From: a bacterium
GTDB taxonomy: Bacteria > Myxococcota_A > Bradymonadia > UBA7976 > UBA1532
NCBI GenBank assembly: GCA_030426085.1
Contig: JAUHYW010000019.1
Span: 62,001-126,000 of the forward strand
DNA length: 64,000 nt
Direction of reading: 5' to 3'
In this document: piece after piece, positions 1 to 64,000 of the stretch
Position numbering within the stretch: position 1 is the first letter of the stretch
How the letters are laid out: the number at the start of each line of letters is the position of its first letter
Made by a program: the position numbers and the translations under genes
Notes under the pieces: generated by a model
Told to the model about the DNA's origin: nothing
What the model saw: only the letters and a program-made list of their open reading frames with translations
The model's database searches: none

Positions 1-1
1 G

Positions 2-3000
2 CAGGGTGCGAACACGTCCAAGGATGGCAAGGGCGGAGGCTCGATCATCGTCGAGCTCGATACATCCAACCGGGCCCGTTCGTTCGACGAGTCGGGTTCG
101 TTCTTCGGCAGCGAGATCACCCGGGTGCTCGAGATCCTCGAGCAGGACGTGAAGTCCCTCCCCGATGATCAGGCCTCCATCGACATCGAGGAGCAGATGC
201 TCAACGCCCGCGATGTCATCTGCGTCTATGGCTCACGGGGCGCAGGCAAGACCAGCTTCCTGCGGTCGGTCGGCCATCGCCTGAGAGTAGAGCGGAAAGA
301 TCTGCACGTCCTGCCTCTGCTCGATCCGACCCTGATCGAGCGCAACGAGGTGTTTCTGGCCACGATCGTCAGCAATGTGCTGGCCGCCATCGAGAAGAGA
401 ACCCGGCGGGGCAGCGGCTTCTCGCCGCTGGCTGACGACGTCCTCGCCCACAACGAGCGCTTGAGGGAGACGCTCGACGCGCTCGCCCGCGCTTTCCGTC
501 TGCTGGCCCCCGGGGGGATCGCGTCGAGCTGGGGCGAAGCGATGGCCGATCCACACCTCTTCGCCCACGAGGTCTTGCAGGACGCCGCCAGCGGCCGCGA
601 GCTGGCCGTGCGATTCCACACGTTCGTCGCCGAGGCGGCCCGGGCGATCGGTGTCCGGGCATTCGTGCAGCCGCTCGACGATGTCGACACCGCCTATGGG
701 CAGGGCTGGCATGTGCTCGAGACCACCCGCAAGTACCTCTCGACCCGGATCTTCATCCCGATGATCTCGGGCGATCTCGACCTGTATCGCATGCTGGTCC
801 GCTCGAACCAGATCGAGCACGTACGAGGGCTGATGCAATTCGAGCAGGCCGTCGGAGGCGGCGAGGCCTCCCGGGCCGATCTGCGACGCTATCAGCGGCA
901 GATCGACCAGCTCGAAGAGCAATACCTGCTCAAGGTGATGCCCGCCGAGCGTCGGGTGCGCCTGCGCTCGGTCCGGGAGCGGGTCTGGGACAAGGCGAGC
1001 AATGGCGAAGAGTTCCTCAGCCTCGACTCGGGCCGGCTCGCTGCCGATAAAGGGCGGCGGCGCCCGCTCAGCGGGGTGTTCGCCGAGTATTGCGAGGATG
1101 TCTTCGGCTGGCGCCGGGCCGGCACACCGTCGACCGCGGTGCTCGACCATCGGGAGTGGGCCGTCGCCCGGCTGCTGCCGGCTCGGACCCGGTCGCTGAT
1201 CAGCCTCTTCCAGGCGATGGTCGACTGGGTCGGGGCACCCGAAGAGAGCCGGCAGCGGCCCGTCGATGGCCTGGCCCGCGTCTTCCGCCAGGCGCTGGTG
1301 ACCCGCGACGTCGACGATACGCTGCTCGACGCGCTCGTGCAGGGGCACGGTCTGGGTCGCCTCGGGGCCTGGGCTCTGCGCTGGCGGGGTGAGGTGGCGC
1401 AGCTCCACCTGCTCGACCCCGAGCGGGTCCGCGATCTGGTCGACGCCGAGGAGTGGACCCAGACCGTGCTGACGCTCAACGCCGCGCTCTTCCAGCGGTG
1501 GCGGCGCGATCCGGGATCTGCGCTGCGCTTCGGGGCCAAGGTGGTCCAGCCGGCGCTGTTCGCTGACGCCGAGGGTGACGGCACGGCCATCCGGCGGGTC
1601 ATCAACGCGATCGCGTTGGAGGCCAACGAGCCCGCATATCGCACCGCGACGCGGCAGCAGGCGCTCATCGTCGGCGAGGGCAAAGACCCCCAGGGGCGCT
1701 CGCCGGGCCTCATCTGGCTGCCTCGGCGCACGGTCAAGGATCACAAGCAACGTCTGCTGCAGGCGTGGATGCGCCATCTCAAGGGTCGCGGCCTCGACCC
1801 GAGTGACAAGGCCTCCAAGCAGGACTCGACCGATCTGCTGCCGCTCTTGTCGGCGGTCGCGAAGTCGGTCGCCCAGGCAGAGAAAGACGCGAAGAAGTCG
1901 CTCACGGACACGGACAAACAGGAGATGGCGAAGGCTCTCTTCGTCAGCTGGACGAGCTTTCGAAACAAGGCGGGCGCAAACCTGCAATTGCTGCTCGATT
2001 GGTTCGGGATGACTCTGACGCTGACCGGGGGCTCTCAGTTGACCTACCTCAGCGCAGACCGCGGCCTCGCCGCGCTCGGAGACCTGCTCGAGCGGGCTTC
2101 CCGGGTCGACCGTGACGCCCGGTCCAGCGTCTTGGAGGCCGCGATCAGGCGCTTCATCCGCGAGGCGCTGCGCGACGCGACCGCCTTCGCTCCCTCGCTG
2201 AAGTCGGACAATGTACAACCGGTCGAATCGACGGGCGACGAGGACGACGAGCTGCTGGAGGCCGAGGAGTTCCCCGAAGAGGACCATGGCCTGCGTGAGG
2301 CTCTCGTGGAGTGGACCGTGGCCGTTGCCAGCGGCTCGGGCGACAGCCTCTGCGCGCTGCCGCCTTACATCTTCGCCCGGGTCGTCACCCGCTGGTGGGC
2401 CAACGTGGAGAAGCTGAACGATGCCGACACGCTCGCCTTCCGCACGGCGGGGGGGATGCTGCACCGCTGGCTGGCCGCCTTCCTACACGCACACCTCATC
2501 GAGGAGGTGAAGCTGCTCGGTGGGGGCCCGAAGAGCTTCCGCACGAATGCGACCGATGTGGGGCTGGAGACGGACAGCTTCGAGAAGAACCTGCAAGCGC
2601 TCCTGTCGAGCGATGAGGGCAGCGGGGCATCCGCGCTGGCGACCCGGCCGGTGGCGACCGCCATCTGGATGGCCTGTCCACTGATTCGGGCCTGCCTCGC
2701 GCCCGGTTTGAGGCAGCAGGTCCTCGAGGTCTCTCGGGCGGTCCTCGGCACCGATGGAGGTGCGTGGGCGGACTATCTCACGGATGGGCAGGGGGGCACG
2801 CGGGCGAGCGTTTTCGAAGGGCGACTCGACCGGCCTCAACTCAAGATCCACGACGATGTCCAGGTTCTGCTGACCGCGCTCTACGCCCCCGAAGCCCGAG
2901 AGGGCGATCGGGTGCACGCGAGCACCTACAAGAGCGGCCGAGCCCGCCTCGCCGCGCTCTCGGGGCTCGACTTCGACAACATCGACCAGAGCAAGTCCAA

Positions 3001-3004
3001 CTGA
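2..3004 (+). CDS. rdrA: RADAR ATPase RdrA (5' end outside window)
   Basis: This is probably the ATPase subunit of the RADAR anti-phage system. The reading frame is open and protein-like from base 2, so the GTG at 125 is probably internal and the true start lies upstream of the window; 1,000 residues are visible. Counting from that GTG, a Walker A loop (GSRGAGKTS, Lys42) lies at residues 36-44 and a Walker B-like segment (LDDVD) at 184-188. The rest is a long, mainly helical region with no motif I recognise. In the known system RdrA is a large ATPase that forms rings and docks on the RdrB deaminase cage. The call rests on size, the P-loop and, above all, the adjacent RdrB-like gene 21 bases downstream. 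GC bias looks milder than in genes to the right, which fits a transferred island. Without the neighbour I would call it only a P-loop NTPase. Confidence 0.83.
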   Translation, partial: QGANTSKDGKGGGSIIVELDTSNRARSFDESGSFFGSEITRVLEILEQDVKSLPDDQASIDIEEQMLNARDVICVYGSRGAGKTSFLRSVGHRLRVERKDLHVLPLLDPTLIERNEVFLATIVSNVLAAIEKRTRRGSGFSPLADDVLAHNERLRETLDALARAFRLLAPGGIASSWGEAMADPHLFAHEVLQDAASGRELAVRFHTFVAEAARAIGVRAFVQPLDDVDTAYGQGWHVLETTRKYLSTRIFIPMISGDLDLYRMLVRSNQIEHVRGLMQFEQAVGGGEASRADLRRYQRQIDQLEEQYLLKVMPAERRVRLRSVRERVWDKASNGEEFLSLDSGRLAADKGRRRPLSGVFAEYCEDVFGWRRAGTPSTAVLDHREWAVARLLPARTRSLISLFQAMVDWVGAPEESRQRPVDGLARVFRQALVTRDVDDTLLDALVQGHGLGRLGAWALRWRGEVAQLHLLDPERVRDLVDAEEWTQTVLTLNAALFQRWRRDPGSALRFGAKVVQPALFADAEGDGTAIRRVINAIALEANEPAYRTATRQQALIVGEGKDPQGRSPGLIWLPRRTVKDHKQRLLQAWMRHLKGRGLDPSDKASKQDSTDLLPLLSAVAKSVAQAEKDAKKSLTDTDKQEMAKALFVSWTSFRNKAGANLQLLLDWFGMTLTLTGGSQLTYLSADRGLAALGDLLERASRVDRDARSSVLEAAIRRFIREALRDATAFAPSLKSDNVQPVESTGDEDDELLEAEEFPEEDHGLREALVEWTVAVASGSGDSLCALPPYIFARVVTRWWANVEKLNDADTLAFRTAGGMLHRWLAAFLHAHLIEEVKLLGGGPKSFRTNATDVGLETDSFEKNLQALLSSDEGSGASALATRPVATAIWMACPLIRACLAPGLRQQVLEVSRAVLGTDGGAWADYLTDGQGGTRASVFEGRLDRPQLKIHDDVQVLLTALYAPEAREGDRVHASTYKSGRARLAALSGLDFDNIDQSKSN

Positions 3005-3025
3005 CACCGCAGGCCGAGCCACCCG

Positions 3026-5656
3026 ATGCCGTTGCACCTCCCCAGCCGCCTCGCGGTCCTCACGCTCAGCGCGCCTACGCTGATCGACACCATCCGCGAC
3101 GGGGTCACCGGCCACCGCCCGTGGGACGCCCGGTGGTCGGACATCATCCGCCATGGGGTCTCGGCCGCCGCCGAGCGCGAGCTGGGCACGGTGCCGCCGC
3201 ACCAGATCCGGGCCCACCTGCGAGGTCTGGCCGACGGGACCGCGATCGGCTGGTCGGCCGCCGAGGCCGACGCCGGGGCCTACGCCCACCCCCGTGAGCC
3301 CGATCGCGACGGCGAGAAGCCCCTGCTGGCGCGGGCGCTCGTCCTGCTCGCCGACCGCCTCCTGGTCTGGAATCATGGCCACTTCCGCCTGCGGGCGGCG
3401 ACGCTGCTCGAGTTCCAGCAGCTCGTCGGTGAGGTGGCCCCCGACCAGCTCCTGATGCTGGCCGCCGCCGCCGAGCGCAGCGTGAGCGGGCACCTCGTGC
3501 CCCGACCCCGGCGGCTGGACCGGCGCACGCTCGACGCCATCCTCACCGCGCCGCTGATCCCGTCGGTCGATCTGCCGATCGTCGATGCGCTCGTCGGTCG
3601 GGGGCTGGCCGAGGTCCATCGGCACGTCGGGGGCAGCGCACAGCCGGCCCTGCTGTGGCTCGACCTCCTGCGCGATCCGACGGCGTTGGCCCGGCGCATC
3701 GCCCGCGAGCGCGACATCGACCCCGAGCGACGACGTGAGCTCCTGCTGCACAGCGCGCGGCTGCGAGACGCGCGTCACCTGCGGGCGCTGATCGCGACGG
3801 CGTTGCTGCGCTTGCGAGAGGTCTCTGGCCAGGGGTGGCAGATCTGGTCCCGCGATGTCTGGCGCACGCTGGCGACCTTCGGCGCGCCGGTCCGCTATGG
3901 CACCACCCCCGGTGAGAGCGTGACGCTGGATCCAGCCGAGCGGCTGCTTCATCGCGACCTGCCCTCTCCAGCCAGTGAGCGGGCGCTGCTCTACCATGCC
4001 TTCCGGCAGGTGTTGCAGCCCCCGCAGGCGGTCCGGAGACAGCAGTCCTTCCCCCGAGATGCCTTCGTCCTGGCGCTGCATACCTATCTCATCCAGCAGA
4101 ATCACTTCACCCGGACCCTCGTGCAGCCGGCGGCCGGTCAGGAGGGGCTCGAGCGCTTCGTCGTCGACTACTACCGCTCGCCGCTCGCCGGCGCCCGGGG
4201 CGATGTGTCGGGGGTGTTGCAGCAGGCGTCGGACACCGGGCGGGTGCGCTGGCTGGAGGGCCGGATGGGTCCCCGTCGAGCCGCTTCCAAGGTGAGCCGG
4301 TTGCTCGCGGATACCCGACAGCTCGCCGACGGGAGGCGGGTATACGCGCGGCGGGTGACGCCGGTCCCCTGTGATCGACCCCGGGGTCGGGCACCGGCGG
4401 TGGGGGTGGTCCTGCACTTCATCCGCCAGCCGGAGCGGGCGCCATCGGAGAGTCGGGCCGGGTCGGTCTTCGGCCTGCCCGCTCGGTTCGCCCGGCTGCG
4501 AGCCCGTCTGTGGCGGGAGGCGTTCGAGGTCATGCGCCTCGATGCCTTCCGTCATCTGGCTCCATACCTGGTGGGCCTCGACGTGGCCGGCAGCGAGATC
4601 GCCACCCCGGTCGAGGTCTTCGCCCCGATGATCCGGTTCTTGCGTTCGCCCTTCCGGCGGCGACGTCACGCCGAGGCGTCGGTGGGGCCCCTGCCGCTCG
4701 TGCCGCCGCTGGCGCTGACCTGTCACGCGGGCGAAGACTTCCGTCACCTGCTGTCGGGGATGCGGGCGGTCGACGAGACGCTGCGCTTCCTCGACATGCG
4801 CCGGGGCGACCGGGTGGGCCACGCGCTGGCGCTGGGGGTCGAGCCCGAGCGCTGGGCCGCCCGGGTGGGGTCGGTGGTCTCGATGCCGCTCGAATCCCGG
4901 GTCGACGATCTGGTGTGGTTCCTCGATCGGCTCGCCCGGCACCCCGAGCTGGCCCATGTCGCCCGTCAGGCCGAGCGGGAGCTGAGCGGATTGGCCCGCC
5001 GACTCTACGGGGAGATCCCGGCCGAAGTGTTCGGTGACGGTCGGTGGGAGTTGCTCTATCGAGCGTGGTGTTGGCGGCGATGCGATCCGGCCAACGCAGG
5101 CGAGCGGCCCGCCGGCCTGCCTTCGGATCTGCGGCTCTTCCTACACGCCGAGCGCGACGAGAGCCTGGCGGCCTTCGGGGGCGACGCCCGCGCGCTGTGG
5201 ATGGCCCACCAGCGCGACGTGACGGTGCGCCGCCGGGGCCCTGCGCTCATCCAGGTGCCGGTGCGCGCCGATTGGCTGCCGGCGATCCGCCGCATTCAGG
5301 TCGATCTGCTGGGGTCGCTGGTCCGGCGCAACATCGCCATCGAGATCAACCCCAGTTCGAACCTCGCGATCGGGCCCTTCGACGATCTCACCGAGCACCC
5401 CGTCTTTCGCTGGTTCCCGCCCGGGGCGGCCCGCGACCGGGCCCACCCGTTCATCGTGGTCGGCAGCGACGACCCGGGCATCTTCGCCACCGAGCTGCTG
5501 CATGAGTATGCCTACCTCGCCCGAGCGGCCGAGGAGCGGGGCGCCGCGCCCCGACAGGTGGCCGACTGGCTGGAGGATCTGCGGCAGACCAGCGTGATGT
5601 TCAGCTTCCTGCCCGGGACCGGGCAGCTCGGGGGATCGAGCGGCCTCATCCGCTGA
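3026..5656 (+). CDS. rdrB: RADAR adenosine deaminase RdrB
   Basis: This is a large (876-residue) divergent adenosine deaminase. It keeps the full metal-dependent deaminase motif set: HRH at residues 198-200 (two metal ligands, in HRHVGGS), HAGED at 567-571 (third His ligand and the catalytic Glu570), RVGH at 596-599 (His599), EINPSSN at 773-779, and SDDP at 814-817 (Asp ligand and active-site Asp). Housekeeping adenosine deaminases are about 330-350 residues; the long N-terminal part and the insert between the first and second motifs are typical of RdrB. Known RADAR systems deaminate adenosine in nucleotides or RNA during phage infection, with RdrB as a dodecameric cage and RdrA bound to it. 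The ATG follows the RdrA stop by 21 bases, so the two are almost certainly co-transcribed. No small membrane accessory gene is visible downstream. Confidence 0.92.
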   Translation: MPLHLPSRLAVLTLSAPTLIDTIRDGVTGHRPWDARWSDIIRHGVSAAAERELGTVPPHQIRAHLRGLADGTAIGWSAAEADAGAYAHPREPDRDGEKPLLARALVLLADRLLVWNHGHFRLRAATLLEFQQLVGEVAPDQLLMLAAAAERSVSGHLVPRPRRLDRRTLDAILTAPLIPSVDLPIVDALVGRGLAEVHRHVGGSAQPALLWLDLLRDPTALARRIARERDIDPERRRELLLHSARLRDARHLRALIATALLRLREVSGQGWQIWSRDVWRTLATFGAPVRYGTTPGESVTLDPAERLLHRDLPSPASERALLYHAFRQVLQPPQAVRRQQSFPRDAFVLALHTYLIQQNHFTRTLVQPAAGQEGLERFVVDYYRSPLAGARGDVSGVLQQASDTGRVRWLEGRMGPRRAASKVSRLLADTRQLADGRRVYARRVTPVPCDRPRGRAPAVGVVLHFIRQPERAPSESRAGSVFGLPARFARLRARLWREAFEVMRLDAFRHLAPYLVGLDVAGSEIATPVEVFAPMIRFLRSPFRRRRHAEASVGPLPLVPPLALTCHAGEDFRHLLSGMRAVDETLRFLDMRRGDRVGHALALGVEPERWAARVGSVVSMPLESRVDDLVWFLDRLARHPELAHVARQAERELSGLARRLYGEIPAEVFGDGRWELLYRAWCWRRCDPANAGERPAGLPSDLRLFLHAERDESLAAFGGDARALWMAHQRDVTVRRRGPALIQVPVRADWLPAIRRIQVDLLGSLVRRNIAIEINPSSNLAIGPFDDLTEHPVFRWFPPGAARDRAHPFIVVGSDDPGIFATELLHEYAYLARAAEERGAAPRQVADWLEDLRQTSVMFSFLPGTGQLGGSSGLIR

Positions 5657-5718
5657 GCGACCCGTCGCCGTTGCGTCCCCCGGGCGAGTGGGCCACCATG
5701 CCCACTGGAGGACTCACC

Positions 5719-7257
5719 GTGGTCACCGACGCCCCTGTCGATCCGACGCTCGACGCCCGCTACAGCGTGGAAGAGGAGATCGGGCGGGGCGGCTACGGCG
5801 CGGTCTATCGGGCGCGGCAGCGGGCGACCGGGCAGTACGTGGCGGTGAAGATGGTGCCCGAGCAGCCGCGCCACGCGCGGGCCTGGGAGCGCTTCGGGCG
5901 GGAGGCGCGGCTGTGCGGCGCGCTGCATCACCCGCACATCGTGCGGCTGATCGACGCCCACCAGGGCGAGGCGACGGCGTGGCTGGTCTTCGAGTGGGTG
6001 CCGGGGCGTGATCTGGCCCAGGTTCTCGCCCGCGAGGGGCGGCTGGAGCCGGCGGCGGCGGTCCGGCTGATGGGGCAGGTGCTCGACGCGCTGGCCGCGG
6101 CGCACGCCCTGGGCATCGTGCATCGCGACATCAAGCCGGCCAACATCATGATCGCCCGGACCGGGGCCCGGCAGAACGCGCAGGTGCTCGACTTCGGTAT
6201 CGGCACGCTCGCCGAAGGCCGGGATACGCTGGAGTTCGCCCGCATCACCGGTACCGGCGACGCGCTGGGCACGCCGGCCTACGCCGCGCCGGAGCAGCTC
6301 CGGGGCGAGGCGGCGACCCAGCGGGCGGACATCTATGCCTGGGCGCTGACCTTCGTCGAGTGCGTGACCGGTGAGCGGGTGATCTCGGCCCGCACGATGC
6401 CCCACGTCCTGCTGCAGCAGCTCGGCCCTCAGCCCATCGAGCTGCCGCCGTCGCTGCGGGTCCATCGGCTGGCGCCCGTGCTCCGGCGGGCGCTGCACAA
6501 AGATCCGTCCCGGCGCGCGGTCACCGCCGAGTCGCTGCTGCGGGCCCTCGACTCGCTGGGGCCGGCCGAGATCGCGGCCCTCGCCCCCCAGCCGAAGCCG
6601 CCCACCGACGGGGTCTGGTCCGAGGCGACGCTGGCGCCGCCGACCGGGAGCCGCTCGGGTGAGGGCCCGGGTGCGTCGGCAGAGCCGTGGCAGCCGCTCA
6701 CGGCCGATGACCGCGCCTTCCTGGTCCGGGTGCCGCTGATGCGCCGCCTCACCCCGACGGAGCGCGATCGGATCGCCGAGGCGATGCACCGCCGGGCGCT
6801 GGAGGCCGATGAGGTGCTGGTCGAGCTGGGCGAGGATGGCGTCGATGCCTTCATCGTGCGCAAGGGCGAGTTGACCCTGGAGCTGCCGCTCGAGGGCCAC
6901 GAGCCGCGGGTCGTCGCCCGCATGGGGCCGGGCACCGTCGTCGGCGAGGTGTGCCTCGTCGAGCCGGCCCCCCGCACGCTGCGCATCCGCGCCGCCGGCC
7001 CGGCCGAGGTGCTGGTGATCGACGGGCCCCGCTTCGGCGCGCTGTGCGACGCCGATGATCCCGGGGTGCACAAGCTGATGCGGTTCATCGCGCTGACGTT
7101 GTGCGATCGGCTGCGCCAGACCACCGGGCGCTTGCAGAGCGCGCTGCGGGGCGACGCGCCGTCGGCGTCGGCGGACACCGTGACCGGTCTGGTGGCGCCC
7201 ATCGCCACCGATCGACCCTGGGATCGTCTCAAGCGGCTCTTCGTGAGGTCCGGCTGA
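5719..7257 (+). CDS. Ser/Thr protein kinase fused to a cyclic-nucleotide-binding domain
   Basis: This is a Hanks-type kinase of 512 residues. A glycine loop (IGRGGYGAVY) lies near residue 20, followed by Lys44 in VAVKM, His135-Arg-Asp in HRDIKPANI, Asp158-Phe-Gly, and an APE-like AAPEQL. After a Pro-rich linker, residues about 340-475 form a CRP-type cyclic-nucleotide-binding domain. No membrane segment is seen, so it should be cytoplasmic. I chose GTG 5719 because a perfect GGAGG lies at 5707-5711, seven bases upstream; an in-frame ATG at 5698 lacks such a site. Its stop overlaps the next gene, another cyclic-nucleotide-binding domain. The kinase is 62 bases past rdrB and has the GC style of the chromosome to the right, so I infer it borders the defence module and is not part of it. 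Whether the domain binds cAMP, another nucleotide or nothing cannot be read here. Confidence 0.88.
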   Translation: MVTDAPVDPTLDARYSVEEEIGRGGYGAVYRARQRATGQYVAVKMVPEQPRHARAWERFGREARLCGALHHPHIVRLIDAHQGEATAWLVFEWVPGRDLAQVLAREGRLEPAAAVRLMGQVLDALAAAHALGIVHRDIKPANIMIARTGARQNAQVLDFGIGTLAEGRDTLEFARITGTGDALGTPAYAAPEQLRGEAATQRADIYAWALTFVECVTGERVISARTMPHVLLQQLGPQPIELPPSLRVHRLAPVLRRALHKDPSRRAVTAESLLRALDSLGPAEIAALAPQPKPPTDGVWSEATLAPPTGSRSGEGPGASAEPWQPLTADDRAFLVRVPLMRRLTPTERDRIAEAMHRRALEADEVLVELGEDGVDAFIVRKGELTLELPLEGHEPRVVARMGPGTVVGEVCLVEPAPRTLRIRAAGPAEVLVIDGPRFGALCDADDPGVHKLMRFIALTLCDRLRQTTGRLQSALRGDAPSASADTVTGLVAPIATDRPWDRLKRLFVRSG

Positions 7258-7733
7258 TGCCGATCGACGCCACCGTTCAAGCTGCGCTGCCGTTCTTCAC
7301 CCGGCTGAGCGCCACCCAGCGCCGGGCGCTGTCCCAGGTGCTGGCCGATCGCCGCTTCGCGCCGGGGGTCGTCATCTTCGAGGAGGGCGATCCGGGCCTG
7401 TCGTGCGGGTTCATCGTCTCGGGCACGGTGCACGCCGAGGTGGACGCTGGCCCCGACCGCCCGCGGGAGCGCATCAACTCGATGGGGCCGGGCGAGATCT
7501 TCGGGGAGATCGCGCTGCTCGACGGGGGGCACCGCTCGGCGACCTGCGTCGCCGGCGAGGACGGCGCCCGGGTGGCCATGCTCGCCCGGGCCGACTTCGG
7601 CCAGCTCTTCGAGGCGGGCAACCCGTTCGCGTTCTCGATGGTGCGGCTCGTCGCCCGCCAGCTCGCCCGCCGCTTGCAGCACGCGGCCCGGGTGTGGAGC
7701 GAGGTCGCCCGGGCGGACGCCGACGGGGACTGA
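7257..7733 (+). CDS. Small stand-alone cyclic-nucleotide-binding protein
   Basis: A 158-residue single-domain protein of the CRP/cAMP-binding fold. It shows the family's GxIFGEIALL segment (GPGEIFGEIALLDGGHRSA), followed by a phosphate-binding-cassette-like RSATC. No DNA-binding helix-turn-helix follows, so it is not a transcription factor of the CRP type. The ATG lies in TGATG, overlapping the kinase stop, with GAGG at 7245-7248 eight bases upstream; this implies translational coupling. The natural inference is that it works with the upstream kinase-cyclic-nucleotide protein, perhaps as a regulatory subunit or decoy. The ligand is unknown. Confidence 0.82.
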   Translation: MPIDATVQAALPFFTRLSATQRRALSQVLADRRFAPGVVIFEEGDPGLSCGFIVSGTVHAEVDAGPDRPRERINSMGPGEIFGEIALLDGGHRSATCVAGEDGARVAMLARADFGQLFEAGNPFAFSMVRLVARQLARRLQHAARVWSEVARADADGD

Positions 7734-7747
7734 CCGCGGAGCCGGGC

Positions 7748-9121
7748 TCAGACCTCGCCGAGCACGTGGTCGAGCACGTCGACGATGAAGTCGATGTCGG
7801 CCGCCTGGATGCACAGCGGCGGCTTGATGCGCAGCGTATTGCCGAAGAACCCGCCCTTGCCCAGCAGCAGGCCCAGGTCCTTGCACCGCTCGACCACCTC
7901 GGCGGTGGCCTTGCTCGCCGGCAGCTTGCTCGCCCGGTCTTCGACCAGCTCGAGCCCGGTCATCAACCCCTTGCCCCGCACGTCGCCGATCATCGAGTGC
8001 TTCGCGGCCAGCCGGTCCAGCCCGGCGTGCAGCCGGTCGCCGACCTCGCGGACGTGACCCAGGTAGTCCTCCTTCTGAAGCACCCGCAGGCTGGCGAGCC
8101 CCTGGGCCGCCGAGACCGGGTTGCCGGCGAAGGTGTTGAAGTGGATGCGGTTGGTCATCGCCTCGGCGATCTCGCGGCGGGTGACGAGGCACGACAGCGG
8201 GGCCCCGTTGCCGATGCCCTTGGCCATCGTGACCATATCGGGCACGACGCCCTGGTACTCGAAGCCCCAGAACGACTGGCCGGTGCGGCAGAAGCCGGTC
8301 TGCACCTCGTCGGCGACGCACAGGCCGCCCCGGCTGCGCACGATCTCGTAGACCGCCTCGAGGTAGCCGGGCGGCATCTCCACCGCGCCGCCCACGCCCT
8401 GGATGGGCTCGCAGATGAAGGCCGCGATGTTGCCGCTGGTGCCGAACTGCGCCAGATCGGCCACGTCGGCGGCGTACTTGCGGCCCGCCTCGGGGTCGTC
8501 GTAGCCGAACGGGCCCCTGAAGCGGTCGGGCAGCAGCGCGTGGTGCACGCCGAAGCCGTGGGGCACGGTCTGCTTCCAGGTGCTGTGCGCGGTGAGGCCC
8601 ATCGCGGTCGGCGAGATGCCGTGGTAGGCGTTGCGCAGGGCGATGATGTCCCAGTTGCCGGTGTAGGCCCGGGCCAGGGTCATCGCCAGCTCGTTGGCCT
8701 CGCTGCCGCTGTTGAGGAAGTAGCAGACGTCGAGGCCTTCGGGCAGCGTGTCGGCGAGCTCTTTGCCGAACTCGGCGATGGCCGGGTGCAGGTAGATCGT
8801 GGTCGCGTGCTGCAAGCGCTCGAGCTGCGCCCGGGCGACGGCGAGCACCTCGGGGTGGGCGTGGCCGGCGCTGATGGTGGCGATGCCGGCGATGCCGTCC
8901 AGATAGCGCCGGCCGGTCTCGTCCCACAGGTACTGCATACGGCCTTCCACGAGCATGATCGGCTCGCGGTAGTAGGTCAGCAGCGAGGGGCTGAGGTAGC
9001 GCTTGCGCAGCGCGAGCACCTCGGCCTTGCTCGGGCCGTCGTAGGGGTGGGGGGTGTGGTCGTAGGGCGGCAGGCTGGGCGGCGACACGGCGGACTCCAT
9101 CGGCGGCGGTGCGGACCGCAT
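7748..9121 (-). CDS. Class III pyridoxal-phosphate aminotransferase (AGXT2-like)
   Basis: A 457-residue fold-type I aminotransferase of class III. It has the SGSEANE segment, the DEVQTGFCRTG motif whose Asp contacts the pyridine nitrogen, and the PLP-binding Lys301 in MAKGIGNGAP. The sequence style (TISAGHAHPEV and YHGIS) is closest to alanine-glyoxylate aminotransferase 2-like and related omega-aminotransferases. It should be cytoplasmic and move an amino group from an omega-amino acid or alanine to a keto acid. The exact substrate is not readable, so no gene symbol is given. A purine-rich GGAGGGGG stretch sits just before the ATG. It is 35 bases downstream of the GH16 gene on the same strand, but no metabolic link is evident. 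A second ATG seven codons inside is possible. Confidence 0.85.
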   Translation of the reverse strand: MRSAPPPMESAVSPPSLPPYDHTPHPYDGPSKAEVLALRKRYLSPSLLTYYREPIMLVEGRMQYLWDETGRRYLDGIAGIATISAGHAHPEVLAVARAQLERLQHATTIYLHPAIAEFGKELADTLPEGLDVCYFLNSGSEANELAMTLARAYTGNWDIIALRNAYHGISPTAMGLTAHSTWKQTVPHGFGVHHALLPDRFRGPFGYDDPEAGRKYAADVADLAQFGTSGNIAAFICEPIQGVGGAVEMPPGYLEAVYEIVRSRGGLCVADEVQTGFCRTGQSFWGFEYQGVVPDMVTMAKGIGNGAPLSCLVTRREIAEAMTNRIHFNTFAGNPVSAAQGLASLRVLQKEDYLGHVREVGDRLHAGLDRLAAKHSMIGDVRGKGLMTGLELVEDRASKLPASKATAEVVERCKDLGLLLGKGGFFGNTLRIKPPLCIQAADIDFIVDVLDHVLGEV

Positions 9122-9155
9122 TCAACCCCCTCCCCCGGCGCGGGGCAAGCCCTCA

Positions 9156-10631
9156 TCAGCGCCAGGTGATGTCGTCGACGTAGAACGTCAGCGGCCCGGC
9201 GGCGCCCTCGCCGGTGACCCAGCCGAAGGCGGCCCTCACTTCGTCGTAGTCGACGCCCTCGAGGTCGAGGGTGTAGCGGGTCGGCACCGGGCTCAGGCGC
9301 ACGTCGGTCGCGACCTCGAAGCCGTCGCTCTCGGCGTAGCCCGCGATGAACCGGATGGGCTCGCCGCCGGCCTCGCCCCACGCCAGGAACGAGATCCCGG
9401 TCGCGCCTCCGGGCAGCGCCTCGCCGGGCAGCGCGCCCCAGTTGTCCGGCGGGTTCTGCCAGTAGACCCCGGCCCAGCCCGCGGCGCCGGGGGTCCAGCG
9501 GAAGCCGTGGCAGTCGCCGGCCGGGTCGTCGGTGCCCCGGCGGGGGCAGTCCACCGGGGTCAGCCCGTCGGCGGCGCCGTCGCCCATGTAGCCGGTGGGG
9601 GCGTAGTGGCGGTCGACGGTCATCGGGAGCGTGATCCGGGGCCCGGGGTCGGGTCGGGGCCCGGCGGGGTCCCGGGTGTAGACCCGCACGTGGTCCACCA
9701 GCATGGTCTGGGGGAAGACGGTGGCGTCGTCCGGCGGCCCGACGAAGGTCCCGCCGACGGCCACGTTGAGGATGACGAAGAACGGGTGGTCGAAGGCCCA
9801 GCGCGAGCCGGCCGGCAGGTCGCCCGGGCGCACCCGATGGAAGACCTCCCCGTCGACCATCCACACGATGAGGTCGGGGTCCCACTCGACGGCGAAGAGG
9901 TGGAAGTCCTCGTGCAGCGGGTCGAAGGCGAGCCGGGTCGCCGAGAGGGCGTCGCCGGCCGAGTAGCCCGGGCCGTGCAGCGCGCCGGTGGACTCGTAGG
10001 GCGCCTGCCCCCGGTGCTCCATCACGTCGATCTCGCCGCAGGCCGGCCAGCCCACCTCGCCGATGTCGTCGCCGAGCAGCCAGAACGCGGGCCAGATGCC
10101 AGGGCCCGTGGGCAGCCGGATGCGGGCCTCGAAGCGGCCGTAGGCGTGGGCCGCCCGGCCCTGGGTCGTGATGCGGCCCGAGGTGTATTGCCGGCCCTGG
10201 TACGCCTCGCGGCGGGCGGTGATCGCGAGGTGGCCCTCGCCGTCGTGGGCCACGTTCTCGATCCGGTCGGTGTCGAACTCGAGCTGCTGGTTGCCCCAGC
10301 CGTCGCCGCCGACGTCGTGCACCCAGCGGCCGGGGTCGGGCGGGGTGCCGGCGGGGGCGTCGAACTCGTCGTGCCAGACGAGCAGCCAGCCGGGGGGCGG
10401 GTCGGGTTCGGGCGCAGCGTCGGGGGCCGGGGCGGCGTCAGGGGTCGGGGCGGCGTCGGGGGGCGCCCCGTCGTGCCGAGGCGCGGCGTCGGGGGCGGCG
10501 TCGAACGGGGCCGCGTCGGGTGCGGGCGGCGCGGCGTCGGGGGTCCGGGCGTCCAGCGCCATCCCGCCGGCGGGGTCACACCCGGCGGCGGCCAGGGCGA
10601 GGAGCAGCAGAGATCGCGGCGAGCGGTTCAC
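9156..10631 (-). CDS. GH16 family beta-glucanase-like lipoprotein
   Basis: A secreted glycoside hydrolase of family GH16 (laminarinase/lichenase type), 491 residues. The GTG start at 10631 is followed at once by a lipoprotein signal (hydrophobic LLLLALAAAGC, Cys about 18), and GAGGTG precedes it. An Asp/Ala/Pro-rich spacer follows, then the catalytic domain with HDEF near its start and GEIDVMEH at 199-206. Glu200 is the expected nucleophile, Glu205 the acid/base and Asp202 the helper. A C-terminal domain of about 150 residues after PGPRITL looks like a carbohydrate-binding jelly roll and includes a conserved GFRWTPG stretch. The protein is probably anchored to the cell surface and attacks beta-1,3 or beta-1,3-1,4 glucans, fitting a predatory or polymer-degrading lifestyle. 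Substrate is inferred from family only. Confidence 0.88.
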   Translation of the reverse strand: MNRSPRSLLLLALAAAGCDPAGGMALDARTPDAAPPAPDAAPFDAAPDAAPRHDGAPPDAAPTPDAAPAPDAAPEPDPPPGWLLVWHDEFDAPAGTPPDPGRWVHDVGGDGWGNQQLEFDTDRIENVAHDGEGHLAITARREAYQGRQYTSGRITTQGRAAHAYGRFEARIRLPTGPGIWPAFWLLGDDIGEVGWPACGEIDVMEHRGQAPYESTGALHGPGYSAGDALSATRLAFDPLHEDFHLFAVEWDPDLIVWMVDGEVFHRVRPGDLPAGSRWAFDHPFFVILNVAVGGTFVGPPDDATVFPQTMLVDHVRVYTRDPAGPRPDPGPRITLPMTVDRHYAPTGYMGDGAADGLTPVDCPRRGTDDPAGDCHGFRWTPGAAGWAGVYWQNPPDNWGALPGEALPGGATGISFLAWGEAGGEPIRFIAGYAESDGFEVATDVRLSPVPTRYTLDLEGVDYDEVRAAFGWVTGEGAAGPLTFYVDDITWR

Positions 10632-10668
10632 GGGGCACCTCGGGGGCGGGGGGAGATGTCGGGGGCCG

Positions 10669-10699
10669 AGTGTGGCCCGAGGGGCGCGGTCGAGGTCAA
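10669..10699 (-). promoter_or_regulatory. Candidate promoter for the GH16 gene
   Basis: On the minus strand a TTGACC (10699-10694) is followed, after a long 19-base spacer, by CACACT (10674-10669). CACACT also appears as a proposed -10 box at 21231. The spacer is longer than ideal, so this is a weak call. The 161-base gap between the divergent genes at 10631 and 10793 holds no other gene. Confidence 0.3.
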
Positions 10700-10792
10700 G
10701 GGTCCGGCCTGCCGGGGCCCGCGCAGGCGTCGGTAGAACTTTGCCGGCGCCCGCGCGTCGGACCCGCCGACACCGACCCACCGGAGGCCCCG

Positions 10793-11644
10793 ATGAACAC
10801 CCCGACGCGCTTCGAATCGCCCGCCCTGCCCCGCCTGCCCCGCCGCCGAGCCCTCGTCCCGACCCTGCTCGCCCTCGGCCTCGCCGCCGCCCTCGTCGCC
10901 CCGTCCATCGCCCGCGCCCGCTGCATGGCGGGCAGTCTCGACGCCTGGCCGCCGCCCGAGACGCCGCTGCCCACCCAACCCATGATCCTGCTCGAAGGCT
11001 TCGGCAACCAGCAGCCCGCGGTGACCGCCCTCGCCGACGGCGGGCGGGTCACGCTCGTGGCCCCCGGGCACCGGGTGGCGCTGAAGGTCGAGGCGATGCA
11101 CGCCGGCGCCTTCGGGCTGAGCCAGGCGGTGCTCCGGGCCGCCGAGCCGCTGAAGCCCTCCACCCCCTACACCTTGGACCTGCGCGACGCCGACGGCCGG
11201 AAGGTCCGCACCACCACCTTCATGGGCGGCGAGACCGGGCCCATCGGCTGGACGACCGCCGCCTCCGCGCCGGCCCCGCTGGCCCTGACGGGCGCGCCGA
11301 AGGTCACCGGGCAGAGCTTCCGTCGACTCGGCTGCGGCCCCTCCTCCCACCTCGAGGTCAGCGTGCCCGCCCGCGCCGACGCCCCGATCGCCGTCGAGGT
11401 GACGCTGCGCGAGCTGGGGGCCGAGGGCGCGGTCGAGACCTACGTGGTGCCCGTCCGGGACGGCGTGCTGCGCATCGGCCACGGCATGTGCAGCGGCGCC
11501 TTCCGCGTCACCGGCCCCGAGCGGCGCTTCCGGGCCGAGTTGACCGTTCGGGACGCGGCGGGCGACGCGGTCGCCGCCCCGGCGACGCTCGCCTTCGACG
11601 GGGTCGATCCCACCGGCGCCTTCCGCCGGGTGAAGCTGCGCTGA
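10793..11644 (+). CDS. Exported protein of unknown function
   Basis: A 283-residue protein with an Arg-rich N-terminus followed by a hydrophobic stretch (LVPTLLALGLAAALVAPSI) ending in an ARA signal-peptidase-like site, so it should be exported. The mature part begins with Cys-containing RCMAGS and looks like two beta-sandwich or Ig-like modules. A second Cys pair region (LGCGPSS and GMCSGAF) could form a disulfide. I recognise no family. The ATG was chosen because GGAGG lies at 10783-10787, five bases upstream; longer in-frame extensions lack coding character. It is divergent from the GH16 gene and convergent with the next gene, with only 13 bases between their stops. Confidence 0.7.
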   Translation: MNTPTRFESPALPRLPRRRALVPTLLALGLAAALVAPSIARARCMAGSLDAWPPPETPLPTQPMILLEGFGNQQPAVTALADGGRVTLVAPGHRVALKVEAMHAGAFGLSQAVLRAAEPLKPSTPYTLDLRDADGRKVRTTTFMGGETGPIGWTTAASAPAPLALTGAPKVTGQSFRRLGCGPSSHLEVSVPARADAPIAVEVTLRELGAEGAVETYVVPVRDGVLRIGHGMCSGAFRVTGPERRFRAELTVRDAAGDAVAAPATLAFDGVDPTGAFRRVKLR

Positions 11645-11657
11645 TCGTGTCCGGGCG

Positions 11658-12782
11658 TCAGGGCGTGGGCGGCTCACCGGGGTCTTCGGGCGGGGGCTCG
11701 TTCGGCTCTTCGGGCGCAGGCGGCGGGCCGATGCGCAGGCGGGCCCGGATGGGGACGTGGTCGGAGAGCGGGTGGTACCGCGCGACGACCTCGCCTTCGA
11801 GCACCTCGATCGGGCCGCCGACGAACATGTAGTCGATCTTGCGGTCGCCGACGGTCGAGCCGACGGCGTAGTAGGTGGCGTTCTCCGGGGCGAGGTGATC
11901 GGCGATGACGGTGGCGAACCGGGGGATCATCGCGTCGATGGGGTTGGTCTCGTCGGCGTAGAGCTCGGCCGCCTCCGGGCTCAGCGCGCTCTTGTCGAAG
12001 CCGGGCGGCAGCAGGTTGAAGTCGCCGGCGAGCACCCACGGCTGGCCCGCGGGGCGGTCTTCGATCCACTGCACCAGCGCGGCGATCTGAGCCTGGAGCG
12101 TGCCGTCGCCCCGGCTGAACGCCGAGAGGTGGGTCACCGCGACGGCCAGCGGGTGGTCGTGGCCCTCGACCGGCAGCTCGGCCCACAGCAGCGCCCGCTT
12201 GAGGTTGGCCGCCTGCACGACCGGGTTCTCCTTGAGCAGCGCGAGCTGGATGCGCTCGGCCTTGGCGATCGGACCCCGGCTCATCACCGCGAGGTGCATG
12301 TCGACCCGGCCGAGCGGATCGGTGAACGGCTTGGGCACGAAGGCCCGGTGATAGGCGGCGCTGGCCCCGGCGGCGAACCGGCCGGCCCGCATGTGCTGGG
12401 GGAACTGGTCGATGTCCAGCGTGCGGGCGCTCTCCCGGTCGAGCTCCTGGAGCAGCAGCACGTCGGGCGCCATCTCGGCGGTCGCGGCGGCGAGCGCGGG
12501 CAGCGCGGCGTCCATCTCGTCCCGGGTGGCCCGGACCCGGGTGCCGTGCTCGTAGAAGAAGGGCTCGGTCTTGCCCGCGCCGAATTGCAGGTTCCACGAG
12601 ACGACGGTGAACGGCTGCCCGGCGACGAGCGGGCGGGGGTCGGCCTCGCCGGCTTCGATCGTCACCGGCTCGATCGCCGCCGGTTCGTGGGCGCTGGCCA
12701 GCAGGTAGATCGCCAGCCCCCCCACGCCGAGCAGGGGGATGGCCAGGATCACGACGACGACGATGAAGATGCGGCGTTTCAT
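11658..12782 (-). CDS. Membrane-anchored endonuclease/exonuclease/phosphatase-fold protein
   Basis: A 374-residue protein of the DNase I-like (EEP) superfamily. An N-terminal membrane anchor (IFIVVVVILAIPLLGVGGL) is followed by the EEP core. It has WNLQFG (Asn ligand), LLLQELD (catalytic Glu), LAGDFNLLPPG (Asp-x-Asn pair) and SDHVPI (catalytic His). Members are Mg-dependent and include nucleases, sphingomyelinases and phosphoinositide phosphatases, so the bond cleaved here is open. The catalytic domain should face the periplasm or exterior. The C-terminus is a Pro/Glu tail (EEPNEPPPEDPGEP). A perfect 10-bp inverted repeat and a -10-like TACCAT lie immediately before the ATG, suggesting its own regulated promoter. 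Confidence 0.85.
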   Translation of the reverse strand: MKRRIFIVVVVILAIPLLGVGGLAIYLLASAHEPAAIEPVTIEAGEADPRPLVAGQPFTVVSWNLQFGAGKTEPFFYEHGTRVRATRDEMDAALPALAAATAEMAPDVLLLQELDRESARTLDIDQFPQHMRAGRFAAGASAAYHRAFVPKPFTDPLGRVDMHLAVMSRGPIAKAERIQLALLKENPVVQAANLKRALLWAELPVEGHDHPLAVAVTHLSAFSRGDGTLQAQIAALVQWIEDRPAGQPWVLAGDFNLLPPGFDKSALSPEAAELYADETNPIDAMIPRFATVIADHLAPENATYYAVGSTVGDRKIDYMFVGGPIEVLEGEVVARYHPLSDHVPIRARLRIGPPPAPEEPNEPPPEDPGEPPTP

Positions 12783-12783
12783 G

Positions 12784-12807
12784 CCCCCGATGGTACTCCA
12801 TCGGGGG
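12784..12807. repeat. Perfect 10-bp inverted repeat at a start codon
   Basis: CCCCCGATGG at 12784-12793 and CCATCGGGGG at 12798-12807 are perfect reverse complements around a 4-base loop (TACT). The repeat ends one base before the ATG of the EEP-fold gene and contains that gene's proposed -10 box. It could be an operator that represses by occluding the promoter. It could also be a stem ending transcription of the large lipoprotein gene upstream, though no T-run follows. Confidence 0.7.
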
Positions 12808-12817
12808 GCGGGGTCGA
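12790..12817 (-). promoter_or_regulatory. Candidate leaderless promoter of the EEP-fold gene
   Basis: On the minus strand TCGACC (12817-12812), a 16-base spacer and TACCAT (12795-12790) sit seven bases before the ATG at 12782. That distance would put the transcription start at or next to the start codon. The -10 box lies inside the inverted repeat, so a protein bound there would compete with polymerase. Confidence 0.45.
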
Positions 12818-12840
12818 CTTCTCGGCGGCGGTCACGCCCT

Positions 12841-15800
12841 TCAGGGGCTGATCACCGCCCCGTTGGCGATCATGTAGGCCATCAGGGCGCGGCTGACGTC
12901 GTTGAAGTCGTCCTCCGAGTCCTGCCAGTCGGCCTCGACCAGCCACAGCCGCCCGGCGCCGACGTCGATGTAGGCCAGCGAGACCGAGTTGGGGTCCCAG
13001 CCGCCGAGCGGCACGATGTCGGGGAACCCGGAGACGCTGTAGCCGCAGCCGGTCCGGCCGGCGATCGGGCGGAAGATGTTGTCCTGCCAGAACTGGTCCT
13101 GAGGGTTGAACTGCACCGCCGGCTGCACGTTGTCGCTGCAGTCGCCGTTGCGCGCGCCCTGGGCGACGTTGGCCTGGAGCAGCGTATTGTAGATGCGGTG
13201 GCTGATGTTGTACTCGGTCAGCACCACTCCGCCGTTGTTGACGTAATCCCGCATCGCGTCGCCCAGCGCCTCGAAGGCGTTGACCCCGCCCCGGGGCACC
13301 AGGATGGCCTGCACGTCGTCCCCCGGCTCGCAGACCCCGGCCTCGACCCGGATGTCGGCGTCGACGAGCTGCCCCTGGATGAACTCGTTGACGTCGCGTC
13401 GGGCGTTGCCGCAGGTCCGCACGATCTCCCGCAGCTCGCCGCAGCGCCCGTCGGTGCACTCGACGCCCTCGCTGCACGCCCGCCCGCAGCGGCCGCAGTG
13501 CAACGGGTTGTCCCGCAGCGGCACGCAGGCGCCGTCGCAGAAGCCCCAGCCGTCCTGCTCGCAGACGTCGCCCGCCGCGGCGCAGCCGTCGTCGTCGGGC
13601 CAGTCGGTGAGGCCGTCCTCGTCGTCGTCGAGCGCGTTGGCGCACAGCGGCAGCTCGGGCAGGTCCTCTTCGTCGTTGTCCCGGGCGTTCTCGCAGCCGA
13701 TGTCGATCAGGTCGATCAGCCCGTCATCGTCGTTGTCCCGCCCGTCGGCGCAGCGGGGGGGCAGCGCGCCTTCGCTCTGCTCGACCGGGTCGGCGGCGAA
13801 GCGGCAGCCGGGGTCGTCGGGCCAGTCGAAGCGGCCGTTGTTGTCGTCGTCCCGCTCGTTGGCGCATTGGGGGGCGAAGTTGGGGTCGGTCTCGTCGTCG
13901 TCGCCGGCGAATTCGCAGCCCGGCTCCCGGGGGAAGTCGGTGATGCCGTCGCCGTCGTCGTCGGCGCCGTTGCTGCACGCCGCGGCCGGATCGGGCTCGT
14001 CCTCGTCGTCGTCGCCGGCCGCCGAGCAGCCGGGCTCGATGGGGAAGTCCACCAGCCCGTCGCGGTCGTCGTCGATGCCGTTGGCGCACTCGGGCAGCGG
14101 GTCGTCGTTCTGCTCGCTGAGGTCGCCCGGCGCGGCGCAGCCGGGGTCGAGCGGGTAGTCGTTGAGGCCGTCGTCGTCGTCGTCGATGCGGTTGTTGCAG
14201 ATCGGGCGCCGGGCGGACTCCTCGTCGGGGTCGCCGGCCGCCGAGCAGCCCTCGTCGAGCGGGTAGTCGACCAGGCCGTCCTCGTCGTCGTCCTCACCGT
14301 TGGCGCAGGCGGGCAGCACGTCGGGGTCGGTCTCGTCGGCCCCGCCCTTGCTGGCGCAGCCGGGGTCGAGCGGGTAGTCGGCCCACCCGTCGCCATCGTC
14401 GTCCTCGCCGTTGAAGCACACCGCCGCGACCTCGGGGTCGCGCTCGTCCTCGTCGTCGAGATCGGCGCAGCCGGGGTCGTCGCCGTCGATGAAGCCGTCC
14501 TGGTCGTTGTCGACCTCGTCCCGGCAGCCGGGCGGCAGCCGCTCGACCTCGACCGAGAGCTTGAACGGGCCTCCGAGGCCGAAGGGGTGGTCGACGATGA
14601 CGAAGAGATCACCCGGCGGCGCCCGCTCGATCGTCACCGTGCCCTTGTCGACCCGCCCCTGCTGGTTGGGGGCCGGGCTGCAGCCCAGCTCGGTGCCCGC
14701 GGCGGCGCATTGGGTGCGCACGTAGAGCACCGTCTGGCCGGTCGTCTCCTCGTGGTCGGTGCTGAAGACCAGCCGGGTATTGAACGGGTTCTGGTAGACG
14801 AAGACCTTCTCGGTCGCGGTGTTGCCCCCACAGCTCCCACCGAAGAGCCGGGTGCCGCCGACCGAGGTGTCGTCGATGATGAACGGCTCGCCGACCGGGT
14901 AGTCGTAGACCGCCACCCCCTGCCCGCACAGGTCGACCTCGTCGCCGTCGGCCGCCGCCCGGCAGCCGGCGTCGAGCGGGTAGTCGACGAGCCCGTCGCC
15001 GTCGTTGTCCAGATCGTCGGCGCATTGGGGCATCACGTCGGGGTCGGCCTCGTCGCGGTCGTCGCGGTCGTCGCAGCCGGGGTCGACCGGGTAGTCGACC
15101 CGGCCGTCCTCGTCATCGTCGGCCCCGTTGCGGCAGGCGGCCGGGGGCACCAGCTCGATGAGCACCTCGAAGTCGCCGCCCCGCCCGTTCGCCCCGTCGA
15201 GGAAGACGTAGTAGGTGCCCGGCGCCGGGTCTTCGAGGATCAGCTCGTTGGCCGCGACGCCGTCTTCGAGCGGCTCGCGGGCGCAGGCCAGCTCGCTGCC
15301 GCCGTCGGTGCAGCCCCGGCGCACGTACAGCGCCGTCTCGAGGTCGTTGCCCGGCAGATCGGTCGTGACCCGCAGCGCGTCGGCGAGGCCGTCGACCCGC
15401 ACGAGGAAGACCGCCTCGGGGGCGCCCCGGCCGCCGCAGGTGCCCTCCTGAGCGAAGGGGTTGCCCCGGGTCGTGCCCCGGATCACCCGCCCCGGGCGGA
15501 CCTCGATCGCGTCGTAGCCCCGCCCGCACGACCCGCGCTCGCTGGCGTCGGCCGCCGCCTCGCAGCCGGGGTCCTCGGGGAAGTCGATGGTGTCGTCGCG
15601 GTCGTTGTCCACCCCGTCGGCGCATTGGGGCGCCACCATGGGGTCGGCCTCGTCGCCGTCGCCGAAGCCGGCGCAGCCCGGATCGGCGGGGTAGTCCACC
15701 CGCCCGTCGCCGTCGTCGTCGAGCCCGTTGGCGCAGAACGGCGGGGTCGGCCGGTCGGCCTCGTCCTCGTCGCCGGCCGCGCTGCAGCCGGGGTCGAGCG

Positions 15801-16431
15801 GGAAGTCCACGATGCCGTCGTCGTCGTCGTCGAGCCGGTTGGAGCAGCCGGGGGGCACCTCGGCGTCGGTCTCCCGGGGGTCGGCCGGGCTGGAGCAGCC
15901 GGGGTCGGCGAGGTCGACCCGCCCGTCGCCGTCGTTGTCGAGGCCGTCGCCGCATTGGGGCAGCGCGGGCCCGACCTCGTTGACCTCGTCGTCGTCCATC
16001 TCGGACCCGCAGCCGGGGTCGGCGGGGAAGTCGACGAAGCCGTCGTCATCGTCGTCGACGCCGTTCTGGCAAGCGGGCAGCGGGGGCTCGTCGGACTCGT
16101 CGTCGTCGGCGGCGTTGGCGCAGCCCCGATCGGCGAGGTCGATGTCGCCGTCGCCGTCGTCATCCACCTCGTTGCGGCATTGGGGCAGCGGGTCGTCGGA
16201 CTCGTCGTCGTCACCGGGATCGGCGCAGCCGGGGTCGTCGCCGTCGGTCAGCCCGTCCCCGTCGTTGTCCTCACCGTCGTCGCACTGCGGCGACAGCACG
16301 AGCACGTCGGGCTCGAAGCTGCCGTCGACGGTGGCGTCGGCCTCGTCATCGGCGCCGTCGTCGGAATCGGGCGTGCACCCGGCCACGGCCAGCCCGGTCA
16401 ACATCGCCAGCAAGATCAATCGTTCGCGCAT
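12841..16431 (-). CDS. Giant Asp/Cys-rich repeat lipoprotein
   Basis: A 1,196-residue surface lipoprotein. The ATG at 16431 is followed by a signal with lipobox AVAGC, and AGGAG lies nine bases upstream. The body has 18 copies of a repeat of about 36 residues with the pattern C-x5-DxDxDG-x4-D-x4-PGC-x5-D-x-x-E. This Asp-loop style resembles thrombospondin type 3 and other calcium-binding repeats. After repeats 7 and 9 there are two beta-sandwich domains of about 110 residues that resemble PPC domains (each near an LFGGSCGG or CGGRGAPE stretch). A Cys cluster (CDGACVPLRDNPLHCGRCG) follows repeat 18. The last 230 residues form a Rossmann/amidotransferase-like domain (GGVVLTEYN) of unknown role. 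It is probably an adhesive or structural outer-surface protein needing calcium. Binding is inferred from the Asp pattern. Confidence 0.85.
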   Translation of the reverse strand: MRERLILLAMLTGLAVAGCTPDSDDGADDEADATVDGSFEPDVLVLSPQCDDGEDNDGDGLTDGDDPGCADPGDDDESDDPLPQCRNEVDDDGDGDIDLADRGCANAADDDESDEPPLPACQNGVDDDDDGFVDFPADPGCGSEMDDDEVNEVGPALPQCGDGLDNDGDGRVDLADPGCSSPADPRETDAEVPPGCSNRLDDDDDGIVDFPLDPGCSAAGDEDEADRPTPPFCANGLDDDGDGRVDYPADPGCAGFGDGDEADPMVAPQCADGVDNDRDDTIDFPEDPGCEAAADASERGSCGRGYDAIEVRPGRVIRGTTRGNPFAQEGTCGGRGAPEAVFLVRVDGLADALRVTTDLPGNDLETALYVRRGCTDGGSELACAREPLEDGVAANELILEDPAPGTYYVFLDGANGRGGDFEVLIELVPPAACRNGADDDEDGRVDYPVDPGCDDRDDRDEADPDVMPQCADDLDNDGDGLVDYPLDAGCRAAADGDEVDLCGQGVAVYDYPVGEPFIIDDTSVGGTRLFGGSCGGNTATEKVFVYQNPFNTRLVFSTDHEETTGQTVLYVRTQCAAAGTELGCSPAPNQQGRVDKGTVTIERAPPGDLFVIVDHPFGLGGPFKLSVEVERLPPGCRDEVDNDQDGFIDGDDPGCADLDDEDERDPEVAAVCFNGEDDDGDGWADYPLDPGCASKGGADETDPDVLPACANGEDDDEDGLVDYPLDEGCSAAGDPDEESARRPICNNRIDDDDDGLNDYPLDPGCAAPGDLSEQNDDPLPECANGIDDDRDGLVDFPIEPGCSAAGDDDEDEPDPAAACSNGADDDGDGITDFPREPGCEFAGDDDETDPNFAPQCANERDDDNNGRFDWPDDPGCRFAADPVEQSEGALPPRCADGRDNDDDGLIDLIDIGCENARDNDEEDLPELPLCANALDDDEDGLTDWPDDDGCAAAGDVCEQDGWGFCDGACVPLRDNPLHCGRCGRACSEGVECTDGRCGELREIVRTCGNARRDVNEFIQGQLVDADIRVEAGVCEPGDDVQAILVPRGGVNAFEALGDAMRDYVNNGGVVLTEYNISHRIYNTLLQANVAQGARNGDCSDNVQPAVQFNPQDQFWQDNIFRPIAGRTGCGYSVSGFPDIVPLGGWDPNSVSLAYIDVGAGRLWLVEADWQDSEDDFNDVSRALMAYMIANGAVISP
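13555..16290 (-). repeat. Coding tandem repeats, 18 units of about 108 bp
   Basis: These are the 18 Asp-rich protein repeats of the large lipoprotein gene, interrupted twice by other domains (around 14540-14930 and 15140-15520). At DNA level they show as dense GTC/GTCGTC runs on the plus strand. The copies differ at many third positions, so they are old or diversified and not recent expansions. Confidence 0.85.
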
Positions 16432-16499
16432 CGCGCCCCGCTCCTGTCGGTGTCCGCCGCTCGGAGGGTAATGCCGAGCCCGTCCGGATGAAAGCCGCC

Positions 16500-18158
16500 T
16501 CACGGCCGCTCGGCGTAGACCCGCTCCCGGGGCTCGACGCGCAGCTCGGGCCAGTCGATGCCGGCGACGTCCCAGAACTCGCCGTCGCCCAGCGTCTCGC
16601 TCGACGCGTAGCGCAGCTCGGCCCCCAGGTAGATCCGGACCTCGACCGGCACCCCCCGGATGACCGGGGCCTGACCGCCGGGCGCCGCCCGGACACCGTT
16701 GAGGTGCACCCCGACGAGGTAGGGCGTGCCCAGGGCCCCGGTGTCTTCGGGCACGGCGAGCACGATGCGCTCGGGGCCGGTGCCCGCCACGTCGCCGTCG
16801 AGCTGGGGGTCGTCGGCCGGGTTGCCGAGCTGGCCCCAGTCGGGGGCCGGGTTGGCGTAGTGGCAGTCGTAGGGCTGCCCGAACCAGCCGGCGGCGTTCG
16901 GGTGCAGCAGGTGCAGGTCGGCGTCGGCCCCGAAGCCGTCGAGCGGGTCGTCGTCGCCGGGGGTCGTCCAGTCGAGCTGCACGGTGATGCCGTCGCCGCT
17001 GCACGGGCAGGCCTCGATCACGACCCGGGTGGTGTCGGCGCAGCGGTCGGCGTCGACGACCTCCAGCTCGAGCACGAAGCGCCCGGCCCGGTCGGGCACG
17101 AAGATGGCGCGGGGGGTGCTGGGGTCGTCCTCGGAGCCGCCGTCGGCCGGGTTCTCGGGGTCGAAGAGATCTTCGATCGGGCGGGCGGTGGACCCGACCG
17201 GGCGGTCGACGACGGTCCACGCCCACGACACCGGGCGGCCGTCGACCCCGTCGGTGTCGATGGACGCGCTGCCGTCGAGCCCGACCGGCTCGACGAGGGC
17301 CACGTCCCACCGGGCGGGCTCGGCGATGGCCACCGGGCACTGATGCTCGATGGCCCGGGCGGTCAGCGGCACCGCCAGCGCCACCCCGGTGGCCTCGACC
17401 GCCAGCGCGCTGCGGCTGGGGCCGGCCACCCGGGCCGAGTAGCGCACGACGACGTCGACGAAGGCGCCGGGCCCGATGCGCCCGGTCGCCGGCGGCTGGA
17501 CCAGCGCGTATTGCGACGGGTCGCCGTCGACCGCCACCGCGCGCAGCTCGATCGGCACCGCGCCGCAGTTCTCCAGCCGGACGGACCGCTGCAGGGACTC
17601 GCCGAGCGCCACGTCGCCGAAGTCGAGGCTCGGTGGCGACGCCCGCAGGCACGGCGTATCGGGGAAGCCCACCCCGACCTCGACCATCGGCCGCTGGGGA
17701 TCGTCGGTCTCGATGACCAGCACCGCCTCGGCGGGGGGGGCGACGAGCGCCTCGATCCGCACGACCATCGCCTCGCCCGGGGCCAGCCCGTCGTCTCCGC
17801 TCAGCTCGGCGGCCGAGAGCAGCAGCACGTTGCGCCCGCCGTGCACCGCGGCGAAGCCCGGGTCGCCCCGGCGGCTGATGCGGCGGATGGTCAACGGCGC
17901 CTCGCCCACGCTGCGCAGGGTCAGCTCGGCCACCGAGCCGAGGCCGTCGAGCGCGATCGCAGGCGGGTCGACCTCGATCCCCGAGGGGCCGGCGGGGGCC
18001 GGCTCGATCGGCGCCCCGTCGGGCTGAGCGTCGGCGACGGGCCCCGCGTCGGGGTCGGGCTCGAGCACGGTGTCGGCGTCGCGGACGCAAGCCGACAGAC
18101 CGCCGAGGCCGATCAGCGCGGCGAGCGCGAGCGACGGGCGAAGGGGCGGGTGCAACAT
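16500..18158 (-). CDS. Lipoprotein with ASH/choice-of-anchor and PKD-like domains
   Basis: A 552-residue lipoprotein whose signal ends at GLGGLSAC, followed by a Pro/Asp-rich spacer. Two ASH/HYDIN-like beta-sandwich modules come next: residues about 60-165 ([13 protein letters not shown] and [16 protein letters not shown]) and about 170-270 ([14 protein letters not shown] and NCGAVPIEL). A PKD-like domain at about 275-360 follows ([21 protein letters not shown]). The last 190 residues resemble a conserved myxobacterial C-terminal module with [21 protein letters not shown] and a Cys in DCHYANP. I know no enzyme activity for this layout; it is probably an envelope adhesion or scaffold protein. 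GAGG lies eight bases before the ATG. It is 68 bases upstream of the giant repeat lipoprotein on the same strand, so the two could be co-expressed. Confidence 0.78.
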
Positions 18159-18249
18159 GGCGCATCCTCGGTGGTGGCGTGCGCCCGAAGCATGTCGCCG
18201 GCTGCCGGGTTCGATCCACCGGGAGGGATCGAGGGCGGGCAGCGGACGC

Positions 18250-21120
18250 TCAGAACTTGACGACCGAGGTCTTGCCGTCGCGGACGGTCACCGTCTTCGA
18301 CGGCGTGCACCGGCTGCGGTCGCCAGCGTAGCAGACGTGCACCCGGTGCTTGCCGGCGGGCACCTTGTACTTGATCAGCGGGGTCTCCATCGCGATCTGC
18401 CCCCGGTTGAGGAAGACCGACCCCCACTGGCGGGAGGTCACGCTGAGGAAGCCGCTGCCGCCGCCGCCGCTCGGTCGGGCCCGGCTGCGCGAGCGCGATG
18501 GGCGCCGGCGGGCCCGGCGGGTGCGGCGGGGCTTGGGGGTCGGCTTGGCTTCGAGCGCGAGCTCGAGGGTCTGCTCGCGGGTGTCGCCCTCCCACTCGAC
18601 GTCGCGGGTCTGGGGCTGATAGCCGGCCTTCTCGACGCGCAGCGCGGTGTCCCGGTCGAGGGGCAGCTTCTCCAAAGTCAGCGGGGAGGTGCCCTTCTCC
18701 TTGCCATCGACGAAGATCGTCGCCCCGCTGGGCCGGGTCTCGACGACCAGGGTGCCGGTGAGCCGGTCGAGGCGCACGTCGAGCGGGTGACGGACGCCGG
18801 CTTCGAGGGTCAGCGTGGTCTCGTAGGGTGCGAAGCCATCGGCCTTGACCAGCACCTTCACCGGCTCGCCGGCCTTGACGTCGTACTGGGTGCTGGCGGT
18901 GTCGTGCACCACCCACTTGCCGTCGATCTGGACCTGGGCGTCCTCCGGCTCGGCCCGCAGGACGAGGGTCGCCGTCGTCGGCGCCGGCGGCTCGGGCGGG
19001 GCTGCCGGCTGAGGCGTCGGCGTGGGGCCCTCGGCGGCCTCGATCACCGTGGGCTGCTCGCCGTCGTCCTGGCCCCCGCGGTCGACGAGCAGGGTGGTCG
19101 CGATGCCGGTGCCGACCACCACCAGCAACAGGATCGCGCCGATGATGATGCGCTCCCGGTCGAGCCACGGGCGGCCTTCGGTGTGGGCGGCGATGGTCGG
19201 GGCCGGCGCCGGGCGGCGGGTGGCGGGGCGGCGCCGACGGACCGGGCCGGTGCGGGGCCCCTGCCCCACCTGATCGGCGGGCACGATGACCGTGCGCTGG
19301 CGGTTGAAGCCCTCGGGCACCGCGCCGCCGGGCGGGGCCGAGACGCCGCCGGCCATCGGGGACTGCATCGCGCCGGTGGGGGCCAGCCCGGGGCCGGAGA
19401 CCGCCGGGGCCCGGGCGGTGCGCCGGGGCGGGTGGCCGGGGGCCTGACCGAAGGGCGGCTGGGCCGGCGCGCCGAAGCGGGGATCGGCCACGGGCACCGC
19501 CTGCACCGGCGCGACCCCCATCGGGTTCGACGGCCGGGGCGGGCCGTGGTGACCGGGCACCGCCACCGCCCGGGGGCGGCCGGGCGATTGCACGGGCTGC
19601 GCCGGGGCCGCCTGCGCCGGGCGGGCGGGTGCAGGGCGGGCGGGCGCGGGTCGAGCGGGCGCAGGTCGAGCGGGCGCGGGCCGAGCGGGGGCGGGTCGGG
19701 CGGGCGCCGCCTGAACCGGCACCGCCCGCACCGGGGGCCCGTCGCCGTATCCCGGATCGGCCGTCGGCCCCCACCCCTGGGCTGCGGCGGCGGCCTCGGC
19801 CCCCTCGCGCAGCCGGTCGCCCTCGTAGGCCCGGGTCGGCTCGTCGTCGAAGAAGTCGTCGGCGTCGATCGAGGCGAGCAGGTCGGGCTCGGAGTCGAGG
19901 CTCTCGATCTCGCCCCCGTAGGTCTCGACCGCCTCGCCGAACGAGGCCACCCCCGGCGCCACGTCGCCCCGGGTGTCGGGCTCGTCGAGCAGCTCCACCG
20001 AGCCGGTCCCGATCATGAGCAGGTCGGAGCCGGTCAGCATCGGCCCCGACCCGTCGAGCCCCGGCTCGAGGCTGGTGCGATCCTCGCCCTCGTCGAACAT
20101 GCCGTCGCCCATCGCGCCGGCCCCGATCACCGAGCGGGCGTCGGGGGCCATGTCCCGCCGATCGCGGAGGGCGGCGTCGGCGGTGCGGTCGAGGGCCGGG
20201 CTGTCGTCGATGAACAGCTCGCGCATGAGCTGGGCGAGGCGGGCCTTGTTGAAGGCCACCTCGGCCCCCCGCAGGAAGCGGGCGAGCTCGCGCTGCATGT
20301 GCTGGGCCGAGGGGTAGCGGTCGCCCCGCTCGCGGGCGAGGGCCCGCATGACGATGCGGTCGAGGGCCGGGGGCACGTCGGGGCGCACCCTGCTCGGGGG
20401 GTCGATCTCGGCCCGGCGGACCCGGCTGAGCAGCGAGACCTCGTCGTCGTCCTTGTAGAGCAGCTCGCCGGTCAGCATCTCGTAGAGCACGATGCCGATG
20501 CTGAAGATGTCCGTGCGGTGGTCGAGCGGCTCGCCCCGGGCCTGCTCGGGCGACATGTAGTAGAACTTGCCCTTGATGATGCCCGCTTCGGTCTCGTAGG
20601 CCCGCAGGGCGGCCTTGGCGATGCCGAAGTCGACGATCTTGACCTCGCCCTCGAACGACAGCAGCACGTTCTGGGGCGAGACGTCGCGGTGCACGATGTG
20701 CAGCGGGCGGCCCTTGCCGTCCTTCTTGCGGTGGGCGTAGTCCAGCCCGGCGCAGGCCTCCATCGCCACGTAGGCCGCCGCGTCCACCGGCATCGAGCCG
20801 CCCCGGTCGCGCAGGCGCTTGAGCACCCGGTACAGGTCGCGCCCGTCGATGAACTCCATCGCGATGTAGTAGTGGTCGTCGACCTTGCCGAGGTCGAAGA
20901 TCTGGCCGATGTTGCTGTGGCTCAGCTCGACGGTGATCCGGGCCTCGTCGATGAGCATCTCGATGAAGTCGGCATCCTGGCTGTACCGCGGATGCAGGCG
21001 CTTGATCGCCAGGATCTTCTCGAACCCGCCCAATCCGGGGGCCTTGGCCTGGAAGATCTCGGCCATGCCGCCGATGGCGATGCGCTCGAGGAGAATGTAT
21101 CGGCCGAACTGCTCGTGCAC
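18250..21120 (-). CDS. Membrane Ser/Thr kinase with three PEGA-like repeats
   Basis: A 956-residue transmembrane kinase. The N-terminal domain has Lys40 (LAIKRL), His144-Arg-Asp146 (HRDVSPQN, a loop frequent in myxobacterial kinases), Asp164-Phe-Gly and MSPEQARG. The kinase is followed by an acidic stretch, then a Pro/Ala region with an APARP repeat. A single membrane helix (about 655-678, [15 protein letters not shown]) comes next, and then an external part with PEGA-type modules at about 710-770 and 775-845 and a less certain third near the C-terminus, after a basic Arg/Ser linker. PEGA modules are extracytoplasmic sensors in such kinases, possibly for cell-wall contact. The GTG at 21120 has no ribosome site, but a -10 box TAGAAT lies eight bases upstream, suggesting a leaderless message. 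It diverges from an FHA/sigma-54 activator whose FHA domain could recognise its phosphorylated targets; that link is inference. Confidence 0.9.
19615..19715 (-). repeat. Pro/Ala (APARP) micro-repeat inside the kinase gene
   Basis: About seven copies of a 15-base unit encode PAPAR-type pentapeptides in the juxtamembrane linker. The copies are nearly identical at DNA level, so the number could vary between strains by slippage or unequal exchange. The segment probably acts as a stiff spacer between kinase and membrane. Confidence 0.7.
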
Positions 21121-21128
21121 GGGGACGG

Positions 21129-21157
21129 ATTCTAAGGGTCGGCCCGGCCGGCGTCCA
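21129..21157 (-). promoter_or_regulatory. Leaderless promoter of the PEGA kinase
   Basis: On the minus strand TGGACG (21157-21152), a 17-base spacer and TAGAAT (21134-21129) are followed by eight bases and the GTG start at 21120. The predicted transcription start therefore falls on or next to the start codon, and no Shine-Dalgarno sequence is present. The same -35, spacer and gap occur at the other membrane kinase gene (24390-24418). Confidence 0.65.
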
Positions 21158-21206
21158 CTGCCGGGCGCCGATCGTCGGGATGCCCCGCCCGGCGGTCGGC
21201 ACGCGG

Positions 21207-21236
21207 TTGACGATGTGCCCCGCCCCGGCGCACACT
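21207..21236 (+). promoter_or_regulatory. Candidate leaderless promoter of the FHA activator
   Basis: TTGACG (21207-21212), an 18-base spacer and CACACT (21231-21236) end seven bases before the ATG at 21244. As with the divergent kinase, transcription would begin about at the start codon. The -10 box is a poorer match to consensus, so support is mainly the excellent -35 box and the spacing. Confidence 0.45.
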
Positions 21237-21243
21237 GCGGGCC

Positions 21244-22668
21244 ATGGGCACGAAGTTCCCCGACTATGTCCCCCCGACCCAGATCGCGTATCGGCCGGAT
21301 GGGGGCACGACACTGCACTTGCGCAAGTGCCGGCTGGCCCTCGAGGTCGGCGACGGCCGCTGGGCGGAGCACGTCTTCGACCAGGCGGTCGTGACGTTGG
21401 GGTCCATGGACGACAACGACCTGGTGCTCGACGACGATACGGTCAGCCGCTACCACTGCCGGATCTACCAGGAAGACAGCGCCTACGTGCTCGAAGACCT
21501 CGGCAGCACCAACGGCTCGTTCATCGACGGGGTGCGCATCAAGGCGGCCTACCTCGCCCCGGGCCACGCGGTCGAGCTGGGCAACACCCGGCTGCAGTTC
21601 CAGAGCTTCGACGAAGAGGTGCACATCACCCCGTCGAAGTCCGACCGCTTCGGCGACATCATCGGCACCAACGTGCAGATGCGGAAGATCTTCGGCATCC
21701 TCGAGAAGATCGCGCCGACCGACACCACGGTGGTCATCGAGGGCGAGACCGGCACCGGCAAGGAGGTCGTCGCCCAGACGGTGCACAAGCGCTCCCACCG
21801 CGCCGAGAAGCCGTTTGTCGTCTTCGACTGCTCGGCGGTGCCGGCCAACCTCATCGAGTCCGAGCTGTTCGGCCACGAGAAGGGCTCGTTCACCGGGGCC
21901 ATCACCGCCCGCCAGGGCCTGTTCGAGATGGCCAACGGGGGCACGATCTTCCTCGACGAACTCGGCGAGCTGAACCTCGAGCTACAGCCCAAGCTGCTGC
22001 GGGTGCTCGAGACCCGCGAGGTGCGCCGGGTCGGCGGGCTGCGGCCGATCAAAGTCGACGTGCGGGTCATCGCCGCGACCAACCGCAAGCTCGAGGACGA
22101 GGTGCGCGAGGGGCGCTTTCGTGAGGATCTGTACTATCGGCTGAGCGTGGTGCGGCTCTTCCTGCCGCCCCTGCGCGACCGGCGGGAGGACATCCCCCTG
22201 CTCGCCCGCCACTTCTTGCAGGTGGGCCGCTTCAACCGCGACGGCAACGGCAATCAACGGGTCAGCAACCTGGGGCATCAGGTGCTCGAGGCGCTGCGGA
22301 CCTACGACTGGCCGGGCAACGTGCGCGAGCTGCTCAACGTCATCGAGCGGGCGTGCAGCTTCGCCGAGTCCGACACCGCCGAGCTGGCCGATCTGCCGCC
22401 CCACCTGCTCGACCAGAGCCACATGCAGCGCCTGCAGCAGCTCAAGCCGCAGCTCCTCCAGCCGGACGGGGTCGAGGGGGTCGAAGACCTGGGGCCGTTC
22501 AAGGACGCCAAGGAGAAGTGGGTCGCCAGCTTCGAGCGGGACTACATCCGGGCCCTGCTCGAGCGCAACGACTTCAACATCAGCCACGCGGCCCGCGAGG
22601 CGGACATCGACCGCAAGTACTTCCGAAAGCTGATGAAGAAGTACGGCATCGAGAACCCCGACGACTGA
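21244..22668 (+). CDS. FHA-domain sigma-54-dependent transcriptional activator
   Basis: A 474-residue enhancer-binding protein. An N-terminal FHA domain (about 25-115, with SRYHC and [12 protein letters not shown]) binds phosphothreonine. The central AAA+ domain has Walker A GETGTGKE (Lys173) and the sigma-54 contact loop GSFTGA at 214-219, where the usual GAFTGA has Ser for Ala; this variant is known in FHA-type activators. FLDELGEL is the Walker B region and WPGNVREL the sensor II segment. A Fis-type helix-turn-helix ends the protein ([16 protein letters not shown]). It has an FHA domain in place of a response-regulator receiver, so it should be switched by Ser/Thr phosphorylation. The divergent PEGA kinase is the obvious candidate partner. 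Its targets are promoters of the -24/-12 class elsewhere. Confidence 0.95.
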
Positions 22669-22680
22669 CCCCCGGGGCCA

Positions 22681-24381
22681 TCAGGGCGCCGGCTGCGCCC
22701 CGCCGTCGGCCCGGGTCGGCGGATCCTCCCCCGGCAGGCCGGTGCCGATGCGCAGCACCGACGGGGGATCCTCCTCGTCGGCGGCGTCGTCTCCGCCCAT
22801 CAGCGTCGCGACCCCGATGACCACCCCCAGCAAGACCACGGCGGCCAGCGCGATCCAGGCCCAGGGGAACGGCCGCTCGTCGATGTCGGCCACCTCGGTG
22901 CGGGCGGTCGGGCTGCCGTCGGGATCCTCGTCCTCGAAGCTGGCCACGCCGGGGTCGACGAGCGGCTGGCCGGGCAGCAGATCGGGCCGGGCGTCCACCG
23001 GCAACGTCTGATCGTCGGCCAGCACCGCCAGGGTCGGATCCTCGTCCTCGGGCATGCCCGCGTCCCGGGGCGGCGCGCCCTCCGAGGTCACCGCCGACAG
23101 CGCGATCGTGGCCTCGAGCCCGTCGGCCGAGGTGTCCACCGACGCCCGGTTCCACGGCTGGGCGGGGGTGCCGGGCGCGGTCACCGGGACCGCGATCGGG
23201 CGGGCCACCGGGCGGACGACCGCCGGGGTCGGCTTGTCGGTGAGCACCTCGGCCGGCGGCTGCACGTCGGCGAGCTCGAGCTCAGCCGAGGGGAAGTCCT
23301 CGATCGGGGCGTCGGGCCCGGCCGGCTTGAGCCCGACGACCGAGTGCACGTCGGTCAGCCGGTCGATGACCCGGTCGTCGACCTCGTCCTGGGCGTCGAC
23401 CCCCGAGACCGAGGCGATGAAGTCCTCTTCGTAGAGGTTCTCGACCGTGCTCGGCTGGGGCCGCTCACCGCTGAGCAGCTCGCCGAGCTCGCGGGCGCCG
23501 TAGTCGACGTCGATCTCGGCGAGCGCCACGTCGAGCAGATCGGCCATCTCCTGCGCGGTCTGGAAGCGCCGGTCGCGGCTCTTGCGCAGCGCCTTGAGCA
23601 CGATCGCGTCGACCCGCTCGGGGATCTCGGCCATCAGCCGCCGGGGGGGCACCGGCTTCTTGCGCAGGATCTGGTCGTAGACCTGGTACTCGTTCTGCCC
23701 GGTGAACGGCAGCCGCCCGGTCAGCATCTTGTACAGGGTCATGCCCAGGGAGAATATATCGGCCCGCCCGTCGAGCGCCTGGGCCTGGGCCTGCTCGGGG
23801 CTCATGTACTGCAGCTTGCCCTTGATCACCCCGCTGCGGGTCTTGGTCGAGTTGTTGGCCGCCTTGGCCACCCCGAAGTCGATCAGCTTCACCGCGCCCT
23901 CGTAGCTGATCAGGATGTTGTGGGGGCTGACGTCCCGGTGGATGACCTCCTGAGGCCGGCCGTCGGCGTCCTTGAGGGCGTGGGCCGCGTGCAGCCCCTC
24001 GGCGACGCCCCGGGCGATGTACAGCGCGGCGGGCAGGGGCAGCAGGGTGTCCCGCAGGCGGAAGCCGCGCAGCACCGTCGCGAGGTCGACCCCGTCGATG
24101 TACTCCATCGCGATGAAGTGCTGCCCGCCCACCGAGCCGAAGTCGAGCACCTCGGCCACATTCGGGTGACGAATGGCGGCGGCGATGCGGGCCTCGTCCT
24201 CGAGCATGGTGACGAAGCGCTCGTTCTGGGCGTAGTGGGGCAGCAGCCGCTTGATGGCGACCTTCTTGCGGAACCCGCCGAGGCCGACGACCTCGGCCAG
24301 ATACACCTCGGCCATGCCGCCCTGCCCGATACGGCGGACCATCTGGTAGCGACCGAAGCTGCGGGGGGTCTCCGACTCCAT
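22681..24381 (-). CDS. Membrane Ser/Thr protein kinase
   Basis: A 566-residue transmembrane kinase with IGQGGMAEVY (glycine loop), VAIKRLL, HRDVSPHNI, DFGVAKA and MSPEQAQAQ, so all catalytic parts are present. A long acidic and Pro-rich linker follows, then one membrane helix near residue 515 (WIALAAVVLLGVVIGVATL) and a short external tail of about 35 residues. Without a sensor domain outside, it may sense through a partner. I chose ATG 24381 over GTG 24399 because a -10 box TAGATG lies exactly eight bases before the ATG, with TGGACG 17 bases further up; the GTG would lie upstream of the predicted transcript start. Its stop lies 12 bases from that of the convergent FHA activator. Confidence 0.9.
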   Translation of the reverse strand: MESETPRSFGRYQMVRRIGQGGMAEVYLAEVVGLGGFRKKVAIKRLLPHYAQNERFVTMLEDEARIAAAIRHPNVAEVLDFGSVGGQHFIAMEYIDGVDLATVLRGFRLRDTLLPLPAALYIARGVAEGLHAAHALKDADGRPQEVIHRDVSPHNILISYEGAVKLIDFGVAKAANNSTKTRSGVIKGKLQYMSPEQAQAQALDGRADIFSLGMTLYKMLTGRLPFTGQNEYQVYDQILRKKPVPPRRLMAEIPERVDAIVLKALRKSRDRRFQTAQEMADLLDVALAEIDVDYGARELGELLSGERPQPSTVENLYEEDFIASVSGVDAQDEVDDRVIDRLTDVHSVVGLKPAGPDAPIEDFPSAELELADVQPPAEVLTDKPTPAVVRPVARPIAVPVTAPGTPAQPWNRASVDTSADGLEATIALSAVTSEGAPPRDAGMPEDEDPTLAVLADDQTLPVDARPDLLPGQPLVDPGVASFEDEDPDGSPTARTEVADIDERPFPWAWIALAAVVLLGVVIGVATLMGGDDAADEEDPPSVLRIGTGLPGEDPPTRADGGAQPAP

Positions 24382-24389
24382 CAACCGTC

Positions 24390-24418
24390 CATCTACCACT
24401 GACCGGGCCGGCCGTCCA
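24390..24418 (-). promoter_or_regulatory. Leaderless promoter of the second membrane kinase
   Basis: On the minus strand TGGACG (24418-24413), 17 bases and TAGATG (24395-24390) are followed by eight bases and the ATG at 24381. The -35 hexamer, spacer length and gap to the start codon are identical to those of the PEGA kinase promoter at 21129-21157, and -10 differs in two bases. This suggests a shared sigma factor or co-regulation of the two kinases. Confidence 0.62.
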
Positions 24419-24471
24419 TGCGGGGTCGGCGCGGCCCGCCTCTCGGGCGCCCGCCGGACCGCCGGGCAGGC

Positions 24472-26955
<2,484 letters not shown>

Positions 26956-26961
26956 CGCTGG

Positions 26962-26990
26962 ATGATACCCCGGTCGCGGCGCCCGGACCA
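26962..26990 (-). promoter_or_regulatory. Candidate leaderless promoter of the MopE-like gene
   Basis: On the minus strand TGGTCC (26990-26985), 17 bases and TATCAT (26967-26962), a near-consensus -10, lie six bases before the ATG at 26955. The -35 box resembles the TGGACG used by the two kinase promoters. Confidence 0.5.
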
Positions 26991-27032
26991 CGCCCCCTTG
27001 TCGTCGGCGGCGATTCGTGAGACACGATCCCG

Positions 27033-27563
27033 ATGATCGAACCGGTCGACCGACCCCGCCCCGAGAGCCAGGGCGACTTCGCCCGCCCCCCGTCGCTGTA
27101 CGTCTATGGCGACGTGCTCGAAGAGATCCGGTTCAGCGGTCGCTGGCGGCGGGACGCGCTCGCCGGCGGCCTGCTGGTGGGCCGCCACTACCGCGACCCG
27201 GATGGCGGCGAGCACTACGCCGTCGCCGAGGGCTTCGTCGGCGGGGCCCACTGCGACGACCTGACCGACTTCACCCGCACCCTGCGCAGCGGCTGGAACG
27301 CGGCGAAGGACGACCGCGAGCGGCACTTCCCCGAGGGGGAGATCGTCGGGTGGTACGTGGCCCCCGGCGACCCCGAGGTCAAGCCCGACCGGGCGGCGCT
27401 GGTGCTGCACAACACCTTCTTCAACCACCCGTGGCAGCTCGGCCTGTGGGTCGGGGCCGAGGCCCGCCCGATCACCGTGCGCCCCGACGGCGACACCCTC
27501 GACGAAGGGCTCGTGGCGGTGCTCGATCGGGCCGGCGCCCGCCCGGCGAAGGCCCCCCGGTGA
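27033..27563 (+). CDS. Degenerate MPN/JAB-fold protein
   Basis: A 176-residue cytoplasmic protein with the outline of an MPN (JAB/Mov34) domain. GGLLVGRHY corresponds to the first core strand, VAEGFVGG to the next, and EIVGWYVAPG to the strand that in active JAMM peptidases reads GWxHxHP. Here both metal-binding His are missing (WYVAPG) and the upstream Glu is Asp, so no zinc site or isopeptidase activity is expected. NHPWQLGLWV fits the last core strand. Such inactive MPN proteins usually act as binding or assembly partners. The ATG sits 17 bases into the transcript of no clear operon; the bactofilin promoter begins 40 bases after its stop. The family call is by eye and needs a profile search. 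Confidence 0.55.
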   Translation: MIEPVDRPRPESQGDFARPPSLYVYGDVLEEIRFSGRWRRDALAGGLLVGRHYRDPDGGEHYAVAEGFVGGAHCDDLTDFTRTLRSGWNAAKDDRERHFPEGEIVGWYVAPGDPEVKPDRAALVLHNTFFNHPWQLGLWVGAEARPITVRPDGDTLDEGLVAVLDRAGARPAKAPR

Positions 27564-27602
27564 GGCCGTAGGGCACGACCCGCCACCGGGCGAGCGGGCG
27601 CG

Positions 27603-27631
27603 TTGACAGCACCGGCGGCACGGGCTATGAC
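27603..27631 (+). promoter_or_regulatory. Sigma-70 promoter of the bactofilin operon
   Basis: A consensus -35 TTGACA (27603-27608), a 17-base spacer and a -10 TATGAC (27626-27631) are the best vegetative promoter match in the window. Transcription should start near 27638, leaving a 5' leader of about 27 bases with a GGGGGAG ribosome site before the ATG at 27665. Confidence 0.82.
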
Positions 27632-27664
27632 GAGCGCCATCATCCAGCCATCCGGGGGAGAGTC

Positions 27665-28009
27665 ATGATCGGGCCCGGCACGACCATTCGCGGCAAGATC
27701 ACCGGCGACGAAGACCTCGACGTCGAAGGGCGCATCGAGGGCAGCATCCGACTGTCGGAGAACCTCAAGGTGGCCGAGAGCGCCGTCGTCGAGGCCGAGA
27801 TCGAGGCCCGCAACATCGACGTCAGCGGCAAGATCAGCGGCAACATCACCGCCACCGAGACCGTCGAGATCGCCGCCGACGCGGTGGTCGTCGGCGACAT
27901 CACCACCCCTCGACTGCAGATCGCCGACGGGGCGCGCTACAAGGGCAAGGTCCACATGGACTTCGACCTGCCCGGCGCCGACGGCAAGTCGTCCTCCCGG
28001 CGCCGCTGA
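27665..28009 (+). CDS. Bactofilin (first of three)
   Basis: A 114-residue bactofilin. It has the short right-handed beta-helix signature: hydrophobic-residue ladders in IRGKITGDEDLDVEGRIEG and repeated VxGxI turns, ending in a charged Ser/Arg tail. Bactofilins polymerise without nucleotide into filaments that position envelope enzymes, chromosome-segregation proteins or polarity factors. Its own strong promoter and the GGGGGAG site suggest high expression. The next bactofilin begins 38 bases downstream; together the three could co-assemble, as the tandem bactofilins of Myxococcus do. Confidence 0.93.
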   Translation: MIGPGTTIRGKITGDEDLDVEGRIEGSIRLSENLKVAESAVVEAEIEARNIDVSGKISGNITATETVEIAADAVVVGDITTPRLQIADGARYKGKVHMDFDLPGADGKSSSRRR

Positions 28010-28047
28010 GCGGCCGCCGCCACCCATCCCGCAGGAGTCAGCAGCAC

Positions 28048-28368
28048 ATGGCCAACACCGTCATCGGCAACTCGATCGTCATCGACGGCGAGATCACGGG
28101 CGACGAAGCCCTCGTCGTGCAGGGCACCGTCAAGGGGCGCATCGCCCTCGAGGAGAGCGTGTTCGTCGAGAACAGCGCGACCCTCGAGGCCGACGTCGAG
28201 GCCGACTCGGTCGAGATCTCGGGGGTGGTGACCGGCAACATCACCGCCGGCACCCGGGTCGAGATCAAGGCCGACGGCAAGATGGTCGGTGACGTCAAGT
28301 CGCCGCGCATCCTCATCGCCGACGGGGCGCTCTTCAAGGGCAACATCGACATGGACGTGGAGCGCTGA
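28048..28368 (+). CDS. Bactofilin (second of three)
   Basis: A 106-residue bactofilin almost limited to the beta-helix core (IVIDGEITGDEALVVQG and ISGVVTGNITAG). The tails are very short, so it is the simplest filament former of the three. AGGAG lies 11 bases before the ATG. Its stop is two bases before the third bactofilin, which implies one transcript. The core is clearly paralogous to its neighbours, indicating local duplication. Confidence 0.93.
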   Translation: MANTVIGNSIVIDGEITGDEALVVQGTVKGRIALEESVFVENSATLEADVEADSVEISGVVTGNITAGTRVEIKADGKMVGDVKSPRILIADGALFKGNIDMDVER

Positions 28369-28370
28369 GC

Positions 28371-28958
28371 ATGGCCAAGGCCCCGACCGTGATCACCGCC
28401 GGCGTCGTCGTCAGCGGGCGGATCGAAGGCGCCGAAGACATCGAGGTCTTCGGCGCGGTGAAGGGCTCGATCCACCTCGACGGCGACGTCTTCGTCGACG
28501 AGAAAGCTCGGGTCGACGCCGATCTCGAGGTCAACAACCTCACCGTGCACGGCATCCTCGTGGGCAACGTCACCGCGAGCGACGCCATCGAGCTCGCCGC
28601 GAGCGCCCGGGTCGTCGGCGACCTCGCCGCCCCCCGGGTGATCGTGCAGGCCGGTGCCCGGTACCGGGGCGCCATCGACATGGGCGACATCGAGGGCGAG
28701 ATCCCCGGCGAAGGCAAGGGCCGCGCCGGCCGCGGGCGTTCGAGCGGCAGCAAGGGGCGTTCGAGCAGCCGCCCGGCGCCGAGCCGGGCCGCGCGCCCCG
28801 AGCCCGAGCCGGCCCGCCCGGCGCCCGCCCGGCGCCCGGCCAAGAAGGCCGAGCCGGCCTCCGAGCCCCCCGAGCCCGAGCCGGCCGAGGCGGACGACGA
28901 GCCGGAGCTGCCCGACGCGGCCAAGAAGAAGAAGGTCGCCGTCAAGAAGCGGTCCTGA
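28371..28958 (+). CDS. Bactofilin with long basic C-terminal extension
   Basis: A 195-residue bactofilin. Residues 1-105 are the beta-helix core; the remainder is disordered. It begins with Gly/Arg/Ser-rich segments (RAGRGRSSGSKGRSSSR), passes through a Pro/Ala/Glu stretch and ends in a Lys cluster (KKKKVAVKKRS). A basic tail of this kind could bind nucleic acid, acidic proteins or membrane, giving this paralogue a job the other two lack. Only two bases separate it from the second bactofilin and four from pyrE. Confidence 0.92.
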   Translation: MAKAPTVITAGVVVSGRIEGAEDIEVFGAVKGSIHLDGDVFVDEKARVDADLEVNNLTVHGILVGNVTASDAIELAASARVVGDLAAPRVIVQAGARYRGAIDMGDIEGEIPGEGKGRAGRGRSSGSKGRSSSRPAPSRAARPEPEPARPAPARRPAKKAEPASEPPEPEPAEADDEPELPDAAKKKKVAVKKRS

Positions 28959-28962
28959 GCCG

Positions 28963-29547
28963 ATGGACCCCTCCCCGCCCGATCGGGCCCGCCTCTTCGA
29001 GTTGCTGCGGTCGCTGTCGTTCAGCCGCCAGGCGGTCACCCTCGCCTCCGGCGCGCAGAGCGGCCTCTACGTCGACTGCAAGCAGACCGCGCTGCACCCC
29101 GAAGGCGCCTGGGCCCTGGGCCACCACCTGCTCGACGCGGTCGAGAGCATCGAGGCCCGCACCGGCCGTGAGGCGAAGGCGGTGGGCGGGATGAGCATCG
29201 GCGCCGATCCGCTGGCCACCGCGGTCTCGCTGGTCGCGTTCATGCGGGGGCGCCACCTGCCGGCGTTCCTGGTCCGCAAGACCCCCAAGTCCCACGGCAC
29301 CGCGGTCTGGCTCGAGGGCATGGCCAACCTGAGCCCCGGGGCCGGCGTCGTGCTGCTGGAGGACGTCATCACCACCGGCGGCAGCACGATCAAAGCCGCC
29401 GAGCGGGTGCGCGAGGAGGGCCTCGACCCGTTCGGCGCGGCGGTCATCGTCGACCGCGAGGCCGGCGGCCGCGACGCGCTGGGCGCGGCCGGGCTCGAGG
29501 TCGAGGCGCTCTACACCCTCTCGGCGCTCGCCCGCGAGTCGTCGTGA
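28963..29547 (+). CDS. pyrE: Orotate phosphoribosyltransferase
   Basis: A 194-residue type I phosphoribosyltransferase that joins orotate and PRPP to make orotidine 5'-phosphate in pyrimidine synthesis. The PRPP loop is VVLLEDVITTGGST at about 128-141, and the N-terminal YVDCKQTALHPEG segment matches OPRTases. FLVRKTPKSHGT contains the conserved flexible-loop Lys/His. Length matches the family. The ATG is four bases after the third bactofilin stop, so this housekeeping gene rides in the bactofilin operon. Its stop overlaps the GTG of the next gene. Confidence 0.93.
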   Translation: MDPSPPDRARLFELLRSLSFSRQAVTLASGAQSGLYVDCKQTALHPEGAWALGHHLLDAVESIEARTGREAKAVGGMSIGADPLATAVSLVAFMRGRHLPAFLVRKTPKSHGTAVWLEGMANLSPGAGVVLLEDVITTGGSTIKAAERVREEGLDPFGAAVIVDREAGGRDALGAAGLEVEALYTLSALARESS

Positions 29548-30149
29548 GCCGGCGCCCCGCCCCCGGCCGGTGGGCGGCGGCGCTCGCCCTGTCGCTCGCC
29601 CTGGGCGGGTGCAGCCCGGCGGCGGTGAAGTGGGGCGTCGATCCTGGTGAGCAGGTCGACTTCGAGGATACCCGCAGCCGGTTCACCCGCTCGACCGACG
29701 TCTACGAGGGCACCGACGGCCGCATCTTCGTGCGCGGCACCTGGTTCGCCCCCCGCTTCGCCGCCGCGCTCGCCGACTGGCAGGCCCGCCGGGCGGGCGC
29801 CGAGGGCGGGGCGCACACCGCGGCGGTCCAGGCCGCGGTGACCAAGGCCCGGGCCGAGACGTGGTTCTTCGTGGCGCTCAGCACCGGCGAGTTCGCCTGG
29901 AACGACCTCGGGCAGCCCGACAGCACCCTGAAGGTCCGGCTGGAGGCCGACGGGGTGTGGCTCGACCCGGTGGCCATCGAGCGGCTGTCGATCGACGCCA
30001 TGGCCGACCGGCAGGTGGTGTTCCCATATGCCAGCGACCTGACAGTGGGCTACGATATCGTGTTTCCGAAGCTGACCGATCCGAAGCGCATCCGGCTGCG
30101 CGTGGTGGGGATCCCGGGTCGGGGCGACCTGATCTGGGACGTGCGCTGA
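29544..30149 (+). CDS. Lipoprotein of unknown function
   Basis: A 201-residue lipoprotein: the signal ends in SLALGGC with the lipid Cys at about 23. The mature domain is mixed alpha/beta with no family I recognise. GTG start overlaps the last codon and stop of pyrE by four bases (GTGA), implying coupled translation. The sequence ends in a strand-rich part (RIRLRVVGIPGRGDLIWDVR). No Cys other than the lipid one is seen. Confidence 0.75.
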   Translation: MSRRPAPGRWAAALALSLALGGCSPAAVKWGVDPGEQVDFEDTRSRFTRSTDVYEGTDGRIFVRGTWFAPRFAAALADWQARRAGAEGGAHTAAVQAAVTKARAETWFFVALSTGEFAWNDLGQPDSTLKVRLEADGVWLDPVAIERLSIDAMADRQVVFPYASDLTVGYDIVFPKLTDPKRIRLRVVGIPGRGDLIWDVR

Positions 30150-30187
30150 GAGGGACCGCGCCCGCGGGCCCGCGAGGGAGAGCCGAC

Positions 30188-31111
30188 GTGAAGCCATTCG
30201 AGGGCACCGAGCACCGGGTGAGCGCCATCGACGGGACGGGGCTGTACTACACCGTCGAGGGCGAGGGGCCGATCGACTTCCTCCTGTGCGATGGCCTGGG
30301 CTGCGACGGCTTCATCTGGCGCTATCTGCGGCCGACCCTGCTGAAGCAGGGGCGCATCATCCACCTGCACATGCGGGGGCACGGGCAGAGTGACCCGCCC
30401 CGCTCACGGGGGCCGCTCCACATCGCCCGCTTCGCCGATGACTGGCGCCCGGTGCTCGACGCGGTGGGCAGCCGCAAGGCCATCGCGCTGGGGCACAGCA
30501 TGGGCGTACAGGTGGCCCTCGAGCTGTGGCACCGCCACCCCGATCCGATCGCCGGGCTGGTCCTGATCTGCGGCAGCTACCAGAACCCGGCGGCGACCTT
30601 CCACGAGGGCGGCGGTCTGCAGCGGCTGCTGCCGATGCTCGAGCGGGCGACCCGGGTGGGCGGCCGGACCCTGCGCCGGGTCTGGCGGCGGCTGGTGGCC
30701 CTGCCCCTGGCCTACCATGTGGCCAAGGTCGGCGAGATCCACCCCGATCTGATGCGGCGGGAGGACTTCGACGCCTACATCGACCACCTCTCGCGCATGG
30801 ATCCCCACGTCTTCATGCGGGCCCTCAAAGGCGCCGCCCGCCACTCGGCGGACGGCTACCTCGACCGCATCGACGTGCCGGTGCTCATCGTCGGCGGCAC
30901 CGAAGACACCTTCACCCCCGGGCGCCTGTCGGACGAGATGGCCCGGCGCATGCCCGACGCGAAGCTGGTGATGGTCGAAGAGGGCACCCACACGGTGCCC
31001 CTGGAGCACGCCTCGCTGGTCAACCTCGAGGTGGCGCACTTCGCCGAGCGGGTCCTGACCGGGCGCCCGGCGCGCGATCCGGCGCCCCCGCCGGTGGCCG
31101 ACGCGGTCTGA
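30188..31111 (+). CDS. Alpha/beta-fold hydrolase
   Basis: A 307-residue hydrolase. The nucleophile elbow is GHSMG (Ser at about 105), an oxyanion region lies in LCDGLGCDG, the acid is probably Asp in GGTEDTF, and the catalytic His lies in EGTHTV. A cap region of mainly helices occupies about residues 130-215. The substrate cannot be told; family members include esterases, lipases and haloperoxidase-like enzymes. GTG 30188 was chosen because GGGAG lies 7-11 bases upstream and the protein start aligns with the fold. It is the last gene in the bactofilin-pyrE direction. Confidence 0.87.
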   Translation: MKPFEGTEHRVSAIDGTGLYYTVEGEGPIDFLLCDGLGCDGFIWRYLRPTLLKQGRIIHLHMRGHGQSDPPRSRGPLHIARFADDWRPVLDAVGSRKAIALGHSMGVQVALELWHRHPDPIAGLVLICGSYQNPAATFHEGGGLQRLLPMLERATRVGGRTLRRVWRRLVALPLAYHVAKVGEIHPDLMRREDFDAYIDHLSRMDPHVFMRALKGAARHSADGYLDRIDVPVLIVGGTEDTFTPGRLSDEMARRMPDAKLVMVEEGTHTVPLEHASLVNLEVAHFAERVLTGRPARDPAPPPVADAV

Positions 31112-31183
31112 GCCGCGCGCGCCGCGCCAGCGACGCGCCCCGGACGAGATGTATGAAGGCGGGAGAGAGGCGCGGCGGCCCGC

Positions 31184-32728
31184 TCAGCGGTTGAGCTGCA
31201 CCTTGAAGAGCTGCTGCCCGAGCAGGAGCAGGTCGCCCCGGGTCACGATGCCCTCACCCTTGATGCGCAGGTAGGTGCCGTTGGTGCTGTCGAGGTCGCC
31301 GAGGAAGTAGCGCCCCCGGCGCATGGCGACCTTGCAGTGCGACCCGCTGACGAAGCCGTCGTCGGGGAAGACCATCTCGCCCCGCTCGCGGCCGAGGAAG
31401 ACCTCGGGCTTGCGCAGGGCCCACACCGACGTCGTCGTATCGAGCGCGACCACCGAGGCCAGCCGGCCCCAGGTGCCACGGACCGGCGAGCCCATCACGG
31501 TGGTGCCGTCCCCCGACCCGGGCATGATCGGCCGCACCTGGCTCATCTCTTCAAAGCGCAGGAGCTGCTGCCCGATGCGGAACATGTCCCAGTGGAACAG
31601 CTCGACCTCGGCCCGGATGCGCAGGAAGACCCCATTGAGGCTGCCCTCGTCGCGCACGTAGAGCTGCCCCTGCACGAAGTAGAACGTGGCGTGGCGCGGC
31701 GAGAGGAACGGATCCTCGGCGAAGATCGGCGAGGGGTTCGACCGCCCGACGGTCGTCTCGCCGGCGTTGAGGGGGAAGATCTCGCCCTCGGTGCCATCGG
31801 GGTGGATCAGGACGAGGTGGGCCGAAGGCGCGCCCGCGGTCTGAACCGCCGGCGCCGCCCGCCCGCCCTCGACCGGCGCGGCCTGGGGCGCGTCGTAGCG
31901 GCTGCCGCAGACCCCGCAGAACTTGAAGCCATCGGGCACGATGGCGCCGCACGCCTGACAGACGCGGCCGGCGGGCATCGCGTCCTCGTGCAGCGAGTCG
32001 TCGAGGTCGTCGGGCTCGTCGTAGGCCGGCTCGGGCGCGGCGGGTCGGGCCGGCTCGGCGGGGGCCGGGCCCTCGCCCGTCGCCGGGGGGCCCACCGGGC
32101 GGGGCGTCGCCGGGCGGGGCGTCACCGGGCGGGGCGTCGCCGGGCGCACGACCGGGGCCTCTTCGGGCTCGAAGTCGTCGTCCTCGAGCTGAGCCGGATC
32201 CAGCTCCTCGAACGGCGGCTCGGGCTGCAAGTCGAAGTCCTCGACCTCGACGTCGGCCGGCTCGATCTCACCGTCGAAGCCGTCGTCCTCGGGGTCGGTC
32301 TCCGGCTCGTCGGGGATCTCGATGGCGTCGGCGTCGTCGGGCGCGTCGCTCTCGGCCGCGGGGCGGGGGATCGCCGCCGGCCGAGCGGGCTTCGCCGGGG
32401 CCGCTGGCGCGGAGGCCGCCTCGCTCGCCTCTTCGGCCGCGTCCTCGGCCGCCTCTTCGGCCGACTCCGTGGGGGCCTCGTCGGCGTCGTCCTTGCGGGC
32501 GCTCAGCCGGCGGGAGAGCCCCAGGCCGGAGCCGAGGCCGCCGGGGCGGTCCTTGGCGAACAGCGACCCCTTCAGCTTGAGCTTGCCCGCCCCACCGCTC
32601 CGGCCGAGCTTGGGCACGCCGGGCGACTTGCCCCCGCCGGGCGCGCCGCCGGCCAGCTCGGTGCCGCAGCCGAGGCAGAACTTGTAGTGGTCGGCGTTCT
32701 CCCGACTGCAATTGGCACAGATGATCAA
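31184..32728 (-). CDS. Double zinc-ribbon, double FHA protein
   Basis: A 514-residue protein. An N-terminal zinc ribbon (CANCSRENADHYKFCLGCG) is followed by about 240 residues rich in Ala, Glu, Asp and Pro (including TPRPAT-type repeats), then a second zinc ribbon (CQACGAIVPDGFKFCGVCG). Two FHA domains come last: residues about 300-395 (VGRSNP, LSPRHATF, EGSLNGVFLR) and 420-514 (LGRERG, SGSHCKV, DSTNGTYL). FHA domains bind phosphothreonine, so this may be a scaffold for the local kinases. I place the start at TTG 32728, since a GGGGG tract precedes it and the upstream gene stops 14 bases away; no ATG or GTG is available. It shares its layout with that upstream gene. Confidence 0.85.
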   Translation of the reverse strand: MIICANCSRENADHYKFCLGCGTELAGGAPGGGKSPGVPKLGRSGGAGKLKLKGSLFAKDRPGGLGSGLGLSRRLSARKDDADEAPTESAEEAAEDAAEEASEAASAPAAPAKPARPAAIPRPAAESDAPDDADAIEIPDEPETDPEDDGFDGEIEPADVEVEDFDLQPEPPFEELDPAQLEDDDFEPEEAPVVRPATPRPVTPRPATPRPVGPPATGEGPAPAEPARPAAPEPAYDEPDDLDDSLHEDAMPAGRVCQACGAIVPDGFKFCGVCGSRYDAPQAAPVEGGRAAPAVQTAGAPSAHLVLIHPDGTEGEIFPLNAGETTVGRSNPSPIFAEDPFLSPRHATFYFVQGQLYVRDEGSLNGVFLRIRAEVELFHWDMFRIGQQLLRFEEMSQVRPIMPGSGDGTTVMGSPVRGTWGRLASVVALDTTTSVWALRKPEVFLGRERGEMVFPDDGFVSGSHCKVAMRRGRYFLGDLDSTNGTYLRIKGEGIVTRGDLLLLGQQLFKVQLNR

Positions 32729-32742
32729 TCCAGCCCCCTGGT

Positions 32743-33522
32743 CTACGCCGCCGTGATCTCGACCCGCAGCAACTGCTTGCCGAGGAAGAGATAATCGCCG
32801 TGCTGCAGCTCGCGTTGACCCTTGATGCGCACATAGGTCCCGTTTCGGGACCGCAGGTCGTAGAGCGTGATGGCGTCGGGGCTGAAGTCGACCCGACAGT
32901 GCCGCCCGCTGATGAACCGATCGTCGGGGAAGTCGACGTCGCACCCCTCGCGGCCGAGGGTGACGCTCTCGCCCTGAACGAAGTGGCACATGCCCGGCCG
33001 GCCGCCCTCGAAGATCTGGCGGATGCGATAGGGTCGCTGGGGCCGGGGGCTGGCGAAGAAGTGGGTGTGGTCGGGGCCGACGGTCTGCCCGCCGGGCTCG
33101 CCGAGCTCGACCTGCAACAGCTCCTCGCCGGCGAGGAAGACGTCCCCGTCCCGCAGCGGCACCGGCTCGCGGATGCGCACGAACACCCCGTTGAGGCTGT
33201 TCTCGTCGCGCACGAACAGCCGCCCGCCGTCGTAGAAGAAGTTCGCGTGGCGCGGGGAGAGGTAGCTGTCCTCGGGGAAGAGGATCTCGCCCACCTTGCG
33301 CCCGGCGATGTGCTCGTCGCGGTTGAGGTGGTACGAGAGGCCGTCCATGCCCTCGCCGCGGATGAGGATCAGCTTGGCCGTGCCGCGGGCGTGCGACTGG
33401 CCGAGGTAGGGCATCTGTTGCGCGTCGGCCGCCGCGTGCATCGGGTGTCCGCACTTCCCACAGAAGCGGTGATGCACCGGGACGTCGGCCCCACAGTTGC
33501 TGCACACGACGGTGGCTGTCAT
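32743..33522 (-). CDS. Zinc-ribbon, double FHA protein
   Basis: A 259-residue protein with one N-terminal zinc ribbon (CSNCGADVPVHHRFCGKCG) and two FHA domains, at about 50-145 (AGRKVG, LSPRHANF, ENSLNGVFVR) and 155-259 (LGREGCDVDFPDD, SGRHCRV, RSRNGTYVR). The second domain carries RSRNGTY where typical FHA domains have STNG, so phosphopeptide choice may differ. It is the shorter paralogue of the downstream gene and shares its 31184-33522 operon. A -35/-10 pair lies upstream at 33558-33586. Confidence 0.88.
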   Translation of the reverse strand: MTATVVCSNCGADVPVHHRFCGKCGHPMHAAADAQQMPYLGQSHARGTAKLILIRGEGMDGLSYHLNRDEHIAGRKVGEILFPEDSYLSPRHANFFYDGGRLFVRDENSLNGVFVRIREPVPLRDGDVFLAGEELLQVELGEPGGQTVGPDHTHFFASPRPQRPYRIRQIFEGGRPGMCHFVQGESVTLGREGCDVDFPDDRFISGRHCRVDFSPDAITLYDLRSRNGTYVRIKGQRELQHGDYLFLGKQLLRVEITAA

Positions 33523-33557
33523 GGACGCTCGTCTCCGCAGCTACAGGCTCATGTTGC

Positions 33558-33586
33558 GTCATAAACCGTTCGACGGGCGGCTGCAA
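33558..33586 (-). promoter_or_regulatory. Promoter of the FHA operon
   Basis: On the minus strand TTGCAG (33586-33581), 17 bases and TATGAC (33563-33558). The -10 equals that of the bactofilin promoter. Transcription should start near 33550, giving a leader of about 28 bases with GGAG before the ATG at 33522. In the 231-base gap to 33754 no gene is seen. Confidence 0.68.
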
Positions 33587-33753
33587 CTTCTGGAATCGCC
33601 CCGAGTGTGGTAATGGCCGGCGCAGTGGCCCGGGGGCCGGGGTGGCGTGTTCGGCGACGTCGGGTTCGACGCCGCCGGTCGAGGCGGGCAGAATGGCGTG
33701 AACAGGGCTCGCGAGCGGCCGTCGGGCGGGCCCCGACACGATGGAGACTCCTG

Positions 33754-34575
33754 ATGCATCCGACACCCCGCCTCCTGCCCCTCGCCCTCCTCGGCGGCCT
33801 GCTCGCCGCGCCGATCGCCGCCTCCGCCGAGACCACCGAAGTCCGCATCATCGACCTGCTGCAGCTCCGCACCGACGACCTCGGCGAATGGGAGCGCATG
33901 CAGCGCACCAGCGACAGCGCGCCGCTGACCCTCGAAGAGCTGGAGAAGCTCGCGGCGGCCGGCGTCGGCCAGAAGGCCCTCGTCGAGATGATGCGCACCC
34001 GCAAGGTCGCCGCGGTCGCCGACGGGGACACCCTGCTGCGGCTCAAGAAAGCCGGGGCCACCGACGACATGCTCGCCGCGCTGTCGGCCTACGCGATGGC
34101 GCCGAACACCGGCTTCGACCTCTTCGTGCGCCTCGACGTGGTCTCGCCCGACGCTCTGCGGCAGGCGCCGACGGTGTACATCGAGGCGTGGCACACCGTC
34201 GAGAAGCGGGCGGTGGCCTTCCTGCACGCCGACTTGCAGCAGTCGCTGACCCGGGGCCTGAAGATGCGGGTCACCCGCGACGAGAGCGACCCGATGCTGC
34301 CCCGCACGGTGCGCTCGATCGACTTCGCCGGCCGGATCGACACCCGCAAGCCGGGCACCGTCATCCTGCGGGTGCTCGTCAGCCGCACGCCGGGGCTGCG
34401 CAACCTCGACGACCTGCCGCCCGCCGCGGCGAAGCGGGTCCGCACCTTCGACGTGCAATACCCCGCCGTCAGCCTCGAGAACCGCTGCCGGCTCGACCTG
34501 AAGCTCGAGCGCGACAGCCTCATGAAGGACGCCTTCACCCTCGAGCAGGGCGACCTGGACTGCCGCTGGGAGTAG
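33754..34575 (+). CDS. Exported protein of unknown function
   Basis: A 273-residue protein with a signal peptide (PLALLGGLLAAPIAASA, cut at ASA-E). Residues about 25-90 are helical and contain two repeats of a 'LTLEELEKLAAAGVGQKALVEMM'-type helix pair, each like a small SHOCT-related or helical recognition unit. The rest is beta-rich and has no family I recognise. GGAG lies seven bases before ATG 33754, which fixes the start; longer in-frame extensions are not coding-like. It runs directly into the histidine kinase gene eight bases later, so the two may be co-expressed. Confidence 0.75.
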   Translation: MHPTPRLLPLALLGGLLAAPIAASAETTEVRIIDLLQLRTDDLGEWERMQRTSDSAPLTLEELEKLAAAGVGQKALVEMMRTRKVAAVADGDTLLRLKKAGATDDMLAALSAYAMAPNTGFDLFVRLDVVSPDALRQAPTVYIEAWHTVEKRAVAFLHADLQQSLTRGLKMRVTRDESDPMLPRTVRSIDFAGRIDTRKPGTVILRVLVSRTPGLRNLDDLPPAAAKRVRTFDVQYPAVSLENRCRLDLKLERDSLMKDAFTLEQGDLDCRWE

Positions 34576-34583
34576 CCCCGCCG

Positions 34584-36515
34584 ATGAGCGAAGCCGAGAT
34601 CCGCGCCCTGCTCGCGGCCGTCGGGCCCGACAACCCCGAGCTGGTCCGCCGCTGGGGCGCGTCCTTGCGCCGGGCCGGCGGCTTCTACGCCGACATGGAC
34701 GCCGAGGGCTTGCAGGCGATCGCCCGCACGACCCTCGGCTCGCTGGCCTTCGCCCTGGAGCACGGCCGGCTGCCGCCCACCACCGAGCGGCGCTATATCG
34801 ACCCCCCGCCCTATCGCCACCAGCCGCTGCACGAGTTCGTGCTCGCCGGGCTGCTCGTCGACCGCATGCTGCGGGACTACCTCACCGAGCGGGCCCCGAC
34901 CCCCGACCTGGCGGCCGCCGCCATCGCCCGGGTCGATCCGGTGCTCGCCGGGGCGCTGATCAAGGTCGTGCAGCTCCGCCAGCAGCAGATGAGCGCCGGG
35001 CAGCTCGTCGCCGACGTCGGCAAGCTGCTCGCTCGAGGGCGCAACCCCCGGCGGTCGTTCGACGCCACCTGCGAGCGGGTCGCCTCGACCCTCGGCGTGC
35101 ACCGCTGCCTGCTGGTGGCCATCGACGACGGCACGGTCGAGGTCTACGGCGACTCCTACTCCGGCGACACCGCGGTGCCGGCCGGGCACGCCGAGGCCCG
35201 GGAGGCGTTCTCCTGGATCGACGAGGCGGCCGACGACCGGCAGCACACCCACCCGCTCGACGACCGCAGCAGCCGCCTGGAGCACGCGCTGCTGACCGAC
35301 GGGCACCTCCACCTCGCCCACCGCTCGCTGGTCACCCAGGGCCAGCTCGTCGGGGCCCTGCTCTTCGCCGGCGACTCGCCCTCGGCGGCCCACGACGAGC
35401 GCATCGACGCCCTGGCGCCCCTGCTCGCGGCCCAGCTCGGCTACGTGCGCCAGACCGGCGCGCTCGAGCAGGCCGATGCGGCCATCGACGACCTGTTCGA
35501 CGCCTCGCCCAACATGATGATCGAGCTGGACCGGCTGGGCCGCATCCTGCGGACCAACGACCGCTTCCGGCGCGAGATCGGCATGCCGGGGGACGTCATC
35601 GGCATGCCGCTGATGTGGCTGGTGCACCCCGCCTGGGCCGAGCGTTTCCGCGGGCTGTGGAGCCGCATCGAGAGCGAGGACCGGCTGCACGAGGCCCGGG
35701 TCGACCTGATCGCAGCCGACTCCCGCCGGCGGGCGCTGGCGCTCGAAGCCCACTGGATCCGCAACGAGTCGGGCGACCGCACCGGCTGCCTGGTCGCGCT
35801 GTGGAACGTGACCGATCAGGTCGTGCAGGCCGAAGAGGACCGGGCCCGCATCGACGAGCTGAGCGCCTTCGCCCACCACGTCGCCCACGACCTGCAAGCG
35901 CCGCTGCGCACCATCGCGGGGTTCACGGCGATGATCGCCGACGAGCTGCCCGACGACATCGACCCCGAGCTGCGCGAGGCCGCCGAGCGCACCCAGGACG
36001 CCGCCGAGCGGGCCGGCGATCTGGTGCGGGGGCTGCTGCGCTTCGCCCACGGCACCCGCAGCGAGGGCCGCAGCCGCACCGTGGCGCTCACGACGCTGCT
36101 CGACGACGTGCGGGCCAAGCTCGCCGCCGACTTCGAAGGCAGCGGCTGCCGGCTGGAGGTCGGCCCCGACGAGGCCCGGCTGCTCGGCGACGAGGTGACC
36201 CTGTCGACGATGCTGGTCAACCTGGTGGGCAACGCCATGCAGCACGGGGGCGCCTCCACCCGGATCGAGGTGGGGGTGCAGGTGACCCGGCCCGGCTGGG
36301 CCCGGCTCTACGTCAAGGACGACGGCCCGGGCATCCCGGTCGACGACCGCGATCGCATCTTCGGCGCCTTCGAGCGGGGCACCGACCGCACGCCGGGCAC
36401 GGGCCTGGGGCTGGCCATCGTGCGGCGGATCGCCCGGGCCCACGGGGGCGACGTCTCGGTCGAGTCCACCGTCGGCGAGGGCAGCGTCTTCGCCGTCCGG
36501 CTGCCGACGCCCTGA
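34584..36515 (+). CDS. Hybrid-free GAF/PAS sensor histidine kinase
   Basis: A 643-residue histidine kinase with no membrane helix. Residues 1-150 form an unusual helical N-terminal domain. A GAF-like domain follows at about 150-300, then a PAS domain at about 305-425 (MMIELDRLGRILRTNDRFR). The phosphoacceptor is His435 in VAHDLQAPLRT, and the ATPase has VNLVGNAMQH (N box), DDGPGIP (G1) and GTGLGLAIV (G2). It is therefore a soluble sensor with an unknown partner; no response regulator is found nearby. The N-terminal helical region resembles RsbRD/rsbR-type N-termini by eye only. Start is the ATG eight bases after the preceding stop. Confidence 0.9.
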   Translation: MSEAEIRALLAAVGPDNPELVRRWGASLRRAGGFYADMDAEGLQAIARTTLGSLAFALEHGRLPPTTERRYIDPPPYRHQPLHEFVLAGLLVDRMLRDYLTERAPTPDLAAAAIARVDPVLAGALIKVVQLRQQQMSAGQLVADVGKLLARGRNPRRSFDATCERVASTLGVHRCLLVAIDDGTVEVYGDSYSGDTAVPAGHAEAREAFSWIDEAADDRQHTHPLDDRSSRLEHALLTDGHLHLAHRSLVTQGQLVGALLFAGDSPSAAHDERIDALAPLLAAQLGYVRQTGALEQADAAIDDLFDASPNMMIELDRLGRILRTNDRFRREIGMPGDVIGMPLMWLVHPAWAERFRGLWSRIESEDRLHEARVDLIAADSRRRALALEAHWIRNESGDRTGCLVALWNVTDQVVQAEEDRARIDELSAFAHHVAHDLQAPLRTIAGFTAMIADELPDDIDPELREAAERTQDAAERAGDLVRGLLRFAHGTRSEGRSRTVALTTLLDDVRAKLAADFEGSGCRLEVGPDEARLLGDEVTLSTMLVNLVGNAMQHGGASTRIEVGVQVTRPGWARLYVKDDGPGIPVDDRDRIFGAFERGTDRTPGTGLGLAIVRRIARAHGGDVSVESTVGEGSVFAVRLPTP

Positions 36516-36556
36516 TCGACCGGCGCCCGCCTCGGGCGGCCGATCGGGCGCCCTCG

Positions 36557-36576
36557 ACCGGCCGCCGCCGGCCGGT
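36557..36576. terminator. Hairpin after the histidine kinase gene
   Basis: An 8-bp perfect stem (ACCGGCCG / CGGCCGGT) with a 4-base loop lies 41 bases after the stop. There is no T-run, so it is a stable hairpin that may end or stabilise the transcript; it lies just before the next promoter. Confidence 0.4.
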
Positions 36577-36583
36577 GAACGTG

Positions 36584-36613
36584 TTGACGAGGTCGCGGGG
36601 ACGGTGGTAGGGG
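36584..36613 (+). promoter_or_regulatory. Candidate promoter of the small exported gene
   Basis: TTGACG (36584-36589), 18 bases and TAGGGG (36608-36613). The -35 is strong and the -10 weak. If correct, transcription starts near 36620, which excludes GTG 36614 as the start codon. Confidence 0.4.
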
Positions 36614-36658
36614 GTGTCTCTTGATCATGGCGTCATCGCTCACTGTGGGAACCCGTCT

Positions 36659-37117
36659 TTGATCCGACTCGCCACCATCGCCCTGGTGCTGGGCTGCGCG
36701 GCGCCGGCCGTCGCGGCCGACGTCGGCACCTGCCTCACCGAGGCCGGCCTGCGGCTCGCGCCGTGGACCGATCCGGTCGATCCGGCGTGCGGCGAGGACT
36801 GCGGGATCGAGGACGAGGCCGAGCCGCTCGACGGGCTGTGCAGCACCGACGACGGCACCTGCGGGGCCGACGAGCTGGCCGCGGCGCTCGAGATGCCCGA
36901 GCCGTCGGGCCCCCGCTGCATCGAACCGGGCCCGGCGTGCCAGTCGGGCCACTCCACCCACGGCGGCGTGGCCAGCGGGGTCATCGCCCTGCCCGCCCCG
37001 CCGCTCGAGTCCCCCGCCCCCCGCGGCGGCACGCTGCCCGGCGCCGGCCCTCCGATCGCCGACGCCCGGCCCTGGGATCGCACCTTCGCGCCCAGCCCGC
37101 CACCGCCCCGGGCCTGA
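36659..37117 (+). CDS. Small Cys-containing exported protein
   Basis: A 152-residue protein. With the TTG at 36659 it begins directly with a signal peptide (IRLATIALVLGCAAPAVAA, cut near AVAA). The mature region holds about eight Cys and many Pro and Asp, with no family I recognise, and probably forms disulfides outside the cell. A start at GTG 36614 would add 15 residues with no signal character and would precede the predicted transcript start, so I prefer TTG; both are possible. The next gene encodes four thiol-disulfide oxidoreductase domains, which could act on such proteins; that is inference. Confidence 0.6.
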   Translation: MIRLATIALVLGCAAPAVAADVGTCLTEAGLRLAPWTDPVDPACGEDCGIEDEAEPLDGLCSTDDGTCGADELAAALEMPEPSGPRCIEPGPACQSGHSTHGGVASGVIALPAPPLESPAPRGGTLPGAGPPIADARPWDRTFAPSPPPPRA

Positions 37118-37230
37118 GCCGCCGGCGAGGCGGCCCCCGACCGACATCGAATCCGAAGTCACCCGGCGCATGGGATGCGACCGGGTCGCCGTGGCGCGTG
37201 GCGCGTCGACGGCCGAACCCATTCACACGA

Positions 37231-37249
37231 TCGGCGCCCGAGGCGCCGA
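37231..37249. repeat. GC-rich hairpin in the leader of the four-domain DsbA gene
   Basis: TCGGCGCC (37231-37238) and GGCGCCGA (37242-37249) form a perfect 8-bp stem with a 3-base loop, 43 bases before the ATG at 37292. It could be a leader RNA hairpin or an operator. No T-run is present. Confidence 0.5.
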
Positions 37250-37291
37250 CCGGTCGCCCCCAGAGCGGCGACCCGAAAGGACCGAGAGCAC

Positions 37292-39943
37292 ATGGTGGAT
37301 CTGGACAAGAATTCCAACAACAACAGCGGCGGCGGCGGCATGAGCAAAGAGGTGGTCATCCTCGGGCTCATCGTCATCGGCGCCGCGGCCTTCTTCATCG
37401 GCCGGGCGAGCAGCGACAAGGACGGGGAGTCCTCCAAGGCCGAGGTCGAGGCGACCGCCGAGGTCGAGACCGAGACCGCCCGGGACGACGCGGCCCCGGC
37501 GACGAACGACAGCGACATCCTGCCGGTCGGCAGCAGCTACGCGATGGGCCCGGCGACCGCGCCGGTGACCATCATCGAGTTCAGCGAGTTCCAGTGCCCC
37601 TTCTGCAAGCGCGTCGGCCCGACGCTCGACCAGATCAAGAAGGAGTACGGGGACAAGGTCCGCATCGTCTTCAAGCACAACCCGCTGAGCTTCCACAAAG
37701 ACGCGCCCTACGCCGCCAAGGCGTCGCTCGCCGCCGGCAAGCAGGGCAAGTTCTGGGAGATGCACGACAAGCTCTTCGAGAACCAGCGGCAGATCAAAGA
37801 GGACGACATCAAGGGCTACGCCAAGGAGATCGGCCTCGACATGGCGCAGTTCGAGAAGGACGTCGCCAGCGACGAGATCGCCAAGATGGTCGCCGATGAC
37901 CAGGCGCTCGCCGGCAAGGTCGGCGCCCGGGGCACCCCCAACTTCTTCATCAACGGCGAGCAGCTCAGCGGCGCCCAGCCCTTCGACCGCTTCAAGGCGG
38001 TCATCGACAAGCAGCTCGCCGAGGCCGAGGCGGCCGTCAAGGCCGGCACCAAGGCCGAGGCGGTCTACGCTGCCCAGGTGAAGAAGAACTTCAAGGAGCC
38101 CAAGAAGGCCGCGCCCCGCAAGGCCGCCGCCGACGACAAGACCGTCTACAAGGTCCCCGTCGGCAGCTCGCCGGGCATGGGCGGCAGCGAGCCGCTCGTG
38201 ACCATCATCGAGTTCAGCGAGTTCCAGTGCCCCTTCTGCAAGCGGGTCCTGCCGACCCTCGAGCAGCTCAAGAAGGACTACGGGGACAAGATCCGGGTCG
38301 TCTTCAAGCACAACCCGCTGCCGTTCCACAAGGACGCCGAGCCCGCCGCCCGGGCCGCGATCGCCGCCGGCATGCAGGGCAAGTTCTGGGAGATGCACGA
38401 CAAGCTCTTCCAGGACACCAAGGCCCTCAAGGCCGAGAACCTCGAGCAGTACGCCAAGGAGCTCGGCCTCGACATGACGAAGTTCAAGGCCGACATGGAG
38501 TCGGACGCGGCCAAGAAGCAGATCAAGGATGATCAGGCCATCGCCAGCCAGTTCGGCGCCCGGGGCACCCCCAACTTCTTCATCAACGGCCGCAAGCTGA
38601 CCGGCGCCCGCCCGGTCAGCGCCTTCAAGTCGGTCATCGACGAGGAGATCAAGAAGGCCGAGGCGCTCGTCGCCAAGGGCACCCCCCGGGGCAAGGTCTA
38701 CGCGGAGCTGACCAAGAACGGCGCCACCAAGGCCGCCGCCCCGGCTCCCCGCAAGCGGCAGCCCGCCGCTGACGACAAGACCGTCTACAAGGTCCCCGTC
38801 GACGACCTCGACTTCGCCAAGGGCCCGGCCGACGCGCTGGTCACCATCATCGAGTACAGCGAGTTCCAGTGCCCCTTCTGCAAGCGCGTCCTGCCGACGA
38901 TGAAGCAGATCGAGGAGAAGTACGGCAAGGACGTGCGGGTCGTCTTCAAGCACAACCCGCTGCCGTTCCACAAGGACGCCCCCCTGGCCTCGCAGGCGGC
39001 CATCGCCGCCGGTAAGCAGGGCAAGTTCTGGGAGATGCACGACAAGCTGTTCGAGAACCAGAAGGCCCTCAAGCCGGACAACATCGACCAGTACGCCAAG
39101 GACATCGGCCTCGACATGACCCGGTTCAAGGCCGACCTCGAGGACTCGGCGGTCAAGGCCGCCATCGCCGCCGACCAGAAGCTCGCCGGCCAGATCGGCG
39201 CCCGGGGCACCCCCAACTTCTTCATCAACGGCCGCAAGCTGACCGGCGCCCAGCCGTTCAACAGCTTCCAGAAGGTCATCGACGAAGAGCTCGCCAAGGC
39301 CAAGGCGCTCGTCGCCAAGGGCACCCCCCGGGCCAAGGTCTACGAGGAGACCATCAAGAACGGCGCCACCAAGCCCGCCGCCAACCCCCGCGCCCAGCGC
39401 CCGCAGGAGGACCCCAACAAGGTCTACGAGGTGCCGGTCAACCCGGGCGACGCGATCAAGGGCCCGGCCAACGCCAAGGTCACCATCGTCGAGTTCAGCG
39501 AGTTCCAGTGCCCCTTCTGCAAGCGGGTCAACCCGACGATGGACCAGATCGTCAAGGAGTACGGCAAGGACGTGCGCATCGTCTTCAAGCACAACCCGCT
39601 GAGCTTCCACAAGGACGCGCCCTACGCCTCGCAGGCGGCCCTCGCCGCCGGCAAGCAGGGCAAGTTCTGGGAGATGCACGACATGCTCTTCGAGAACCAG
39701 CGGCAGCTCAAGCCGGAGGACATCGAGAAGTACGCCCAGGAGCTCGGCCTGAACATGGCCAAGTTCAAGGCCGACGCGGAGAGCGACGCGATCAAGAAGC
39801 AGATCGCCGCCGACCAGGCCCTCGCCGGCAAGGTGGGCGCCCGGGGCACCCCGACGTTCTTCATCAACGGCAAGAAGCTGCGCGGGGCCCAGCCCTACCC
39901 CCGCTTCAAGGAGATGATCGACGCGGCGCTCGGCAAGAAGTGA
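37292..39943 (+). CDS. Membrane-anchored protein with four tandem DsbA-like domains
   Basis: An 883-residue protein. The N-terminus is Asn/Gly-rich, then one membrane helix (about 25-42, VVILGLIVIGAAAFFIG) and an acidic linker. Four thioredoxin-fold domains of the DsbA/DsbG-like subfamily follow, each with a CPFC active site at Cys102, 313, 527 and 740 and a later GTPxFFING cis-Pro loop. Spacing between active sites is 211-214 residues, so the units are near-identical repeats. Orientation places all four domains outside the cytoplasm. Single-domain DsbA-like proteins of about 200 residues oxidise or isomerise disulfides; four linked copies are unusual. Lys-rich linkers with Ala/Pro separate them. 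Two Cys-rich secreted protein families nearby offer plausible clients. Start is ATG 37292; earlier codons lack coding character. Confidence 0.92.
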   Translation: MVDLDKNSNNNSGGGGMSKEVVILGLIVIGAAAFFIGRASSDKDGESSKAEVEATAEVETETARDDAAPATNDSDILPVGSSYAMGPATAPVTIIEFSEFQCPFCKRVGPTLDQIKKEYGDKVRIVFKHNPLSFHKDAPYAAKASLAAGKQGKFWEMHDKLFENQRQIKEDDIKGYAKEIGLDMAQFEKDVASDEIAKMVADDQALAGKVGARGTPNFFINGEQLSGAQPFDRFKAVIDKQLAEAEAAVKAGTKAEAVYAAQVKKNFKEPKKAAPRKAAADDKTVYKVPVGSSPGMGGSEPLVTIIEFSEFQCPFCKRVLPTLEQLKKDYGDKIRVVFKHNPLPFHKDAEPAARAAIAAGMQGKFWEMHDKLFQDTKALKAENLEQYAKELGLDMTKFKADMESDAAKKQIKDDQAIASQFGARGTPNFFINGRKLTGARPVSAFKSVIDEEIKKAEALVAKGTPRGKVYAELTKNGATKAAAPAPRKRQPAADDKTVYKVPVDDLDFAKGPADALVTIIEYSEFQCPFCKRVLPTMKQIEEKYGKDVRVVFKHNPLPFHKDAPLASQAAIAAGKQGKFWEMHDKLFENQKALKPDNIDQYAKDIGLDMTRFKADLEDSAVKAAIAADQKLAGQIGARGTPNFFINGRKLTGAQPFNSFQKVIDEELAKAKALVAKGTPRAKVYEETIKNGATKPAANPRAQRPQEDPNKVYEVPVNPGDAIKGPANAKVTIVEFSEFQCPFCKRVNPTMDQIVKEYGKDVRIVFKHNPLSFHKDAPYASQAALAAGKQGKFWEMHDMLFENQRQLKPEDIEKYAQELGLNMAKFKADAESDAIKKQIAADQALAGKVGARGTPTFFINGKKLRGAQPYPRFKEMIDAALGKK
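37560..39940 (+). repeat. Four tandem repeats of about 636 bp inside the DsbA-like gene
   Basis: The four domain units run at about 37560-38090, 38200-38750, 38840-39400 and 39470-39940. They share long blocks around CPFCKR, FKHNPL, GKQGKFWEMHD and GTPxFFING, at DNA level too, so they may still be homogenised by recombination or be a fairly recent expansion. Confidence 0.8.
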
Positions 39944-39955
39944 TCGCGTGATCGA

Positions 39956-39973
39956 CCGGGCCTGCGGGCCCGG
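39956..39973. terminator. Hairpin after the four-domain DsbA gene
   Basis: CCGGGCC (39956-39962) and GGCCCGG (39967-39973) form a 7-bp stem with a 4-base loop, 12 bases after the stop. A CTCTT stretch lies about 15 bases beyond but no true T-run, so termination is only possible. Confidence 0.45.
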
Positions 39974-40012
39974 CCTCCCCTGCCCCTCTTCACCCCCGGC
40001 GCCCGCCGAAGG

Positions 40013-40041
40013 GTGACACTCCTCCCGGATTCTGCTACCTC
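40013..40041 (+). promoter_or_regulatory. Candidate promoter of the TlpA-like gene
   Basis: GTGACA (40013-40018), 17 bases and TACCTC (40036-40041). Transcription would start near 40048, leaving a 22-base leader before ATG 40070. Confidence 0.45.
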
Positions 40042-40069
40042 GTAGGCTCTCCGACCGACCGGCGAGCCC

Positions 40070-40684
40070 ATGGATCCGAACTCCGATCAGCCCCGCCCCG
40101 ATCGCACGCCCGAGGTGCCCCCCGCGCGCCAGCCCATGCAGTGGGCGGTGCTCGCCGGGGCCCTGGTGGTGCTCGTCGGCCTGCTCACCGCCCACCTCGG
40201 CCGCCCGGACCACGAGCGGGCCCTGCCCCTGGTGGGCGCTTTCGGGGCCCAGCTCCTCGACGCGCCGGCCCCCGACATCGTGGTGCAGGATCGGGCGGGC
40301 CAGCCCATCCGGCTCAGCGACCTGCGGGGCAAGGTGGTCTTCGTGAACTTCTGGGCGACCTGGTGCCCGCCGTGTCGGGCCGAGATCCCCGACCTCGAAG
40401 AGCTGGCCGAGAAGATGCGGCACGTGCCGTTCGAGATCTTCGCGGTGAGCTCCGACGAGTCGTGGGCCGAGATCGACCAGTTCTTCGGGGGCAAGGAGAG
40501 CCGCATGCTCATCGGCCTCGACCCGAACAAGCAGGCCATCGCGGCGACCTACGGCACCGAGAAGCTGCCCGAGACCTACGTCGTCGACCGCGACGGGCGG
40601 CTGCGGCTGCGCTTCATCAACGCCCAGCCGTGGGCCGACGAGCGCATCCACCGCTACCTCGAGTGGCTCGCCACGACCCGCTGA
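40070..40684 (+). CDS. TlpA/ResA-like membrane thioredoxin
   Basis: A 204-residue thiol-disulfide oxidoreductase. A single helix near residues 22-43 (WAVLAGALVVLVGLLTAHL) anchors it in the membrane. The AhpC/TSA-redoxin fold follows, with FWATWCPPC active site (Cys99 and Cys102) and a cis-Pro in the LPETYVVD stretch. Such proteins are reductases that keep cytochrome c or other Cys pairs reduced outside the cytoplasm. It lies 126 bases after the DsbA-like repeat gene; the two redox proteins could act in a pathway. The next gene follows after 13 bases. Confidence 0.9.
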   Translation: MDPNSDQPRPDRTPEVPPARQPMQWAVLAGALVVLVGLLTAHLGRPDHERALPLVGAFGAQLLDAPAPDIVVQDRAGQPIRLSDLRGKVVFVNFWATWCPPCRAEIPDLEELAEKMRHVPFEIFAVSSDESWAEIDQFFGGKESRMLIGLDPNKQAIAATYGTEKLPETYVVDRDGRLRLRFINAQPWADERIHRYLEWLATTR

Positions 40685-40697
40685 ACCCGAGGACGCC

Positions 40698-41786
40698 GTG
40701 CCCGCCCCGATGCCTGCCGGTCGGCTGCACTACCCCGAGGTCACCCGGGTGGGGCAGGTGCGTCGGCGGTTGTTCTTCGCCGGCTTCTCGGTGCTGGCGG
40801 TGCTCGGGCTGGGCACCTTCGGCTACTACATGCTCGGCAGCATCGGCCGCGCCGAGCCGTGGGCGCTGCTCGACTGCCTCTACATGGTGCTCGTCACGCT
40901 GACCACGGTGGGCTACACCGAGGTGCTCGACGTGCGCACGGTGCAGTACGCCGAGCTGTTCACCATGATGCTGCTCGTGTCGGGCACCGGGGTGAGCGTC
41001 TACTTCCTCTCGGCGGTGACGGCGTTCATCATCGAGGGCGACCTGCGAGAAGCGATCTGGAGGCGCAGAGTGCGAGGCGAACTGCAGACCGTCACCGGAC
41101 ACCACATCGTCTGCGGCGCGGGCGAGACGGGCAGCAGCGTCGTCGAAGACCTGCTCGCCTCGGGGTGCCAGGTGGTCGTCATCGAGAACGACCCCAACCA
41201 CATCGACCGGCTCGTGCGCCGGGTCGGCCAGAGCTTCATCGCCCTCGAAGGGGACGCCACCGAGGACGAGGTGCTGCTCGAGTCGGGCCTCGAGCGGGCC
41301 GAGGGCATCGTCGCTACGCTGCACACCGACCGGGACAACCTCTTCATCGTGGTCACCGCCCGCCAGATGAACCCCGACATCCGCGTGGTGAGCCGGGCGA
41401 TCGACGAGCGGGCCGGGCAGAAGCTCTTGCGGGCCGGGGCCGACGCGGTCGTCAGCCCGAACCAGATCGGCGGCAAGCGCATGGCCCGGGAGCTGCTGTA
41501 TCCCGGGGTCGTCGGCTTCATGGATCTGATCGTGCGCCACCCCGACCGCCACCTGTCGGTGCACGCCTTCACCCTGCCCGACGACAGCCCGCTCGACGGC
41601 CAGACCCTGGGCAACTCGGGCATCCGCCGGGCGAGCAACGCGCTGGTGCTGTCGGTGAACCCGCCGAACGACGGCCCCTCGATCTTCAACCCCCCGCCCG
41701 AGCTGGTGCTGGAGCGCGGTATGTGCCTCTACGTCCTGGGCGACCAGGGCTCGATCGAGAAGCTCAAGGCCTACGCGTCGCGCTGA
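40698..41786 (+). CDS. Potassium channel with RCK (TrkA) domain
   Basis: A 362-residue two-helix potassium channel. Two membrane helices near residues 25-50 and 88-110 flank a pore loop with filter TVGYTE at about 73-78, in place of the usual TVGYGD. After a linker the RCK N-terminal Rossmann part has GAGETG (nucleotide loop), and a ligand or ion site would follow. A C-terminal RCK_C domain ends the protein. It resembles MthK/GsuK-type ligand-gated channels. Start GTG 40698 is preceded by GAGGA. It overlaps the next, convergent gene by 23 bases. Confidence 0.92.
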   Translation: MPAPMPAGRLHYPEVTRVGQVRRRLFFAGFSVLAVLGLGTFGYYMLGSIGRAEPWALLDCLYMVLVTLTTVGYTEVLDVRTVQYAELFTMMLLVSGTGVSVYFLSAVTAFIIEGDLREAIWRRRVRGELQTVTGHHIVCGAGETGSSVVEDLLASGCQVVVIENDPNHIDRLVRRVGQSFIALEGDATEDEVLLESGLERAEGIVATLHTDRDNLFIVVTARQMNPDIRVVSRAIDERAGQKLLRAGADAVVSPNQIGGKRMARELLYPGVVGFMDLIVRHPDRHLSVHAFTLPDDSPLDGQTLGNSGIRRASNALVLSVNPPNDGPSIFNPPPELVLERGMCLYVLGDQGSIEKLKAYASR

Positions 41787-43620
41787 GCACCTCCCACGCG
41801 CCGGCTCGCCGCCGCAGCCGGATGGGCGCCGACGTGGGCGTCTTCAGCGGCAGCACCGCCCGCCCTCCGTCGAAGCGCAGCACCGCGCCCGCGGGGCCGC
41901 CCGCCCACTCGACCCGCGCCCCGGCCCTCACCGGCACCCCGACATCATCCCCGCTGCGGCTCAGGATCCCGTCGACCCCGACCGTGATCTCGACCCGCCC
42001 ATCGGGCAGCGGGCGGGCCGACAGCGGGCCGGCGCCCTTCATCCGGCACCGGGGGTCGTGGGGCACCGCCCGCGCGGCCACGACCTGCGCGGCCGCCTCG
42101 GGCGGCTCGAGGCACCACAGCGCGTCGAGGTAGTCCACGAGGTCGATGCCCGGGGCGCCGCGATCGGTCCAGCCGGCGCGCAGCGCGCCGAAGAGCGGGC
42201 CGAACACCGCGCCCGGCTCGAGCTGCGCCGGGTCGTCGTCCCCCGGGGGGCCGTCGTGCAGATCCCACAAGAGCGCCGCCACCAGCCACTCGCTGATCGC
42301 GCCGGTGCCCGTGCCGTCGGCGGTGCCGAAGGCCATCGGATCAGCCATCGCCTCCAGGTCGAGGCGCGCCACGCCGGCCAGCTTGTAGTCGAGCTGCACC
42401 GGGGTATCGGGCCAGCCGCCGAAGAACGTGGCGAAGCCCTCGGACCACGCGATCGCCGGCTCGATCCGGGAGCCGTCGTGCCGCCCGCCGCCGCTGTCGT
42501 CCCGGCTGAAGGCGGCGGCGACGTGATGCCCCATCTCGTGCACGATGACGGCCCGATCCCACTCGTCGGGGTCGCTGAGGCGACCGCTCAGCTCGATCAG
42601 CGGCTCGGCCCCCGGGCGGAAGCAGCTCCCGCAGGGCTCGGCGAAGCCCGGGCGCCAGCGATAGCGCGCGGGGGGTGTATCGGCGGCGGGCAGATCGGGC
42701 GGCAGGAGCGGCCCCAGACGGGCGAGCGCGTCGGCGGCGGTGCGGGCGACGAACCACGCGGCGGCGGTCGGCCCGTCCGGGTCGAGGCCCGCGTCGACGT
42801 CGGCCGATCCGTCGAGCGAGGCGACCGGCTCGGCCCACGGCAACCGCCCGTCGGGCCCCACCCGGACCGGCACTCCCAGCGCCTCGGCCTCGGCCACCAG
42901 CCGCAGCGTCATCGGCGCTGGCGCAGCCTCGGCCCGCAGGTCGAAGCGCCCGTCGCCGTCCACCCGGCCGGCGGCGACCCAGGCGCCGGCCTCGTCCACG
43001 AGGTCGACCCGGGCCCCGGCGGTCGTGAACCCGGCCGGCCCGCCCAGCCCCACATCGGTGACCGGGCGCGCCCAACCGGCGACGCGCCCCTGCACCCGGA
43101 TCGGTGCGGTGGGCGGCGCCTCGACGGCGATCGTGAGCCCGTACTGCCCGGGGCCGAAGACCCTCAACACCGCCCCCTCGGCGGGCGCGGTCCAGCTCAG
43201 GGTCGCGTCGCCGTCCACCGCCAGCCGCTCGACCCGGATGGCGCCGGGCCACCACAGCTCGGCGATCAACGCGCCCCCCCGCGGGGTCAGGCGGGCCCGG
43301 ATCGCGCGCCCGGGGGCCGCGTCGACCCGCACCGCGTCCCCCGCAGCGCACGGGGCGCGGGCGGAGATCCCGGGCGCCGGGACGGGGTCGGGGTCGGCCA
43401 GCGGGGCGCAGTCGTCGGGGCCCGGCGCGGTGTCGGCGCCATCGGCATCGGGCGCGGCGTCGGTCGGCGCGCCATCGGGGCCGACGTCCGGGCGGGCGTC
43501 GGACCCGCGATCAGGGGGCTGCCCGGCGGGCGGTGTCCGGGGGCCCGGCTCGGGGTCGAGGCAGCCGGTGAGCGCCAGCGCGCAGAGCCAGGCGGCCGTC
43601 GGCAAGGAGGAGGCTCGCAT
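41764..43620 (-). CDS. Lipoprotein with HExxH metalloprotease-like motif
   Basis: A 618-residue lipoprotein. The ATG at 43620 starts a signal ending in LALTGC, followed by an Asp/Pro/Ala spacer. A bacterial Ig-like region comes next, and a beta domain at about 190-280. The catalytic-like segment HEMGH lies at 361-365 (HEMGHHVAAAF), followed after 28 residues by EGFATFFGG with Glu394, the arrangement of gluzincin zinc peptidases. The C-terminal 120 residues are beta-rich. It is probably a secreted zinc-dependent peptidase or a non-peptidase relative. Upstream in-frame codons before 43620 lack coding character. Its 3' end overlaps the potassium channel gene by 23 bases on the opposite strand. 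Confidence 0.8.
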   Translation of the reverse strand: MRASSLPTAAWLCALALTGCLDPEPGPRTPPAGQPPDRGSDARPDVGPDGAPTDAAPDADGADTAPGPDDCAPLADPDPVPAPGISARAPCAAGDAVRVDAAPGRAIRARLTPRGGALIAELWWPGAIRVERLAVDGDATLSWTAPAEGAVLRVFGPGQYGLTIAVEAPPTAPIRVQGRVAGWARPVTDVGLGGPAGFTTAGARVDLVDEAGAWVAAGRVDGDGRFDLRAEAAPAPMTLRLVAEAEALGVPVRVGPDGRLPWAEPVASLDGSADVDAGLDPDGPTAAAWFVARTAADALARLGPLLPPDLPAADTPPARYRWRPGFAEPCGSCFRPGAEPLIELSGRLSDPDEWDRAVIVHEMGHHVAAAFSRDDSGGGRHDGSRIEPAIAWSEGFATFFGGWPDTPVQLDYKLAGVARLDLEAMADPMAFGTADGTGTGAISEWLVAALLWDLHDGPPGDDDPAQLEPGAVFGPLFGALRAGWTDRGAPGIDLVDYLDALWCLEPPEAAAQVVAARAVPHDPRCRMKGAGPLSARPLPDGRVEITVGVDGILSRSGDDVGVPVRAGARVEWAGGPAGAVLRFDGGRAVLPLKTPTSAPIRLRRRAGAWEVLSATRRP

Positions 43621-43685
43621 CGGGCGAAGGTAGCAGAGCGGCCGGGTCCGGCGCCCGCCGGGCAGCGCCCGACGCCCGATGCTGG

Positions 43686-43691
43686 TAGTAT
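43686..43691 (+). promoter_or_regulatory. Candidate -10 box for the CPBP gene
   Basis: TAGTAT lies exactly eight bases before GTG 43700, the same gap as at the kinase promoters. No convincing -35 box lies 17 bases upstream, so this is a partial match only. Confidence 0.4.
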
Positions 43692-43699
43692 GCCGCGCC

Positions 43700-44245
43700 G
43701 TGATCCGCAACCTCTCGTTCTACGCGGTGATGATCCTCGCCGCGGTGCTGCTGCAGCTCGTCTTCGGGGGCGACCCGTGGACCCTGTGGACCCCGTACGC
43801 CCACCGGGTGGACGATCCGCTCGCCTGGCAGATCGGGCTGGGGGTCGCGGCGGGGCTCGCGGTCGTCCTGCTGTCGCGGGTCGGCTCGGCGTGGTTCGCG
43901 TGGTCCCGGGGGCTCGACCGCTGGTTCCGGGACGTGCTCGGCCCGCTCGACGGGCGGGAGATCTTCGCGATGGCGGTGCTCAGCGCGCTGGCCGAGGAGA
44001 TCTTCTTCCGGGGGTTCCTCCAGCCGCGCCTCGAGCTCGTGCCGACCGCGATCCTGTTCGGGCTGGTGCACTTCCCCTTCGAGAAGCGCCTGTGGCCGTG
44101 GACCATCAGCGCCACCGCCATGGGCTTCGCCTTCGGCTACATGGTCGAGACCCAGGGCACGCTCGTCGCCGCGGTGCTGGCCCACTTCACGATCAACTAC
44201 TTCAACCTGCACGTCCTGGTGCGGCCGCTGGCGGCCGAGCGGTGA
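43700..44245 (+). CDS. CPBP family intramembrane protease
   Basis: A 181-residue membrane protein with the CPBP (Abi/CAAX-like) signature: ALAEEIFFRGFLQ supplies the Glu-Glu and Arg, LFGLVHF the first His, and LAHFTINYF the second His with Asn. Several helices are visible (YAVMILAAVLLQLVF, IGLGVAAGLAVVLL). The catalytic motif set of the family is therefore complete, and cleavage would occur inside the membrane. The substrate is unknown. I prefer GTG 43700 over the earlier ATG 43679, since a -10-like box lies eight bases upstream. GTGA overlap joins it to the following small gene. Confidence 0.87.
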   Translation: MIRNLSFYAVMILAAVLLQLVFGGDPWTLWTPYAHRVDDPLAWQIGLGVAAGLAVVLLSRVGSAWFAWSRGLDRWFRDVLGPLDGREIFAMAVLSALAEEIFFRGFLQPRLELVPTAILFGLVHFPFEKRLWPWTISATAMGFAFGYMVETQGTLVAAVLAHFTINYFNLHVLVRPLAAER

Positions 44246-44490
44246 GGAGCCTGGGGCCCACCTGGGCGGTCGTGCTGACCCTCGACGTGCACCTGCTCGC
44301 CGCGCTGGCCCTGGCCAACATGGGCTTCGCCGCCAGCGCGGTGCTGCTGCTCTTCCGGCGGCGGCGGGCGGTCGATCGGCTGCTCATCGGGCTGGGCGTC
44401 TTCGCGCTGGTGATGGGCGCCTCGCTCGGCGGCATGTACCTCTTCGCCGGCGCGCCCATCCGCGAGGTGCAGCTCCTGGTCTTCGACTGA
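44242..44490 (+). CDS. Small two-helix membrane protein
   Basis: An 82-residue protein that begins at GTG 44242, overlapping the CPBP stop (GTGA). It has two hydrophobic segments (LLAALALANMGFAASAVLLL and LLIGLGVFALVMGASLGGMYLF) around a basic RRRRAV loop. I recognise no family. Coupled translation suggests it is a partner or substrate of the CPBP protease. The next gene is convergent, 33 bases away. Confidence 0.7.
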   Translation: MRSLGPTWAVVLTLDVHLLAALALANMGFAASAVLLLFRRRRAVDRLLIGLGVFALVMGASLGGMYLFAGAPIREVQLLVFD

Positions 44491-44523
44491 TCGACTGAGC
44501 AGCGGCGACCGCGGGCCCCGGGG

Positions 44524-45204
44524 TCAGCCCCGAGTGACGTGGTAGCGCACGATGGGCAGCCCCTGCGCCATGCACGTCGCCTCGCGATGGGTCGGCGGCA
44601 GGGTGCCCTCGGCGAAGGCTTCGGGCGGCGACAGCGCGGGCACCGCGGCGAAGGCCTCGGCGAACTCCTCGGCGATGGCCGGCACGTCCGACTTGACCCA
44701 GATCCGGCCGCCGGGGCGCAGCATCTCGGAGAGCTCGCGGGCGAAGCCGAGGGTCACCAGCCGGCGCTTGGCGTGGCGCTTCTTCCACCACGGGTCGGGG
44801 AAGTTGATGTAGACCCCGGTCAGGCTGCCCGGGGCGAAGAGCACCCCCGAGACGGCCCGGGCGTCGGCCCAGATGAAGCGCAGGTTGCGCGGCGCCTCGG
44901 GGTCGGGGCCGAGCACGTTGGCCAGCCGCCAGCAGTAGCGACGGCGGATCTCGATGCCGATCACGTTGGCCTCGGGCATGCGCCGGGCCAGCGCGACGAG
45001 GAACTTGCCCCGGTTGTAGCCGATCTCGAGGTGCAGCGGGGCCTCGCGGCCGTAGATGGCGGCCCAGTCCACCGGCAGCACGTCGGGCCGGGGCGCGACG
45101 TTGTGCCCCCCGACGTCGTTGCCGCCGAACAGGTGGGCGTTGAGCAGCGGCCAGGCGTCTTCGCCTTGGGGCAGGGTGACGGTGGGACCGCGCAGGCGGG
45201 GCAT
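44524..45204 (-). CDS. trmB: tRNA (guanine-N7)-methyltransferase
   Basis: A 226-residue SAM-dependent methyltransferase that makes 7-methylguanosine at position 46 of tRNA. It shows LHLEIGYNRGKFL (SAM loop), ADARAV, NFPDPWWKKRHAKRR (TrmB hallmark) and a C-terminal segment with PTHREATC, matching the family. Start ATG 45204 is set by GGGAGG four bases upstream. It lies on the minus strand behind the recJ-linked small gene, with its own candidate promoter overlapping that gene's stop. Confidence 0.93.
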   Translation of the reverse strand: MPRLRGPTVTLPQGEDAWPLLNAHLFGGNDVGGHNVAPRPDVLPVDWAAIYGREAPLHLEIGYNRGKFLVALARRMPEANVIGIEIRRRYCWRLANVLGPDPEAPRNLRFIWADARAVSGVLFAPGSLTGVYINFPDPWWKKRHAKRRLVTLGFARELSEMLRPGGRIWVKSDVPAIAEEFAEAFAAVPALSPPEAFAEGTLPPTHREATCMAQGLPIVRYHVTRG

Positions 45205-45235
45205 GGGGCCTCCCGAGGATGCAGACGTGCAGGCC

Positions 45236-45265
45236 CGTCTATCCAAGCCGGGGGGCGGCTGTCAA
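45236..45265 (-). promoter_or_regulatory. Candidate promoter of trmB
   Basis: On the minus strand a consensus TTGACA (45265-45260) lies 18 bases before TAGACG (45241-45236). The -35 overlaps the stop codon of the preceding gene. Transcription would start near 45229, 25 bases before ATG 45204. Confidence 0.5.
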
Positions 45266-45570
45266 TCGGGCGCTGCGTCGGGGCCGGCGTCGGCCGCCCC
45301 GACCCCCGGGGTGATGTCCGGTGGGCCGGCGTCCGGCGGCGGGCCCGGGTCGGGGCCGACCTCCATCCGATCGAGCACGCTCGGGGGCAGCTCCAGCGCC
45401 GGATCACCGGTGACCTCGGCGATGAACCCGGCGGCCTCCTCCCCCACCCCGGCCTTGTACAAGATGACCAGCCCCAGCCCGATGGCCAGCAGGAACGCCG
45501 CGCCCAGCCCCTTCTTCGGCCGGATGTCGGCGATGTCGCTCGCCCGCCGCCGCCGGCGACGCCGGGTCAT
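45262..45570 (-). CDS. Small single-pass membrane protein after recJ
   Basis: A 102-residue protein: an Arg-rich N-terminus ([11 protein letters not shown]), one membrane helix (GLGAAFLLAIGLGLVILYKAG) and a Pro/Asp-rich tail (DPGPPPDAGPPD) probably outside. It starts with ATG inside recJ's stop (ATGA), implying coupled translation. No family is recognised. Orientation by the positive-inside rule puts the Arg cluster in the cytoplasm. Confidence 0.65.
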   Translation of the reverse strand: MTRRRRRRRASDIADIRPKKGLGAAFLLAIGLGLVILYKAGVGEEAAGFIAEVTGDPALELPPSVLDRMEVGPDPGPPPDAGPPDITPGVGAADAGPDAAPD

Positions 45571-47327
45571 CGCCCGCCGTCCGCCGGGCGCATGTCGGTC
45601 ACCCGCAGCACCATCTTGCGCCGGCCGCGCCACGTCTCGAAGCGCGGGCTGTAGAAGAGATCGACCGGCCCGTCCCACATGCGGGCGAGGTCGGCCTTGT
45701 TCCACGCCAGCGCCTCGCACGGGCCATCGGCGACCCGGGTGAAGACCTTGAGGTGCCCGCCCCGCAGCACCGTCGCCCGGCCCCGCACGCCGCGGCTGAT
45801 GAAGCGGGGGCTGGGGTTGTGGTGCCCGAAGGGGCCGACCGCCTCGAGCGCCTCGAGGTCGCTGTGGGAGAACCGCTCCAGCTCGATCTCGGCGTCGGCC
45901 TCCAGGGCCGGCGGACCGGGCGGGCCGTGGCGCAGGGCGACCACCGCCTCCGACAGCGCCGCCCGGAAGGCCTCGAGGTCATCTTCTCGCAGGGTCATGC
46001 CGGCAGCGGCGGGGTGGCCGCCGTAGCGCATCAGCAGCTCGGCGCAGCGGTCGAGCGCCTTCTTGATGTCGACGTCGCCGGTGCTGCGGGCGCTGCCCTT
46101 CAGGATGCCGCCGTCCCGGGCGAGCATGATCGACGGCCGGTGGAAGGTCTCGACCATGCGGGCGGCGACGATGCCGACCACGCCCGGGTGCCAGTCCTCG
46201 CCGGCCAGGACCAGCACCGGCGCGCCCCCGGCCACCGCCGCCTCGGCCAGCACCGCCGCCTCTTCGACCATGCGGGCCTGGATGGTGCGCCGCTCGCGGT
46301 TCTGGGCCTCGACGAGCTGGGCCAGCGCCGTCGCCTCGCCCCGATCGTCACCGATGAGCAGCCGCAGGCCGCGGGCGGCGTCGTCGATGCGCCCAGCGGC
46401 GTTGATGCGGGGGCCCAGCCGGAAGCCGAAGTCCCGGGCCGAGATGCCCTCCAGTGAAGTGCGGGTCACGTCGAGCAGCGCCGCCACCCCGACCCGGGGC
46501 CGGGCCTGCATCACCTTGACCCCGTAGCGCACCAGCGCCCGGTTGAGCCCGGTCAGGGGGGCCACGTCGGCCACCGTGCCCAGGGCGACCAGATCGAGGT
46601 AGCGATCGGGGCGCGGCTCGGGCCCGGTGTAGAACGCCGCCGCCCGCAGGTGCCGCCGGACCTGGACCAGCAGCACGAAGGCGACCCCCACCGCGGCGAG
46701 GCCCTTGTAGGGGAAGCCGCAGACCGTCCGGTGGGGGTTGAGGTGGGCGAACGCCTCGGGCTCGGGGTCGCTGATCTGGTGGTGGTCGATGATGATGACG
46801 TCCAGCCCGCGCTCGGCGGCGTGCCGGATCTCGCGCACCGCGGACGAGCCGTTGTCGACCGTGATCAGGACCTTCGTGCCCCGGTCGGCGAGGGTGTCGA
46901 TGGCGTCCGTATTGAGCCCGTAGCCCTCTCGCAGCCGATGGGGGATGTAGTAGTCCAGCTCGACCCCGAGATGGTCCCGGAAGAAGAGCCACAGCACCGC
47001 GGTGCTGGTGACCCCGTCGACGTCGTAATCCCCGTAGATGGTGACCTGCTCGCCGTCGCGCAGCGCGCGCACGATGCGCTCGGCGGCCCGATCGATGTCG
47101 GCCATCTGCGCCGGATCGGGCATGTCGGCGAGGCTGGCCCGCAAGAAGACCTCGGCCTCGTCGGCCTCGACCCCCCGCAGGGCGAGGATGCGGGCGACGA
47201 TCGGGCTGAGCGCCAGCGCGTCGGCCAGGGCGGTGACCCGGTCTTCGTCCACCTCGGCGACGCGCCACGGGCGGACCGGCTCGGATCGGGGCTGAGGCAG
47301 GACGGGGTGGGTGGAGGCGGGCTGCAC
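45567..47327 (-). CDS. recJ: Single-stranded-DNA exonuclease RecJ
   Basis: A 586-residue RecJ of the DHH family, a 5'-3' exonuclease acting on single-stranded DNA in recombination, mismatch and base-excision repair. YGDYDVDGVTS contains the first metal Asp motifs, IIIDHH is the DHH motif, and the DHHA1 part has a GGHPAAAG segment near residue 440. Length is usual. GTG 47327 is preceded by GAGGAG at seven bases. It is downstream of secF by 66 bases and overlaps a small gene by four. Confidence 0.93.
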   Translation of the reverse strand: MQPASTHPVLPQPRSEPVRPWRVAEVDEDRVTALADALALSPIVARILALRGVEADEAEVFLRASLADMPDPAQMADIDRAAERIVRALRDGEQVTIYGDYDVDGVTSTAVLWLFFRDHLGVELDYYIPHRLREGYGLNTDAIDTLADRGTKVLITVDNGSSAVREIRHAAERGLDVIIIDHHQISDPEPEAFAHLNPHRTVCGFPYKGLAAVGVAFVLLVQVRRHLRAAAFYTGPEPRPDRYLDLVALGTVADVAPLTGLNRALVRYGVKVMQARPRVGVAALLDVTRTSLEGISARDFGFRLGPRINAAGRIDDAARGLRLLIGDDRGEATALAQLVEAQNRERRTIQARMVEEAAVLAEAAVAGGAPVLVLAGEDWHPGVVGIVAARMVETFHRPSIMLARDGGILKGSARSTGDVDIKKALDRCAELLMRYGGHPAAAGMTLREDDLEAFRAALSEAVVALRHGPPGPPALEADAEIELERFSHSDLEALEAVGPFGHHNPSPRFISRGVRGRATVLRGGHLKVFTRVADGPCEALAWNKADLARMWDGPVDLFYSPRFETWRGRRKMVLRVTDMRPADGGR

Positions 47328-47393
47328 GGGCGGCTCCTCGGGCGTCCGCGGGGACGGCGAGCGGCGGGCCCGGACCGGCCGCCGATCCCGGGA

Positions 47394-48566
47394 TCAGCCC
47401 TTCTCGGCGGTGAGGCGGTCCGCGGCGGCGGCGTCGGCCCGCCGCTGACTCAGATAGCGATCCATGCCGACCACCGCCGGGCTGGCGATGTACATCGACG
47501 AGTAGGTGCCCACCACCACGCCGATCAGCATCGCGAAGGCGAAGTTCTGGATGATGCCGCCGCCGAACAGGTAGATCGACAGCACCGCCAGGAAGGTCGT
47601 CACCGAGGTCAGCACCGTCCGCGACAGGCAGTCGCTGATGCTGATGTTGATGTTGTCGATGAGATCCTTGCCCAGCCCCATGTCGATGGACTCGCGGATG
47701 CGGTCGTAGACCACGATCGTGTCGTTGAGCGAGTACCCCACGATGGCCAGCAGCGCGGCGATGATCGGCAGGTTGAACTCCATGCCGGTCAGGCTGAAGA
47801 TGCCCAGCGTGATGCTGATGTCGTGCACCAGGGCCAGCACCGCGCCCGGGCTGTAGCGCAGGTCGAAGCGGAAGCTGATGTACAGCAGGATGGCCAGCAG
47901 CGCATACAGCACCGCCAGGGCCCCCTGGTTGCGCATCTGCTTGCCCACCGCCGAGCCGACCGACTCCAGCCGGTCGATGCCCTTGTAGACCTCGCCGTAG
48001 GCGTCCGTCATCGCCTTGTTGATCTGCTCGCGCACCCCGGGCAGGCGCAGGATGTAGACCGGGTTCTGGGCCTGGGTCTGAGTGCTGACCACCCCATCGG
48101 GCTGACCGCCGGCCTTCAGGGCCACCGCCAGCTTGTCCCGGGTCTCGGGGGTCGTCTCGCCGAACTTGACCCGCACCTCTTCGCCGGCCTCGTCGCTGGC
48201 GTCCCACAGCTCGGGCTCGCCCAGCTCGGCGACGATGGCCGCCCGCAGGGCGGCGACCTCTTCGGCGCTCAGCAGACCCTGGACCCGGCTGCGCACGAAG
48301 TAGCGGCCCTCGTCGGTGAGGCCGTAGGTGACGACCTCGGGCTCCTCGCCGAAGACCTCGCCGGTGCGATCACGGAGCTGGCCCACGTCCTGGGGCTCGG
48401 TGAAGGCGAGCAGCACCTCGGTGCCCCCGGCGAAGTCGATGCCGAAGTTGAGGCCCTTGGTGGCGATGAGCGCCCACGAGGCGGCGACGAGCACCAGGCT
48501 CATCGTCACCAGCGGCTTGGCGGCGCCGAGGAAGTTGTAGCGTACGCCGGGCTTGAAGAATTCCAC
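47394..48566 (-). CDS. secF: Protein translocase subunit SecF
   Basis: A 390-residue SecF, which with SecD and YajC improves late Sec export using the proton gradient. An N-terminal helix is followed by the signature NFGIDFAGGTE and a periplasmic part of about 120 residues. Five further helices follow, including segments VGYSLNDTIVVYDRIRE and LIGVVVGTYSSMYIASP. Length is usual for a stand-alone SecF. GTG start at 48566, 16 bases after the secD stop. Confidence 0.96.
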   Translation of the reverse strand: MEFFKPGVRYNFLGAAKPLVTMSLVLVAASWALIATKGLNFGIDFAGGTEVLLAFTEPQDVGQLRDRTGEVFGEEPEVVTYGLTDEGRYFVRSRVQGLLSAEEVAALRAAIVAELGEPELWDASDEAGEEVRVKFGETTPETRDKLAVALKAGGQPDGVVSTQTQAQNPVYILRLPGVREQINKAMTDAYGEVYKGIDRLESVGSAVGKQMRNQGALAVLYALLAILLYISFRFDLRYSPGAVLALVHDISITLGIFSLTGMEFNLPIIAALLAIVGYSLNDTIVVYDRIRESIDMGLGKDLIDNINISISDCLSRTVLTSVTTFLAVLSIYLFGGGIIQNFAFAMLIGVVVGTYSSMYIASPAVVGMDRYLSQRRADAAAADRLTAEKG

Positions 48567-48582
48567 GGTGTGTCCCCCCGCC

Positions 48583-50481
<1,899 letters not shown>

Positions 50482-50484
50482 CGC

Positions 50485-50820
50485 CTACTTCCCCTTCTCG
50501 AGTTCGACCTCGCCGGTCCCGGCATAGAGGTTCACCTGGCTACGCACGACCCGCACCTTCACCTTACCGTCCACGTCGACGGTCAACTCATTGTCGGTGA
50601 GCGCGTGGATGCTGCCGATGAGCCCGCCGTTCGTGACGACGCGATCCCCCTTCTTGAGCCGGGCGATCATCTCCTCGTGCTCCTTCATCCGCTTGCGCTG
50701 CGGACGGATGAGCAGGAAGTAGAAGATCACGAACATGATGACGAGGGGCATCAGCGCGCCCAGGCCACCGCCCGGCGCTTGTCCCTCTTGATTGATGGCG
50801 AGGAGGATCAGCTCGTTCAC
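50485..50820 (-). CDS. yajC: Preprotein translocase accessory subunit YajC
   Basis: A 111-residue YajC. A single membrane helix (LMPLVIMFVIFYFLLIRP) followed by QRKRMKEHEEMI and a basic/beta domain with GDRVVTNGGLIGSI is diagnostic. GTG 50820 is in frame with the helix and preceded by only a weak GAGAA, so the leader from the promoter at 50915-50943 probably matters. It heads the yajC-secD-secF-recJ run. Confidence 0.93.
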   Translation of the reverse strand: MNELILLAINQEGQAPGGGLGALMPLVIMFVIFYFLLIRPQRKRMKEHEEMIARLKKGDRVVTNGGLIGSIHALTDNELTVDVDGKVKVRVVRSQVNLYAGTGEVELEKGK

Positions 50821-50914
50821 GGCATTCTCATCCGGTGTCCGGCCGCGGCCCGCAGGCGCCGAAGGATCCGGCGCGCCGTGCCGCGGGGCGGGGACCGCGG
50901 TCGAAAGTCGGCAG

Positions 50915-50943
50915 GGAATATCAGAGCGGGCCCGGTGAATCAA
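50915..50943 (-). promoter_or_regulatory. Promoter of the yajC-secD-secF-recJ operon
   Basis: On the minus strand TTGATT (50943-50938), 17 bases and TATTCC (50920-50915). Transcription would start near 50908, giving a leader of about 88 bases before GTG 50820. No gene is seen in this 164-base gap. Confidence 0.6.
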
Positions 50944-50984
50944 GCCCGCCCCGGGGATTCGGCGGCATTCCCCCCGCCCGGATG

Positions 50985-55651
<4,667 letters not shown>

Positions 55652-55681
55652 CGGATGCCTGCTTTCGGTCAGAGGTGCCCG

Positions 55682-55700
55682 TCCCACACCGGGTGTGGGA
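55682..55700. promoter_or_regulatory. Palindromic operator-like site
   Basis: TCCCACACC (55682-55690), one central G, and GGTGTGGGA (55692-55700): a 9-bp perfect inverted repeat. It lies 31 bases before the vWA gene start and 85 bases after the pseudokinase stop. No T-run flanks it, so it fits a repressor or activator site for the vWA gene better than a terminator. Confidence 0.55.
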
Positions 55701-55784
55701 AGTGACTCCACCTATACCGCGCACCCGCACCGACCGTCCCTTACACCACCATTTCGCCGCCGGCCGCCGCGCGCCCGGCCCGGC

Positions 55785-58700
55785 TCACCCGTCGAGGTCG
55801 ATCGGCTCGCCCACCCAGCGCACGCCGGCCTTGCCCGAGGCGGTCCAGAACGCGCCCCGGGCGGCGAGCGACTCGGGCACGATGCGCAGGTGCTGGCCGC
55901 TGAAGGCGGTCTGCGCCGCCTCGAGGCAGGCCGGCAGGTGCACGCTGTAGCCGCAGAGCACCACCCGCTGCACCCCGCCGTCGGCGATGAGCCCGCCGAT
56001 GCGGCCGAAGAGGTCGTCGAGGGCCTGCTTGACGAGCGGGGCGTAGGCCGCCCGGGACAGTTCGACCTCGCCCAGCCGGGTCCGGGCCTCGGGGGTCAGC
56101 GCCTCGAGGCCCCGGGGGGTCGAGACGAGCAGGTCGTCGAGCGCGCCCTGGAAGGTGTCGATGGTGTCGAGCCGCACGGTCTCATTCTCGCCGAACGCCC
56201 GCTTGACGCCCTCGGCGATGCGGTGCGCCGCCCGGTCGCTGCGGGCCACGCGCAGGTCGCCGGGGTGATCGGCGGCCTCGGCCAGCTCCATCTGCCGGGC
56301 GCCGGTGCGGGCCCGGGCGTACCACCCGCCGACCTTGCCCGTGCGCCGACGCCCGCTCTGGGCCCGGGTGTACCACGCGCCCCGCTTGCCGCCGTGCCCG
56401 GCCAGGGCGCTGAGCGCCTCGGCGACCGCCGGGCGCATCACCCCGCCGACCAGCAGCGCGGTGAAGGCGTCCCCCGCCTGCCGGGAGGACGCCCGGCTGC
56501 GGACCCACACCTGCCACCGGCCATCGGCCCCCATCGCCGCCTGGATGCGGGCGACGTCGGTGGTCCGAGCGCCGATGTCGACCGACAGCAGCTCCTGGGT
56601 GGCGTAGTCCGGGTCGTCCTTGATCTGGGCCTCGAGCGCGCCGAGGGCCGAGGCGGTGGCCTGATCGAGCGTGATGTCGACCTCGACCCCGCCGAAGCTC
56701 TCGGTGAGCAGGACCGCGAGCTGCTGCCGCTCGGAGAAGGGCGAGCCGGTGGGGCAGACGAGGTGGATCGCCCGGGGGCGCATGCCCAGGCCCCGGCTGA
56801 GGCGGTGGGCGATGGCCCGCACCCCCTGCGCCGGATCGGCGACCCCCATCTCGTCGATGCCCAGCCGCCCGCGCCAGGTCTGGGGCCCGTCGGGCGTGGC
56901 CACCCGGGCGACGATGCGCAGCGCGCCGAGGTCGAGCGCGAGCGGGCCGGGCAGGGTCTCGACGGCGACGACCTCCCGCACGCCGACCGGCACCCGCACC
57001 GGCGCGGCGAGGCCCGGCACCCACAGCAGCAGCGTGCCCTCGATCGGCTCGTCCGATGCCGGCAGCGCGGCGGGCGGCGCGATGTGCAGGATGAGCGGGG
57101 TCAGCCCGCTGGGGTCGAGGCGCTGGGGGGCGAGGCTGGTGATCGGCCCCCCGCCGGCCGCCTCGGCCCGCACGATCTGCATCCAGCCGATGCCCTCGGT
57201 CTCGACCGCGGCCAGCCCCAGCGGCTCGGGCAGGGCGTTGGAGACGTGCAGCACCCGGGTCTCGACGTGGCCCGCGACGACCCGGTCGATGGCCACCACG
57301 TCGCCCTCGACGAGCTGGAGCGGCTGCAAGGCCACCGGCGCGGCGATGCGCACCACGTAGACCGCCGGCTCGCCCCCCGCGACCCCGGCCACCCGCAGGC
57401 GCAGCTCGCCGCCGATGTCGAGGGTCAGCACCTGGTGGGTCTCGGGGTCGAGCCGCAGCGCGCCGAGGTCGGTCGGCGGGCGGCCGTCGGGCGCGTCGAT
57501 GACCTCGACGTCGACGGGGTAGCCCACCGCCCGCAGGTGCACCCGGGCCTGGCGGGCGCCGGGCCACGGGCGGGCGGCGACGAGGGGGCGGTCGGGGCCG
57601 AGCAGGTGCACGAAGGGCAGGTCGTCCCGGGCGTCCCACAGCACCGTGGCCTGGACCCGGGGCGGGGCGACGACGGTCACCGGCCACGCGATGCGCGAGC
57701 GGCCGATCTCGAGGAAGACGGTCAGCGGCCCGGGGCCCTCGGAGCCGAAGGTCACCCGGGCCCGCCAGATCGAGAGGCTGCCCTCGCGGTGGGTGCAGGT
57801 CAACCGCTCGTCGACGCTGGCCCCCTCGGCCCGCAGCGACAGGTCACAGCCGGCGGGCAGATCGCGGGCCCGGACCTCGAGGTCGACCGCCCGCTCGATG
57901 CCGCCGAGCAGCTCGACGAGCACCGCCCGCTCGGGGGCCATCGGCACCGGCGGCTGCCCCCCGATGCCCATCTCGAGCGTCGGCGTCGGCACCTCGGTGC
58001 CCGAGGCCGACAGCGCGGTGATGCGCCACCGCCCGAGCAGGATCAGGTGCCCCAGCGTACGCTGGAACCGGGCGGTGAGCGTCACCCGCACGTCGCGGCC
58101 GACCGGCAGGTCGCGGGGCACGAGGCCGCCGAACGACAGCGCCGGCCCGGCCGGGATGCGGGGCAGCACCCCGGTCTGCTTGCGCTCGGCGCTGCGCAGC
58201 TCGAGCGGCACCCGCCACTGCTCGTCGCGGCCGTCGAGGATGATCTCGATCGCCTCGAGCGGGGGCAGCGTGGCGTCGGCCATCACCGTGAGGCTGAACG
58301 GCGCGCCCCGGGCGACGGTGAGCAGGCTCGGGCCCAGCTCGCGGGGGGACTCGCCCTCGAAGGCCAGCGAGACCTTGACCCGCGGCAGCGGGCGGATGGT
58401 GAACGCGCGCAGCACCCGGCGGGCGCCGCGGCCCTCGAAGACCACCCCGAACCGGGTGCCCTCGGGCGCGTCGAGCGGCGGGGGCCAGCCGCGAAGCTCG
58501 ACCTCGGCGACGTGGCCCGGCTCGACGAGCGGCCGGGGGTGGCGGTCGGGCACCGGGGGGCCGTCGAGCGGGCCGCAGTAGACGAAGCCGGCGGGCAGGG
58601 CCGGCGGGTGGCGGGGCGAGACGGTGACCCGCAGCGGGGTGTCGAGGTTGCCGGCGAAGTGGAACGCCGCCGGGCGCCGGGGCAGCGGCACCCCGAGCGG

Positions 58701-60044
58701 GCCGGCCTCGAGGCGGGCCGAGATCGAGCCCTCCTCGATGAGCAGCGCGCCGTCGGCCGGGCTGAAGGCGGCGGGCCCCGGGCGGGCCGGCCGCTGGGTG
58801 ACGACCGCCTCGAGCTTGCTGTCGGGCAGGCGGTAGCCGCAGGTCACGCAGTGGGCCATCGCGCCGACCGCGGTCAGCCGCACCGAGTGGGCCGACCCGC
58901 AGGCGGGGCACACCCGGGCGACGTGGGGCGGCGAGTCGGGGGTGTCGCACAGCAACACGTCCGAGCGGGCGACGAGCCGCCGGAAGACCCGGCTGCGCCC
59001 CGGGTCGAGGTCGCCCTGGGCTTCGAGGCGGGTCACCAGCCGCTCGAGGGCCGCGTCGAAGCGGGGCCCGGGCCCGTGCAGCGACCACGCGCAGGCGGTG
59101 CAGGCCACCCGCAGGCCGCCGTGGCCCTCGGCGTCGGCGCCCGGCGACCGCCACAGCGCCTCGGGGGTGCGCAGCAGCGTGAGCAAGGCCCGGCGCATGG
59201 CGTCGGCGTCGGGGTAGCGCTCGGCCGGATCGTCGGCGGTGGCCCGGCCGGCCACCGCGGCGAGGCCCGGGGGGCAGCCCTTGCGCCGCTCGGGGTCGTC
59301 CAGCCGCCCGTCGGTCATCACCCACCACAGGAGCTGGCCCACCGCGTAGACGTCGGCCCGGGCGTCGCCTCCGGTCTCGTCCATCTCGGGGGCCATGAAC
59401 CGCCGGGCGAGCGGGCTGAGCACGCCCAGCGCCTGCCACACCGAGAGATCCACCTCGGACAGCCCGAAGTCGAGGACCCGGGGCAGCAGGCCGCCGTCGG
59501 GCAGCTCGACGACCCGCACCTTCTGGGGGGTCAGGTGCAGGTGGCACACCCCCTTGCGGGCGGCGGCGGCCAGGGTGGCGAGGATCTCAGCGGTGACCAG
59601 GACCCACCGCCGGGGGTCGGTGCCGAAGAGCGACTCCAGCGCCGCGCCGCGCACCCTCTCGGTGGCCTGACAGTGCAGGTTGCCCGAGGTCCAGGTGGCG
59701 AAGGGCACCACCACCCCCGGGTGATCGATGGCCGCCAGCCGGGGCGCGGCGGCGGCGAGGCGCTCGGCGAGGCCGGTGCCCCGGGCGAGGGCCGGGCGCA
59801 GCACCCGCAGGGCGACCTCGCGCCCCGTCGCCAGCACGATCGCCCGATAGATGCGCCCCGCGCGCCCCCGACCGAGCAGACCGACGATGACGAAGCGCCC
59901 CTCGAGCGTGCGGCCGACGAGCGGATCGGCCGGGCCCTCGTCGACCACGAGCACCCCGCCGTCCCGCGGGCAGCGGGCGCCCACCGGCGCGACCTCGCGG
60001 TGGTCGCACACCGGGCAGCGCAGGGCCTCGGTCTGCACACTCAT
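55785..60044 (-). CDS. Pseudokinase fused to an Hsp70-like ATPase domain
   Basis: A 1,419-residue protein. A zinc-ribbon-like start (CPVCDHREVAPVGARCP) precedes a kinase-fold domain at about 45-310. The fold is clear (GLLGRGRAGRIY, VALRVL, LDFGL at 191-195, ADVYAVGQLLWW) but catalysis looks lost: the Lys of VAIK is Arg80, the HRD Asp position is His170 (HLHLTPQKV) and the Asn is missing. About 310-430 has two further CxxC pairs (CPACGSAHSVR, CVTCGYRL). Residues 430-1020 are beta-sandwich-rich. The last 380 residues are Hsp70/actin-like: phosphate-1 ALDLGALRIV (Asp1038), a CPTGSPFSERQ segment, phosphate-2 SVDIGARTTDV (Asp1156) and VVLCGYSVHLP adenosine loop. No membrane helix is seen. Such a fusion suggests an ATP-driven chaperone or scaffold controlled by a dead kinase domain. 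Start ATG 60044, preceded by GGAGGGG. Confidence 0.86.
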   Translation of the reverse strand: MSVQTEALRCPVCDHREVAPVGARCPRDGGVLVVDEGPADPLVGRTLEGRFVIVGLLGRGRAGRIYRAIVLATGREVALRVLRPALARGTGLAERLAAAAPRLAAIDHPGVVVPFATWTSGNLHCQATERVRGAALESLFGTDPRRWVLVTAEILATLAAAARKGVCHLHLTPQKVRVVELPDGGLLPRVLDFGLSEVDLSVWQALGVLSPLARRFMAPEMDETGGDARADVYAVGQLLWWVMTDGRLDDPERRKGCPPGLAAVAGRATADDPAERYPDADAMRRALLTLLRTPEALWRSPGADAEGHGGLRVACTACAWSLHGPGPRFDAALERLVTRLEAQGDLDPGRSRVFRRLVARSDVLLCDTPDSPPHVARVCPACGSAHSVRLTAVGAMAHCVTCGYRLPDSKLEAVVTQRPARPGPAAFSPADGALLIEEGSISARLEAGPLGVPLPRRPAAFHFAGNLDTPLRVTVSPRHPPALPAGFVYCGPLDGPPVPDRHPRPLVEPGHVAEVELRGWPPPLDAPEGTRFGVVFEGRGARRVLRAFTIRPLPRVKVSLAFEGESPRELGPSLLTVARGAPFSLTVMADATLPPLEAIEIILDGRDEQWRVPLELRSAERKQTGVLPRIPAGPALSFGGLVPRDLPVGRDVRVTLTARFQRTLGHLILLGRWRITALSASGTEVPTPTLEMGIGGQPPVPMAPERAVLVELLGGIERAVDLEVRARDLPAGCDLSLRAEGASVDERLTCTHREGSLSIWRARVTFGSEGPGPLTVFLEIGRSRIAWPVTVVAPPRVQATVLWDARDDLPFVHLLGPDRPLVAARPWPGARQARVHLRAVGYPVDVEVIDAPDGRPPTDLGALRLDPETHQVLTLDIGGELRLRVAGVAGGEPAVYVVRIAAPVALQPLQLVEGDVVAIDRVVAGHVETRVLHVSNALPEPLGLAAVETEGIGWMQIVRAEAAGGGPITSLAPQRLDPSGLTPLILHIAPPAALPASDEPIEGTLLLWVPGLAAPVRVPVGVREVVAVETLPGPLALDLGALRIVARVATPDGPQTWRGRLGIDEMGVADPAQGVRAIAHRLSRGLGMRPRAIHLVCPTGSPFSERQQLAVLLTESFGGVEVDITLDQATASALGALEAQIKDDPDYATQELLSVDIGARTTDVARIQAAMGADGRWQVWVRSRASSRQAGDAFTALLVGGVMRPAVAEALSALAGHGGKRGAWYTRAQSGRRRTGKVGGWYARARTGARQMELAEAADHPGDLRVARSDRAAHRIAEGVKRAFGENETVRLDTIDTFQGALDDLLVSTPRGLEALTPEARTRLGEVELSRAAYAPLVKQALDDLFGRIGGLIADGGVQRVVLCGYSVHLPACLEAAQTAFSGQHLRIVPESLAARGAFWTASGKAGVRWVGEPIDLDG

Positions 60045-60086
60045 CAACGCTTCCCCTCCGCGGGCCCCCGATCGGCGGCCCCGGCG

Positions 60087-61874
60087 CTATCGCTCGTCCA
60101 CCTCGCCGTCGCAGTCGTTGTCGACCCCGTCCCCTGACGCCTCGGTCGGCGCGCGGGGCACCGGGCCCGCCCCCAGGTCGACCAGGCAGATCGCCCCCTC
60201 TCCGGCGCACCCGCACTCGCCCGCCCGCCCCTGGTTGTCGAGGCAGCCCTCACCGAGCGGCAGATCCTCGTCGACCACCCCGTCGCAGTCGTCGTCGACG
60301 TCGTTGCACTGCTCGGGCGGATCTTCGACCTCGACGCTGCACAGCGTGCCCCCGCCGCCGGCCTCGCAGATGAACACCCCGCTCAGGCGGCACCCGTCGT
60401 CGAGCACCACCGCGCAGGGGTCGCCGAGGCGGGCGTAGCCGTTGTCGACCTCGCCGTCGCAGTCGTCGTCGAGGCCGTTGCACGCCTCCTCGACCGGCCG
60501 GATCTCGCCGACGCACGGCTCGAGCGCGCCGTCCACACACAGCCGCACACCGAACGCGCACTCGCCGACGTCGGTCAGCCCGCACGGCTCGCTGTAGCTG
60601 CCCGGCACGCCGGTGCCGTCGGCCTCGTCCACCGTCTCGTCGCAGTCGTCGTCGGTGCCGTCGCAGGTCTCGTCCCGGGCGAGGGTCGCGCCGATGCAGG
60701 CGCCCCACAGGCCGTCGATGCAGCGCTCCGACCCGGCCACGCAGCGCCCGGTGTTCGAGCCGCAGGGCCGATCGAACTGATCGGGGGTGCCGTCGCAGTC
60801 GTCGTCCCGCCCGTTGCACACCTCGCTGATGGCCCCCTGCCCGCCCTCGCACGCGCCCCAGCGGGCGTCCACGCACCGCTCGACGCCCTCTCGGCACTCG
60901 CCCGTGTCGCTGCCGCAGGCCTGGGCGAGCGGCTCGCCGGGCGCGCCCTCGTCGACCCCGCCGTCGCAGTCGTCGTCGACCCCGTTGCACACCTCTTCGC
61001 CCGGCGGCTGGGGCACCGCGTTGCAGCTCACCCCGTCCTGGGTGCCGTTGCAGATGGTCATGCCGCTGCTCTGGCAGGCCCCGACGCCGGCGGTGCAGGC
61101 CATGCCGGTGCCGAAGTCCTCGTCGACCGCGCCGTCGCAGTCGTCGTCCCGCCGATCGCAGACCTCGGCCTGGGGCTGCCCGGGGGTCGCCGAGCACTGC
61201 ACCCGGCCCTCGAAGCACACCGTCACCCCGGTCACCGCGCAGACCCCCTGCCCGTCGGAGCACGGCTGACCGAGCCGCTCGGCGAAGCCCTCGTCGATCT
61301 CGCCGTCGCAGTCGTTGTCCACCCGATCGCCGCAGACCTCGTCCGAGGGCGCGCCTGGCTCGACCAGCGCCCCGTCGACCACGCACACCCGCCGCCGCTC
61401 GCGGATCTCGACGCGGCCGTCGGACCGGCACTGCCCCACGCCGGTGAAGCACGGCGCGCCGGCCCGGCAGCTCTCGTCCACCGCGCCGTCGCAGTCGTCG
61501 TCCAGCGTATTGCACGCCTCGTCCGCCGGGGGGCCCGGATCGGCCGAGCACAAGAGCCCCCGGGGGCTCGCCGCCAGCAGCCCCTCGCGGGCGCAGAGCC
61601 CGAGGCCGGCGATACACGGCTGCCCGGCCTCGCAGCCCTCGTCGGCCACCCCGTCGCAGTCGTCGTCGCGGGTGTTGCAGACCTCGGCGGCGTCCTCGCA
61701 CTGCGCGAGCAGCGCCGGATCGACCTCCACGCACTCCCCCGACTGGCAGAGCTGACGCTCACCGCAGGGGTTGCCCGGGCCGCAGACCGCGGGGAAGGAA
61801 TCGCAGCCGACCAGCGCCAGCAGCGCGAGCAGCGCCCCGACCATCGGGCCGGAGCGCGCGGAGGCGCGCATCAT
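60087..61874 (-). CDS. MopE-like Cys/Asp-rich lipoprotein
   Basis: A 595-residue lipoprotein: signal with LLALLALVGC, then an N-terminal Cys module (CGPGNPCGERQLCQSGEC). Ten MopE-type motifs C-x-x-[RDV]DDDCDG-x3-DE follow, separated by Cys-rich segments such as GACEGGQG. There is no C-terminal sorting signal, so lipid is its anchor. The ATG at 61874 lies in the TGATG overlap with the preceding stop, implying coupled translation with the periplasmic repeat protein. It is one of three MopE-like proteins in the window. Confidence 0.85.
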   Translation of the reverse strand: MMRASARSGPMVGALLALLALVGCDSFPAVCGPGNPCGERQLCQSGECVEVDPALLAQCEDAAEVCNTRDDDCDGVADEGCEAGQPCIAGLGLCAREGLLAASPRGLLCSADPGPPADEACNTLDDDCDGAVDESCRAGAPCFTGVGQCRSDGRVEIRERRRVCVVDGALVEPGAPSDEVCGDRVDNDCDGEIDEGFAERLGQPCSDGQGVCAVTGVTVCFEGRVQCSATPGQPQAEVCDRRDDDCDGAVDEDFGTGMACTAGVGACQSSGMTICNGTQDGVSCNAVPQPPGEEVCNGVDDDCDGGVDEGAPGEPLAQACGSDTGECREGVERCVDARWGACEGGQGAISEVCNGRDDDCDGTPDQFDRPCGSNTGRCVAGSERCIDGLWGACIGATLARDETCDGTDDDCDETVDEADGTGVPGSYSEPCGLTDVGECAFGVRLCVDGALEPCVGEIRPVEEACNGLDDDCDGEVDNGYARLGDPCAVVLDDGCRLSGVFICEAGGGGTLCSVEVEDPPEQCNDVDDDCDGVVDEDLPLGEGCLDNQGRAGECGCAGEGAICLVDLGAGPVPRAPTEASGDGVDNDCDGEVDER

Positions 61875-62770
61875 CAGAACCGCCCCTGCCACCAGACCGC
61901 CGCCCCGCCGGGCATCGCCCCCGGCACCAGGGCCGTCGACTCCTCGGGCGCGTCGGCGGCGAGATACAGGATGGCGCCGGTGAGCAGCAGCGCCGCCCCC
62001 GCCCCGCCGACGATCAGCGCCGACTCGCCGAAGTCGTCCTTGCGCTGCCGATTGCGGGTCTGCTCCCGGGCGGCGTCGGCCACCCCGTCGGGATCGGTCA
62101 CCGGATCGGCCTCGGACAGCGCCGCGTCGGCCATCGCCCAGCGGACCCCGAAGTAGCCCCCCGCGGCGAGGCCCACCGCCCCGGCCCCGATGAGGTAGCC
62201 GCCCACCGTCGCCAGCCCCGACGGCGCGGACGGCGGCGGGGCGACGCCCTCGCAGCGCAGGCTCAGATCACCCCCGGCCATCGCCGGCACCGTCACCTGC
62301 CAGTACAGCCCTTCCAGGCGGGGCTCGAGCCGCTCGCCGCGCAGGGTCACCACCGGCTCGGGGCACACGTTGGCCTGGGGCAGCGCCAGCTCAACCGGGC
62401 CGGCCTCGGTCTTCTCCCGCATGCGGGAGACGATGCCCCACGACTCGGTCAGCGGCTCGATGTAGATCGACTCGCCCGCGCCCCGCTCGGCCATCAACGA
62501 GATGAAGGTCAGCGCGGCCTGCATCGCCTCCTTCGGCTGGCCGGCCGCCTCGTAGCTGCGGGCCATGTGGAACCGGAAGATGGGCTCCTGCTTGGCCGCC
62601 CAGGCCTGCTCGAGGAAGCGGACCGCGCCCTCGTAGTCCCCCGCCTTGTAGGCCGCCCGGGCCTGCTTGTAAGCCGCCTCGGCCTGATCGACCTGCGCCG
62701 CGGCGGGGCCGGCGAGCAGCGGCAGGCACAGCGCCAGCCAGACCAGCGGGCGTCGGGTGGGTCGGGTCAA
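61874..62770 (-). CDS. Exported TPR-like protein with two C-terminal helices
   Basis: A 298-residue protein. TTG 62770 was chosen because GAGGAG lies seven bases upstream and a signal peptide follows directly (LVWLALCLPLLAGPAAA). A helical repeat region with TPR character (AAYKQARAAYKAGDYEGAVRFLEQA) spans about 25-95. A beta-rich part with two Cys follows, then two membrane-like helices (VGGYLIGAGAVGLAAGGYF and ALIVGGAGAALLLTGAILYL). This tail layout is common in myxobacterial PEGA/TPR envelope proteins. The protein may scaffold the MopE-like lipoprotein encoded in the overlapping gene. Confidence 0.78.
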   Translation of the reverse strand: MTRPTRRPLVWLALCLPLLAGPAAAQVDQAEAAYKQARAAYKAGDYEGAVRFLEQAWAAKQEPIFRFHMARSYEAAGQPKEAMQAALTFISLMAERGAGESIYIEPLTESWGIVSRMREKTEAGPVELALPQANVCPEPVVTLRGERLEPRLEGLYWQVTVPAMAGGDLSLRCEGVAPPPSAPSGLATVGGYLIGAGAVGLAAGGYFGVRWAMADAALSEADPVTDPDGVADAAREQTRNRQRKDDFGESALIVGGAGAALLLTGAILYLAADAPEESTALVPGAMPGGAAVWWQGRF

Positions 62771-62840
62771 GGCGCACTCCTCGGTGGGGGCGAGATCTCG
62801 CGTGGAACGGCGCAGATGATGGGGCATCCCGGCGCCGGTG

Positions 62841-64000
62841 TCACGGTTTGGGTGGCTCGGCGCGCAACAGATCGGCGATGCGGGGATCGGTGCGGGCGTC
62901 CTCGAAGCCCATGTCCCCCTGCACCGCCTCGCGCATCGCGGCGGGGTCGTCGGTGGCGTCGAGCGCCTCGCTGAGCAGGGCGAAGACCCGATCGAGATCG
63001 CCCTGGCGGGCCGCCTCCCGGGCCTCGCGCAGCGCGTCGTCGGCGGTGCGCGGCGGGCTGCCCACCGTGACCCGGGCCGCCGCCTCGGGCTCGGCCGGCG
63101 CGGCGATCGTCGCGCTGGGGGCGTCCGGCTCGGGAGCCAGCGACAGCGCCAGCAGCCCCACCCCGACCCCGAGGCCGATCGCCGCGGCGACGAAGAGGCC
63201 CGTCCGCCACCCCTGCCCCCCGCCCGGCGGGCGGGGATCGAGTCCCATCTCGGCGGCGACCTGTTGCGAGCTGGGCTCCCGCCCCCGGTCGAAGTCGGCC
63301 GCGCCGGGCCAGCCCGGATCGGCCCGCCGGGCGCCGGGCCCGCCCAGCGCGGGGCGGATCCCGGCCAGCGCCCGGGCCGCGGTCGGCGCGTCGGGGAAGC
63401 GATCGGCGGGGCGCTTCTCGAGCAGCCGCCGCACGAAGGCGTCGAGCTGGGGGTCGACCACCGCCCCGTCGGGCCAGGGCGGCGGCTTGTGGAGGATGTG
63501 GGCCTTGAGGATCTTGAGGTCGTTGTCGCCCTCGAACGGCAGCTTGCCCGCCAGCAGGCGATACAGCATCACCCCCAGCGCGTAGAGATCACTGCCCGGC
63601 CCGACCGTCTTGCCCCGGGCCTGCTCGGGCGACATGTACTTGGGCGTGCCCAGCGCCATGCCGGCCCGGGTGACGACCTCCTGCACGAGCTGATCGTCGG
63701 GCCAGAAGACCTTGGCCACCCCGAAGTCGAGCACCTTGGCCCGGGTCTCGTCGGGCGCGGCGGAGCACATCACCACGTTGCTCGGCTTCAGATCGCGGTG
63801 CACGACCCCCGCCTCGTGGGCCTCGCCGAGCGCGCCGAGCACCGCCATCGCGATGTCGGCCACCTGCCACCCGGGCAGCCGGCGCCCGTTGCTGAACGCC
63901 TTGAGCGACGGCCCCTCGACCAGCTCGAGCACCATGTACAGGAGCCCGGCGTCCTCCCCGTAATCGTAGATGCCCACGATCGCCGGGTGCTGGGGCATCG
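62841..64000 (-). CDS. Membrane Ser/Thr protein kinase (5' end outside window)
   Basis: Partial kinase: 386 residues or more, with the N-lobe glycine loop and catalytic Lys lying beyond the window end. Visible are VVHRDLKPSNVV, LDFGVAKVF and [11 protein letters not shown], then the C-lobe. A linker is followed by one membrane helix (GLFVAAAIGLGVGVGLLALSL) and an outer tail of about 100 residues with a helical, TPR-like segment (LREAREAARQGDLDRVFALLSEAL). It ends 70 bases upstream of the TPR-like gene on the same strand, so it may form one operon with the genes down to 55785. Catalytic residues that can be seen are intact. Confidence 0.85.
   Translation of the reverse strand, partial: MPQHPAIVGIYDYGEDAGLLYMVLELVEGPSLKAFSNGRRLPGWQVADIAMAVLGALGEAHEAGVVHRDLKPSNVVMCSAAPDETRAKVLDFGVAKVFWPDDQLVQEVVTRAGMALGTPKYMSPEQARGKTVGPGSDLYALGVMLYRLLAGKLPFEGDNDLKILKAHILHKPPPWPDGAVVDPQLDAFVRRLLEKRPADRFPDAPTAARALAGIRPALGGPGARRADPGWPGAADFDRGREPSSQQVAAEMGLDPRPPGGGQGWRTGLFVAAAIGLGVGVGLLALSLAPEPDAPSATIAAPAEPEAAARVTVGSPPRTADDALREAREAARQGDLDRVFALLSEALDATDDPAAMREAVQGDMGFEDARTDPRIADLLRAEPPKP

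Follow-up and report, generated by a model that had tools for sequence, protein, structure and literature searches.

A probable, highly divergent standalone RADAR (rdrAB) operon in a myxobacterium-like genome whose family carries further RADAR-like loci

Does a large ATPase gene followed at once by the gene of an over-long adenosine deaminase encode the two-component antiphage system RADAR (RdrA-RdrB), and if so, how closely does it follow the Escherichia coli type? The question is raised by the first two genes of a 64,000-nucleotide stretch of bacterial DNA (hereafter the window; G000:C54:62001-126000 in the source genome), which an earlier note had read from the letters as RADAR in a myxobacterium-like genome, a description of the genome that fits. 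The frames and motifs that it had listed, an ATPase gene and, 21 bases on, an 876-residue protein with deaminase motifs, were all recovered where it had placed them. Both genes lie on the + strand, rdrA at positions 2..3004 and rdrB at 3026..5656; the rdrA stop codon (3002-3004) is separated by 21 bases from the rdrB ATG at 3026, and the rdrB stop codon occupies 5654-5656. The cut left edge is a window boundary and not a contig end, and the RdrA frame runs on in the genome to an ATG 17 bases left of base 1 (contig position 61984), which is preceded by AGGAGG; RdrA therefore has 1006 aa, 1000 of them inside the window. The large opposite-strand frames over the two genes are spurious, a consequence of the high G+C content; the + strand is called coding because of homology and codon-position G+C, GC3 on this strand being 0.86 and 0.88 for rdrA and rdrB and 0.91-0.98 for most neighbouring genes. 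That both frames are real is shown by their strong family matches, their GC3, and a gene order shared with relatives from many phyla.

The first gene was assigned as the AAA+ ATPase of RADAR from NCBIfam, PADLOC, PDB and Foldseek matches and from the upstream sequence. Its best profile matches are the RdrA models of NCBIfam (1.6e-38) and PADLOC (6.7e-24), and among solved structures the sole strong match is E. coli RdrA (4.1e-29; PDB 8hr7/8fnt). The ATPase core is readily followed along the + strand: the Walker A motif GSRGAGKT (230..253) aligns to E. coli G81, K82, and T83, the Walker B motif PLDDVDT (671..691) to D221 and D222, the sensor 1 aspartate (773..775) to D253, and the sensor 2 arginine (1190..1192), which is invariant in 21 RdrA proteins, to R377. 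An AlphaFold model built from an alignment of relatives has moderate confidence (pLDDT 70.6, pTM 0.71); in Foldseek it matches the E. coli RdrA ring at 3.7e-23 with TM values of 0.53-0.61 over 924-1019 columns, nearly the whole chain. A profile of the 21 RdrA relatives aligns its positions 3-893 to residues 6-938 of E. coli RdrA. Given the moderate confidence of the model, it is the predicted fold and the profile jointly that indicate the presence of the RdrA-specific C-terminal domain.

The second gene was assigned from NCBIfam, PADLOC, PDB, and Foldseek matches as encoding the RADAR adenosine deaminase, over-long at 876 aa; the best profile matches are to the RdrB models of NCBIfam (3.6e-69) and PADLOC (1e-48). 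E. coli RdrB is the sole strong match among solved structures (7.3e-42; PDB 8fnw/8fnv), ordinary deaminases following from 0.002. Four motifs on the + strand make up the active site: HRH (3617..3625), whose metal-binding H198 and H200 align to E. coli H152/H154 and are invariant in 81 RdrB proteins; HAGE (4724..4735), with the metal ligand H567 and the catalytic E570 aligned to H498/E501; RVGH (4811..4822), with H599 aligned to H530; and SDDP (5465..5476), with D816 and with D815, the metal-ligand position of adenosine deaminases, invariant in the same 81 proteins. The AlphaFold model, again from an alignment of relatives (pLDDT 83.1, pTM 0.90), matches E. coli RdrB at 1.6e-29 with TM values of 0.68-0.70 over 902-917 columns, whereas ordinary deaminases reach only 0.22-0.29. 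As judged from this whole-chain match of the predicted fold, RdrB carries insertions in its deaminase core, as in the over-long deaminases of RADAR.

The earlier note had left room for a different outcome, in which the second protein would match housekeeping enzymes alone: a salvage adenosine/AMP deaminase lying by chance beside an unrelated ATPase. Pfam A_deaminase does match RdrB over the last catalytic block, but ordinary deaminase models score 1e-9 or weaker against 3.6e-69 for the RdrB model, the short models match the C-terminal block and never the full length, and the only whole-length fold match is to RdrB. Moreover, the partner ATPase is itself RdrA, and distant relatives have retained the two genes together. 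The best matches of both genes refute the chance pairing, which we regard as exceedingly improbable. The profile searches, structure predictions (both models match their E. coli counterparts along almost the whole length), and sequence comparisons all rank RADAR first by a wide margin, and adjacent RdrA ATPase and RdrB deaminase genes, the criterion for RADAR, are found here. We therefore consider, at a probability of about 0.93, that these two genes make up a complete rdrAB operon, a standalone RADAR of the E. coli type, which by homology would work through an E. coli-like mechanism.

The conservation behind this reading is uneven. The E. coli residues that form the Walker A and B motifs and the two sensors, bind metal, or take part in catalysis have been named (PMC9994260), and every catalytic or ATPase residue so named has its counterpart here (GKT, DD, D, and R in RdrA; H198, H200, H567, E570, and H599 in RdrB). 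Of the E. coli assembly-interface residues, only some are conserved: the crown positions K150/E151/R162 are N/E/R here, and the alignment lacks most of the Glu triad at the three-fold interface of RdrB (interface 3). Crown residues were tried as a test of membership and dropped as uninformative; since they vary throughout the family, they argue neither for nor against RADAR. Both proteins score far below the NCBIfam equivalog cut-offs (NF041743/NF041744 models; 132.7 of 600 bits for RdrA, 234.2 of 800 bits for RdrB), and the RdrB cut-off is passed by no genome of the class searched; such a cut-off is a naming threshold without meaning as a biological feature.

Could this be a decayed or silent copy? 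The GC3 of rdrAB, lower than that of most neighbours as in recently acquired DNA, is in keeping with that idea, but both frames are full length, rdrA has a good ribosome-binding site, and the catalytic residues are intact, so that decay appears very doubtful. For the intact operon, the lower GC3 and the grouping of RdrB with proteins of other phyla point to horizontal acquisition, which is likely on these sequence grounds. In the tree, RdrB clusters with RdrBs adjoining E. coli-type RdrA genes (SH-aLRT 97-99), its companions coming from Bacteroidota, Thermodesulfobacteriota, Pseudomonadota, and a Heimdallarchaeota bin, and the RdrA-RdrB order is the same in relatives from several phyla. The nearest RdrB relatives, from Geomesophilobacter sediminis (L043), the Bacteroidetes MAG SZAS-11 (L041), and a Heimdallarchaeota MAG (L042), form one clade with the window protein (SH-aLRT 99) and likewise have an RdrA gene just upstream, whereas they belong to other phyla and share about 31-38% identity. 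No match to RADAR was found in phage records, and plasmids gave seven distant matches (24-31%).

The Heimdallarchaeota pair lies on a 6140-base contig (JAMOVR010000291.1), with RdrA split over two frames. The contig resembles other contigs of its bin in GC (35%) and tetranucleotides, the two measures compared; according to PMC13327615, RADAR is absent from archaeal genomes, and this 6-kb MAG contig may be misbinned.

The surroundings of the operon also bear on its type. Upstream of rdrA lies a divergent gene for a 965-residue protein with MopE-type motifs, and further upstream a PilT-like ATPase, a short-chain dehydrogenase, and response regulators were read from the sequences. Accessory genes on the left, on which the earlier note could not pronounce, were looked for in the sequence before base 1 and none was found; downstream there is likewise none, as it had said. 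Reading of both flanks and profile scans of the main neighbours revealed no SLATT- or Csx27-like rdrC/rdrD, which assigns the locus to the standalone rdrAB subtype, a subtype that needs no accessory gene (PMC7699616). A larger operon would result if the protein kinase with a cyclic-nucleotide-binding domain encoded at 5698-7257 on the + strand, 41 bases after rdrB, were a regulatory part of RADAR here; it shares the strand of rdrB across a short gap and is matched by the kinase models of PADLOC defence systems. However, relatives contain around 50 to over 100 matches to similar kinases per genome, which makes the PADLOC matches generic, and no such kinase was observed next to the bacterial family's other RADAR loci. 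In the sister species, the gene after the closest kinase relative is related to the one that follows the kinase here (55% identity), and no RADAR gene turned up in the 9.5 kb preceding that kinase relative. In view of this arrangement and the many paralogues, we rejected the kinase as a RADAR component; such a role has very little in its favour, and the kinase is probably unrelated. The RADAR operon itself thus looks like a lone insert with ordinary genes around it. Synteny with the sister species did not yield a clean empty site, since the relatives of the kinase and of the aminotransferase are on separate contigs there.

By analogy with the E. coli system, RdrA would form a heptameric AAA+ ring, the C-terminal half of which may sense infection, and this ring would dock onto a dodecameric shell of RdrB subunits. 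Upon phage infection, RdrB would deaminate ATP/dATP to ITP/dITP under the control of the RdrA ring; the altered nucleotide pool would be poisoned and phage growth would stop, perhaps at the cost of the infected cell. For E. coli RADAR, the ATP-to-ITP chemistry, assembly, and defence have been shown (PMC9994260), the activator being listed there as unknown. At the present locus, two genes, their order, conserved catalytic residues, and matching folds are directly seen, and assembly, trigger, substrate, and defence are inferred from E. coli. The relevant target might instead be RNA, which RdrA would load into RdrB for A-to-I editing of transcripts. Such editing was proposed in the first description of RADAR, as summarised in PMC7699616, and the names of PDB entries 8hra and 8hrb refer to RdrA rings in an RNA-loading state; against it, according to PMC9994260, ATP and dATP are deaminated efficiently, RNA is not edited in vitro, and the A-to-G signature in vivo is minor. 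Sequence alone cannot separate the two targets, and we consider RNA the improbable one.

RADAR is rare, occurring in 135 of 22,818 complete genomes (0.59%) according to the DefenseFinder figure quoted in PMC13327615. Within the family of the source genome (f1, G000-G012), 7 of the 13 sampled genomes have RdrB-like frames of 728-1046 codons, at two or three loci in some of them, and the 44 genomes searched in the rest of the class have none; short deaminase matches are left out of this count by length, as is one 1119-codon frame of G012 with a match of 35 residues only. These sequence counts, from a small sample with many draft genomes, suggest that the family is unusually rich in RADAR-like systems. 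Two of its RADAR-like pairs have another gene directly upstream, encoding a NACHT/pentapeptide-repeat protein in one case (L025 in G006, 1722-5090) and a type III restriction-like helicase-nuclease in the other (L020 in G010, 462-3758).

A second, more divergent RADAR-like locus is located on contig 132 of the source genome (about 29.6-43.7 kb; loci L127 and L019). It comprises, in order, a 2574-codon frame ending in an AAA domain, a gene for a 468-residue protein with GERGSGFS at the Walker A position, without the lysine, a 931-codon RdrA-like frame, and an 843-codon RdrB-like frame that keeps the deaminase motifs. The ATPase is called RdrA-like from its position, its P-loop, and its alignment to the counterpart in G003, and not from a significant RdrA profile match. 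The same four-gene order is present in G003 (L022/L023). A profile built from the two small proteins encoded by gene 2 and run over 284 genomes of the phylum gave one further match, in G130 (L132), where all four genes again occur in this order, a blind recovery that makes chance unlikely; two weak matches in G061 and G044, with no RdrA or RdrB nearby, were dropped. Pfam gave no match for the 468-residue protein, or for the giant protein outside its AAA region, and PADLOC nothing meaningful for either. The four-gene layout was not found in the libraries and literature searched, an absence that is no proof of its being undescribed, and with three cases any function given to it is a guess. Tentatively, and with odds slightly against it, we propose that the family is a centre of RADAR diversity and that the source genome also carries a previously undescribed four-gene RADAR-like system, in which the giant AAA protein and the small ATPase-like protein would provide an added sensing layer.

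The operon in the window is thus a well-supported, very divergent member of a rare system. Its surroundings weigh more, with RdrB-like genes in about half of the family's sampled genomes, and the recurring four-gene layout may help to reveal how RADAR is activated.

Among known systems, the CARF-adenosine deaminase Cad1 of type III CRISPR shares the adenosine deaminase core and gives a weak profile match to RdrB, but its CARF domain was not found here and the fold match is far weaker (TM 0.22-0.25). E. coli RADAR (RdrA, 8fnt/8hr7; RdrB, 8fnv/8fnw) has the same two component proteins, catalytic residues, and whole-chain folds. The two differ in sequence (16-21% identity in structural alignments), in part of the interface residues, and in the length of RdrB (about 799 aa in E. 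coli, 876 aa here), and their comparison tells the residues that the chemistry fixes from those that drift.

Follow-up and report, generated by a model that had tools for sequence, protein, structure and literature searches.

Eukaryotic PDI (a-b-b'-a') is an isomerase with thioredoxin-fold domains on one chain, some of which are catalytic and some not. An a-b-b'-a' domain order is given for ERp57 in the available part of PMC7687155. Among bacterial enzymes, ScsC of Proteus and Caulobacter, Wolbachia alpha-DsbA2 and Salmonella BcfH combine several catalytic DsbA-like domains per enzyme by trimerisation: three identical single-unit chains are held together through a helical region at the N-terminus. 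According to the text available from PMC6450060, at least two catalytic domains are required for strong isomerase activity, GTcP is common to all five isomerases compared whereas monomeric oxidases vary there, and the CxxC sequence as such does not tell them apart. The accessible part of PMC8900818 describes trimeric ScsC as an isomerase and monomeric StScsC as not being one, gives Thr-cisPro for CcScsC and reports that ScsC binds Cu(I). Four tandem DsbA-fold domains on one chain also occur in eukaryotic UGGT (TRXL1-4), where they are non-catalytic and fused to a glucosyltransferase; CXXC is missing from these domains and the cis-Pro loop from TRX3 (PMC4255179), and TRXL1 and TRXL4 are rearranged (PMC7687155, available part).

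The window, i.e. the whole 64,000-nucleotide stretch of DNA analysed, encodes an array of four such units in one protein (Table 1). The first-pass annotation had described four tandem DsbA-like domains, and this was confirmed for the 883-aa product, with CPFC at residues 102, 313, 527 and 740 and GTPxFFING in each unit (residues 214, 425, 639 and 852). The Pfam scan returned four Thioredoxin_4 and four DSBA stretches. The whole protein scored 371 bits against PF13462 (Thioredoxin_4, E = 8e-112) and 355 bits against PF01323 (DSBA, E = 1.1e-106), far beyond chance and above the curated cut-offs of 23.2 and 25.6, which places it in the DsbA superfamily; each unit alone reached 93.6–100.2 bits to PF13462. 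CxxC, cis-Pro and the inserted helical domain were found in all four units by sequence, alignment and structure model, which supports a single tethered protein with four DsbA-fold units that are complete and probably catalytic. All eight Cys of the protein sit in the four CPFC pairs and there is no lipobox Cys; we infer that the membrane anchor is the one hydrophobic stretch near residues 20–38. The structure model comprised four confident DsbA folds separated by low-confidence linkers (pTM 0.37), so that packing of the units is either flexible or not fixed by the model. Residues 1–71 were modelled at pLDDT < 50 with no helix, and the likely transmembrane helix falls within this stretch.

Table 1. 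Positions of the array gene, its parts and its 3' neighbour in the window
Feature	Position	Strand	Basis
Array gene, 883-aa membrane-anchored protein, four tandem DsbA-like units	37292..39943	+	ORF translation, Pfam
Shine-Dalgarno-like AAAGGA	a short way 5' of ATG 37292	+	sequence reading
Hydrophobic N-terminal anchor, about residues 20-38	37349..37405	+	sequence reading; orientation inferred
Unit 1, Thioredoxin_4 match	37535..38011	+	100.1 bits (C54:99535-100011)
Unit 2, Thioredoxin_4 match	38174..38644	+	93.6 bits
Unit 3, Thioredoxin_4 match	38819..39286	+	96.2 bits
Unit 4, Thioredoxin_4 match	39443..39925	+	100.2 bits
CPFC unit 1, residues 102-105	37595..37606	+	translation; C102 and C105 invariant in alignment
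CPFC unit 2, residues 313-316	38228..38239	+	translation, alignment of relatives
CPFC unit 3, residues 527-530	38870..38881	+	translation, alignment of relatives
CPFC unit 4, residues 740-743	39509..39520	+	translation, alignment of relatives
GTP, cis-Pro loop unit 1, residues 214-216	37931..37939	+	translation, alignment of relatives
GTP, cis-Pro loop unit 2, residues 425-427	38564..38572	+	translation, alignment of relatives
GTP, cis-Pro loop unit 3, residues 639-641	39206..39214	+	translation, alignment of relatives
GTP, cis-Pro loop unit 4, residues 852-854	39845..39853	+	translation, alignment of relatives
TlpA/ResA-like membrane-anchored thiol reductase (CPPC), next gene 3' of array	40070..40684	+	profile matches

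At the DNA level the gene contains four 300-nt repeat copies at spacings of 633, 642 and 639 nt. The host assembly consists of 178 contigs, and the first-pass annotation had raised the concern of misassembly and called for an alignment of the units and of their CPFC pairs in relatives. The units proved to be 57–69 % identical in protein, 71–80 % in DNA (i.e. differing at 20–29 %) and 71–81 % at third codon positions, and are thus old, diverged repeats and not duplicated reads. The same four-unit ORF was present in 10 of 13 independently assembled genomes of the same family (f1); it was cut by a contig end in two, and the remaining genome (G004) had matches of single-unit strength only. In an alignment of 20 four-unit proteins, 45–90 % identical to the window protein, none of the eight active-site Cys or the four cis-Pro varied, and a quick tree grouped the units by their position in the array. 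Array frames of three-unit size were also found in the single-contig genomes G020, G041 and G047. Nothing was counted in favour of an assembly artefact or chance repeat, an explanation that was rejected and whose probability we regard as negligible.

Array-like matches were detected in 89 of 169 Myxococcota genomes (best-E threshold of 1e-79, set between the two modes of the list) and their distribution sorted by family. The non-redundant set comprised 107 arrays of two to seven units, mostly three, of which 92 had a hydrophobic N-terminal segment. Judged by their sequences, the Myxococcota arrays form a clade-consistent family in which three to four units are usual, so the window protein is nothing peculiar to this genome; the earlier description of the family as normally single-domain needs correcting within this phylum. 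Active-site letters were read from profile columns, and GTP occupied the cis-Pro position in 337 of 343 units (the cis-Pro readings of L172 and those printed for the Sec loci described below were left unused because of a mis-set column). Variant units in relatives carried Sec, lacked the resolving Cys (CPFS in L064 and L069) or had lost CxxC, as in the first unit of L029, L030, L079 and L105, among others. Outside Myxococcota, arrays were sampled through plasmid records, where the best 40 of 4100 were nearly all single-unit-sized places; a Granulicella (Acidobacteriota) plasmid encoded a protein of 502 aa that has two units plus a third, degenerate one, and tandem DsbA units are therefore not claimed as exclusive to Myxococcota. 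Neither tandem DsbA arrays nor multi-Sec DsbA chains turned up in a literature search; the family of two to seven units is widespread and apparently undescribed.

The best-scoring named family for every unit was NF041057 (Rcas_1661 family thioredoxin-like (seleno)lipoprotein), with 113.9, 97.1, 119.6 and 116.7 bits for units 1–4. No single unit reached the 190-bit cut-off, and the 448 bits of the whole protein arose only through summing the four units. NF041057 resembles the arrays in having Sec or Cys at the same active-site position in relatives, but its members are lipoproteins with a single unit and one Sec, whereas the window protein has four units and no lipobox Cys; membership was rejected on the score and the missing lipobox.

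Among solved structures, the top Foldseek match was UGGT, with 814 aligned columns across its tandem DsbA-like domains, the sole long tandem match among the PDB matches listed. This match, together with the arrays whose first unit lacks CxxC, could be read as a binding device in which the units recognise misfolded protein and redox chemistry is secondary. We consider this very improbable: no CxxC or cis-Pro of the four units varies in window-type arrays whereas the UGGT domains lack CXXC and one lacks the cis-Pro loop, two of the UGGT domains are rearranged, and TM-scores of the UGGT rows were low (0.10–0.21). UGGT was absent among the 50 VIA-align matches listed, no sequence similarity to it was found in the PDB and Pfam results, and the Pfam scan of the array protein, whose chain stops after unit 4, gave no glycosyltransferase domain. 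Homology to UGGT was rejected, fold and tandem order being shared without a sequence match in those results. PDI differs from the array in its thioredoxin rather than DsbA fold, its two active sites and its location in the ER.

In a fold comparison that mostly tests unit 4, the closest of the matches listed were 3gyk (Z 24.9), Wolbachia alpha-DsbA2 (23.4) and Caulobacter ScsC (23.0), followed by Proteus ScsC (22.5), BdbD (22.4) and BcfH (21.2), with classical DsbAs at about 16–17. BdbD is an oxidase. The GT-cisPro that marks trimeric isomerases in the available part of PMC6450060 was found in 4/4 units, and the window protein has several probably catalytic domains, four per chain, through tandem linkage rather than oligomerisation. 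The arrays thus resemble ScsC, alpha-DsbA2 and BcfH in fold, GT-cisPro and number of DsbA-like domains per enzyme, and differ in that two to seven units are covalently linked per chain, on a membrane anchor. Because of this resemblance and the shared GT-cisPro, we favour a predicted single-chain multi-site isomerase/reductase over an oxidase. On balance the protein is probably a periplasmic, inner-membrane-tethered thiol-disulfide foldase with four catalytic DsbA-fold units per chain, isomerising, with reduction as the limiting case. The first Cys (or Sec) of each unit would attack a substrate disulfide, and the covalent array would stand in for the trimerisation of ScsC and alpha-DsbA2, letting several active sites reach one client. 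Once one unit had opened a wrong disulfide, the same unit or a neighbour could re-form it in the right place. The membrane would supply the reducing power, by way of DsbD/CcdA-type proteins in genomes that have them and perhaps of the adjacent TlpA-like protein. The separate VKOR-DsbA fusion of this genome would take on net oxidation, and differences between the active sites of the units may tune the array.

Candidate partners are in keeping with this foldase, although none of those checked (VKOR, DsbB and DsbD_TM) was universal among 55 relatives. Elsewhere in the host genome, which has two VKOR matches, a 397-aa frame with VKOR and DsbA matches is a candidate for a dedicated oxidase. DsbD_TM was found in 45/55 relatives, and all ten that lacked it had array-protein matches; VKOR was found in 39/55, and G052 lacked both. 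The cluster of the TlpA-like protein recurred at 17 of 61 array loci, in nine of them immediately 3' of the array, and glutaredoxin-like genes were also among the neighbours, these counts being rough because the simple gene caller missed the array itself at 16 of the 61 loci. Counted for isomerisation were the invariant Cys and cis-Pro, fold neighbours, GT-cisPro, separate oxidase candidate, DsbD_TM and TlpA-like neighbours, and Sec in relatives. Counted against it were the occurrence of CPFC/CPYC-like motifs in oxidases too, BdbD among the close folds, the lack of a universal reductase, and the helical oligomerisation domain, to which ScsC/DsbA2 owe their isomerase activity, not being seen in a model of low confidence over residues 1–71.

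The first-pass annotation had suggested that the four sites could process many Cys-rich clients. In an oxidase version of this idea, the array would be a string of DsbA-type oxidases, recharged by VKOR, with high local oxidising capacity at the membrane for Cys-rich exported proteins. The DsbA/Thioredoxin_4 fold and the frequency of VKOR agree with such an oxidase, and four proteins encoded in the window are indeed Cys-rich and look exported (57–79 Cys each), three with MopE repeats and one with acidic double-disulfide repeats. The expected scaling with clients was not observed: over 55 genomes the number of Thioredoxin_4 domains fell with MopE repeats (Spearman -0.38, p 0.004), and there was no significant relation within families f1, f3, f4 and f6. 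Since MopE counts were saturated in many genomes and cover MopE repeats alone, not other client types, this is one failed test rather than a disproof, and it also counts against the isomerase. With VKOR missing in 16/55 relatives, DsbB present in only one of the 55, GT-cisPro of the isomerase kind in nearly all units and Sec at the attacking position in relatives, we judge the oxidase unlikely.

A reductase/repair or copper-stress role, in which DsbG- or ScsC-like units reduce sulfenylated or misoxidised Cys or bind Cu(I) and tandem linkage adds capacity, is suggested by NF041057 as the nearest NCBIfam model (listed as a DsbG-like selenoprotein family in the available part of PMC13188914), by ScsC folds near the top of the matches listed and the Cu(I) binding of ScsC (PMC8900818, accessible part), by the CPFS units, and by the TlpA-like and glutaredoxin-like neighbours. 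It gives no reason for several units on one chain, and no copper gene conserved beside arrays was seen among the neighbour clusters read; we regard it as unlikely.

Among relatives of the window array, some had Sec in a single unit, some in two and some in all three, and every in-frame UGA was followed by a SECIS-like hairpin of its own; two three-Sec arrays occurred in one genome. UPFC/UPYC stood in a DsbA-like frame at 28/28 loci, which were picked by UGA pattern and give no prevalence among arrays. SelA was present in 19/20 genomes with such loci, and the genome of L104 had SelA and tRNA-Sec. By UGA at the redox Cys, hairpin and synonymous-site test, and Sec machinery, these relatives, and not the window protein, qualify as selenoproteins. 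Sec occupies the attacking position of the active site, which fits a nucleophilic, reducing role. The available part of PMC13188914 inventories 119 prokaryotic selenoprotein families, including multi-Sec ones that share with the Sec arrays more than one UGA-encoded Sec per chain; its cases with two or three Sec belong to other families, and its DsbA-like and DsbG-like entries are single-Sec proteins. As standard gene calling splits Sec arrays at UGA, annotators should be cautious.

Tentatively, the Myxococcota arrays may be single-chain multi-site disulfide foldases with the chemistry set per unit: CPFC dithiol, UPFC/UPYC selenenyl-thiol (as many as three in a chain, every one with a separate SECIS within the coding repeat), CPFS monothiol, and dead units. 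On this reading they would correspond, as covalent bacterial enzymes, to the PDI-type foldases of eukaryotes and would include the first DsbA chains with several Sec; SECIS-bearing segments may have been copied from one unit to another. If this is true, covalent repetition in place of oligomerisation gave bacteria, too, foldases with several active sites, and did so across much of one phylum. The natural variation in unit number and unit chemistry (S, Se, monothiol, dead) makes the family a ready-made series for asking what number of active sites an isomerase requires and what is gained from selenium.

The window array translates to a protein in which the four tandem DsbA-like domains claimed by the first-pass annotation were borne out: CPFC occurs at residues 102, 313, 527 and 740, GTPxFFING at residues 214, 425, 639 and 852, and a Pfam scan gave four Thioredoxin_4/DSBA stretches. 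Repeat comparison of the DNA revealed four 300 nt repeats (spacings 633, 642 and 639), and the units shared 57–69 % identity as protein and 71–80 % as DNA. The only anchor candidate was a hydrophobic stretch near residues 20–38, and the protein sequence lacked a lipobox Cys. The small Cys-containing protein encoded just upstream had one homologue, in the same place in locus L039 (cluster c55).

Positions of features in the window and in other loci
Feature	Locus	Position	Strand	Detail
Cys-rich exported-looking protein	Window	12841-16431	-	57 Cys
Cys-rich exported-looking protein	Window	24472-26955	-	72 Cys
Small Cys-containing protein	Window	36659-37117		8 Cys
Four-unit array ORF	Window	37292-39943	+	883 aa on translation
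TlpA/ResA-like gene	Window	40070-40684		Downstream of array
Cys-rich exported-looking protein	Window	53153-55537	-	79 Cys
Cys-rich exported-looking protein	Window	60087-61844	-	61 Cys
SelA-like gene	G000:C155	31793-32833		Window's own genome
Four-unit Sec array	L104	10262-12211		Baikal-deep-G131
Array with CPFS units	L064	5334-7373
Array with CPFS units	L069	256-2316
Three adjacent array frames	L122 (G047:C1)	3626500-3636500		Single-contig genome
Tandem DsbA-like protein	L172	2935-4443		502 aa

The same four-unit ORF was found in 10 of the 13 genomes of the window's family (f1), with 62–90 % identity among relatives, which rules out the misassembly that the annotation had named as its refutation; a contig end interrupted the ORF in two of the 13, and one (G004) gave matches of single-unit strength only. 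All CPFC pairs were kept in relatives, Cys 102, 105, 313, 316, 527, 530, 740 and 743 and cis-Pro 216, 427, 641 and 854 showing no variation across 20 aligned four-unit proteins. In a quick tree of 141 units, with many deeper branches unsettled, units of the window's family clustered by position (unit 1, seven rows, support 96; unit 3, eight rows, 98; unit 4, nine rows, 93), which argues that the four-unit array is older than the genera. Units 5, 6 and 7 of the seven-unit protein of L046 grouped with units 1, 3 and 4, respectively, and this protein looks like a block duplication.

The 79 loci compared bear Myxococcota names, or older or unplaced MAG names placed among them by the tree where tested; their uncut ORFs had three units in 53 cases, four in 22, seven in one, two in four and one in three. 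A non-redundant set (L038–L125, L159–L170 and the window), for which some loci were fetched because they contained UGA, comprised 107 arrays with two (10), three (69), four (26), five (one, L047, cut by a contig end) or seven (one) units. Every genome of a 169-genome Myxococcota sample gave some match, with bimodal best E values, and matches were array-like in 89. Arrays were present in 23 of the 41 families sampled and absent from the sample in 18, only f1 and f6 being mixed, by one genome each; this near-uniformity indicates that arrays are inherited with the clade. Locus L122 carried nine DsbA units in ~7 kb. On the Granulicella tundricola plasmid pACIX901, L172 encodes a CPFS unit, a CPVC unit and a degenerate third, which by sequence are tandem DsbA-like units beyond Myxococcota.

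The active sites of the 343 units in the 107 arrays were CPFC (279), CPYC (32), UPFC (12), UPYC (seven), CPFS (four) and other or unread (nine). CPFS occupied two of the three units in both L064 and L069, with extra Cys elsewhere in the L064 CPFS units. In L024, L029, L030, L033, L079 and L105, three further units followed a first one that lacks a proper CxxC; in L029, L030, L079 and L105 this first unit, with TPAT, TPGM, SEGL and APAT, respectively, recalls PDI b domains.

In the L104 array, units 1 and 4 have TGA at precisely the position of the first Cys, where units 2 and 3 have TGC, and its genome encoded a full-length SelA (E 3.8e-141) and a tRNA-Sec (71.9 bits, over the gathering score). 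A search of 377 phylum genomes for the pattern D[FY][QE]-U-P-[FY]-C gave 28 matches, spread over 20 of the genomes (reversed control, one match), all 28 matches being UPFC or UPYC units in DsbA-like frames. Among the fetched arrays together with L104, those with Sec numbered 10, seven with at least two Sec and two with three: apart from L104 these had three Sec units in both of two genes of G223 (L159 and L160), U,U,C in G193, U,U in G170 and in two genes of G243, and U,C,C in G297 and in two genes of G157. The remaining pattern loci were single Sec units. SelA was found in all pattern genomes but one (19 of 20; missing in G297) and also in 14 of 20 pattern-negative genomes, and therefore permits Sec reading but does not prove it. 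The SelA-like gene of the window's own genome scored 183 bits, compared with 301–475 in other positive genomes.

Each UGA of the L104, L159 and L160 arrays was followed by its own SECIS-like hairpin. Mean downstream folding energy was −14.7 at 34 distinct UGA sites versus −10.0 at 385 Cys sites, with shuffle z of −2.07 (all 34) versus −0.26 (a random 120 of the 385). Of a fixed eight-pair stem with a GGUC tip, 6.7 pairs formed on average at UGA sites versus 4.1 at Cys sites, and the tip read GGTC at 30 of 34 UGA sites (four lacked it) versus four of 385 Cys sites. With the peptide VGPT[LIF] held constant, the Gly codon was GGT in 26/26 Sec units versus 2/14 Cys units, which argues that synonymous sites after UGA are constrained. 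The post-UGA stretch was nearly identical in L104 units 1 and 4, although in the quick tree each L104 unit fell with the Cys units at the corresponding place in other proteins; the near-identity would follow from copying of a SECIS segment from one unit to another or from strong constraint.

The annotation had proposed that the array serves many Cys-rich clients. The window does encode four such proteins (MopE repeats in three, acidic double-disulfide repeats in one), and its genome holds hundreds of MopE-like candidates (931 at first look), but across 55 genomes Thioredoxin_4 domains fell as MopE repeats rose (rho −0.38 to −0.39, p 0.003–0.004; MopE counts saturate near 118), and no significant correlation was found inside f1, f3, f4 or f6. 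Client number as the reason for the array was not supported.

As to redox partners, 55 relatives gave DsbB in one, VKOR in 39 and DsbD_TM in 45, both of the latter being missing only in G052. The window's genome had two matches to each of VKOR and DsbD_TM, and a 397 aa frame on its contig C5, combining VKOR with a DsbA unit, makes a natural oxidase candidate. The cluster of the TlpA/ResA-like gene occurred in 17 of 61 array loci, directly downstream of the array in nine, and a glutaredoxin-like protein of 72–92 aa in 15. Besides the Sec array, L160 and L163 each carried a separate single-unit DsbA-like gene (CRFC or CIYC).

An AlphaFold2 model of the window protein showed four confident DsbA folds (mean pLDDT 84); linkers were weak (273–281, 485–489 and 698–705) and pTM was 0.37, so the confidence extends to the folds and not to their packing. 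In structure comparison, which mostly tests unit 4, the top solved structures among the matches listed were 3gyk (Z 24.9), alpha-DsbA2 (23.4), CcScsC (23.0), PmScsC (22.5), BdbD (22.4), StScsC (22.2) and BcfH (21.2), with classical DsbAs lower (about 16–17). According to passages of PMC6450060, two or more catalytic domains are required for strong isomerase activity, and GTcP is common to five isomerases; GTP was present in 337 of the 343 array units. ScsC is described, in part of PMC8900818, as an isomerase when trimeric but not when monomeric. Whereas trimeric isomerases bring several catalytic domains together, the window array would supply them on one chain by tandem linkage; on this basis, action as an isomerase/reductase is the preferred proposed mechanism, judged slightly more likely than not. 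The four tandem DsbA-like domains of UGGT are non-catalytic in the sections consulted of PMC8024514, PMC7687155 and PMC4255179. The array itself is real and conserved and, by all sequence criteria, catalytic.

Sec-containing DsbA-like and DsbG-like proteins are already known. One DsbA-like selenoprotein is listed for the myxobacterium Anaeromyxobacter in part of PMC1794560, which gives the phylum a precedent for Sec in such proteins. In the parts covered of the inventory PMC13188914, these two families have one Sec each, and the sole three-Sec family is an arsenite methyltransferase/AhpD protein. Among the open-access papers listed by our searches, none was on tandem DsbA arrays in bacteria or on multi-Sec DsbA chains. 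What appears to be new in comparison with DsbA/ScsC-type foldases is that the array is covalent, multi-site and sometimes multi-Sec.
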